NCBI GenBank assembly: GCA_011321935.1
Contig: DROJ01000277.1
Span: 1-33,284 of the forward strand
Direction of reading: 5' to 3'
Length of the DNA stretch: 33,284 nucleotides
From: Bacteroidota bacterium
Lineage (GTDB): Bacteria; Bacteroidota; Bacteroidia; Chitinophagales; Saprospiraceae
The stretch's first letter is position 1. Each line of letters opens with the position of its first letter. The notes beneath the pieces were generated by a model. It searched no databases. It was not told the DNA's origin and was given only the letters and a program-made list of their open reading frames with translations. The position numbers and the translations under genes are program-made. Below are positions 1-33,284 of the stretch, piece by piece.

Positions 1-583
1 CGTACATGATTTTATTCGTAAAATATTTACGGATTTCTACCAATAATTTTCCAAGTTCTTTCCTGAATGGCTCAACTTTCGGGTTATTTTCTTCTGTAAT
101 TAATGGATGCCCTAATTCGTGGTATAAGTCGGGAAGGTGCAGCAAAGAATCACTTTCGAGGAGAGGGATACAGAGCAGTTTTAAATGAGGGTATATGCAA
201 TAATAATCTTTGGATAAACACACGACAGTTGGCGGTTGCAACGGATAATTAATTTCCCTGCATATCCGCTGGATTAATTTGCACATACTTACATCATCAT
301 TCGTATCGCACCGGGTCAAAGCTGCATATCCAACATTTTCAAGCACATCAAAATTTCTAACGACCAATTTAAACTCTTTCAGCCTTACAGACTGATTCTT
401 TGGGTCTTGGTATTTTCGCCCTGAAAGCAAGAAATTCAGTTTGGCAATAATATTTTCCAACTCTTCATTGCACCCCCTTTCAAGTACCTGAAAATGAACA
501 TCTGGCACATTTGGAGTTTTTGCTTTTAGTCGTTTTGCCCGTTCAATAGTTTCTAACAAAACCCCTTCTGTCAGTAATTGCAT
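1..583 (-). CDS. HELGH-motif protein, putative zinc metallopeptidase (3' end outside window)
   Basis: An open frame starts at the ATG at 583-581 and runs through the left edge without a stop, giving 194 residues. It contains H155-E-L-G-H159, an HExxH zinc-peptidase signature preceded by LPDLY, so a metal-dependent peptidase is likely. The carboxylate third ligand would lie beyond the window edge or in the visible tail and cannot be assigned. The N-terminal 150 residues do not match a family I can name. The start is 2 bases after the stop of the gene at 586-960, which suggests translational coupling. Together with the XRE regulator at 1059-1400 this resembles ImmR/ImmA-like or other XRE-plus-HExxH-protein pairs (family knowledge), but membership in the ImmA/IrrE family is inference. 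The DNA is clearly more AT-rich than most of the window, a hint of transfer. Confidence 0.7.
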   Translation of the reverse strand, partial: MQLLTEGVLLETIERAKRLKAKTPNVPDVHFQVLERGCNEELENIIAKLNFLLSGRKYQDPKNQSVRLKEFKLVVRNFDVLENVGYAALTRCDTNDDVSMCKLIQRICREINYPLQPPTVVCLSKDYYCIYPHLKLLCIPLLESDSLLHLPDLYHELGHPLITEENNPKVEPFRKELGKLLVEIRKYFTNKIMY

Positions 584-585
584 CT

Positions 586-960
586 TTATCTTTTTTGAAT
601 CCTTGAAAAAGCATAATCACATTCTTGGTCAAGGGCGTTGGTTATAAGTTCAAGGCTTTTAATTGCCGAATCGAGGGACCCTGCTTTTTTTTCTAAAAAA
701 GACCGTAACTGATTTAATACCAGTGATGATTTCTTATTGTTCTCTTTCAAATAATCATCAATTATCATGTAAACCATTTGGATTTGATAATCTAAAGAAT
801 CCTTGTCCAAAAGGTGTGTCACAATATTTCTAAGTTCCGTCCGCTGTTGTTCCGTAATGCTTTCAGGGCTGTAATTCAATACAGCCAGAAAGTCGTTGAA
901 CTTTTCAAGGTACTTGTTTGAAATATTATAGATGTTGGAATTTAGACCTATTTGGCTCAT
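586..960 (-). CDS. Small helical hypothetical protein
   Basis: A 124-residue frame starting at ATG 960 and ending 2 bases before the start of the HELGH gene. I do not recognise a family. The sequence is charged, Leu/Ile-rich and looks all-helical (for example LEKFNDFLAVLNYS and IQMVYMIIDDYLKENNKKSS), with no signal peptide or membrane segment, so it should be cytosolic. The tight junction to the downstream HELGH gene and shared strand and base composition with the XRE gene support a three-gene unit. It could be an accessory or partner protein of the putative peptidase; that is inference only. Confidence 0.7.
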   Translation of the reverse strand: MSQIGLNSNIYNISNKYLEKFNDFLAVLNYSPESITEQQRTELRNIVTHLLDKDSLDYQIQMVYMIIDDYLKENNKKSSLVLNQLRSFLEKKAGSLDSAIKSLELITNALDQECDYAFSRIQKR

Positions 961-1058
961 GTTTTCTAAATTTTATTTGTAATCATTATTTTTTAAATCA
1001 AGAAGGTTCGCATACTCGTTTTTCTTGTATTTACCTCGACCCAATGTTTATATGTGAA

Positions 1059-1400
1059 TCATCTTTTTTTACGGTTTCTAATAAAACTTAAATAGTCTAT
1101 TAATTCTTCTTCTTCGTCCGAAGAAAGTTTTCCGAGGCGGTTATGGGCCATTGGTTTTTCCGGTCGGGGTTCTTGGGCAGCTTTGGGCACGGGATAGCCT
1201 ACTCTCTCCATAAGGTCTTCGTAGGTTACATTGTACAATTCTGCCAATTTGTATAAATTCGACGGAGAAGGTTGCTTGACTTTTCCATTTTCTAATTGGC
1301 TTAAATAAGCGTTTGAAACACCTGCTTGGGCTTCGACTTCCCTTAAAGTTAGACCTCTTTGCTGTCGGATTGATCTTAGGTACTCACCATAATTTGTCAT
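1059..1400 (-). CDS. XRE-family helix-turn-helix transcriptional regulator
   Basis: A 113-residue protein. Residues about 6-61 form a Cro/CI-type HTH (YLRSIRQQRGLTLREVEAQA, then SNAYLSQLENGK, then SPSNLYKLAELYNV), followed by a charged tail with EEEELIDYLSFIRNRKKR. The start is placed at ATG 1400-1398. The frame can be extended to a TTG at 1433, but that TTG lies inside the promoter and operator described at 1412-1461, so the extension is very unlikely to be translated. The protein probably represses its own promoter and controls the two genes after it (586-960 and 1-583), separated from the first by about 100 bases. Such regulators next to HExxH proteins are typical of mobile-element or stress-response modules (family knowledge). 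Confidence 0.88.
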   Translation of the reverse strand: MTNYGEYLRSIRQQRGLTLREVEAQAGVSNAYLSQLENGKVKQPSPSNLYKLAELYNVTYEDLMERVGYPVPKAAQEPRPEKPMAHNRLGKLSSDEEEELIDYLSFIRNRKKR

Positions 1401-1411
1401 GCTAAATTGAG

Positions 1412-1461
1412 TTTTGCTAAATATTCTAAGCAAAAGTAGGTGCTTTTGCTAAAAACATCAA
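1412..1461 (-). promoter_or_regulatory. Promoter with overlapping AGCAAAA operator sites upstream of the XRE gene
   Basis: On the minus strand a TTG (1461-1459) is followed after 20 bases by TACTTTTG (1438-1431), a full match to the Bacteroidota TTG-N19/20-TAnnTTTG promoter. The same stretch holds three copies of a 7-bp word in alternating orientation: TTTTGCT at 1412-1418, AGCAAAA at 1429-1435 and CTTTTGCT at 1443-1450. The last two form an 8-bp inverted repeat (1429-1436 / 1443-1450, 6-bp spacer) that covers the -7 element. This is the expected geometry for autorepression by the XRE protein. Confidence 0.65.
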
Positions 1462-1561
1462 GCAAGCTGCAAATTTTTTTCTCCACACTCTATTTTATAA
1501 CCAAAATGTAGTTATTCGAATCAAGGGTTAAAATATCGCTTATTGCTCTTGCCCCGCCCCC

Positions 1562-1750
1562 TCACAACTCCCCATTCACCGCCTCCACGATCCTTCTCAC
1601 CAATTCCCGCTGCTTGTCTGCCCCCACATTTTCGACCTTGAAGGTTGCTATTTCCTGACCTTTGCAAGAGAGCCTTCCGATGACTGCATGCTGGTGTGCT
1701 GGTTGCCGCTTGAATACCGACAGCACTTCATTTGCATTTATCTTTTTGTC
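1562..1750 (-). pseudogene. C-terminal remnant of a second WD40-caspase-like gene
   Basis: Translation of the minus strand ends in KGQEIATFKVENVGADKQRE then LVRRIVEAVNGEL and a TGA at 1564-1562. This is almost identical to the end of the intact WD40-caspase protein at 2120-5761 (KGQEIAAFKVENVGADKQRE, LVRSVVEAVNGEL). DNA identity also extends a few bases past both stop codons. Upstream of about position 1692 the similarity is lost, and the frame closes near 1755, so no start or catalytic domain is present. It is therefore the surviving tail of a tandem paralogue. Confidence 0.8.
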
Positions 1751-1965
1751 AATATTTCAAACAAGGGGCTATTGATATAATAATTTACTGTTCCTATTTT
1801 TTTCTTTTCCAATAAACTATCTTCAGCCAATTTATTTAAATAATTTGCCGCTGTAATTCTTGAAACTTCTAAATCCCGAACGACAAACTCAATCTTCGTG
1901 TAAGGATGTTTGAATAAATTATTCAGTAAGTCTTGGCTATAAAGTTTATAATTGTCTCTGAATTA
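1738..1965 (-). pseudogene. C-terminal remnant of a Fic-family protein
   Basis: One frame reads NLFKHPYTKIEFVVRDLEVS, then RITAANYLNKLAEDSLLEKK and KIGTVNYYINSPLFEILTKR, ending with TAA at 1740-1738. This matches the winged-helix C-terminal domain common in Bacteroidota Fic (AMP-transferase fold) proteins. The frame is closed upstream by a TAA at 1965-1963 and another stop further up, and no HPFxxGNGR catalytic core is present, so the gene is dead. Its end abuts the caspase-tail remnant. The region from here to 2119 has no other recognisable content. Confidence 0.7.
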
Positions 1966-2119
1966 TGAAAAGGCTTTCTGTATAGAAAATCAAATTTCCT
2001 TATCAAACAAACAGCAAGTGTAAAGATTCTTTACATGTTCTTTTGGTCTCTTTTCTCTTAGTTGGCGCTATCGGTAGTCTGCGGAAAAACTAAAACCGGC
2101 AAATATCATCCCCGCCCCC

Positions 2120-5100
2120 TCACAGCTCCCCGTTCACCGCCTCCACAACGCTTCTCACCAATTCCCGTTGCTTGTCTGCCCCCACATTTTCGACTTTAAA
2201 AGCGGCTATTTCTTGCCCTTTGTGAAAGACCCGTCCATCGAGGCTGACCATCCCGTTTTTGACTTGGTAGAGGCCGCGGATGGCATAGGCATTGCCCGCT
2301 TCGCGGCTGTCGGCAAAAATCATTTTCCCCAATTTCCCCTCCACGGGGTCTTCGGCCAAATGTTCGTCCAATAGTTTGGAAAGCAGTAGGTGGTCGTTCA
2401 TTTTATTGCGGTCGAGGAACATGCTCTGGCTGATAAAATTGTTGGCGCGGTCGAGCGGGATATTGATGTCGCCGTCCATCCAGCCGATGGAAAAACTCGA
2501 CGCCTCTTGGGAGGGGATGGTCAGTACGGGCGTTTGTTCCTCATCAATGCCGGAGGCCAGTTCGGGCACATGGTCGCGGGCAAATTGGAAGAGGCAGAGG
2601 ATGTCCACGGCGCCATTGTTTTTCACCCCTTTTCTGCTTTGCAGGCCATAGAGGAGGCTGTAAGTGAGCAGCCCCTGCCGGAGTTTTTGGTCTTCCCAGC
2701 TTTTTTGGTTCGACTCGCTGGAGGCCAGCACGAACATGCCGTTGCGGTCTTTGAGGCGTTCGAGTTCCCTTTTTTGGGAGCCGCTCAGGTCGCGGCTGCC
2801 GATGTTTTTAGCGGCCTTGCCCGAGTGGCAGGCGTCCATGATGACCACCCGTTTTTTTGCGGGGATGCCTTTGAGCCAAGCGGTCAGGGTATCGGTGGAG
2901 ATGCAGAGGTTGTTGCGGACATCGGCGTTGTCGAGGTTCAGTTTGCCGCAGTCTTTGGTGAGGTAATAAAAGTCGGATTGGCCGCCGCTGCCATAGGTGG
3001 TGCCATGCCCCGCGAGGAAGAGCAGCAGCACATCTTCGGCAGTCGCCTCGCGGGCTGTTTTTTGAAATGCGCGGCGGATGTTGCCCTTGCTGGGCCGCTT
3101 GTTTTTGTCGGTGGCCTCGGTGGTCAGCAGGGTGATGTGTACCCGGTCGCCGAAGAATTTTTTCCCTGTTTTTTCAAATGTTTCTGCTATCGCAATTGCG
3201 TCTTTGTCGGGAAAATTGAGGTCAATATCGCTGCCCGCATAATCGGAAGTACCGATGACGATGGCATGGAAGCTGGGTTCGGGTTTGTCGGCAAAAGAGA
3301 GGCTGAGTCCTCCGGGCGGATCGTTGTCGGCGGTGGTGCCGCCTCGGCTGCTTTTGGCAAATGGGTAGCGTTCGTAAGCGGGGCTTTTGAGCCAGTTGCC
3401 GACGTTGTAGGCGCGGATGGAAATGACGTTTTTCGCGAGGTTGGTATCTGCCGAAAAGAAGTGGTTTTTATAAAGGTCGAGGTCAATGGCGGGGCAATTG
3501 GCCTTTCCGTGGCAGGCATCTTCCAGCACCTCCGAGCCATTGATAAAGACGCTGGTTTTGCCGATGCCGCCGCTGCGTTTTTTCAAACGGATGTGCAGTT
3601 TGTTGTTCCTGATGGTGGCGCTGATTTCGGGGTACATGGCCAGTTCGCCGAGCGCCTCCACCGAGCGGGGTTCGCCTTCTTTGAAACCCATCAGCATGGC
3701 CAAAAGGCCGGGTTCGTAATAGAGTTCTTTGAGTTGGTCGAGTTCGATGGATTCCAGCCCCTGCACAAAATACATGTTCTGCATGGCGCCCGGCGAGGCA
3801 TCAAAAAGGCCGCCCGGGGCGATGGCCACCCAGTCCGCATCGCCGAGGTGGTTGATGGTGGCGAGGAGGCTGCCGTCCAGCCCGTTCCAGAGTTTCATGC
3901 TGCCGTCGTAGCTGCCGGTAATGGCTACTTTGCCATTGGCCGAGAAGGCCACCGACTTGACGAGGTCTGCGTGGCCGCGCAAAAAAACGGGCTTTGGGCT
4001 GCCCATTTTCCAGAGCAGTGCGTCCTTGCCGGAGGTCATGAGGAAGCGCTTGCCTCCGGGCGAAAACACCGCTTTTGTTTTGCTGCCGCAATAGATTTTC
4101 TCGTCGGGTTTTTCGGCATCGTACTCAAGGCTGAAAGTGCCGGCGATGGACTTGGATTCAATATTCCAAATTTCGACTTGGCTGTAAGCACAGGAAACGG
4201 AAAGGAAATATTTGCCGCTAGGCGAAAAAGCAACGGGCGTGATGCGGTCGGCCTGTCCGGGTATGTCGGCCACCTGCCTGCCGTTTTTTAGGTCAAATAT
4301 TTTTACCGAATTATCATTTGAGCCGCTCATCGCAAATCGGCTGTCGGGCGAAAAGGCCAGCGAAGTGACCTTGCCCCGGTGGCCGGTCAATGTGCGGATG
4401 TGCTCCATCTTTTCCATGTCCCAGAGGTCGAGCGTTTTGCCATAGGAAGTGGTGAGGGCATAGCGTTCGTCGGGCGAAATGGCAAAGTCTTGCACGGCCT
4501 CTTCCAGCTTTTTCGAGGCGGCCTGTTGGATGCCCTTTTTGTAGTCCCAACGGATCAGCGTCTTGTCATCGGCACTCGACAAAAGGAAGTTTCCCTGCGG
4601 GGAAAAACGGGCGGCGATGAGGTCAGCGGTATGCCCTTTCAGTTGGAGTTGGCCCTCTTGTTTTTTGGCATTCCAAACAGTGATTTCCTTGCTGAATTCA
4701 TGCACTATGCAGGCGGTCTCCTTGTCGGGCGAAAAATCCATTTGCCGGATCATTTTAGAATAGCCTGTGAGGTGGTGGACGGTTTTGCCGGAGGCTACCT
4801 CCCACAGAATGAGCGACTTATCGAACGAACCGGAAAGCAGCAACTCCCCGTTTTGCGAATAGCGGACTTCGGTGATGCCCCGCGCATGGCCGGTCAAAGT
4901 ATCAACCGCCACCTTGTTTTCGATGTCCCAAATGACGAGGTTTTCGTTGTTGGCGTAAGCGAGGTGTTTGCCGTCCGGCGAGAAGGCCGATGAGTGGCCG
5001 GGGGCATAGGCATTGGCGGAAATTTTCAGCACGTCCTTGGTCTCGGCGTCCCAAAGTTTCAGGGTATTGTCAATCGAACCTGAAAGCACTTTTCCCTCCT

Positions 5101-5761
5101 TTGAAACAGAGAGTGCATTGACATCCCGGTCGTGCATTTTGACCTCCTCCACTTGCCCGTCGTCTTTCAGCGACCATTTTAAAACCTTGCCCTTGCGGGT
5201 GCCGGTGTAAGCCGTTTTGCTGTCGGTGCCGTAACATACGGAGGTCATTTTCCCCGCTGGTTCGGGAAATTTTTTGACCAGTTTCCCGCTTTTCAGGTTC
5301 CATATTTTCAGTTCGTTTCCATTGGTCAATGCCAGCACTTCGTTGCCGTTTTTTGAAATGTCAAAATCCAGAACGGCCAACTGCGACTTGGCTTGGGGAT
5401 CGGTAAAAATGCGGAAATGGCCCTCCTCACTCATGTAATCCCATGCCACCAAAGGATTGTTGGAAGTGCTGCCCACCAAAATTTCTTTTTCCTGATTGAT
5501 AAAAGCGACGGCCAAAGTGGGCCGGAATTCGATTTCGTCTTTTGCCGGATGCCAAGTTTTCAGCACCCTCCCGGTGGCGAGTTCCCATAGTTTTACGAGG
5601 CCGTCCTCGCCGCAGGAAACGGCAAAACGGTTGTCGGAAGAAAAGGCGATGGAAGTGATTTGCCCCCCGTGGCCGACGGGCAGGCCGGGCACCGGTTTTT
5701 GTGCAAGGGAACAAATGGAAAACAATAAAAGGCAAGCGGATAGGATATAAGTGTCTCTCAT
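2120..5761 (-). CDS. Secreted WD40-repeat protein with C-terminal caspase-like (peptidase C14) domain
   Basis: About 1213 residues. The start chosen is ATG 5761 (MRDTYILSACLLLFSICSLA), which gives a clean signal peptide; ATG 5767 two codons upstream is equally possible, while the frame's extension to 5893 translates repeated upstream DNA and is rejected. After the signal peptide come about a dozen WD40 repeats (recurring SPDxxxxxSGSxDxxxxxWD patterns) up to about residue 640. A linker follows, then a caspase-like domain starting near FHAIVIGTSDYAG. The catalytic dyad is visible: His919 in FLAGHG and Cys978 in MDACHSG, so the domain should be active. Proteins of this design are prokaryotic caspase homologues with propeller sensor domains (family knowledge); the substrate is unknown. 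Its role here, as a surface or periplasmic protease or scaffold, is inference. A paralogue tail lies at 1562-1750. Confidence 0.9.
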   Translation of the reverse strand: MRDTYILSACLLLFSICSLAQKPVPGLPVGHGGQITSIAFSSDNRFAVSCGEDGLVKLWELATGRVLKTWHPAKDEIEFRPTLAVAFINQEKEILVGSTSNNPLVAWDYMSEEGHFRIFTDPQAKSQLAVLDFDISKNGNEVLALTNGNELKIWNLKSGKLVKKFPEPAGKMTSVCYGTDSKTAYTGTRKGKVLKWSLKDDGQVEEVKMHDRDVNALSVSKEGKVLSGSIDNTLKLWDAETKDVLKISANAYAPGHSSAFSPDGKHLAYANNENLVIWDIENKVAVDTLTGHARGITEVRYSQNGELLLSGSFDKSLILWEVASGKTVHHLTGYSKMIRQMDFSPDKETACIVHEFSKEITVWNAKKQEGQLQLKGHTADLIAARFSPQGNFLLSSADDKTLIRWDYKKGIQQAASKKLEEAVQDFAISPDERYALTTSYGKTLDLWDMEKMEHIRTLTGHRGKVTSLAFSPDSRFAMSGSNDNSVKIFDLKNGRQVADIPGQADRITPVAFSPSGKYFLSVSCAYSQVEIWNIESKSIAGTFSLEYDAEKPDEKIYCGSKTKAVFSPGGKRFLMTSGKDALLWKMGSPKPVFLRGHADLVKSVAFSANGKVAITGSYDGSMKLWNGLDGSLLATINHLGDADWVAIAPGGLFDASPGAMQNMYFVQGLESIELDQLKELYYEPGLLAMLMGFKEGEPRSVEALGELAMYPEISATIRNNKLHIRLKKRSGGIGKTSVFINGSEVLEDACHGKANCPAIDLDLYKNHFFSADTNLAKNVISIRAYNVGNWLKSPAYERYPFAKSSRGGTTADNDPPGGLSLSFADKPEPSFHAIVIGTSDYAGSDIDLNFPDKDAIAIAETFEKTGKKFFGDRVHITLLTTEATDKNKRPSKGNIRRAFQKTAREATAEDVLLLFLAGHGTTYGSGGQSDFYYLTKDCGKLNLDNADVRNNLCISTDTLTAWLKGIPAKKRVVIMDACHSGKAAKNIGSRDLSGSQKRELERLKDRNGMFVLASSESNQKSWEDQKLRQGLLTYSLLYGLQSRKGVKNNGAVDILCLFQFARDHVPELASGIDEEQTPVLTIPSQEASSFSIGWMDGDINIPLDRANNFISQSMFLDRNKMNDHLLLSKLLDEHLAEDPVEGKLGKMIFADSREAGNAYAIRGLYQVKNGMVSLDGRVFHKGQEIAAFKVENVGADKQRELVRSVVEAVNGEL

Positions 5762-6081
5762 AATCATTTGGTTTTGAGGGTACAAGGTAGGGAGAAATGT
5801 TGGGAATGGAGCGAAAATTAGTTTAGTAAAAACAACCAGCATCTGTATCATTTTAATCATCACGAGGGGAAGCAAGTCTCCGTGCCCTTCCAAAAGAGGG
5901 GAATTGCCAAAGGGGTGCTGTGCATAATTCTCCCTCTCATAATCATTTGGATTTGAGGGTACAAGGGGAAAATGTTGGGAATGGAGCGAAAATTAGTTTA
6001 GTAAAAACAACCAGCATCTGTATCATTTTAATCATCACGAAGTAAAGTTCGTCTCCGTGCCCTTCCAAAAGAGGGGGAATT
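5755..6081 (-). repeat. Tandem duplication of the WD40-caspase upstream region
   Basis: The block 5755-5905 recurs at 5934-6081 with few differences (an offset of 179 bases). It contains the start-codon context (CTCTCATAATCATTTGG), a conserved stretch with AACCAGCATCTGTATCATTT, and ends in the GCCCTTCCAAAAGAGGGG word. The outer copy leads into the full palindrome at 6047-6116, while the inner copy has only a half element. The outer copy may be the relic of the promoter and start of the lost caspase paralogue. It covers most of the gene-free stretch 5762-6316; 6117-6316 shows nothing recognisable apart from AT-rich DNA ahead of the DUF4407 gene. Confidence 0.85.
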
Positions 6082-6116
6082 AATTCCCCCTCTTTTGGAA
6101 GGGCACGGAGACGAAC
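6047..6116. repeat. Perfect 70-bp palindrome, core family A
   Basis: Two 35-bp arms are exact reverse complements with no loop (centre between 6081 and 6082, AATT|AATT). The inner 24 bp of each arm (TGCCCTTCCAAAAGAGGGGG then AATT) are identical to those of the palindrome at 14407-14506. The outer 11 bp (GTTCGTCTCCG) are different there. It sits between the divergent WD40-caspase and DUF4407 genes. Confidence 0.95.
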
Positions 6117-6316
6117 GGGGATATCCGATCATTATTCTGGGTAATTAAAATATAATATAAATCCAAAGCCATCGGCCTTTCATCTATAAATGCGTGCCCT
6201 TTAAATAATCATCCCTACTTTTATTCTGTTTCAAAATAAATCACCCGTTTTTAACGGCAACTTGATATTGGCATTTTTTTCTCAACATCAACTGCCTTTT
6301 TTATTTCCATAAAATT

Positions 6317-7441
6317 ATGACCCGACTTAAAAAGTTTTTCCTGTTCTGTTCCGGCGTGGACGAAACCATTTTACAGAAATGCCCATCCGATGAAAATAAA
6401 TATTTAGGCATCGGCGGCACCGTTTTTTTCACAGGTGTGCTGGCATTTTTCTCCTCCGGTTACGCGCTTTACACGGTATTTGATTCCTATATTTTTGCCG
6501 TTCTTTTCGGCCTCGTCTGGGGGCTGATGATTTTTAATCTCGACCGCTATATTGTGATGAGCATGAAAAGCTATGGCAAATGGTGGCGCGATATGATGGT
6601 CGCATTTCCGCGGTTGGCATTGGCCGTATTATTGGCCATCGTAATTTCAAAACCATTGGAACTGAAAATTTTTGAAAAAGAAATAAATGCGGAATTGGTG
6701 CAGATGGAGCAAGAAGTTTTTAAGGCACAAGAGGACGGCGTTAAGCTGCGGTATGTTCCGCAAATAGAAGTGCAGCGAAATGAAATAATTAAATTAAAAA
6801 ATGAAATAACGGAAAAAACAGCCGCCCGCGATGCCCTTGCAATAATGGCCCTCCAAGAGGCCGACGGAACAGGCGGCTCTGGCAAAAAAAATATCGGCCC
6901 AATATACCGCGCAAAAAAAGCGGAGGCCGATAATGCGCAAAAAGAATTGGAAAATATATTGGCCACTAACTTGCCATTAATTCAGGAAAAAGAAAATAAT
7001 ATCGCCAATATGGAAGCGGCCATCCAAACAGATATATCTTCGTTGGAACGCAGCGCATATGGAGGCATGGCCGCGCGCATGGATGCACTCTCCCGCCTCT
7101 CCGAAAAAAGCCAAGCCATTTATTTTGCGAGCATATTTATCATGCTGCTTTTTATGGCCATCGAAACGGCGCCTATATTTGTGAAATTGATTTCCTACCG
7201 CAGCCCGTATGATTATTTATTGCACGAGCACGAACATGTTTTTGAAATGGCCAATCTGGAAAAAACGACATTATTGACCAATGAAATAAAAAACAAATTG
7301 AAATTCGACACGGAGACGGGCACCTATTTAATTAAATCAAAAATAGCGGTGCAGAAAGAAATCATTGATCATAAATTAAAAGAAAAAATGGAGGAGTTGA
7401 AAAGGCGGCCCTTTGATTGGGAGATGGAAACGAGCGCATAA
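6317..7441 (+). CDS. DUF4407 family integral membrane protein
   Basis: 374 residues starting at ATG 6317. The N-terminal part (FFLFCSGVDETILQKCPSDE, then YLGIGGTVFFTGVLAFFSSG) and the motif LMIFNLDRYIVMSMK are characteristic of the DUF4407 family. Three hydrophobic segments lie at about residues 32-55, 57-76 and 94-112, and a fourth at about 270-290. Between them is a long charged coiled-coil stretch (about 115-265) that should form an extended periplasmic or cytoplasmic stalk. A soluble charged tail follows the last helix. The biochemical function of the family is unknown. It is a single-gene unit: a palindrome lies upstream and a strong bidirectional hairpin follows the stop immediately. 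Confidence 0.88.
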   Translation: MTRLKKFFLFCSGVDETILQKCPSDENKYLGIGGTVFFTGVLAFFSSGYALYTVFDSYIFAVLFGLVWGLMIFNLDRYIVMSMKSYGKWWRDMMVAFPRLALAVLLAIVISKPLELKIFEKEINAELVQMEQEVFKAQEDGVKLRYVPQIEVQRNEIIKLKNEITEKTAARDALAIMALQEADGTGGSGKKNIGPIYRAKKAEADNAQKELENILATNLPLIQEKENNIANMEAAIQTDISSLERSAYGGMAARMDALSRLSEKSQAIYFASIFIMLLFMAIETAPIFVKLISYRSPYDYLLHEHEHVFEMANLEKTTLLTNEIKNKLKFDTETGTYLIKSKIAVQKEIIDHKLKEKMEELKRRPFDWEMETSA

Positions 7442-7444
7442 TGG

Positions 7445-7524
7445 AAGGGGTATTAAAAAAGGTATTGGGTATTAAAGTATTGCGTGCAATACCTTAATAC
7501 CCAATACCTTTTTTAATACCCCTT
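7445..7524. terminator. Bidirectional foldback terminator built of GGTATTA words
   Basis: Arms of about 39 bp pair with a single mismatch around the centre at 7484/7485. The left arm is made of GGTATTA-type words, the right arm of their complements. It fills the gap between the stop of the DUF4407 gene (7441) and the stop of convergent rny (7537), and the flanking A and T runs fit termination from both sides. The same word family builds the foldback at 31477-31592. Confidence 0.7.
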
Positions 7525-7536
7525 TTTATATATTTT

Positions 7537-9186
7537 TTACCGGGCGAATTGCACCGCCCGCTTTTCCCGTATCACGGTGACTTTGATCTGGCCGGGGTAC
7601 TGCATTTCATCCTGTATTTTTTGGGAGATCATAAATGCGAGGTCGTCGGCATATTGGTCGCTGACCTTCTCCGATTCAACGATCACCCGCAGTTCGCGGC
7701 CGGCCTGCATGGCATATGCTTTTTGTACGCCATCGTGGGCCAATGCGACTTCTTCCAGTGCGCCGATTCGTTTGAGGTAGCTCTCCAATATTTCGCGGCG
7801 GGCACCGGGGCGGGCACCGGAGATGGCATCGCAGGCCTGCGTGAGCGGTGATATGATATTGGTCATTTCGATCTCATCGTGGTGGGCACCGACGGCATTG
7901 CAGATAATGGGATTTTCGCCGTACTTCTCGCATATTTTCATGCCGAGTATGGCGTGGGAAAGTTCCGTTTCTTCCTCTGCCACTTTGCCGATGTCGTGGA
8001 GCAGCCCGGCACGTTTGGCCATTTTGGTCTGCTTGGGATTGAGGCCGAGTTCGGCAGCCATGACGGCGCAGAGATGAGCCGTTTCAATGGAGTGCTTGAG
8101 GAGGTTTTGTCCGTAAGATGAACGGAAACGCATCCGCCCGACCATTTTTACCAGATAGGGGTTCAGGCCGTGCACGTCGAGTTCGATGACGGTGCGCTCG
8201 CCGATTTCAACGATCTGTGCATCGAGTTGCTTTCTTGTTTTCGCCACTACTTCCTCAATGCGGGCAGGGTGGATACGGCCATCAACGGTCAGTTTTTTCA
8301 AAGACAAACGGGCCACCTCCCGGCGTATCGGGTCGAAGCTGGAAATGACGATTGCCTCCGGCGTATCGTCCACCACGATCTCGGCGCCGGTAGCGGCTTC
8401 GAGGGCGCGGATGTTGCGGCCTTCCCGCCCGATGATCTGCCCTTTCATGTCGTCGCTTTCGAGCTGGAAAACGGAGACCGTATTTTCGATGGTATATTCA
8501 GAGGCCATGCGTTGTATGGTCTGGATGATGATCTTTTTGGCCTCTTTGTTGGCATCCGATTTTGCCCGCATGACGGTATCCTTCACGAGTGCCATGGCGT
8601 CGGTTTCGGCCTTTTGTTTTACGGCCAGCAATATCTGTTCTTTGGCCTCTGCCTCGGTGAGTTTGGAGATGTTTTCGAGGGCTTTGATGCGCTCCTCGTT
8701 GGCCGCTTCGAGTTCTTGTTTTTTGCGCTGCACCACTTTCAATTGCTGTTCGAGGTTGTCTCGGACACCTTTTATTTCTACTTCCCTAAAATCGAGGTCG
8801 GCACTGCGGTTGTCCAAAGCCTTTATCTGGGTTTTAAGTTTGTCCTGCTTTGATTGCAGGTCTTTTTCCATGCCGCGTATTTCGATTTCCCGTTCTTTTA
8901 CGCTGGCCATTTTTGCGATCTTTTCAGCCTCGAACTTGGCGCGCATATTATTGAAGCGGTCTTTGGCTTCCTGTATTTTCCGTTTCTTGATAGCCTCGTT
9001 TTTGGCCTCGGCCTTGTCAACGATGCTCTTTGCGGTGCGCTGTGCTTTTTTGATTTCGGCATCGGCCTTGGCGTTCATCTCGTCAATCATTTCTTGACGT
9101 TTTTTGCCAATTCCGGCCTTGCCGGCAAAGAAGCCGATAAGCGCCCCAATGACTATTCCTACTACTGCAAAAATTCCTATTTCCAT
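7537..9186 (-). CDS. rny: Ribonuclease Y
   Basis: 549 residues, the usual length for the family. An N-terminal membrane anchor ([18 protein letters not shown], residues 4-21) is followed by a long coiled coil (about 25-215). A KH domain follows, with [20 protein letters not shown], and then an HD domain with the metal-binding pair H397-D398 in LLHDIGK. RNase Y is a membrane-attached endoribonuclease that starts mRNA decay (established). It follows zapA on the same strand after a 190-bp gap that contains the GAGAGTTT foldback, so it may be transcribed apart from pheT-zapA or by read-through. All expected domains are intact. Confidence 0.97.
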
Positions 9187-9209
9187 GATGTTGATGGTTG
9201 AATGGTTGG

Positions 9210-9350
9210 AATGTTGAGAGTTTGAGAAATTGAGAGAATGAGAGTTTGAGAGCAGTATAGTGGAGAGGCTCTTAATATCTCTGCTCCGATAATCAAGAGT
9301 CCCTTCACGGGGCTACTCTCAAACTCTCAATTTCTCAAACTCTCAACATT
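9210..9350. repeat. Foldback of GAGAGTTT/GAGAAATT words between zapA and rny
   Basis: The left arm 9210-9252 and right arm 9316-9350 are reverse complements apart from one extra 8-base unit (AATGAGAG) in the left arm. The interior carries GAGAGCAGTAT and AAGAGTCCCTT, words that reappear in the interior of the larger foldback at 17282-17480. Its position upstream of rny could affect read-through from zapA. Confidence 0.85.
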
Positions 9351-9376
9351 TACCATAATATTTACAGCGGCGGAAG

Positions 9377-9676
9377 TCAGGCAAGGGCTTCGTCGAGAAG
9401 CGCCTCAAGGTGGGTCAATTTTTTGGAAAGTTCGGGCGAAGAAGGAGCTTTTGGCTGGCTGGATGCTTTGTTCAGGTCAACCGCGTATGCAAGCAGTGCC
9501 ATAGCGAGGCAGTCTTGTTTTTCACGGCTGGGATAGGTCAGTTGAAACTTGTTTACTTTTTCGTTGACCTCTTTGACGACCCTCCTGATAATGGGTTCGT
9601 CGCTTGCTTTTATTTTCAGAGGATATGGTCTCCCTGCAATGGTAAACGTCAGTTGTCTGCTGTCTTTTTCTTCCAT
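9377..9676 (-). CDS. zapA: Cell division protein ZapA
   Basis: 99 residues from ATG 9676 (MEEKDSRQLTFTIAGRPYPL). The frame extends to 9721, but the extra residues are translated from AAAATTAAAATGAAAATT repeats and are rejected. The N-terminal beta portion with IAGRPYPLKI, the EPIIRRVVKEVNEKV helix and CLAMALLAYAVDLN fit ZapA, which binds and bundles FtsZ in the cytosol at the division site (established). The C-terminal helix (LSKKLTHLEALLDEAL) is the dimerising coiled coil. It is 88 bases downstream of the coiled-coil gene, and this order next to pheT and rny is familiar in Bacteroidota. Confidence 0.88.
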   Translation of the reverse strand: MEEKDSRQLTFTIAGRPYPLKIKASDEPIIRRVVKEVNEKVNKFQLTYPSREKQDCLAMALLAYAVDLNKASSQPKAPSSPELSKKLTHLEALLDEALA

Positions 9677-9764
9677 ATCCTGCAAATGAAAATTAAAATG
9701 AAAATTAAAATCAAAAAACACAGTGCGGCCTTTTGATCCTTATTTTATTTTTTATTTCAAATTA

Positions 9765-10058
9765 TCAAGCATTTTGTAGCCACGCAATACATTTGTCAAT
9801 TTCGGCAATGTACTGGTCTATTTGCTTCCTCAGTTTTTGTGAACTTTCCGGGTTTTCATCCCCACGCTGCCCGGCCAATGCCTGCTGCGTATTTGATAAT
9901 CTATCTGTCAATTCGCCGATGCGTCCGTTTTGTCCGGCCATCTCGGCTTTTAGTTTTTTATTTTCTGCCAATAATGCGGCGTTGCTCTTGCGGAGGGTTT
10001 TTGTTTCCTCTGCCAGCCGTATTATTTTTTGTTCAATATGTTCGAGTTGTTCGGTCAC
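9765..10058 (-). CDS. Small coiled-coil protein, ZapB-like
   Basis: 97 residues from ATG 10058. Residues about 3-75 form an almost continuous coiled coil (EQLEHIEQKIIRLAEETKTL, then AALLAENKKLKAEMAG), followed by a short helix ending in CIAWLQNA. There is no signal or membrane segment. The location directly upstream of zapA and downstream of pheT matches a conserved Bacteroidota arrangement in which this small coiled-coil protein accompanies ZapA. A role in division, similar to ZapB, is inference from size, coiled coil and neighbourhood. Confidence 0.8.
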   Translation of the reverse strand: MTEQLEHIEQKIIRLAEETKTLRKSNAALLAENKKLKAEMAGQNGRIGELTDRLSNTQQALAGQRGDENPESSQKLRKQIDQYIAEIDKCIAWLQNA

Positions 10059-10063
10059 GTTTT

Positions 10064-10405
10064 AGTGATTAGTAAAACAGTGATTGGTGATTAGTAAAGT
10101 AGTGATTAGTTATCAGTGATTAGTAAAGTAGTGATTAGTGATTAGTTATCAATGCGAATAACGGGTTAAATTTTTCGAGTATTGATTATCAATGGTTTAG
10201 GCTCCACGTTTACTAAACTTTAAAAGTTTAGTAAACGTAACTACCTGAAAATCAGTAGTTTTTTTTTACCCGTTATTCGCATTATCAGTGATTAGTAAAA
10301 CAGAGATGGAGTCACTAATCACTACTTTACTAATCACTAATCTACTGATAACTACTTTACTGATCACTGTTTTACTAATCACTACTTTACTAATCACTGA
10401 TAACT
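10064..10405. repeat. Nested foldback of GTGATTA words filling the pheT-zapB-like gap
   Basis: The outer left array (10064-10150) consists of GTGATTA/GTAAA words, and the right array (10284-10405) of their complements TAATCAC/TTTAC. Inside are matching 16-bp arms AATGCGAATAACGGGT (10151-10166) and its complement (10268-10283). At the very centre is an exact hairpin, ACGTTTACTAAACTTT (10206-10221) and its complement (10223-10238). The three nested layers explain the whole 349-base gap; no ORF is present. Confidence 0.88.
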
Positions 10406-10407
10406 AC

Positions 10408-12984
10408 TCAACGACGTATCACCGCCCCTGTTTTTTCCTCGTATGTCCGGATCAACTCATTCATCACTTTATCCACCTCCTTGTCTTTCAAGGTTCTTTC
10501 CGGGTTTTCAAAAGTAAAGCTGATGGCGTAAGATTTTTTGCCTTTGCCGAGGCGTTCCTCGTCTTCGTAAACATCGAACAAATTTATATCTTTTATCAGC
10601 TTTTTTCCAACTTTTCTGGCTAAGGCCGCAAGGTCGGCAAATTTCACGGAATTACCAATCACGAGCGCCAAGTCCCTGCGAACAGTGGGGTACTTGTTGA
10701 GTTCTTGCAAGCTGATGCTGTTCTTTTTGGCTGCTTTTAGCAACATGCCCCAGTCAAAATCAGCGTAGAACACATTGCTTTTGATTCCCATTTTTTTGCA
10801 GATTTTCGGCTGTACCTTACCAAACATGACCATGCTTTTTGGGCCTCGGTGGTAGTTCATTGCGTAAGCAAAAGCCCCCTCCAAAGGAGGGGAGGATGGA
10901 ACGCTCCCTCCCCTTTGGGGAGGGCTGGGGAGGGGTTTTTGTTGATAACCAGAAATGCCCAAACGTGCCAGCACATTCTCCACAAAAGTTTTTAATGAAA
11001 AATAATCGGCCTCTGGTTTGCCCGGATTTCGCCAACTTTCTCCATACCGCTGCCCCGTCATGAACAAGGTCAAATGCACCTGCTCATCAAACAGTTTTTT
11101 CACATTTATTCCCGCCCTCCTTTTGTCTTCTGATTGCAAGCTGCTTCCACTCGTGGACTGTGGACTGGCGGACTGACTGACTGCGGACTGAACCCGGTAA
11201 GTTTTTCCAAATTCAAACAATTTCAGGTCGGGCTGTTGTCGGTTGTGGTTGCGCAGCACTGCTTCCAATCCGCTGAAAAGCATGGTCGGCCGCATAATGT
11301 CGAGGTGGACGTTGGAGGTGTTGTTGACCCACACCAGCGCTTCTTCATTTATTGGTAAAATATCTTTGTAATACTTTGATTCAGAGAGCGATAGCGACAT
11401 TGTTTCGTTAAATCCATTGGCGGCGAGGTAGTTGCCGACGGCATTCCTGACCTCGTTCGGATCGGGCATTTCGCGCTCAACGATGCTGCTGCGTATTTGG
11501 CTCGGCACCGGCACATTGTCGAGGCCATAGACCCGTAGCACCTCCTCCACGATGTCGGCGGGGCGGGTCACGTCGGCCTTGTCCGTTGGCACCGAAACAG
11601 TGAAACCATCTGCCGTTTCAGATGTGATTTCCATGCCCATCGCCGACAATATTTCGTTTATTTTTTTGGGTGAAATATCCGCTCCGATGCGGGTGTTTAT
11701 GTAATCGTATTTCACCTCGATTTTTGCTCGTTCGATGGGCTTCGGATAGATGTCCACGATTTCAGAAGCGATCTCCCCGCCTGCCAGTTCGACGATCAAG
11801 GCCGCCGCCCTTTTGAGGGCAAATACGCAGCCGTTGGGGTCGCTGCCTTTTTCAAAAACCTTTGCCGCGTCGGTGCGCAGGTCATGGCGGGTACTGCTGC
11901 GACGTATCCATTTGGCATTGAAATGGGCGCTTTCGAGGAAGATATTTTTAGTTGTATCCGTCACCCCTGAGTCAATCCCACCGAACACCCCGCCGATGCA
12001 CATGCCTTTCGATTCGCTGTCGCAAATCATCAAATCTTGGCCGCTTAGTATCCGTTCCTGCTCATCGAGCGAGCGGAATTTGGTGCCTTCGGGCAGGGTC
12101 TTTACGAGTACCTTCCGGCCCGTTATTTTATCCAAATCAAATGCGTGGAGCGGCTGCCCGAGTTCGTGCAAAATGAAATTGGTGATGTCAACGATGTTGC
12201 TGATGGGGCGCACGCCTATAGATAGCAGCCGTTTTTTCAGCCAGTCCGGCGACTCGCCTATTTTCACATTTTTTATGGAAATGCCAGCGTAGCGGGGGCA
12301 GGCCTCCGTGTTTTCGACCACCACTTCAATGGGCAGCCCCCCCTGTCCCTCAAATGGGGGGAGTTCCGCTGCGGGGATTTTCACCTGTCCGCTGTGGCCA
12401 TGCTGTATTTTCAGGGCAGCCGCCAAGTCCTTTGCAACGCCGAGATGGCAAGTCGCATCAGAGCGGTTGGGCGTCAGCCCGATGTCGTAAACGATGTCTT
12501 TTTCTATTTTGTAAAATGCCCGTCCCGTGGTACCGACCGCCGTATCTTCTGGCAAAACGATGATGCCGTCGTGGTCATTTCCGAGGCCGAGTTCGTCCTC
12601 TGCGCAGATCATGCCTTCCGATACCTCGCCCCGGATCTTTCCTTTTTTTATTTTAAAAGGTTCGCCCTCGATGGGGTGCAGCATGGTGCCGATGGTAGCC
12701 ACCATCACCTTTTGGCCTGCGGCAACATTGGGCGCTCCGCAAACGATCTGCAGGGGTTCTTCCCCGCCAACGTCCACTTTGGTCAGGCTGAGCTTGTCGG
12801 CGTTGGGGTGCTTTATGCACTCTTTTACTTCCCCCACGACGATGCCTTCGAGGCCGCCTTTGATGGATTCTATTTCTTCCATGCCCTCCACTTCGAGGCC
12901 GAGGCTGGTGAGCAGGTCGCCGATCTCGCTGGGCGGCAGGTCAACGGCGATGTACTGTTTGAGCCAATTTAGGGATGTGATCAT
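10408..12984 (-). CDS. pheT: Phenylalanine--tRNA ligase beta subunit
   Basis: 858 residues from ATG 12984. Order of domains: N-terminal part (MITSLNWLKQYIAVDLPPSE), tRNA-binding/EMAP-like domain (about 40-155, HPNADKLSLTKVDVGG), B3/B4 editing domain (about 215-395, with GRKVLVKTLPEG and GGVFGGIDSGV), B5 domain (about 405-480), synthetase-like core, and C-terminal FDX-ACB domain (about 765-858, KYPTVRRDLALVIG). With PheS it charges tRNA-Phe and hydrolyses mischarged Tyr-tRNA (established). It is some 40 residues longer than I expect for the family, and the excess coincides with two repeat-derived insertions, at about residues 598-611 and 681-705. It leads the minus-strand block pheT, coiled-coil gene, zapA. 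Confidence 0.97.
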   Translation of the reverse strand: MITSLNWLKQYIAVDLPPSEIGDLLTSLGLEVEGMEEIESIKGGLEGIVVGEVKECIKHPNADKLSLTKVDVGGEEPLQIVCGAPNVAAGQKVMVATIGTMLHPIEGEPFKIKKGKIRGEVSEGMICAEDELGLGNDHDGIIVLPEDTAVGTTGRAFYKIEKDIVYDIGLTPNRSDATCHLGVAKDLAAALKIQHGHSGQVKIPAAELPPFEGQGGLPIEVVVENTEACPRYAGISIKNVKIGESPDWLKKRLLSIGVRPISNIVDITNFILHELGQPLHAFDLDKITGRKVLVKTLPEGTKFRSLDEQERILSGQDLMICDSESKGMCIGGVFGGIDSGVTDTTKNIFLESAHFNAKWIRRSSTRHDLRTDAAKVFEKGSDPNGCVFALKRAAALIVELAGGEIASEIVDIYPKPIERAKIEVKYDYINTRIGADISPKKINEILSAMGMEITSETADGFTVSVPTDKADVTRPADIVEEVLRVYGLDNVPVPSQIRSSIVEREMPDPNEVRNAVGNYLAANGFNETMSLSLSESKYYKDILPINEEALVWVNNTSNVHLDIMRPTMLFSGLEAVLRNHNRQQPDLKLFEFGKTYRVQSAVSQSASPQSTSGSSLQSEDKRRAGINVKKLFDEQVHLTLFMTGQRYGESWRNPGKPEADYFSLKTFVENVLARLGISGYQQKPLPSPPQRGGSVPSSPPLEGAFAYAMNYHRGPKSMVMFGKVQPKICKKMGIKSNVFYADFDWGMLLKAAKKNSISLQELNKYPTVRRDLALVIGNSVKFADLAALARKVGKKLIKDINLFDVYEDEERLGKGKKSYAISFTFENPERTLKDKEVDKVMNELIRTYEEKTGAVIRR
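10868..10940. repeat. In-frame CCTCC/GGAGG palindromic element inside pheT
   Basis: The stretch contains CCCCCTCCAAAGGAGGGGAG, a short spacer and CTCCCTCCCCTTTGGGGAGG, an imperfect inverted repeat. On the pheT strand it is translated as KPLPSPPQRGG and VPSSPPLEGAF, a Pro/Gly/Ser-rich insert at residues about 681-705 that does not look like PheT. The reading frame is kept, so the element is tolerated as a surface loop. It resembles the palindromes of core family A in design but not in sequence. Confidence 0.75.
11153..11190. repeat. GACTGNN heptamer array inside pheT
   Basis: About five units of GACTGTG/GACTGGC/GACTGAC/GACTGCG run through this stretch. The pheT strand translates them as AVSQSASPQSTS, an atypical low-complexity linker at about residues 598-611. 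The same word family builds the intergenic foldbacks at 16357-16514 and 18161-18330. Confidence 0.8.
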
Positions 12985-13303
12985 TTTTTAATGAAAATTA
13001 AAATAGCTTGTCCCGAATTATCGGGGAAAATGAAAATCAAAAATTCCGCAGGTGCAAACCTCTCCTTTCTGGTTTTTATTTTTAGCCTGTTTTTAAAAGG
13101 CGGCAAAGATAATGTGATTGAAGGTTGATTTGACAGATATTAGAGATTTTCATGGATTGTAGTGGAAAAAACTGTTTTTCGGAAAAATTGATTCTTTGCC
13201 ACAGTTGCTAAAATCCACAAGTAGGCTGAACCTGTATTTGCCTTCGAGGTTGTGCCGTCATTTTTATTTTTATTTTCATTTTTATTTAAAAACCTTTGCC
13301 CAC
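12985..13303. other. Divergent pheT/xerD intergenic region
   Basis: 319 bases without a gene. Next to pheT are AAATTAAAAT-type repeats and a small GTCCCGAATTATCGGGG hairpin (about 13011-13026). Towards xerD there is a run of TTTTTATTTTTATTTTCATT (13260s-13280s) from the same A/T word family. A perfect -7 element for pheT lies at 13104-13111. I see no clear promoter for xerD. Confidence 0.5.
13104..13111 (-). promoter_or_regulatory. Candidate -7 element (TATCTTTG) for pheT
   Basis: TATCTTTG on the minus strand matches TAnnTTTG exactly and would give a 5' leader of about 110 bases before pheT. No TTG is present at the ideal distance upstream, so the call rests on the -7 element alone. Confidence 0.35.
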
Positions 13304-14233
13304 ATGTGGCAACCCTACCTAAACGGTTTCAAAGCATACCTCCAATTGGAGCGTTCCATGTCCGGCAACACCATCGAGGCGTACCTGCGTGACATTGGCA
13401 AACTGGTGCAGTACCTCGAAATACAGCAGCTCGCCACTTCTCCCGAAAACATCACCCTCGACCTGTTGCAGGATTTCATAAAATGGATCGGCGAACTGGG
13501 GCTGGACATCCGCTCGCAGGCGAGGCTCATCTCCGGCATCAAGGCATTTTACAAATATCTGCTCATGGAGGATATTATAACGAGCGACCCGACCGAACTG
13601 CTCGAAACGCCCCGCCTCAACCGCAAAATACCCGAAGTGCTGAACTACCACGAAATACAGCAAATGACGGCAGCCATTGACCACAGCACCCCGCATGGCC
13701 TGCGCAACCGGGCGATCATCGAAACGCTTTATGCCTGCGGCCTGCGCGTGACGGAACTCATCAACCTGCGCATCACCAACCTGTACCTCGACATCGGCTT
13801 TATCAAAGTGCTGGGCAAAAACGACAAGGAACGGCTGGTGCCCATCGGCGAGGAAGCCATCAAGCACATCGGTTTTTATGTGGAAGGGGTGCGGCAGCAT
13901 TTGAAAATAAAAAAGGACAGCGAGAACATCCTTTTCCTCAACCGCCGGGGCGGCAAATTGAGCAGGGTGATGGTTTTTTATGTCATCAAGGATTTGGTGA
14001 AATTGGCGGGCATCGAAAAAAACGTAAGCCCGCATACCTTCCGGCATTCCTTTGCCACCCACCTCATCGAGGGCGGCGCCGACCTGAAAGCGGTGCAGGA
14101 CATGCTCGGCCACGAGTCCATCACCACCACCGAAATCTATACCCATATTGATACGGGCTACCTGAAAGAAACGGTGCTGAATTTTCATCCGAGGAATGTG
14201 GCGATGCGGGGGAAGGGGACGGTTGACGGTTGA
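13304..14233 (+). CDS. xerD: Site-specific tyrosine recombinase XerD
   Basis: 309 residues from ATG 13304 (MWQPYLNGFKAYLQLERSMS). The frame extends to 13196, but that part is repeat DNA. An N-terminal SAM-like core-binding domain (about 1-105) precedes the catalytic domain. All active-site residues are visible and, from this start, carry the same numbers as E. coli XerD: R148, K172, H244, R247, H270 and the nucleophile Y279. XerD acts with XerC at dif to resolve chromosome dimers (established); XerC versus XerD is decided here by length and numbering. The last residues (RGKGTVDG) are read from the start of a GGTTGAC array, which also supplies the stop codon. Confidence 0.93.
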   Translation: MWQPYLNGFKAYLQLERSMSGNTIEAYLRDIGKLVQYLEIQQLATSPENITLDLLQDFIKWIGELGLDIRSQARLISGIKAFYKYLLMEDIITSDPTELLETPRLNRKIPEVLNYHEIQQMTAAIDHSTPHGLRNRAIIETLYACGLRVTELINLRITNLYLDIGFIKVLGKNDKERLVPIGEEAIKHIGFYVEGVRQHLKIKKDSENILFLNRRGGKLSRVMVFYVIKDLVKLAGIEKNVSPHTFRHSFATHLIEGGADLKAVQDMLGHESITTTEIYTHIDTGYLKETVLNFHPRNVAMRGKGTVDG

Positions 14234-14295
14234 CGGTTGACGGTTGACGGTTGACGGGGGACGGGGGACGGGGGACGGGGGACGGGGGACGGGGA
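14221..14295 (+). repeat. Double heptamer array: (GGTTGAC)5 then (GGGGGAC)5
   Basis: Exactly five GGTTGAC units (14221-14255) are followed by five GGGGGAC units (14256-14290) and a partial GGGGA. The xerD stop codon TGA (14231-14233) lies inside the array. The change from one variant to another at a sharp boundary shows block expansion rather than random drift. Confidence 0.97.
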
Positions 14296-14405
14296 TTGTT
14301 AAATTTTGGAAAATGCAGCACCTTTGGGGGCGTTTTTCAATTCATGTTTTAATCAAAAGCAAAGTGAGCCTTTCTTAAATTCCGAATTTTAATCATTCAA
14401 AATAA

Positions 14406-16352
14406 ATGAACAAATATATCCGCCCGACTACTTGCCCTTCCAAAAGAGGGGGAATTAATTCCCCCTCTTTTGGAAGGGCAAGTAGTCGGGCGGATATATT
14501 TGTTCACTTATCTTGGTTGGTTAAAATAGTGCTTTTCAATTTTACATTTGTTCTCTTTGCTTTCTTCCTCACCAATTGCGCCAACCCCATCTCCCCCACC
14601 GGTGGCCCGCGCGACGAAACCCCTCCCAAACTCGATACTCTTCTCTCCACCCGCAACATGCAAACTCGTTTTGAAAAACAAAAAATAGTGCTGGCCTTTG
14701 ATGAATGGGTAGAACTCAAAGACGCCTTTAATCAAGTGGTGGTCACGCCGCCGCTGGAGTTCCGGCACAAAGTGGAACGGAAAAAAAAGACGATCCAGTT
14801 TGAGTTCGACGAGCGGGAAATGTTGCGCGACAGCGCTACTTATATCATCAATTTTGGCGAAGCCATCCGAGACCTGACGGAGGGCAATGTAGCGCCCGTG
14901 GTTTTTGTTTTTTCGACGGGCGATTTTATTGATTCGCTCACCGTGGAGGGAGAAATAATGGATGCCTACACTGCTGAACCCGTGGAAGGTGCCCTCTTTA
15001 TGATGTATGAAAATTTGGCGGATTCGGTGCTTAGGACGGAGCGTCCTTTTTATTTTGCAAAGACAGATAAGGGCGGGAAATTCAAGGTCAGCAATGTCAA
15101 ATCAGGCACATTCAAAGGGGTGGCATTGATGGACGGCAACCTCAATTACCGCTTCGACAACGTGGCCGAAAAAATCGCTTTTTTGGACACTACTATTAAG
15201 GTGGGGGCATCGCCCGCCGATTCTATTATTACTATCATTGACACCTTTAATATGGACACTCTTCCAAAACCCGACTCCATTGGGTCAAATATCACAACCC
15301 TCGACACCTTTAATATAGACACCCTTCCAAAACCCGATTCCATCGGGCCGTCCACCGTCCACCGTCCACCGTCCACCGTTATCCTCCGCCTTTTTGAAGA
15401 AGAAAAAATATTGTTTCTCAATGACGATGATGCAGAAACCTATGGCCTCGTCAAATTGGCATTCAACCGCGAGCCATACGATGCCGTCGTCAGCTATGAC
15501 AGCCTCGGGCAATTGACTTTTTTGGAAAATGAAAAAGACAGCATCCGGCTGTGGTACTCCATGCAGGAGGATGTACCTTTTAATGTTTATGTCATGCGCG
15601 ACACCGTCGTTGATACGGTGAGAGTGGAGGCAGGGCTAAAAACAGTTTTTTTTGAAAATGCAAAATTGAAAACAGTTGGCAAAGCACCTTCCACATCTCC
15701 CGTTCAGCCACCGGGAGAAGCATTTTCGGTGGAGATGAACCACCCTCTTTTTTCGGTCAATGACTCGCTTGTTTTTTTGTTTGAAGATTCTATAAAAACG
15801 AAGGTGTCTGTGAATGCGGCCATTGATTCGGTGGAAAAAAGAAAGCTCCGATTTGATTTTTTACCAAAAGAAGAAATGCGCTATGAAGTGGAATTGCTGC
15901 CGGGCGCAGTGCTCGATATTTTTGGCCTCAGCAATGCCGATACCATCCGCCGGGCATGGACGGCCGGGGCAGAAAAGGATTTTGGAACGCTCAACCTGAC
16001 CATAAAAAGCCTCCGCCCCGACACCAATTACGTGATCCGCCTGCTGGCAAAAGACGATAAGTTGTTCAAAACTTTTATTGCCGAAGGAGTTGCTGAATAT
16101 CAAACCATTTTAAAATACCTGCCCCCTGACACCTATACTATAGAAGTCATCGAAGACCTTGACAAAAACGGACGTTGGACAACTGGCAATTACGACGCAA
16201 AACGCCAACCGGAAAGAGTGCAGCGCGCCACGCTCGAAGAAGTCCGCGCCAATTGGGAAGTTGATTCTAAAGTGGAATGGAATCCAGTTTTCAGTCCGCA
16301 GCCTCTCAGTCCACAGTCCACCAGTCCACAGTCTTCAGTCATTGAGAAGTAA
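14406..16352 (+). CDS. Ig-like-domain outer-envelope lipoprotein
   Basis: 648 residues if read from ATG 14406. A hydrophobic stretch and lipobox end at Cys58 (FFLTNC), followed by ANPISPTGGPRDETPP. This is the typical beginning of a Bacteroidota lipoprotein family carrying an N-terminal bacterial Ig-like domain (about 65-175, KIVLAFDEWVELKD and YIINFGEAIRDLTEGN), then a carboxypeptidase-like beta domain (about 180-240). The first 34 codons are entirely palindrome DNA. TTG 14517 would give an ideal 20-residue signal peptide before the Cys, so the original start may have lain there or been displaced. Residues about 279-325 contain a 21-residue repeat and a (TCCACCG)4 stretch; the tail (SPQPLSPQSTSPQSS) is translated from CAGTCCN words. 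Function unknown. Confidence 0.8.
   Translation: MNKYIRPTTCPSKRGGINSPSFGRASSRADIFVHLSWLVKIVLFNFTFVLFAFFLTNCANPISPTGGPRDETPPKLDTLLSTRNMQTRFEKQKIVLAFDEWVELKDAFNQVVVTPPLEFRHKVERKKKTIQFEFDEREMLRDSATYIINFGEAIRDLTEGNVAPVVFVFSTGDFIDSLTVEGEIMDAYTAEPVEGALFMMYENLADSVLRTERPFYFAKTDKGGKFKVSNVKSGTFKGVALMDGNLNYRFDNVAEKIAFLDTTIKVGASPADSIITIIDTFNMDTLPKPDSIGSNITTLDTFNIDTLPKPDSIGPSTVHRPPSTVILRLFEEEKILFLNDDDAETYGLVKLAFNREPYDAVVSYDSLGQLTFLENEKDSIRLWYSMQEDVPFNVYVMRDTVVDTVRVEAGLKTVFFENAKLKTVGKAPSTSPVQPPGEAFSVEMNHPLFSVNDSLVFLFEDSIKTKVSVNAAIDSVEKRKLRFDFLPKEEMRYEVELLPGAVLDIFGLSNADTIRRAWTAGAEKDFGTLNLTIKSLRPDTNYVIRLLAKDDKLFKTFIAEGVAEYQTILKYLPPDTYTIEVIEDLDKNGRWTTGNYDAKRQPERVQRATLEEVRANWEVDSKVEWNPVFSPQPLSPQSTSPQSSVIEK
14407..14506. 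repeat. Perfect 100-bp palindrome, core family A, at a start codon
   Basis: Two 50-bp arms are exact reverse complements with no loop (centre 14456/14457). The inner 24 bp per arm equal those of the palindrome at 6047-6116. The outer 26 bp (beginning TGAACAAATATATCCG) are unrelated to the other copy. The left end overlaps the ATG at 14406-14408 of the downstream lipoprotein gene. Confidence 0.97.
15240..15378 (+). repeat. In-gene 45-bp direct repeat plus (TCCACCG)4
   Basis: The segments 15240-15284 and 15303-15347 are near-identical (period 63 bases, 21 codons) and both translate as DTFNxDTLPKPDSIG. Directly after the second copy come four exact TCCACCG heptamers (15351-15378), read as STVHRPPST. 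Both stay in frame. Confidence 0.93.
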
Positions 16353-16356
16353 GCCT

Positions 16357-16514
16357 TTCAGTCTTCAGTCTTTCAGTCCGCAGTCTTCTCCACGGGAGTC
16401 CTTTGGACTGGCGGACTGAAGACTGGCCGACTGCGGCCTCCAAGACTTACTCCACAAAGATTGTCCAAAGGACTCCCGTGGAGAAGACTGCGGACTGAAA
16501 GACTGAAGACTGAA
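16357..16514. repeat. 51-bp-arm foldback of GACTGNN words after the Ig-like lipoprotein
   Basis: Arms 16357-16407 and 16464-16514 are exact reverse complements. They are made of CAGTCTT/CAGTCCG words ending in an inner block CTCCACGGGAGTCCTTTGGA. The 56-base interior contains CAAGACTTACTCCACAAAGA, which recurs in the foldback at 18161-18330. It begins 5 bases after the lipoprotein stop and may act as a terminator. The rest of the gap to 16754 (401 bases in all) is AT-rich and holds a candidate promoter. Confidence 0.92.
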
Positions 16515-16697
16515 GAGTTAAACCTTGTTTTGCCCTCGTTAAACGAGTGTTAAAATGGGAGGGAGCAAAGCAATGCGGGTGAGCCTAAGCCGTTCATTTT
16601 GAGGCTTTTATAAAAATAATTAAAAATTGCTTAAAAAAGCGGCCTGTTACATTTCTTGTTCAATTCCATCTTAACTTCTGAAAGGTGGAAGAATGGC

Positions 16698-16705
16698 TAT
16701 TTTTG
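16698..16705 (+). promoter_or_regulatory. Candidate -7 element (TATTTTTG) for the first skp/ompH gene
   Basis: TATTTTTG matches TAnnTTTG exactly and lies 50 bases before the ATG at 16755. No convincing TTG is seen at the -33 position. Confidence 0.4.
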
Positions 16706-16754
16706 CAGGGCAATTAAAAAAAGAAAATTTTAAAAAATTCAAAACCTAATAATC

Positions 16755-17270
16755 ATGATAAAAAACACAATTTTCGCACTCCTTCTGATGGTCTCATTTT
16801 CCTTCACTGCCAATGCCCAAAGAATGGCCGTGGTTGACGTGAAAACCATTCTTGAAAGCATCCAAGAATACCAGCAGGCACAGACAGAACTGGATGAACT
16901 TGCCGCCCGTTGGCGCACAGAGATCGCCCAAGAATACGATAAAATAAAAGGTGAATACAACCGCTATCAAGCTGAGCAGGTACTGCTGAGCGACGATGCC
17001 CGCAAGCAAAAAGAAGACGACATCATGGCCATGGAAAAGAAGGTTCGCGAAATGCAAAAAGAACGCTTCGGCCCCAATGGGATGCTTTTTGAAAAAAGGA
17101 AAGAACTCGTGCAGCCCATCCAAGACCGGGTCTATGCCGCCATCGAATCTTACGCCGATGACCGGGGCTATGACTTCATCTTCGATAAAAGCGGCTCGGC
17201 CGGCATCATCTTTTCCAACCCCGAATACGACAAGACAAACGATGTGGTGGATAGGATCAGAAAGAATTGA
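16755..17270 (+). CDS. Skp/OmpH-family periplasmic chaperone (first copy)
   Basis: 171 residues. Signal peptide MIKNTIFALLLMVSFSFTANA is followed by RMAVVDVKTILESI, the beta strand and first turn of OmpH/Skp, then a long coiled-coil arm (about 40-125) and a C-terminal strand region with YDFIFDKSGSAGIIF. Skp proteins form trimers that hold unfolded outer-membrane proteins in the periplasm (established). Length is normal for the family. A second member follows at 17579 after a long foldback; both have their own -7 element, so they may be independently transcribed. Confidence 0.9.
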   Translation: MIKNTIFALLLMVSFSFTANAQRMAVVDVKTILESIQEYQQAQTELDELAARWRTEIAQEYDKIKGEYNRYQAEQVLLSDDARKQKEDDIMAMEKKVREMQKERFGPNGMLFEKRKELVQPIQDRVYAAIESYADDRGYDFIFDKSGSAGIIFSNPEYDKTNDVVDRIRKN

Positions 17271-17281
17271 ACCAGAGAATG

Positions 17282-17480
17282 AGAGAACGAGAGTTTGAGA
17301 GAATGAGAGTTTGAGAGAATGAGAGTTTGCCTGCCTGCCGTTAGGTAGGAGAGCAGTATCGAGAAGGGACTCTTTGTTTTTCGTTCGAGAGGCCAAAGAG
17401 TCCCTTCTCGATACTGCTCTCCTACCTAACGGCAGGCAGGCAAACTCTCATTCTCTCATTCTCTCAAACTCTCGTTCTCT
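17282..17480. repeat. About 200-bp foldback between the two skp genes
   Basis: Left arm 17282-17376 (95 bp) and right arm 17394-17480 (87 bp) are exact complements except for one extra 8-base unit in the left arm. The outer part is GAGAGTTT/GAGAGAAT words. The inner part contains GCCTGCCTGCCG, GAGAGCAGTATCGAGAAGGG and ACTCTTTG, around a 17-base loop. It fills nearly the whole gap between the genes. Confidence 0.95.
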
Positions 17481-17496
17481 AGACCAACCATTTTAT

Positions 17497-17504
17497 TACT
17501 TTTG
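17497..17504 (+). promoter_or_regulatory. Candidate -7 element (TACTTTTG) for the second skp/ompH gene
   Basis: TACTTTTG is a full match to TAnnTTTG, lies just after the foldback and 75 bases before ATG 17579. It is the same octamer as in the XRE promoter. The -33 region is not well matched. Confidence 0.45.
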
Positions 17505-17578
17505 CATACTTTTTTTGAAACAAGCCTATGCAGCCGTTGTGCTGCGCTGGCAATAACGAACAAAATTTATTATAAACT

Positions 17579-18094
17579 ATGATGAAAGTATTGTTAAAAT
17601 CAGGACTCTTGCTGTTTGCCTTTATCCTCATCACCGATACGGTGGTGGCCCAGAAATTCGGCTATGTCAACTCTGGTGCTTTGGTGCAAGACCTGCCGGA
17701 AATGAAACAGCTCCAATCTTCTTTGGAAACATTGCAAAAGCAACTGAAAAAAAAGGGAGAAGCAGAAGTGGCCAAGTTCAAACAAGAAGAACAGGCTGCC
17801 ATACAAAAAAAACAAAGGGGCGAAATGACGCCCAAAGAAGAGGAAGAAGTAATGGCCAAACTGCAAAAAAAGCAAGAAGAAATCTATGCCATGGGCGCCG
17901 AAATGGAAAAACAATTGGCCGACAAGCAGAACGAAGGCATGGAGCCGATACTGAAAAAAGTCAACGAAGCCATTAAAGCGGTGGCAACGGAAGGCGGCTT
18001 CCAGTACATCTTCGACACGCAGGCAGGCGTCATCCTCTATGCCGACGAAACGGCCGACGTGACCGAACTGGTCAAAGCAAAGTTGAGCATGTAA
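17579..18094 (+). CDS. Skp/OmpH-family periplasmic chaperone (second copy)
   Basis: 171 residues, the same length as its neighbour. Signal peptide of about 24 residues ending in TVVA, then QKFGYVNSGALVQDLPEMKQ, the classical OmpH start, a Lys/Glu-rich coiled-coil arm (about 45-125), and a C-terminal QYIFDTQAGVILYAD strand. Tandem ompH/skp pairs are common in Bacteroidota. The start ATG 17579 is preceded by an AT-rich leader. A strong terminator follows at 18129. Sequence divergence from the first copy suggests an old duplication with separate clients. Confidence 0.92.
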   Translation: MMKVLLKSGLLLFAFILITDTVVAQKFGYVNSGALVQDLPEMKQLQSSLETLQKQLKKKGEAEVAKFKQEEQAAIQKKQRGEMTPKEEEEVMAKLQKKQEEIYAMGAEMEKQLADKQNEGMEPILKKVNEAIKAVATEGGFQYIFDTQAGVILYADETADVTELVKAKLSM

Positions 18095-18128
18095 ATAGAA
18101 CCCAAACGGTTTATTATTTGCAAATTTG

Positions 18129-18161
18129 AAAAGCGGAACAGTCACCACTGTTCCGCTTTTT
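18129..18161 (+). terminator. Rho-independent terminator after the second skp gene
   Basis: AAAAGCGGAACAGT (18129-18142) pairs with ACTGTTCCGCTTTT (18147-18160) across a CACC loop, followed by T. It is a 14-bp perfect stem directly downstream of the stop codon. Confidence 0.9.
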
Positions 18162-18330
18162 CAGTCCACAGTCTCCAGTCTCCAGTCTTTCAGTCCGCAG
18201 TCTTCAGTCTTTGTGGAGTAAGCCTTGGAGGCCGTTCATTTAGCAAGCAATAATTTTTATGTTTGTCAATACAGCCAAGACTTACTCCACAAAGACTGTG
18301 GACTGTGGACTGAAGGACTGCGGACTGAGA
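18161..18330. repeat. Foldback of GACTGNN words before the sigma-factor gene
   Basis: CAGTCC/CAGTCTT words at 18161-18210 face GACTGTG/GACTGAA words at 18295-18328. The inner arms TTTGTGGAGTAAG(C/T)CTTGG and CCAAGACTTACTCCACAAAG pair, around a 50-base AT-rich loop. The inner core equals the one inside the foldback at 16357-16514. With the terminator it fills the 292-base gap between genes. Confidence 0.88.
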
Positions 18331-18386
18331 ACATGCAACCCTTTCCGGCAATGGCTGTCAATTAAGAACGACTAACACAACAGGAT

Positions 18387-18935
18387 TTGGACTACGGAAG
18401 TACCCACAGAGAAATTGTTGAGAAGTGCATGCTTGGCAACCGCAAAGCACAGTTCGAGCTGTACCGGCTCTATTCGCAGGCCATGTACAATATCTGCCTG
18501 CGCATGTCCAACAATGACCTTGATGCAGAAGACCTCCTCCAGCAATCCTTCGTTGATGTTTTCACAAAAATGGGCAGTTTCCGTTTCGAGTCGTCCATCG
18601 GGGCGTGGATCAAACGGATCGTTGTGAACAACTGCATCAACTTTTTGAAAAAACGGCGGCTGAAAATCGAAAGCCTCGACGACCGCTACCATCAAGTATC
18701 AGAAGATGCGCCGGTCAGCAAAGTTGCGCTGAATGTGGGGGCAATAAATTCAGCCATAAAAAAACTGCCCGATGGCTACCGGGTGGTGTTCACGCTCTAC
18801 CAATTTGAAGGCTATGACCACAAAGAAATTGGCCAGATTTTGAATATCACAGAGGCGACCTCCAAATCGCAGTTCAGCAGGGCAAAGAAAAAACTGAGAA
18901 GCCTTTTAGAAGGCCAGAAGATAAGGGTGGAATAA
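18387..18935 (+). CDS. ECF-type RNA polymerase sigma factor
   Basis: 182 residues. Region 2 (about 20-90: FELYRLYSQAMYNICLRMSN, DAEDLLQQSFVDVFTK, and IGAWIKRIVVNNCINFLKKR) and region 4 (about 120-175: LPDGYRVVFTLYQFEGYDHK, then EIGQILNITEATSKSQFSRA) are complete; the region 3 domain is missing as in all ECF sigmas. The start is a TTG at 18387: an in-frame stop lies at 18363 and no ATG occurs before codon 15, which would cut into region 2. It is followed by a membrane anti-sigma candidate and a periplasmic protein, the usual envelope-stress layout. Confidence 0.92.
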   Translation: MDYGSTHREIVEKCMLGNRKAQFELYRLYSQAMYNICLRMSNNDLDAEDLLQQSFVDVFTKMGSFRFESSIGAWIKRIVVNNCINFLKKRRLKIESLDDRYHQVSEDAPVSKVALNVGAINSAIKKLPDGYRVVFTLYQFEGYDHKEIGQILNITEATSKSQFSRAKKKLRSLLEGQKIRVE

Positions 18936-18940
18936 AAAAT

Positions 18941-19023
18941 GGCTGAATGGCTAAATGGTTTTATCTTCCGTGGACAAACCATTTAACCATTTAACCATTC
19001 AGCCCTGCCTGCCGGCAGGCAGG
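18941..19023. repeat. ATGGTTAA-word hairpin plus 20-bp palindrome between sigma and anti-sigma genes
   Basis: GGCTGAATGGCTAAATGGTT (18941-18960) faces AAACCATTTAACCATTTAAC and CATTCAGCC (18976-19004), with one extra unit on the right. Directly after it is a perfect palindrome CCTGCCTGCC|GGCAGGCAGG (19004-19023), whose half also occurs in the foldback at 17282-17480. The position inside the operon could tune expression of the downstream genes. Confidence 0.9.
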
Positions 19024-19041
19024 CATTTAACTTAACTGAAG

Positions 19042-19578
19042 ATGGATAATTTAGAAAAATTTATACTCGAAAACCGGGCAGCTTTCGATAGCGAAGTGCC
19101 CAGCCTGAAAGTATGGTCGAACATAGACCGGAAACTTGACGGGCGGCCCAAGCCCCGCATCGTTTGGATGCGCCGGCTGAGGGCAGTGGCCGCGGTTGCA
19201 ATATTGCTGGTGATAGCCAGCGTTATTGGTTTCAAAATGGGGGCTTCTTCGGCAGGGGCAAAATCCTTGGCGGACATTTCACCTGAATACGAAGAAATGG
19301 AGCAGTATTTCAATCAGCAGATCCATGAAAAACTGGCGCAGTTGGCATCTTATAAACAGGACGGGTTTGTAAAAAAAGATTTTCAGGAACTGGATGCCGT
19401 TTACGAAGATTTGAAAAAAGAATTGCAGAACGTGCCCGAAGGCAGCGAAGAAAAGGTCATCGAAGCCATGATCGGGAATTACCAAACGAAAATAAACATC
19501 CTTGAGCAAGTGCTCGAAAAGGTTCAAACAACCGGACAAACAAATTTAAAAACTGAAGAAAATGAAGTTAGCATTTAA
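19042..19578 (+). CDS. Membrane-anchored protein, probable anti-sigma factor
   Basis: 178 residues. A short cytosolic N-terminus (MDNLEKFILENRAAFDSEVP) is followed by one membrane helix (about 46-66, LRAVAAVAILLVIASVIGFK) and a charged, helical, probably periplasmic domain. No HxxxCxxC zinc motif is present. Position directly after an ECF sigma gene and single-pass topology fit the small Bacteroidota anti-sigma-like proteins; the assignment rests on context. Its last 17 bases overlap the start of the next gene, so the two are translationally coupled. Confidence 0.8.
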   Translation: MDNLEKFILENRAAFDSEVPSLKVWSNIDRKLDGRPKPRIVWMRRLRAVAAVAILLVIASVIGFKMGASSAGAKSLADISPEYEEMEQYFNQQIHEKLAQLASYKQDGFVKKDFQELDAVYEDLKKELQNVPEGSEEKVIEAMIGNYQTKINILEQVLEKVQTTGQTNLKTEENEVSI

Positions 19579-20755
19579 AAACCGGCGCATGCAATTTTTG
19601 GCAGCAGGTGCAGTCGTCTTGGGGCTGCTTGCCTCCCCGGCCGCTGGGTTTGCAGGCGAGCCTGCACAACAGCAGCAGCCAAAGCCGGATCAATCAGAAA
19701 AGCCTCAGCAGCAGGCCAAAGAATTTACCAAGACCATCAAAAAAGAGTTTTCGATTACCCCTACCGGCACCGTTGACCTTTCCAATAAATACGGAAAAGT
19801 GAACGTGAACACTTGGGAAAGAGACCGGGTAAAAATTGATGTCACAATCGTGGTGGACGCCCGCAGCGAATCATCGGCGCAGGATGTCTTTGACCGCATT
19901 GACATTGATTTCAGCAACGATAATGATTATGTGAAGGCAGAGACGACCATTGAATCCACCACAAGTTGGTGGGGCGGCACCAACAACCGTTCGGAATTTC
20001 AGGTCAACTACCAAGTCTTCATGCCAGAAAGCTGCAACCTCAAGCTCAGCAACAAATACGGCGATTCGCAAGTGGATGCCATTAGCGGCAAGGCCAATAT
20101 CATCGTCAAGTACGGCAACTTTGAACTAGAAGGAGTGGGCGGCGAACTGCAATTGTACCTCGGCTACGGCAATGGCACAGTGGTAAAAGCAAGGAACGTA
20201 GATGCAGAGGTATCGTACAGCAAACTCAACCTGAACAACGTGCAGGACATAGATTTCAGCACAAAATATTCAAAGCTCTACGTTGACAAAGCGGCCTCCG
20301 TCAAAGCGGCCTCCAAATACGACCAGTTCAGCCTCGACGACATTGACCGCTTCAATTGCGAAAGCCGTTATGGCAACGTAGAAATCGGAACGGCAAGAAA
20401 CGTGGTGGCCACTGCCCGATATACTGATTACAGAATTGAAAACCTTACTGGCAGCGGCGACTTCAACCTCGAATACGGCGGCCTGCGGATAGAAAACCTC
20501 GCTAAAAATTTCGAAGATGTCGAGATGACCGGAAAATATTCCAATTTCAAATTGTACATAGAACCCGGTGCGGTCTATAGCCTCGACGGCGCAGCAAGTT
20601 ACTCTACCATCAATTACCCTCCCGCCATGGAAGTCACTTTCGAGAAAGACAGGGGGACTTCCCACGAAGTAAAAGGGAATGTCGGCGGCAACGGCGGCGG
20701 GGTCATCAAGGCAAATTTAAGGTACGGAGGATTGAAGGTACGGAGGAAACAGTGA
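19562..20755 (+). CDS. Secreted DUF4097-like beta-repeat protein
   Basis: 397 residues from ATG 19562. A signal peptide (about 1-31, with FLAAGAVVLGLLASPAAGFA) is followed by a Gln/Pro-rich stretch and many short beta repeats of the type LSNKYGKVNV, LSNKYGDSQV, IIVKYGNFEL, FSTKYSKLYV, ESRYGNVEIG and MTGKYSNFKL. These read as a right-handed beta-solenoid of the DUF4097/GIN-like adhesin class (family knowledge). It overlaps the anti-sigma gene by 17 bases, so it is the third gene of the sigma operon and may be its envelope sensor or output. A terminator follows. Confidence 0.82.
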   Translation: MKLAFKNRRMQFLAAGAVVLGLLASPAAGFAGEPAQQQQPKPDQSEKPQQQAKEFTKTIKKEFSITPTGTVDLSNKYGKVNVNTWERDRVKIDVTIVVDARSESSAQDVFDRIDIDFSNDNDYVKAETTIESTTSWWGGTNNRSEFQVNYQVFMPESCNLKLSNKYGDSQVDAISGKANIIVKYGNFELEGVGGELQLYLGYGNGTVVKARNVDAEVSYSKLNLNNVQDIDFSTKYSKLYVDKAASVKAASKYDQFSLDDIDRFNCESRYGNVEIGTARNVVATARYTDYRIENLTGSGDFNLEYGGLRIENLAKNFEDVEMTGKYSNFKLYIEPGAVYSLDGAASYSTINYPPAMEVTFEKDRGTSHEVKGNVGGNGGGVIKANLRYGGLKVRRKQ

Positions 20756-20798
20756 CCCTTTAAAAAAATCAAAGAGCTTATTCATACTAATTCAATTG

Positions 20799-20833
20799 GC
20801 CGTCCCGATGTAAAATCGGGACGGCTTTTTTTT
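20799..20833 (+). terminator. Rho-independent terminator of the sigma operon
   Basis: GCCGTCCCGAT (20799-20809) pairs with ATCGGGACGGC (20815-20825) across a GTAAA loop, followed by eight T (20826-20833). The T run touches the stop codon of the convergent hydrolase gene. Confidence 0.93.
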
Positions 20834-21468
20834 CATAAAAACGGGTTTCGTTCCTTCTCCCAGCCTATCGTCGTTGCGGGCCCATGCCCTGGATATACTT
20901 TTACTTCATTTCCCAACGGCAACAATTTGTCTTTTATACTGCTGATGAGCGTTGCGTGGTCGCCCCCCGGCAAATCTGTCCGGCCGATGCTTTCCCGGAA
21001 CAGCACATCGCCCGCAATCAATATTTTGTCTTCCCGGCAGAAAAAGGAAATACTTGCTGGCGAATGCCCGGGCGTAAAAATTGTTTCCAATTTGGTATTC
21101 CCAAAAGAGATGACCTCTCCTTCTTCAATGAACCGACCCGGTGCGGGCGACGGCTCGGCATAAGGGATGCCGTAAAATTGGCTCACCTGCGGGCAGGCCT
21201 CCAAAACGGGCAGCTCGCCTTTGTGGATTTCCAGTTCCAGCCCATATCGCTTGCCGACAAAGGCATTCCCAAAAACATGGTCAATGTGGCAGTGGGTGTT
21301 GATGAGCCGCACGGGTGTCAAATTGCTGGAAGCGATGAAATTGTCGAGTTCCAGCTTTTCGCTGTTTTCATAACAGCCCGGGTCTATGATGATGCACTCT
21401 TTTGTGCCGTCGTACAGCACGTAAGTATTTTCCTGAAATGGGTTGAATGTTAGGATGGCTAAGTTCAT
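20833..21468 (-). CDS. Metallo-beta-lactamase-fold hydrolase, glyoxalase II-like
   Basis: 211 residues from ATG 21468 (MNLAILTFNPFQENTYVLYD). The frame extends to 21735 but the extra part is repeat DNA. The metal motif is H59-C-H61-I-D63-H64 (THCHIDH); further ligands are in TPGHSPASISF, IAGDVLF and YPGHGPATT. This matches small MBL-fold hydrolases of the glyoxalase II group, which hydrolyse thioesters such as S-lactoylglutathione or related substrates (family knowledge). As this lineage appears to make bacillithiol (bshA at 30272), a bacillithiol-linked substrate is possible, but that is inference. Confidence 0.92.
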   Translation of the reverse strand: MNLAILTFNPFQENTYVLYDGTKECIIIDPGCYENSEKLELDNFIASSNLTPVRLINTHCHIDHVFGNAFVGKRYGLELEIHKGELPVLEACPQVSQFYGIPYAEPSPAPGRFIEEGEVISFGNTKLETIFTPGHSPASISFFCREDKILIAGDVLFRESIGRTDLPGGDHATLISSIKDKLLPLGNEVKVYPGHGPATTIGWEKERNPFL

Positions 21469-21973
21469 TTTTTTTGGTATAAAGGTATTTCGGTGCAATG
21501 GGAGGGAAAGGCCAATCTTGGATTTCTCAACTGGAATTTGTCTGCCATAATCCTTAAATTGGCATTTCATTAAAAAATTGGCTGCGAAGGTAGTAGTTTT
21601 AACGAAGAGAGTTTGAGAGAATGAGAGAATGAGAGAATGAGAATTTGTCCGCAGGACTCCTTTGGAGAGAGCAGCCCCGTGGTGCGTTTCTTTTAATATC
21701 CGTTTTCTGGGGAAGTAATGAGTTTGAGAGAGCAACTACCAATTGGACTGCGGACTGAAGACTGATGGACTGCAGACTGAGAACTGGATTGGTTTTTTCA
21801 TTTCAAAAAACACACCTCCTGTTTGATCCGTTCTAATATTGCGTCAACCCTCTCCAAACCTGATTGTTTGTTCTCGGGTTTATCTAAATAAGGCTTGTGA
21901 ATTTCATGGTTGCCCTGCCAATTTTGGCTATTCATCATTCACCATTCACCATTCATCATTTACCATTAATACC
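21469..21973. other. 505-base divergent gap with remnants of three word-repeat families
   Basis: No gene. It holds GAGAGTTT/GAGAGAAT units (about 21606-21646), a block with CAGGACTCCTTTGGAGAGAG, GACTGCG/GACTGAA units (about 21747-21782) and, just before the ATG of the next gene, CATTCACCATTCACCATTCA words (about 21932-21968). Here the units are not arranged as clear foldbacks. A near-match TAATATTG (about 21833) is the only promoter-like element noted. Confidence 0.7.
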
Positions 21974-24900
21974 ATGCGAATTTTTTACTCGATTTTTCCG
22001 CTGCTCCTTCTTGCCGTCCTCTCAACGGGGCAGACCACCCAGACTGAATTTGGCAAAAACAGGGTACAGTACAGCGACCAGTTCAAAGAATGGTCGGAGT
22101 ACGAAAGCCGCAATTTCATTACCTATTGGTATGGCGACGGGCGTTTGGTCGGCCAGTCTGTGGTGCAGATGGCGGAGTATGACTTTTATGAAATCCAGGG
22201 CATTCTGGAACACCGGATGAACGACAAGATCGAGATCATTGTCTATACCGACCTCACCGACCTCAAGCAGAGCAACATCGGCAGCGAGGAGGCTTTTGTG
22301 AACACGGGCGGGCAGACAAAAATAGTCGGCAATAAAATGTTCGTGCATTACAACGGCGACCACAACGACCTGCGGCGGCAGATTCGGGAAGGGGTGGCTT
22401 CGGTCTATTTGAATGCTATGTTGTTCGGTTCCAATTTACAGGAAATAGTGCAAAACGCAGTGATGATGAACCTGCCCGAATGGTTCAAGCAAGGGCTGAT
22501 TTCTTTTGTGGGACAAGAGTGGAGCACTGATCTGGACAATGAATTGCGCGACCTTTTTCAATCAGGAAAATACGAAAATTTTGAGGAAATGGCCGACGAA
22601 CACCCACAGCTCGCCGGGCATTCACTTTGGCATTTCATCAGCCAGCACTATGGTTATTCCACAGTGGCCAACCTGCTCTATCTCACCCGCATCAACCGCA
22701 GCGTGGAGAGCGGCTTCCTTTACGTGCTCGGCAATACTTATGAAAAAACGGTGGAAAGCTGGGATGCTTTTTTCTTGGAACGTTATGAAAACGAATTAAA
22801 AACCTTTGATGCCACCAGACAATTGAGCGGCAAATTGAAAGTGAAAAACAAGCGCAAGTCCCCGATGACCCAACTGAAAATAAGCCCCGACGGCACCAAG
22901 ATCGCTTATGTCATCAACGAGATCGGGCGCACCAAGGTCTATATCCAAGACCTCGCCACGGGCGACCGCAGCCTTGTCCACAAAGAGGGTTTCCGCAATG
23001 CCATCCAGGCCACAGATTACAATTACCCCCTGCTGGCATGGAACCCCAACAACATGGAACTGGGCATTATTTACGAGCACCGCGACAAAGTTTTTTTCAC
23101 GAAATACGATTTTTTGACAAAAGATAAAACCACCGAGGAGATGAACGCACAGTTCCAGCGCATTTACAGCATGGACTATGTGAACGTGAACGACCTCGTT
23201 TTTTCCGCCGCGGTGCGCGGCCAATCGGACTTGTTTTTATACTACTCACAGACCCGCCAATCGCAGCGGCTGACCACCGATTTTTGGGACGACCTCGATG
23301 CCTCTTTTGTGCAAGTGAATGGCCAACGGGGCATCTTGTTTGCCTCCAACCGGCCCGACTCCCTGAACGTGAGGGCGCCCTTGGATTCCATTTTGCCCAT
23401 CACTACTTTCGACATTTTTTATCTCAACCTCGATTCCGTCGGTTTCAAAACAATGGGCGAACTCGTGCAGGTCACGCACACCCCGCTTGCCAACGAGCGC
23501 GCACCCGTCGGCATTGACAACACTTGGTTTTCTTTCCTCACCGACGAGACAGGCGTGGTCAACCGCAAAACGGGCTACCTCGAAGACTACATCCACCATT
23601 TTGAAAACATCATCACTTTCGACGACGGCACGGAGATGCGCATGCACGCCGATACGGTAATTGCCGAAAAACTGGACAGCGTGGCCTATTCCAAAATAGC
23701 TTCGGTAAAACTGGATACCATTGTCAAGCAACGGGCAATCAACCATTTTACCACCAATTACGACCGGAATATAGTGGAGCAGCACAAGGCACGGCGCAAC
23801 AACCGCTACGTGGAAATGATATACCGCGATGGCGTTTATGATTTTTACATGCGCGAAATGGATGCCACCAAAACAGCCGTTCCGGCCTTTTCCGGCTATC
23901 AAAAACAAAGGGTGCGCATTTTGGAAATGCCCGTGCTGGAGGAGGAAGGGACAAAGCCCAAAACCAAACTGGAAGAAGCCGGAAACGAACCCATTGATGT
24001 GTCGGACGAGCCGGTCGAAAAACTCGACACCGGCAAAATTGACATTGACAATTACCTCTTCCAATCTGAATTTGACGACGACGAAGTGCCCGTGCAACTG
24101 GACGATGACGACGACAAAACAGAAGAAGTCAAACTCGATCAATCCATTGTTTACAAGGCCGTAGAGGAGGAAGACGACAGCAAAAAAGTCCATGATTTCC
24201 GTTCCAGCCGCATCATCCCTTACCGCCTGAAATTCAGGACGGACTTTGTGACCACGCAACTGGACAACGGCCTGCTCTTCGACGGCCTGAACACTTTTGC
24301 TGGCGTGCCGCAAGATTTCGGCTACCCGCCCCCGGGCATTTTATTGAAAGCAAATTTTAAAGACCTTTTTGAAGATTACGAATTTGAAGGCGGCATCCGC
24401 GTGCCGACCTCGTTCAACGGCGCTGAATATTTCGCTTATTTTTATGACAAAAAGAAACGGCTCGACAAGCGCTACGCCGTTTATCGCCGCCGCCTCCGCT
24501 TTACCCTCGACCCAGCACCGCCGCCGATAAAATACGATAACAGTACCTTCCTGATGCAGTACCAAGTGAGGTATCCGCTCGACATTTACACCAGCATCCG
24601 CGGCTCGGCCACCTTGCGTTTCGACAAAACGGTCGTCCTTTCTTCCGACCAGCAAACGCTCGAAGTGCCTTCCCAAAAAACGCAGCGCTTTGGCATCAAA
24701 GGAGAGTTTGTTTTTGACAATACTTTGGATATTTCGCTGAACATCAAGAACGGTACCCGCTATAAAATCTTCGCAGAAATGGTCAAAGGATTTGAGGTGG
24801 ACCTGGGGCAAGATTTCAGCTTTTCGGCCAACGATGGTTTTATGACCGTCATCGGCCTCGATGCCCGCCACTACCAGCGCGTGATGAAATGGTCGGTATT

Positions 24901-25441
24901 GGCCGGCCGCCTCGCCGGGGCCACTTCTTTTGGAAAAGAGAAAATACTTTACATGCTCGGCGGAACGGACAGTTGGCTGCTGCCTTCTTTCAACGATGAA
25001 ATACCGCTGCCGACGAGCGGCAACTTTGTTTACCGCTCCATTGCCACCAATGCGAGGGGCTTCCAGATGAACGCCCGCAACGGCAACTCTTATGCGGTGT
25101 TCAATGCCGAATTCAGGATGCCGGTACTGCGCTATCTTTTCCGCCGTTCGGCTTCCAATTTTGTGCGCAATTTCCAGGTCATCGGTTTTTTCGATGCCGG
25201 CACCGCTTGGGAGGGCATCAACCCCTTCAACGAAACAAGCCCGCTCAATACTTGGCGGGACTCCAACAGCAATGTTGATATCGAGGTGAATTTCTTCCGC
25301 GACCCCATCGTGTTCGGGTATGGCGGGGGCGTTCGTACTTTGCTCTTCGGTTACTTTGTGCGCTTGGATTATGCCTGGGGAGTGGATACGCGGGAGCGGC
25401 AAGACCCGAGGTTGTACTTTAGTATCGGGATGGATTTTTAG
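21974..25441 (+). CDS. Peptidase-MA-like / TolB-like propeller / outer-membrane barrel fusion protein
   Basis: 1155 residues from ATG 21974 (MRIFYSIFPLLLLAVLSTGQ, signal peptide). The frame extends to 21839 through CATTCAC repeats, which is rejected. Residues about 25-285 look like a peptidase-MA-type domain (IEIIVYTDLTDLKQ, LPEWFKQGLISFVGQEW), but the expected HExxH is absent, so it is probably not catalytic. From about 300 to 560 there are TolB/PD40-type repeats (ISPDGTKIAYVINEIG). An acidic linker (about 655-735, with runs of Asp and Glu) leads to a C-terminal beta-barrel-like part (about 760-1155) ending in YFSIGMDF, with a terminal Phe as in outer-membrane proteins. Role unknown; outer-membrane location is inferred. 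Confidence 0.85.
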   Translation: MRIFYSIFPLLLLAVLSTGQTTQTEFGKNRVQYSDQFKEWSEYESRNFITYWYGDGRLVGQSVVQMAEYDFYEIQGILEHRMNDKIEIIVYTDLTDLKQSNIGSEEAFVNTGGQTKIVGNKMFVHYNGDHNDLRRQIREGVASVYLNAMLFGSNLQEIVQNAVMMNLPEWFKQGLISFVGQEWSTDLDNELRDLFQSGKYENFEEMADEHPQLAGHSLWHFISQHYGYSTVANLLYLTRINRSVESGFLYVLGNTYEKTVESWDAFFLERYENELKTFDATRQLSGKLKVKNKRKSPMTQLKISPDGTKIAYVINEIGRTKVYIQDLATGDRSLVHKEGFRNAIQATDYNYPLLAWNPNNMELGIIYEHRDKVFFTKYDFLTKDKTTEEMNAQFQRIYSMDYVNVNDLVFSAAVRGQSDLFLYYSQTRQSQRLTTDFWDDLDASFVQVNGQRGILFASNRPDSLNVRAPLDSILPITTFDIFYLNLDSVGFKTMGELVQVTHTPLANERAPVGIDNTWFSFLTDETGVVNRKTGYLEDYIHHFENIITFDDGTEMRMHADTVIAEKLDSVAYSKIASVKLDTIVKQRAINHFTTNYDRNIVEQHKARRNNRYVEMIYRDGVYDFYMREMDATKTAVPAFSGYQKQRVRILEMPVLEEEGTKPKTKLEEAGNEPIDVSDEPVEKLDTGKIDIDNYLFQSEFDDDEVPVQLDDDDDKTEEVKLDQSIVYKAVEEEDDSKKVHDFRSSRIIPYRLKFRTDFVTTQLDNGLLFDGLNTFAGVPQDFGYPPPGILLKANFKDLFEDYEFEGGIRVPTSFNGAEYFAYFYDKKKRLDKRYAVYRRRLRFTLDPAPPPIKYDNSTFLMQYQVRYPLDIYTSIRGSATLRFDKTVVLSSDQQTLEVPSQKTQRFGIKGEFVFDNTLDISLNIKNGTRYKIFAEMVKGFEVDLGQDFSFSANDGFMTVIGLDARHYQRVMKWSVLAGRLAGATSFGKEKILYMLGGTDSWLLPSFNDEIPLPTSGNFVYRSIATNARGFQMNARNGNSYAVFNAEFRMPVLRYLFRRSASNFVRNFQVIGFFDAGTAWEGINPFNETSPLNTWRDSNSNVDIEVNFFRDPIVFGYGGGVRTLLFGYFVRLDYAWGVDTRERQDPRLYFSIGMDF

Positions 25442-25474
25442 GAAAAGCCTCTATATTTCTCAAAAATAAAAAAG

Positions 25475-25515
25475 GCCAGCAAATGGATATCCAACAACCA
25501 TTTGCTGGCTTTTTT
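25475..25515 (+). terminator. Rho-independent terminator after the barrel fusion gene
   Basis: GCCAGCAAATGG (25475-25486) pairs with CCATTTGCTGGC (25498-25509), followed by a T run to 25515. Confidence 0.93.
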
Positions 25516-25635
25516 ATCATGCCCTGTTCTCATCTTATGGCTCTATATTGATGTTAAAATGGGCGCTTTGCTCGCATGGCCTCCTTTTGTTTCCGTTCCA
25601 TTTGCGAACTAATTATTTCACAAAATAAATAAATC

Positions 25636-26490
25636 ATGAAAAAGTTGTCATCTCTGCTCCTGCTTGCCTTTGCCTGTTTTTCCTTTTTTTTAGGGCCTCC
25701 CCACAAAGAGGTTTTCACCTTGAAAAAATTTGAAAAAAAACTCGCCCTGATAAAGCCCGGGCTTTATGCCGGAAAATACGAAGCCACCAACCTGGAGTAC
25801 AATGAGTTCTTAAAATCCATCGAAAGTGAAAGTGGAACATTCGAAAAAGCAAGGATACATAATGAGAACTGGAAAATGGGAGGCCAGTACAACGAACCAT
25901 TTGCAAAAACCTACCACAGCCACCCTGCCTATGCAGCATACCCCGTGGTCAATGTTTCGCATGAAGGCGCCGTCGCTTTTTGCGAATGGCTGACCGAAAG
26001 CTACAATGCCTACCCCAAGCGGAAATTCAAAAAAGTGAAGTTCAGGTTGCCTACCGAAGAAGAATGGGCATATGCCGCAAGCGGAGGCCACGAAAATGCC
26101 GTTTTCCCGTGGGGAGGCTATTATTTGATGAACAGCAAAGGCGAGGTTTTGGCAAATTTCAGGAGAGTACAGCAGACCCGTTGCAAGAAAAAAACAGCCG
26201 ACGGCCTGATCGAACTGCAGGAAAGCGAACTGTCCCCCAACGACGCTTGGGCTTTGCCCCAGGCACATTTGATTGCCCCGTCCCTTTCTTATTTCCCGAA
26301 CGGTTTTGGCATTTACAACGCCTCCGGCAATGCCGCCGAAATGCTTGCCGAACCGGGCCGCACCAAAGGCGGCAGTTGGGCAAGTTACGGCTATTACCTG
26401 CGCATTGATGCAGAAGATGAATTTGCCGGGTTCGAAAAGCCGTCGCCGCAGATCGGGTTCCGGTATTTTATGGAAGTGGTTGAGGAGTGA
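25636..26490 (+). CDS. Formylglycine-generating-enzyme-fold (SUMF1) secreted protein
   Basis: 284 residues with a signal peptide (MKKLSSLLLLAFACFSFFLG). The fold is shown by KYEATNLEYNEFL, YPVVNVSHEGAVAFCEWLTE, FRLPTEEEWAYAASGG, GIYNASGNAAEML, KGGSWASYGYYLR and IGFRYFMEV, in the usual order. The paired cysteines of true sulfatase-activating enzymes are not evident (the one Cys in the second half is in RCKKKTADG), so it is more likely a structural relative, like the GldJ/GldK gliding proteins of Bacteroidota. It is preceded by a terminator and followed by a bidirectional hairpin, so it is a single-gene unit. Confidence 0.88.
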   Translation: MKKLSSLLLLAFACFSFFLGPPHKEVFTLKKFEKKLALIKPGLYAGKYEATNLEYNEFLKSIESESGTFEKARIHNENWKMGGQYNEPFAKTYHSHPAYAAYPVVNVSHEGAVAFCEWLTESYNAYPKRKFKKVKFRLPTEEEWAYAASGGHENAVFPWGGYYLMNSKGEVLANFRRVQQTRCKKKTADGLIELQESELSPNDAWALPQAHLIAPSLSYFPNGFGIYNASGNAAEMLAEPGRTKGGSWASYGYYLRIDAEDEFAGFEKPSPQIGFRYFMEVVEE

Positions 26491-26520
26491 TGGAAAAAAT
26501 GGTTGGTTAGTCGATTGTTT

Positions 26521-26553
26521 AAAACTTGGAGATTTCTAAAATCTCCAAGTTTT
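26521..26553. terminator. Bidirectional terminator between convergent genes
   Basis: AAAACTTGGAGATTT (26521-26535) and its exact complement (26539-26553) form a 15-bp stem with a CTA loop, with A and T runs on the two sides. It separates the SUMF1-fold gene from convergent mscS. Confidence 0.9.
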
Positions 26554-26601
26554 TTAGCCTTTCCGTTCGGGGTGCAACTACATTTCAGCCTCTGTTTTGT
26601 G

Positions 26602-27426
26602 TTATTCCCCGATCGGCCCGATCTCCACACCTTCGGAGTAAGCCACTTTAATACCATTGTTATGAAATGCCGTTTTGATGGCGCGGTGCGTCTCGAACAA
26701 TGCTTCCCAATAATTGTCGGGTTTGATAAACGGGCGCACTGCCAAAACAACATTGTGGCTGTCGAAACTTTCAATGCCGACCATCGGCGCAGGGTCTTCC
26801 AGCACATATGGAACGTTGTGCAAAGTAGATAATATCACCTCTTTTACCTTCGGAAAACTCTCCTCATACGGCATGGTCACGTTCAGTTCCAAACGGACTT
26901 TCCCTTTGGTGGAAAAATTGATGATCGTATCTTCTATTATTTTACCGTTTGGAATAATCAGCGTTTTAAAGCCAGGAGTGGAAAGGGTGGTATTGAAAAT
27001 GCTGATGTCTTCTACTTTCCCGAATTTGCCGTTTATCTCCACCATGTCGCCCAATTTATAAGGCCGGAAAACCATGACCAAAATGCCTGCGGCAAAATTC
27101 CCCAAACTGCCCTGCAGTGCCAAGCCGACGGCAAAACTCGCAGCGGCAAGGATACCGACGATGGAAGATGTTTCAAATCCTAAAAAACTTGCCGCAAACA
27201 ATACAACAAAAACTTTCAGGGCAATATTGATAAATGAAACCACAAAGGGCCTCACTTCTTTGCTGAAGTTCGCTTTGTCAAGGGAGAGTTCGACGATGGC
27301 GATGATCTTTTTTATCAGCCAAAAGCCGATATAAAAGGAAGCCGCCGCCATTATTATTTTGGGGGCATAAGAGACACAGAAGTCAATGGCCTGATTAAGG
27401 TAAATGTTAAGTTTGTCCTCGTTCAT
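26602..27426 (-). CDS. Small-conductance mechanosensitive channel (MscS family)
   Basis: 274 residues, close to the minimal MscS size. Three membrane helices lie at about 22-42, 62-85 and 88-118. The pore helix carries the Gly/Ala pattern AASFAVGLALQGSLGNFAAG and leads to the hallmark VFRPYKLGDMVEING. The beta domain (GKVEDISIFNTTLSTPGFKT, LIIPNGKIIEDTIINFS) and alpha/beta C-terminal domain complete the protein. It opens under membrane tension to release solutes during osmotic downshock (established). No operon partner; the next minus-strand gene starts beyond an 80-base gap. Confidence 0.95.
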   Translation of the reverse strand: MNEDKLNIYLNQAIDFCVSYAPKIIMAAASFYIGFWLIKKIIAIVELSLDKANFSKEVRPFVVSFINIALKVFVVLFAASFLGFETSSIVGILAAASFAVGLALQGSLGNFAAGILVMVFRPYKLGDMVEINGKFGKVEDISIFNTTLSTPGFKTLIIPNGKIIEDTIINFSTKGKVRLELNVTMPYEESFPKVKEVILSTLHNVPYVLEDPAPMVGIESFDSHNVVLAVRPFIKPDNYWEALFETHRAIKTAFHNNGIKVAYSEGVEIGPIGE

Positions 27427-27506
27427 AATGTTTCGATTTGTGTATTAGAAGATGGTTGAGAGGGCTTGAGAGGGGTTTATCAATCAAGCCTCCCCCTCTC
27501 AACCTT

Positions 27507-28208
27507 TTAAAACATAACCCCCAAACGGAGTACGATATGGGTGATCTGTGTTTTGGTATCAACGTTGGGCTTGTAGTTTTTGCTCACGTCGGTAAACAAC
27601 TGCTGGAAAGAGATACCGCCCACGAGCGCCGTGCTTTCACTGAGGCCGTATTCAAACCCGCCGCCTGCTCCCCACGACAGTGAAATGCCGATCACTTCGT
27701 TTTTGATGTCTATCTTATCTTCGTTTACATTGGTGTAGGAAATCGCTCCCCTTGCCTGCGAATTGAAGCCCAAAGTGAAAACGGGAATCTCTGCATAGTA
27801 CCGGAAATAGCCGAATTCCTTTGTCCTGAATTTCAGCCCGAAGGGTATTTCCACATACTGCAAGTTGTACTTTAGCTCTGTGCCGCCCGGAAAAGGAGCA
27901 GTCACATTGGCCGGCAGTTCTGACTTCTGCCACGTATCGCTGAACGACTCGTACCTCAAGGTCCCCCCGCTGTTGAACGAAAAACCGAGGCCTCCTATAA
28001 AAGCATAATTCTCGCGGAAATAATACTCGCCCATCATGCCCAGTTTCAGTCCCAAATTAGCTCCGTTGCCATTGATGGTATTGTCGTCGGTGGACATAAA
28101 GGAGACCATTGGACTAATTTGGAAACCAAGCCGGAGGTCTCCGTATTGCGCAAAAATGCCTATTTGAAATGCCAGAAAAAATGCAATGACAGCAACAATT
28201 TTTTTCAT
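27507..28208 (-). CDS. Outer-membrane beta-barrel protein, PorT-like
   Basis: 233 residues: a signal peptide (MKKIVAVIAFFLAFQIGIFA), then alternating beta strands (LGFQISPMVSFMS, LGLKLGMMGEYYFRENYAFI, LQYVEIPFGLKFRTKEFGYF, IVLRLGVMF at the end) with a C-terminal aromatic residue, as in outer-membrane proteins. The pattern YVEIPFGLKFRT is typical of the PorT-like barrel family of Bacteroidota. It is divergent from gldB with a 91-base gap. Its specific function is unknown; involvement in T9SS is not shown by the sequence. Confidence 0.85.
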   Translation of the reverse strand: MKKIVAVIAFFLAFQIGIFAQYGDLRLGFQISPMVSFMSTDDNTINGNGANLGLKLGMMGEYYFRENYAFIGGLGFSFNSGGTLRYESFSDTWQKSELPANVTAPFPGGTELKYNLQYVEIPFGLKFRTKEFGYFRYYAEIPVFTLGFNSQARGAISYTNVNEDKIDIKNEVIGISLSWGAGGGFEYGLSESTALVGGISFQQLFTDVSKNYKPNVDTKTQITHIVLRLGVMF

Positions 28209-28235
28209 CTATTTTTGTTTTTGGTTAATAAATGA

Positions 28236-28296
28236 CTGTTGGCTAAAGGCTTTTTGCATTTGGCCAACAGCCAACAGCGAATGGCTAATAGCTCAC
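28236..28296. repeat. GCCAACAG-word repeat upstream of gldB
   Basis: CTGTTGGC (28236-28243) faces two copies of GCCAACAG (28263-28270 and 28270s), followed by GCGAATGGCTAATAGC. The array lies in the gap between the divergent barrel gene and gldB, ending 3 bases before the gldB ATG. Confidence 0.65.
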
Positions 28297-28299
28297 AAC

Positions 28300-29343
28300 A
28301 TGAACGCAAAAAATTACTGGTTTCTTTTTATCGGAATCTTAATGTTTTTTCAAGCCTGCCAGAACGGCAAAGGTAAAGATATTCCCGACGTTTCAAATAT
28401 TGAGGTGAAGGTTGACCTGAAACGTTTCGAGCAGGACTTGTTCGCATTGGACACCTCCAATATAGAGCAGGGCTTGTCGCGTTTAGAAGCCGGTTACGGT
28501 GAGTTTGCCGAACTTTATTTTGCTAGGATATTGGGGTCGAAAGACCCGCGCATCGCACCGGAGGGGCATGCGGAGTATGTGCGCGGCTTCATCACCCACC
28601 CCAACGTGCGGAAGCTGTACGACACCACGCAGGTTGTTTTTCCTGAAATGACTGCGCTGGAAAAAGATTTCAAGCAAGCGTTCCAATTTTATAAATATTA
28701 CTTCCCCTTGCAGCCGCTTTCGGGCGAGGTCGTCACTTATATTTCAGAATATACCATCGGCGGGTTTTTGTACGGCGACAACTCGATAGGTGTCGGCCTC
28801 GATTTTTACCTCGGCGAGGGCTACCCCTACCAGCTTTACAATCCTGCCAACCCGAATTTTTCCAGCTACCTTACCCGCACCTTTAACAAAGACCACCTCG
28901 TGATGAAATCCATAAAACTGCTGGTGCAAGACCTCAACGGCAGTCCCAAAGGCAATAAATTGATGGACTACATGATCCACAACGGCAAGGAACTTTACCT
29001 CCTCGACCACTTGCTCCCCTATGCCGCCGACAGCGTGAAACTCGAATTTTCCCAAAAACAAGTGGACTGGTGCGAAGAAAACGAGGCCAATATCTGGGCT
29101 TATTTCATTTCGGAAGACCTGATCTATTCGCCCGAAAGAAACAAGTTCCGCAAGTACATTGATTACAGCCCCAACTCCCCCGGCATGCCCGATGGCGCCC
29201 CCGGGCGAACCGCCAATTGGCTCGGCTGGCAGATTGTAAAGGCATACATGCGCCGCAAGCCTGAAACTACTTTGGAGGAACTGATCGAAATCAAGGATGC
29301 ACAGGTGATTATGGACGGCTCGAAGTATAAGCCGGGGAGGTGA
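28300..29343 (+). CDS. gldB: Gliding motility lipoprotein GldB
   Basis: 347 residues from ATG 28300. The frame extends upstream to 28186 through repeat DNA and overlaps the divergent gene, so it is rejected. The lipobox is FFQAC with lipidated Cys20. The body has the GldB pattern: VDLKRFEQDLFALDTSNIEQ, LYFARILGSKDP, GLDFYLGEGYPYQLYN, MDYMIHNGKELYLLDHLLP, GRTANWLGWQIVKAYMRR and a final ELIEIKDAQVIMDGSKYKPG. GldB is needed for gliding in Flavobacterium and is widespread in Bacteroidota, including non-gliders (family knowledge). It probably sits in the inner or outer membrane as a lipoprotein. Confidence 0.94.
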   Translation: MNAKNYWFLFIGILMFFQACQNGKGKDIPDVSNIEVKVDLKRFEQDLFALDTSNIEQGLSRLEAGYGEFAELYFARILGSKDPRIAPEGHAEYVRGFITHPNVRKLYDTTQVVFPEMTALEKDFKQAFQFYKYYFPLQPLSGEVVTYISEYTIGGFLYGDNSIGVGLDFYLGEGYPYQLYNPANPNFSSYLTRTFNKDHLVMKSIKLLVQDLNGSPKGNKLMDYMIHNGKELYLLDHLLPYAADSVKLEFSQKQVDWCEENEANIWAYFISEDLIYSPERNKFRKYIDYSPNSPGMPDGAPGRTANWLGWQIVKAYMRRKPETTLEELIEIKDAQVIMDGSKYKPGR

Positions 29344-29635
29344 AAAAGAAAAGAGAAAGATGGCATCAAACCACTCTTTCCCTTTACGGATATAAACTTA
29401 AAAACTGAAGATAGTTCAGAAAGCCATCAAGCCCTGTGCCATGCTTTTCAAGGTCATGACAGCCAGCTTTTTATAAAATTTATTATTTGAAAATTGGCAA
29501 TTGCCTTGTTCAAAGGCGAACACTTTTTGTGCGGCGGCGGACAGCAAAGAGGTGATGCTCTGAATTCACTTTACTTTGGGGCATCGCCTCAAATGAAAAA
29601 GCCCCTTTCCGAACAAACGGAAAGGGGCTTTTTTT
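29344..29635. terminator. Gap with a hairpin and a strong bidirectional terminator
   Basis: AAAAAGCCCCTTTCCG (29596-29611) pairs with CGGAAAGGGGCTTTTT (29618-29633) across a 6-base loop, with A and T runs for both strands; it serves convergent gldB and the T9SS-domain gene. Just before it GAGGTGATGC and GCATCGCCTC (about 29549-29590) can pair. The rest of 29344-29548 shows no ORF or known RNA. Confidence 0.88.
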
Positions 29636-29657
29636 CAAAAATATATATTTGAAACAA

Positions 29658-30008
29658 CTACCTTTTGCTGATGCGCTGGGTAGTGATTATTTTATTGGAA
29701 TGGTTGATGACCTGCACGAGGTACATGCCGTTTGGCAGGTCGCTCACATCGTAATGTGCATTTTTCTGTACGTTCTGGAAAGATTTCAGCTTGCGGCCTA
29801 CCAAATTGAAAATGGTGATCGTTTTCACGTTCTCATCATTGTTGACGCTGATAAAATTGGTGGCAGGGTTTGGATAGATAGAGATGCTCGGTTGTTCAAA
29901 CAGCACCCCCTGCGAACTGGAAGAACCTTCCACGCCACTGGGGCTGTCCTGCGAGAAAGCAGCAAACATGGTGAAGGAAAAAAGGATAGCAAGTAAGATT
30001 TTTTTCAT
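29658..30008 (-). CDS. Miniature secreted protein with a T9SS type A C-terminal sorting domain
   Basis: 116 residues from ATG 30008 (MKKILLAILFSFTMFAAFSQ, signal peptide). The frame extends to 30107, but a promoter-like element lies inside that extension. After a 20-residue Ser/Gly linker (SPSGVEGSSSSQ) comes a complete type IX sorting domain: SIYPNPATNFISV, TITIFNLVGRKL, GMYLVQVINHSN and a basic end TTQRISKR. In normal cargo the domain directs export through the outer membrane by T9SS and is cleaved off (established). Here there is almost no cargo. It could be a very small surface peptide or the remains of a truncated cargo gene. Confidence 0.87.
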   Translation of the reverse strand: MKKILLAILFSFTMFAAFSQDSPSGVEGSSSSQGVLFEQPSISIYPNPATNFISVNNDENVKTITIFNLVGRKLKSFQNVQKNAHYDVSDLPNGMYLVQVINHSNKIITTQRISKR

Positions 30009-30042
30009 AAAACAAGACTTTTTAGCTGTTAAAAACCGAAGC

Positions 30043-30073
30043 GTAAAGTAAGGGCAATAATTCGGATTATCAA
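30043..30073 (-). promoter_or_regulatory. Candidate promoter of the miniature T9SS-domain gene
   Basis: TTG (30073-30071), 20 bases, then TACTTTAC (30050-30043): correct spacing and five to six of the consensus bases of TTG-N20-TAnnTTTG. It predicts a leader of roughly 30 bases before ATG 30008. Confidence 0.4.
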
Positions 30074-30143
30074 GTCGTTCATCCCAACTTTTGTGAATTC
30101 TTAACAAAAATTGTGCAATAATGCCAAAAGGGGCAATTCATAT

Positions 30144-30266
30144 ATACTGAACCATAATAGGTTTTGTGCATCGAGCGCAGGTTCTCCCCTTCTGGGGCTG
30201 GGGGCTGGCGAGGGCAAATGCACGACTTGTCCCGACCCCTCGGGAAAACCTATTATGGTTCAGTAT
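30144..30266. repeat. 123-bp element with 22-bp perfect terminal inverted repeats
   Basis: ATACTGAACCATAATAGGTT TT (30144-30165) is exactly complementary to 30245-30266. The 79-base interior contains GTGCAT/ATGCAC and CCCCTTCTGGGGCTGGGG words and has no ORF. It ends 5 bases before the bshA stop (30272). The layout resembles a miniature inverted-repeat element or a long terminator stem; no target-site duplication is obvious. Confidence 0.85.
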
Positions 30267-30271
30267 AAAAC

Positions 30272-31414
30272 TCAGATCACAAGTGTTCCTGCATTTTCGA
30301 TCACCTGTTCATAATATGCCTCGTACTGCGGCAGGACGTGCTTGATGTCAAAGCGCTCCGCTTGTTTGAGTGCATTCCGCCTGAATTTTTTCAACACCTC
30401 CTCATCTTCCAATATTGAAATGGCATGTTTTGCCATGCCCTCAACGTCCCCGATTTTACTGATAAAACCTGTCTCGCCATGGATGTTGACCTCGGGCAGA
30501 CCTCCGGCGTCGGATGAAATAACGGGCACTTCGCAGGCCATTGCTTCGAGGGCTGCGAGGCCAAAACTTTCATTTCCCGAAGGGATGACAAATAGGTCGG
30601 AGATGGCCAAGAGTTCTTCCACCGCATCCTGTTTCCCCAAAAAACGGACTTCGTGGCAGAGGCCGATCTCCCGGCAAAGGTCTTCGGCGTGGCGGCGTTC
30701 CGGACCGTCGCCGATCAGCAACAGCTTGGAAGGGATTTTTTCGTAAACCTTTTTGAACACCTCGATCACATCTTCCACGCGCTTTACTTTCCTGAAATTG
30801 GAAACATGGACCAATATCCGTTCTCCGTTCGGGGCAATGGCTTTTTTGAAATGGTCTTTGTTCAATTTGCGGAAGCGGTCGAAATCAATGAAGTTGTAAA
30901 TCACTTCAATATTGTCTTCGACCTGAAACTGGTCGAGCGTTTTTTGTTTCAAAAAATTGGACACTGCCGTCACGCCGTCTGATTTGCTGATTGCAAATTC
31001 CACCACCGGTTTGAAGGCCGGGTTTTTTCCGACGAGGGTAATGTCGGTGCCGTGCAGGGTAGTGACGACGGGAATATAGCGACCTGTGCGCAGCAATATT
31101 TTTTTGGCCATATAGGCCACCGTCGCATGGGGGATGGCATAGTGGACGTGCAATATATCGAGGTTTTTAAAATTGACCACTTCCACTAATTTGCTCGCCA
31201 ATGCGGTGTCATATGGCGGGTATTCAAAAAGCGGGTAATCTTCGCCCGATACTTCGTGGTAAAATATATTGGCGTGGAAATGTGCTAACCTTGCCGGACG
31301 CCGATAGGTGATAAAATGTACTTCATGCCCTTTGTTGGCAAGGCCGATCCCCAATTCTGTTGCCACTACTCCGCTCCCTCCGAACGTGGGGTAACATACG
31401 ATTCCGATTTTCAT
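30272..31414 (-). CDS. bshA: N-acetyl-alpha-D-glucosaminyl L-malate synthase BshA
   Basis: 380 residues. GT4-type glycosyltransferase with the BshA-specific N-terminus MKIGIVCYPTFGGSGVVATE, HFITYRRPARL and ILHVHYAIPHATVAYMAKKI. The C-terminal Rossmann domain has the donor motif GNESFGLAALEAMACEVPVI (the EX7E pair) and SSDAGGLPEV. It joins UDP-GlcNAc to L-malate in the first step of bacillithiol synthesis in the cytosol (established). Length is typical. No other bsh gene is in the window. An inverted-repeat element flanks the 3' end and a GGTATTA foldback lies upstream. Confidence 0.95.
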   Translation of the reverse strand: MKIGIVCYPTFGGSGVVATELGIGLANKGHEVHFITYRRPARLAHFHANIFYHEVSGEDYPLFEYPPYDTALASKLVEVVNFKNLDILHVHYAIPHATVAYMAKKILLRTGRYIPVVTTLHGTDITLVGKNPAFKPVVEFAISKSDGVTAVSNFLKQKTLDQFQVEDNIEVIYNFIDFDRFRKLNKDHFKKAIAPNGERILVHVSNFRKVKRVEDVIEVFKKVYEKIPSKLLLIGDGPERRHAEDLCREIGLCHEVRFLGKQDAVEELLAISDLFVIPSGNESFGLAALEAMACEVPVISSDAGGLPEVNIHGETGFISKIGDVEGMAKHAISILEDEEVLKKFRRNALKQAERFDIKHVLPQYEAYYEQVIENAGTLVI

Positions 31415-31476
31415 GTATAGCTAGTGTTTTTTTATTTTGAGGAAACGGATAAGAAAGGAAATGGTTGAACAGGAGG

Positions 31477-31592
31477 GGTATTAATGGTATTATTGGTATT
31501 AAAGGTATTAAAGGTATTATTGGTATTATTGGTATTAATACCCAATACCAATAATACCTTTAATACCTTTAATACTTTTAATACCGATATTA
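31477..31592. repeat. GGTATTA-word foldback between bshA and the pyruvate-kinase-like gene
   Basis: GGTATTANN words (9-base period, about 31477-31536) face complementary TAATACC words (31537-31580) around the exact inner palindrome GGTATTAATACC (31531-31542). The right end runs into the stop codon of the next gene. It shares its word family with the foldback at 7445-7524, 24 kb away. Confidence 0.9.
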
Positions 31593-33284
31593 AAGCTGCG
31601 CTTTAATTTGGCCATCCATCATCGGTGACAAGGGCATATTTTTTTCCCAATAAAATTCCATGTCCGACAATATATTGTCGAGCAAGCGGATGGCCTCCAA
31701 TATATAAGGGCCTTTATTTAGCATGACGCAATCGGCCCTTTGTGCCATTGTTGCATCGGTAATTTCGGAGCGGGAAGGGATGCCTTTTTTGGCCAGGTTT
31801 TCAAGTACTTGCGTGGCCCATATATCGGTCACATGGGCAGCTTCGCAAAGCGAAAGTATTTCTTCTTGAATCCTGCCTATATTGTCCCATCCCGTTTCTA
31901 CGGCGAGGTCGCCGCGGGCAATCATGACCCCGACCGGGGAGGTCTGCATGGCTTCCAATAATATTTCGGTTAAATGGTTGTAGCCGTCTTGGGTCTCTAT
32001 TTTCAATATAATTCCGAGCTTGTCTTTTGCACCTATTTTTTCCAGTTCCTCCAATAGTTCGCGCACGTCTTCGGGGCGGTTTACAAAAGAAAAATTGACC
32101 ACGTCGGCATGGGCCGCAATAAAAGGCAGGTCCTTTTTGTCTTTCTCCGTCAGCCCGCTGATAGTAAGTTGGCTGTCGGGAAAATTAATGCCTTTTTCGG
32201 CGCGCAATTTTGCGGTGCCTTTTGGAATATGAGTCACCTCGACCAAAATACTTTCCCCGTCTGTTTTTTTAATAATGCCTTCTATTTTCCCGTCGTCAAA
32301 CAATATTCGTTCGCCCGGTTTTACTTGGTCGAATATAATTGGCTCCGTGCAAGAAATATGTGCTTTCGCAAGCACTTCCCCTTCCGTGCCGTAAACAGCC
32401 GCTTCGCCCAACAGCGGTTCTTTGTCGAGGCGCAAAAGGTCGCCGGGCTTTAATAAAATAGGCATTTGGACGGGGGCTATCCCGCCAATTTCAACGGGCG
32501 TTCCGTCCATTTCTTTATTGGTAAAAAGGGGCATGCCTTCATAAATAAAAGTTGTTTTTTTGCACTGCGCAACAAAGCCGCCTTCTTGTTTTTCCAATAA
32601 ATTAAAAGAACGTTTTTTCCCGCTCGCATCGCGGAAAAAAAGCGTCTCGTCCCCCTCCAGTATATTGATTGATTTTTGTGAAATGGGCACATGTAAAAAG
32701 CCTGGCTTAAGGGCAGTGCCGAGCCATATGTCGAGCGGTTTTTTTATTTTACCGGAAATATTTTTGGGAGGTTTTATTTTCATGACCCGCGGGCCTTCGG
32801 CGATCGGCCCGGTCCTTATTTTCGGGCCGGCCAAGTCCATGGCGACTTTGCATTTTTTGCCTAGTTCCATTGCAGCCCGGCGCACGTTGGCATTTATTTT
32901 TTCCCAAGTATCGGGGTTGTCGTGGGCGCAGTTGATGCGGGCGCAGTTCATGCCCGCTTTTAGCATTTCGCTGACCATTTCATAATCATCGGCGGCAGCG
33001 GTGGGCATGGTCACCATGATGCGGGTGCGGCGGCTTTTGGTACGGTAGCCCAATAGTTTTTTAGCATTTGATTTTAATGCTTTTTCTCCTTTTTTAAACG
33101 AGAGTTCATTGTCCGGCATTTGCAGGGGGGCCTTGTCCAATATGGCCTGCAATATACTGCGGTTGGTCTGCAGGCTGGCCATTACGTGCGACTGGGACTG
33201 GGCAAGCCGGGACAGCCCCATATAGCCCAGTTTTTTTTGCAAGCTGCGCAAATCACGGGAGCGGAGGGCACGGTAATGAAGGAG
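31590..33284 (-). CDS. Pyruvate-kinase-like protein with N-terminal extension (5' end outside window)
   Basis: The frame stays open through the right edge (LLHYRALRSRDLRSLQKKLG and onward), so the start lies beyond 33284; 564 residues are visible. A roughly 130-residue helical extension (LGYMGLSRLAQSQSHVMASL) precedes a pyruvate-kinase barrel with RTRIMVTMPTAA, GMNCARINCAHD, MDLAGPKIRTG, KGINFPDSQLTISGLTEKDK, IILKIETQDG, VMIARGDLAVETGW and IWATQVLENLAKKG. The B domain is larger than usual, and the C-terminal allosteric domain is missing: the protein ends soon after CVMLNKGPYILEAIRLLDNI. Core phosphotransfer residues appear kept, so kinase-type chemistry on phosphoenolpyruvate is possible, but the subfamily's exact reaction is not known to me. 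It is not the standard pyk. Confidence 0.88.
   Translation of the reverse strand, partial: LLHYRALRSRDLRSLQKKLGYMGLSRLAQSQSHVMASLQTNRSILQAILDKAPLQMPDNELSFKKGEKALKSNAKKLLGYRTKSRRTRIMVTMPTAAADDYEMVSEMLKAGMNCARINCAHDNPDTWEKINANVRRAAMELGKKCKVAMDLAGPKIRTGPIAEGPRVMKIKPPKNISGKIKKPLDIWLGTALKPGFLHVPISQKSINILEGDETLFFRDASGKKRSFNLLEKQEGGFVAQCKKTTFIYEGMPLFTNKEMDGTPVEIGGIAPVQMPILLKPGDLLRLDKEPLLGEAAVYGTEGEVLAKAHISCTEPIIFDQVKPGERILFDDGKIEGIIKKTDGESILVEVTHIPKGTAKLRAEKGINFPDSQLTISGLTEKDKKDLPFIAAHADVVNFSFVNRPEDVRELLEELEKIGAKDKLGIILKIETQDGYNHLTEILLEAMQTSPVGVMIARGDLAVETGWDNIGRIQEEILSLCEAAHVTDIWATQVLENLAKKGIPSRSEITDATMAQRADCVMLNKGPYILEAIRLLDNILSDMEFYWEKNMPLSPMMDGQIKAQL

Follow-up and report, generated by a model that had tools for sequence, protein, structure and literature searches.

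REPINs are doublets of REP sequences that form hairpins and are found with RAYT transposases (PMC3116915). As described in that source, they share several traits with the palindromes reported here, namely many intergenic inverted-pair hairpins, compensatory changes and a link to a Y1 transposase gene. The layouts differ: REPINs keep their two outer REPs and vary the spacer, whereas the present palindromes are conserved at the tip and variable at the stem base. A 2018 survey of TnpA-Y1 enzymes (PMC6006769) describes a subclass 2.4 with double-foot REPs, a YIxNNP motif and GT[AG]G feet, and a subclass 1.2 with a Y---Q--HH signature, found in Bacteroidetes and near IS200 enzymes, for which the survey table enters ‘no’ under associated structures. 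CGTC-tagged REPs are short palindromic repeats reported also from Bacteroidetes, and the source gives no known dedicated transposase for them (PMC3733652); their stems are 8–9 bp long with a terminal CGTC. Perfect stems altered on both sides in a single event, as would apply here, are also described for template-switch hairpin mutations (PMC8794818), although those cases come from RNA genes and ours from a repeated element in two congeneric bacteria. A literature search found no paper combining ‘Saprospiraceae’ with ‘repetitive extragenic palindromic’; judged by title, neither the best 20 of 34 matches for RAYT, REPIN and template switching nor the best 20 of 70 for subclass 1.2 joined these subjects.

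The window analysed here is a stretch of 33,284 nucleotides from a genome assigned to the Saprospiraceae (GCA_011321935.1, contig DROJ01000277.1), and it holds two perfect palindromes (Table 1). The best matches to its RNase Y come from Saprospirales/Saprospiraceae MAGs, none exceeding 83%. Checking the sequence bore out an earlier note on this DNA, according to which the inner 48 bp are exactly common to both and the outer arms, of 11 bp in the 6047 copy and 26 bp in the 14407 copy, are perfectly self-complementary within each locus. The same note took the outer arms of the two loci to be unrelated, but they are homologous: their core-proximal parts align (CGTCTCCGT and CGACTACTT), and against an outer-flank profile built from copies at other loci the two outer arms at 14407 reach 17.0 and 13.4, compared with 3.5 at the 95% level and 10.9 at most for shuffled arms. 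Imperfect symmetry runs on past the perfect palindrome of the 14407 copy (Table 1). This copy is unusual among 24 full copies in having 27 perfect nt beyond the core boundary, against 17 at locus L038 and at most 12 in the others. A half-core pattern allowing up to three mismatches matched five times in the window, whereas 100 shuffles averaged 0.06 matches and no single shuffle reached five. Rfam returned 18 matches on the window at E ≤ 1, every one under its gathering score; both palindromes matched only miRNA hairpin models, again under the gathering score.

Table 1. Palindrome copies and related features in the window (positions count from its first nucleotide).
Feature	Position	Strand	Remark
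Full element copy, perfect palindrome of 70 bp	6047–6116	.	
Full element copy, perfect palindrome of 100 bp	14407–14506	.	
48-bp core, identical to that of the 14407 copy	6058–6105	.	
48-bp core, identical to that of the 6047 copy	14433–14480	.	
Wider imperfect symmetry, 71-nt arms, 93% complementary	14386–14527	.	Outer part matches the family outer-flank profile
Incomplete (half) copy: core and longer tip, without mirrored arm	5884–5936	+	
Half copy, left flank with arm	5789–5901	+	Tandem pair, member 1, offset 175 nt
Full copy, left flank with arm	5964–6076	+	Tandem pair, member 2

A search of the complete genome, as the earlier note had proposed, confirmed a palindrome family: the exact 18-nt core gave 100 matches (47 + 53) in 6,743,163 bases and 633 contigs, and the same core read backwards gave none. 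Copies were read from 58 stretches fetched around core matches and the window, and were located by requiring the 18-nt core to be exact in one arm or both, so that core conservation in this genome is partly a product of selection. They are of three kinds. Full palindromes mostly have a 10-nt tip (GAATTAATTC or close to it), some having tips of 30–32 nt that contain two small hairpins. Half copies consist of one arm, the core and a short hairpin only (GGGGGAATTTATTCCCCC), and are frequent (84 regex matches without a partner). Inverted pairs, with spacers of 36 and 51 nt, lie near a transposase gene described below. The motif AAAAGA precedes the short hairpin in 37 of 64 cases. Copies are mostly intergenic, only 2 of 24 full copies (the 14407 copy and that at L009) falling within a greedy open reading frame call, in both cases possibly through a wrong start. 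By the same rough calls, 14 of these 24 occupy gaps between co-directional genes, 4 convergent gaps, 2 divergent gaps and 4 contig ends, and on this mixed context a fixed promoter or 3′-end role was rejected. An intrinsic terminator was likewise rejected, T runs being few: at least five T in the 8 nt on either side were found in 2 of 25 copies from the window’s genome and in 0 of 22 from a second species of the genus, here G208.

Arm types were assigned with motifs A and B picked from the copies themselves and are thus only a hint; the 25 copies from the window’s genome fell into ‘--’ (9), ‘-A’ (7), AB (4), AA (3), BB (1, the 14407 copy) and ‘-B’ (1). At two loci whose similar flanks run in opposite orientation (L023 145–214 and L032 131–200), the arms show the same CAT/CGT asymmetry but with the arms exchanged, as though the centre had been inverted. 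The half core also occurs in a second context (...GAGAGCAGGACTACAA-core-GAATTTATTCCCCC...GTTAC), a repeat that frequently lies close to contig ends (L019 96, L021 96, L041 89, L044 3010 and others).

Besides the family, the window has long intergenic hairpins at 7445–7524, 9210–9350, 10103–10410, 16357–16514, 17290–17480, 18176–18327, 30143–30267 and 31491–31589. By hand reading, several have arms made of locus-specific short tandem repeats and most lie just downstream of a predicted stop codon. Tandem 7-mers (GACGGTT, then GACGGGG) also span the end of a xerC/D-like gene at 14218–14287. Long inverted repeats (score ≥25) number 8 in the 33-kb window alone, and 85 in 305 kb of its genome (L009–L066 and the window, loci chosen for the element) compared with 12 in 303 kb of G208 (L119–L138).

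The exact core was present in 1 of 199 sampled family genomes, that of the window. Among 14 genomes of the genus, the half-core pattern at up to three mismatches matched 418 times in the window’s genome, 68 times in G208, 10 times in G209, twice in G204 and 0–3 times in each of the other ten. By OmpH, the window’s genome and G208 are mutually nearest among the genus genomes (82%), and G208 is syntenic with the window. In the comparison of orthologous loci suggested by the earlier note, no family member was found at the G208 site syntenic to the 14407 copy; the ends of the insertion could not be fixed against G208, divergence being too great and the best-scoring deletions being shifted 100-nt ones rather than the 142-nt element. 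One orthologous gap holds palindromes in both species with different arms (L016 in one, L150 in the other), which fits joint rewriting in place and, equally, two independent insertions. By eye, the G208 gap between ompH1 and ompH2 has no hairpin, and that between the DUF4407 and RNase Y genes has an apparent hairpin of unrelated sequence. G208 also carries a different palindrome family (AGACCTGTCAGGTTGTTTTTT...) of reverse layout, with alike outer arms and a varying centre (L119 3304–3387, L130 13326–13423, L138 24–105 and L159 7928–8013).

Arms match closely within a copy and vary between copies. Across the 24 full copies in which both arms have an exact core, the ten core-adjacent bases agree with the copy’s own other arm at 8.9 of 10 positions and with the arms of other copies at 5.8; farther from the core, both values are about 3. 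A weak outer-flank profile beyond the stem is nonetheless common to the copies, 24 of 48 full-copy arms and 16 of 36 half-copy arms exceeding the shuffled 95% level, counts that are inflated by loci that are recent duplicates of each other. Conservation of the arms among copies, which the earlier note had set against its own reading, is therefore found in part, in the 24 full-copy arms above that level, while the arms also change from locus to locus. The arms at different loci are diverged forms of one family arm, altered on both sides together, and in several flank-sharing G208 copies, judged by eye, they seem to have been inherited and then altered on both sides.

Changes relative to the consensus follow the same pattern. 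In G208 (22 copies: 20 regex copies plus L133:737 and L151:10305), 108 stem cells depart from the consensus on both sides and 2 on a single side; in the window’s genome (25 copies: 26 regex copies less L061), the counts were 47 and 13, with two further cells in which both sides differ from the consensus and from each other. The 13 one-side changes left in the window’s genome count against rewriting of the arms. Of the 572 stem pairs of G208, 2 are mismatched, as are 16 of the 868 in the window’s genome (6 G-T, 8 A-C and 2 other); among the six that could be oriented, a small hand tally gave three G-U and three A-C on the sense strand. With a mismatch-tolerant regex, stems are perfect in 14 of 26 copies from the window’s genome and in 18 of 20 from G208. 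A separate search of G208 by centre accepted only copies with an invariant centre and 12 perfect bp and so drops those with inner mismatches. Two copies lost in this way (L141 and L155) were recovered by the regex, which in turn misses copies with altered tips in the window’s genome (L047, L051 and L064). The 20 G208 copies found by centre have stems of 22–32 bp that then stop, and complementarity immediately past the stem ends is 23% and 31% in the two genomes, so the ends are abrupt. Covariation exceeded 500 of 500 shuffles and slid controls both in G208 (19 of the 22 copies, of one tip length) and in the window’s genome (22 copies with a 10-nt tip, other tips excluded), although related sequences may exceed shuffles without structure.

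A tandem duplication in the window offers a local view of such change. The flank to the left of the 6047 copy is duplicated, and the 5884 half copy sits in the duplicate. When the sequence from 5789 is set against that 175 nt farther on, two early mismatches are followed by a 71-nt match, then by a 10-nt block in which six positions differ (5866–5875 versus 6041–6050) and finally by 26 matching nt that run through the core. In the full copy, the four innermost bases of this block (GTTC, 6047–6050) lie in the stem and are mirrored on the right arm. The block looks like a single local rewriting event, and the changed copy could be either one. Three of the six changed bases fall outside the mirrored stem, which counts against rewriting of the arms.

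The transposase gene near the inverted pairs in the window’s genome (G000:C415; L191 3370–3882, minus strand) has element copies around it at 3098, 3289 and 4273, with more at 1262–1372. Its homologue in G208 (L133) is likewise accompanied by copies, at 274–328, within the transposase open frame, and at 710–766. Y1_Tnp genes occur in 12 of the 14 genus genomes, and a search with the C415 protein found some match in ten of the 14, yet its only full-length relative among them is in G208 (69%, 223.6 bits); the next best match reached 66.6 bits over half the length. Of the 14 genus genomes, 2 thus have the C415 subfamily; they are the ones rich in the element, and in each the gene lies among copies. 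At E ≤ 1e-30, C415-like proteins were found in 1 of 298 family genomes, that of the window, G208 seemingly falling outside that sample. No core-like copy was found near other Y1 genes, at 3 of 3 in the window’s genome and at the 6 of 7 examined in G208, where the seventh match (C184) was left out of the neighbourhood reading. We note that, since the window’s genome and G208 are nearest kin, the co-occurrence of enzyme and element may reflect shared ancestry rather than independent evidence; element-like matches in G209 and G204, which lack the C415 subfamily, also count against the link. Other palindromes lie near other Y1 genes, GTAACACGGACGGAAGTCCGTG at L194 and GTAACGCCGAACCCCAGTTCGGCG at L207, and at L192, beside another Y1 gene, a palindrome arm resembles window 30143–30267 and recurs at L016 5761.

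Both enzymes have the Y---Q--HH signature and a HuH motif (YVFNQERHH with HAH in the window’s genome; YVFNQEQHH with HVH in G208). Against the IS200/IS605 model NF033573 (cut-off 55 bits) they score 44.3 and 61.3 bits, respectively, and against the REP transposase model NF047646 (cut-off 80 bits) 17.2 and 24.4 bits, which places them outside the REP-associated family by NCBIfam. A search for named relatives returned 65 pattern-matching stretches, none of them a relative, from a set that may have left out records near the window’s genome. The signature and the Bacteroidetes host agree with subclass 1.2 (PMC6006769), whose proximity to IS200 enzymes the two proteins may also share; unlike the entry for that subclass in the survey table, palindrome copies surround the gene here. 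Subclass 2.4 differs both in its motif and in its feet. A GT[AG]G guide within 6 nt of the stem foot, as in REPs and REPINs, was found in 0 of 25 copies from the window’s genome and 2 of 22 from G208. CGTC within 6 nt of the foot was found in 2 of 25 and 0 of 22; where present it is mostly within the stem, and stems of 22–45 bp exceed those of CGTC-tagged REPs (PMC3733652). The element is kept out of the canonical REP class because the guide and the enzyme family both failed to match. Even so, the view that it resembles no described element type is not supported, many of its features fitting REP/REPIN elements with a Y1 transposase.

We consider it moderately probable that these palindromes are copies of a non-autonomous, REP/REPIN-like hairpin element that probably relies on the C415 Y1 (HuH, IS200-like) transposase and keeps its arms matched through rewriting at the DNA level. 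The best reading of its layout is an element conserved at the tip and drifting at the base, the reverse of REPINs, and the C415 enzyme is a candidate for moving it. The likeliest cause of the mirrored arms would be copying of one arm from the other, since a match far closer within loci than between them, abrupt stem ends and few mismatches are expected from such copying. To this extent the earlier proposal of template switching or self-primed copying agrees with the data; its further claim, that flanking DNA is mirrored at each insertion, is not supported. Rewriting could proceed by template switching in replication (quasi-palindrome correction), which can build or repair the two sides of a stem together (PMC8794818), or from a cut hairpin end, where a 3′-OH such as HuH enzymes leave on cutting (PMC8266576) could act as primer for copying the 5′ arm of that end, a step that would complete half copies to full palindromes. 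The matching of arms may also owe something to selection for a perfect hairpin in single-stranded form. That the enzyme itself makes and keeps rewriting the palindromes, by cutting beside the tip hairpin of a half element so that the 3′ end copies the 5′ arm and some flank, seems to us improbable.

Other origins of the matched arms were weighed against DNA-level rewriting. Two half units joined in inverted orientation, in the manner of a REP pair, would after loss of the spacer have matching arms because both arms are the same unit, later homogenised. Such an origin would account for the abundance of half copies and for the spaced inverted pairs near the transposase, and a central deletion in an inverted dimer has been suggested for double-foot REPs (PMC6006769); we regard it as possible, at below even chances, because on its own it leaves identical locus-specific differences on both arms unexplained. 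Structural selection alone, in which the need for a perfect hairpin, be it of transposing single-stranded DNA or of RNA, preserves compensatory mutations that arise independently on either arm, agrees with the strong covariation and with the compensatory changes described as common in REPIN hairpins (PMC3116915). One-side intermediates are too scarce for this to be likely, above all in G208 (2 versus 108), and the six differences of the tandem pair are crammed into 10 nt; selection on RNA in particular is at odds with the even tally of G-U and A-C mismatches, small as it is, and with the missing T run after most stems. An assembly artefact might be suspected in a genome of 633 contigs with many half copies near contig ends, but it is very improbable, given that genes are predicted on both sides within the contig for 20 of 24 full copies with exact cores and that the assembly of the second species has its own version inside contigs.

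The palindromes suggest a candidate substrate for a group of single-strand-cutting enzymes that was listed without one in the 2018 survey. They also offer a many-copy natural record of palindrome arms that change and yet stay matched.
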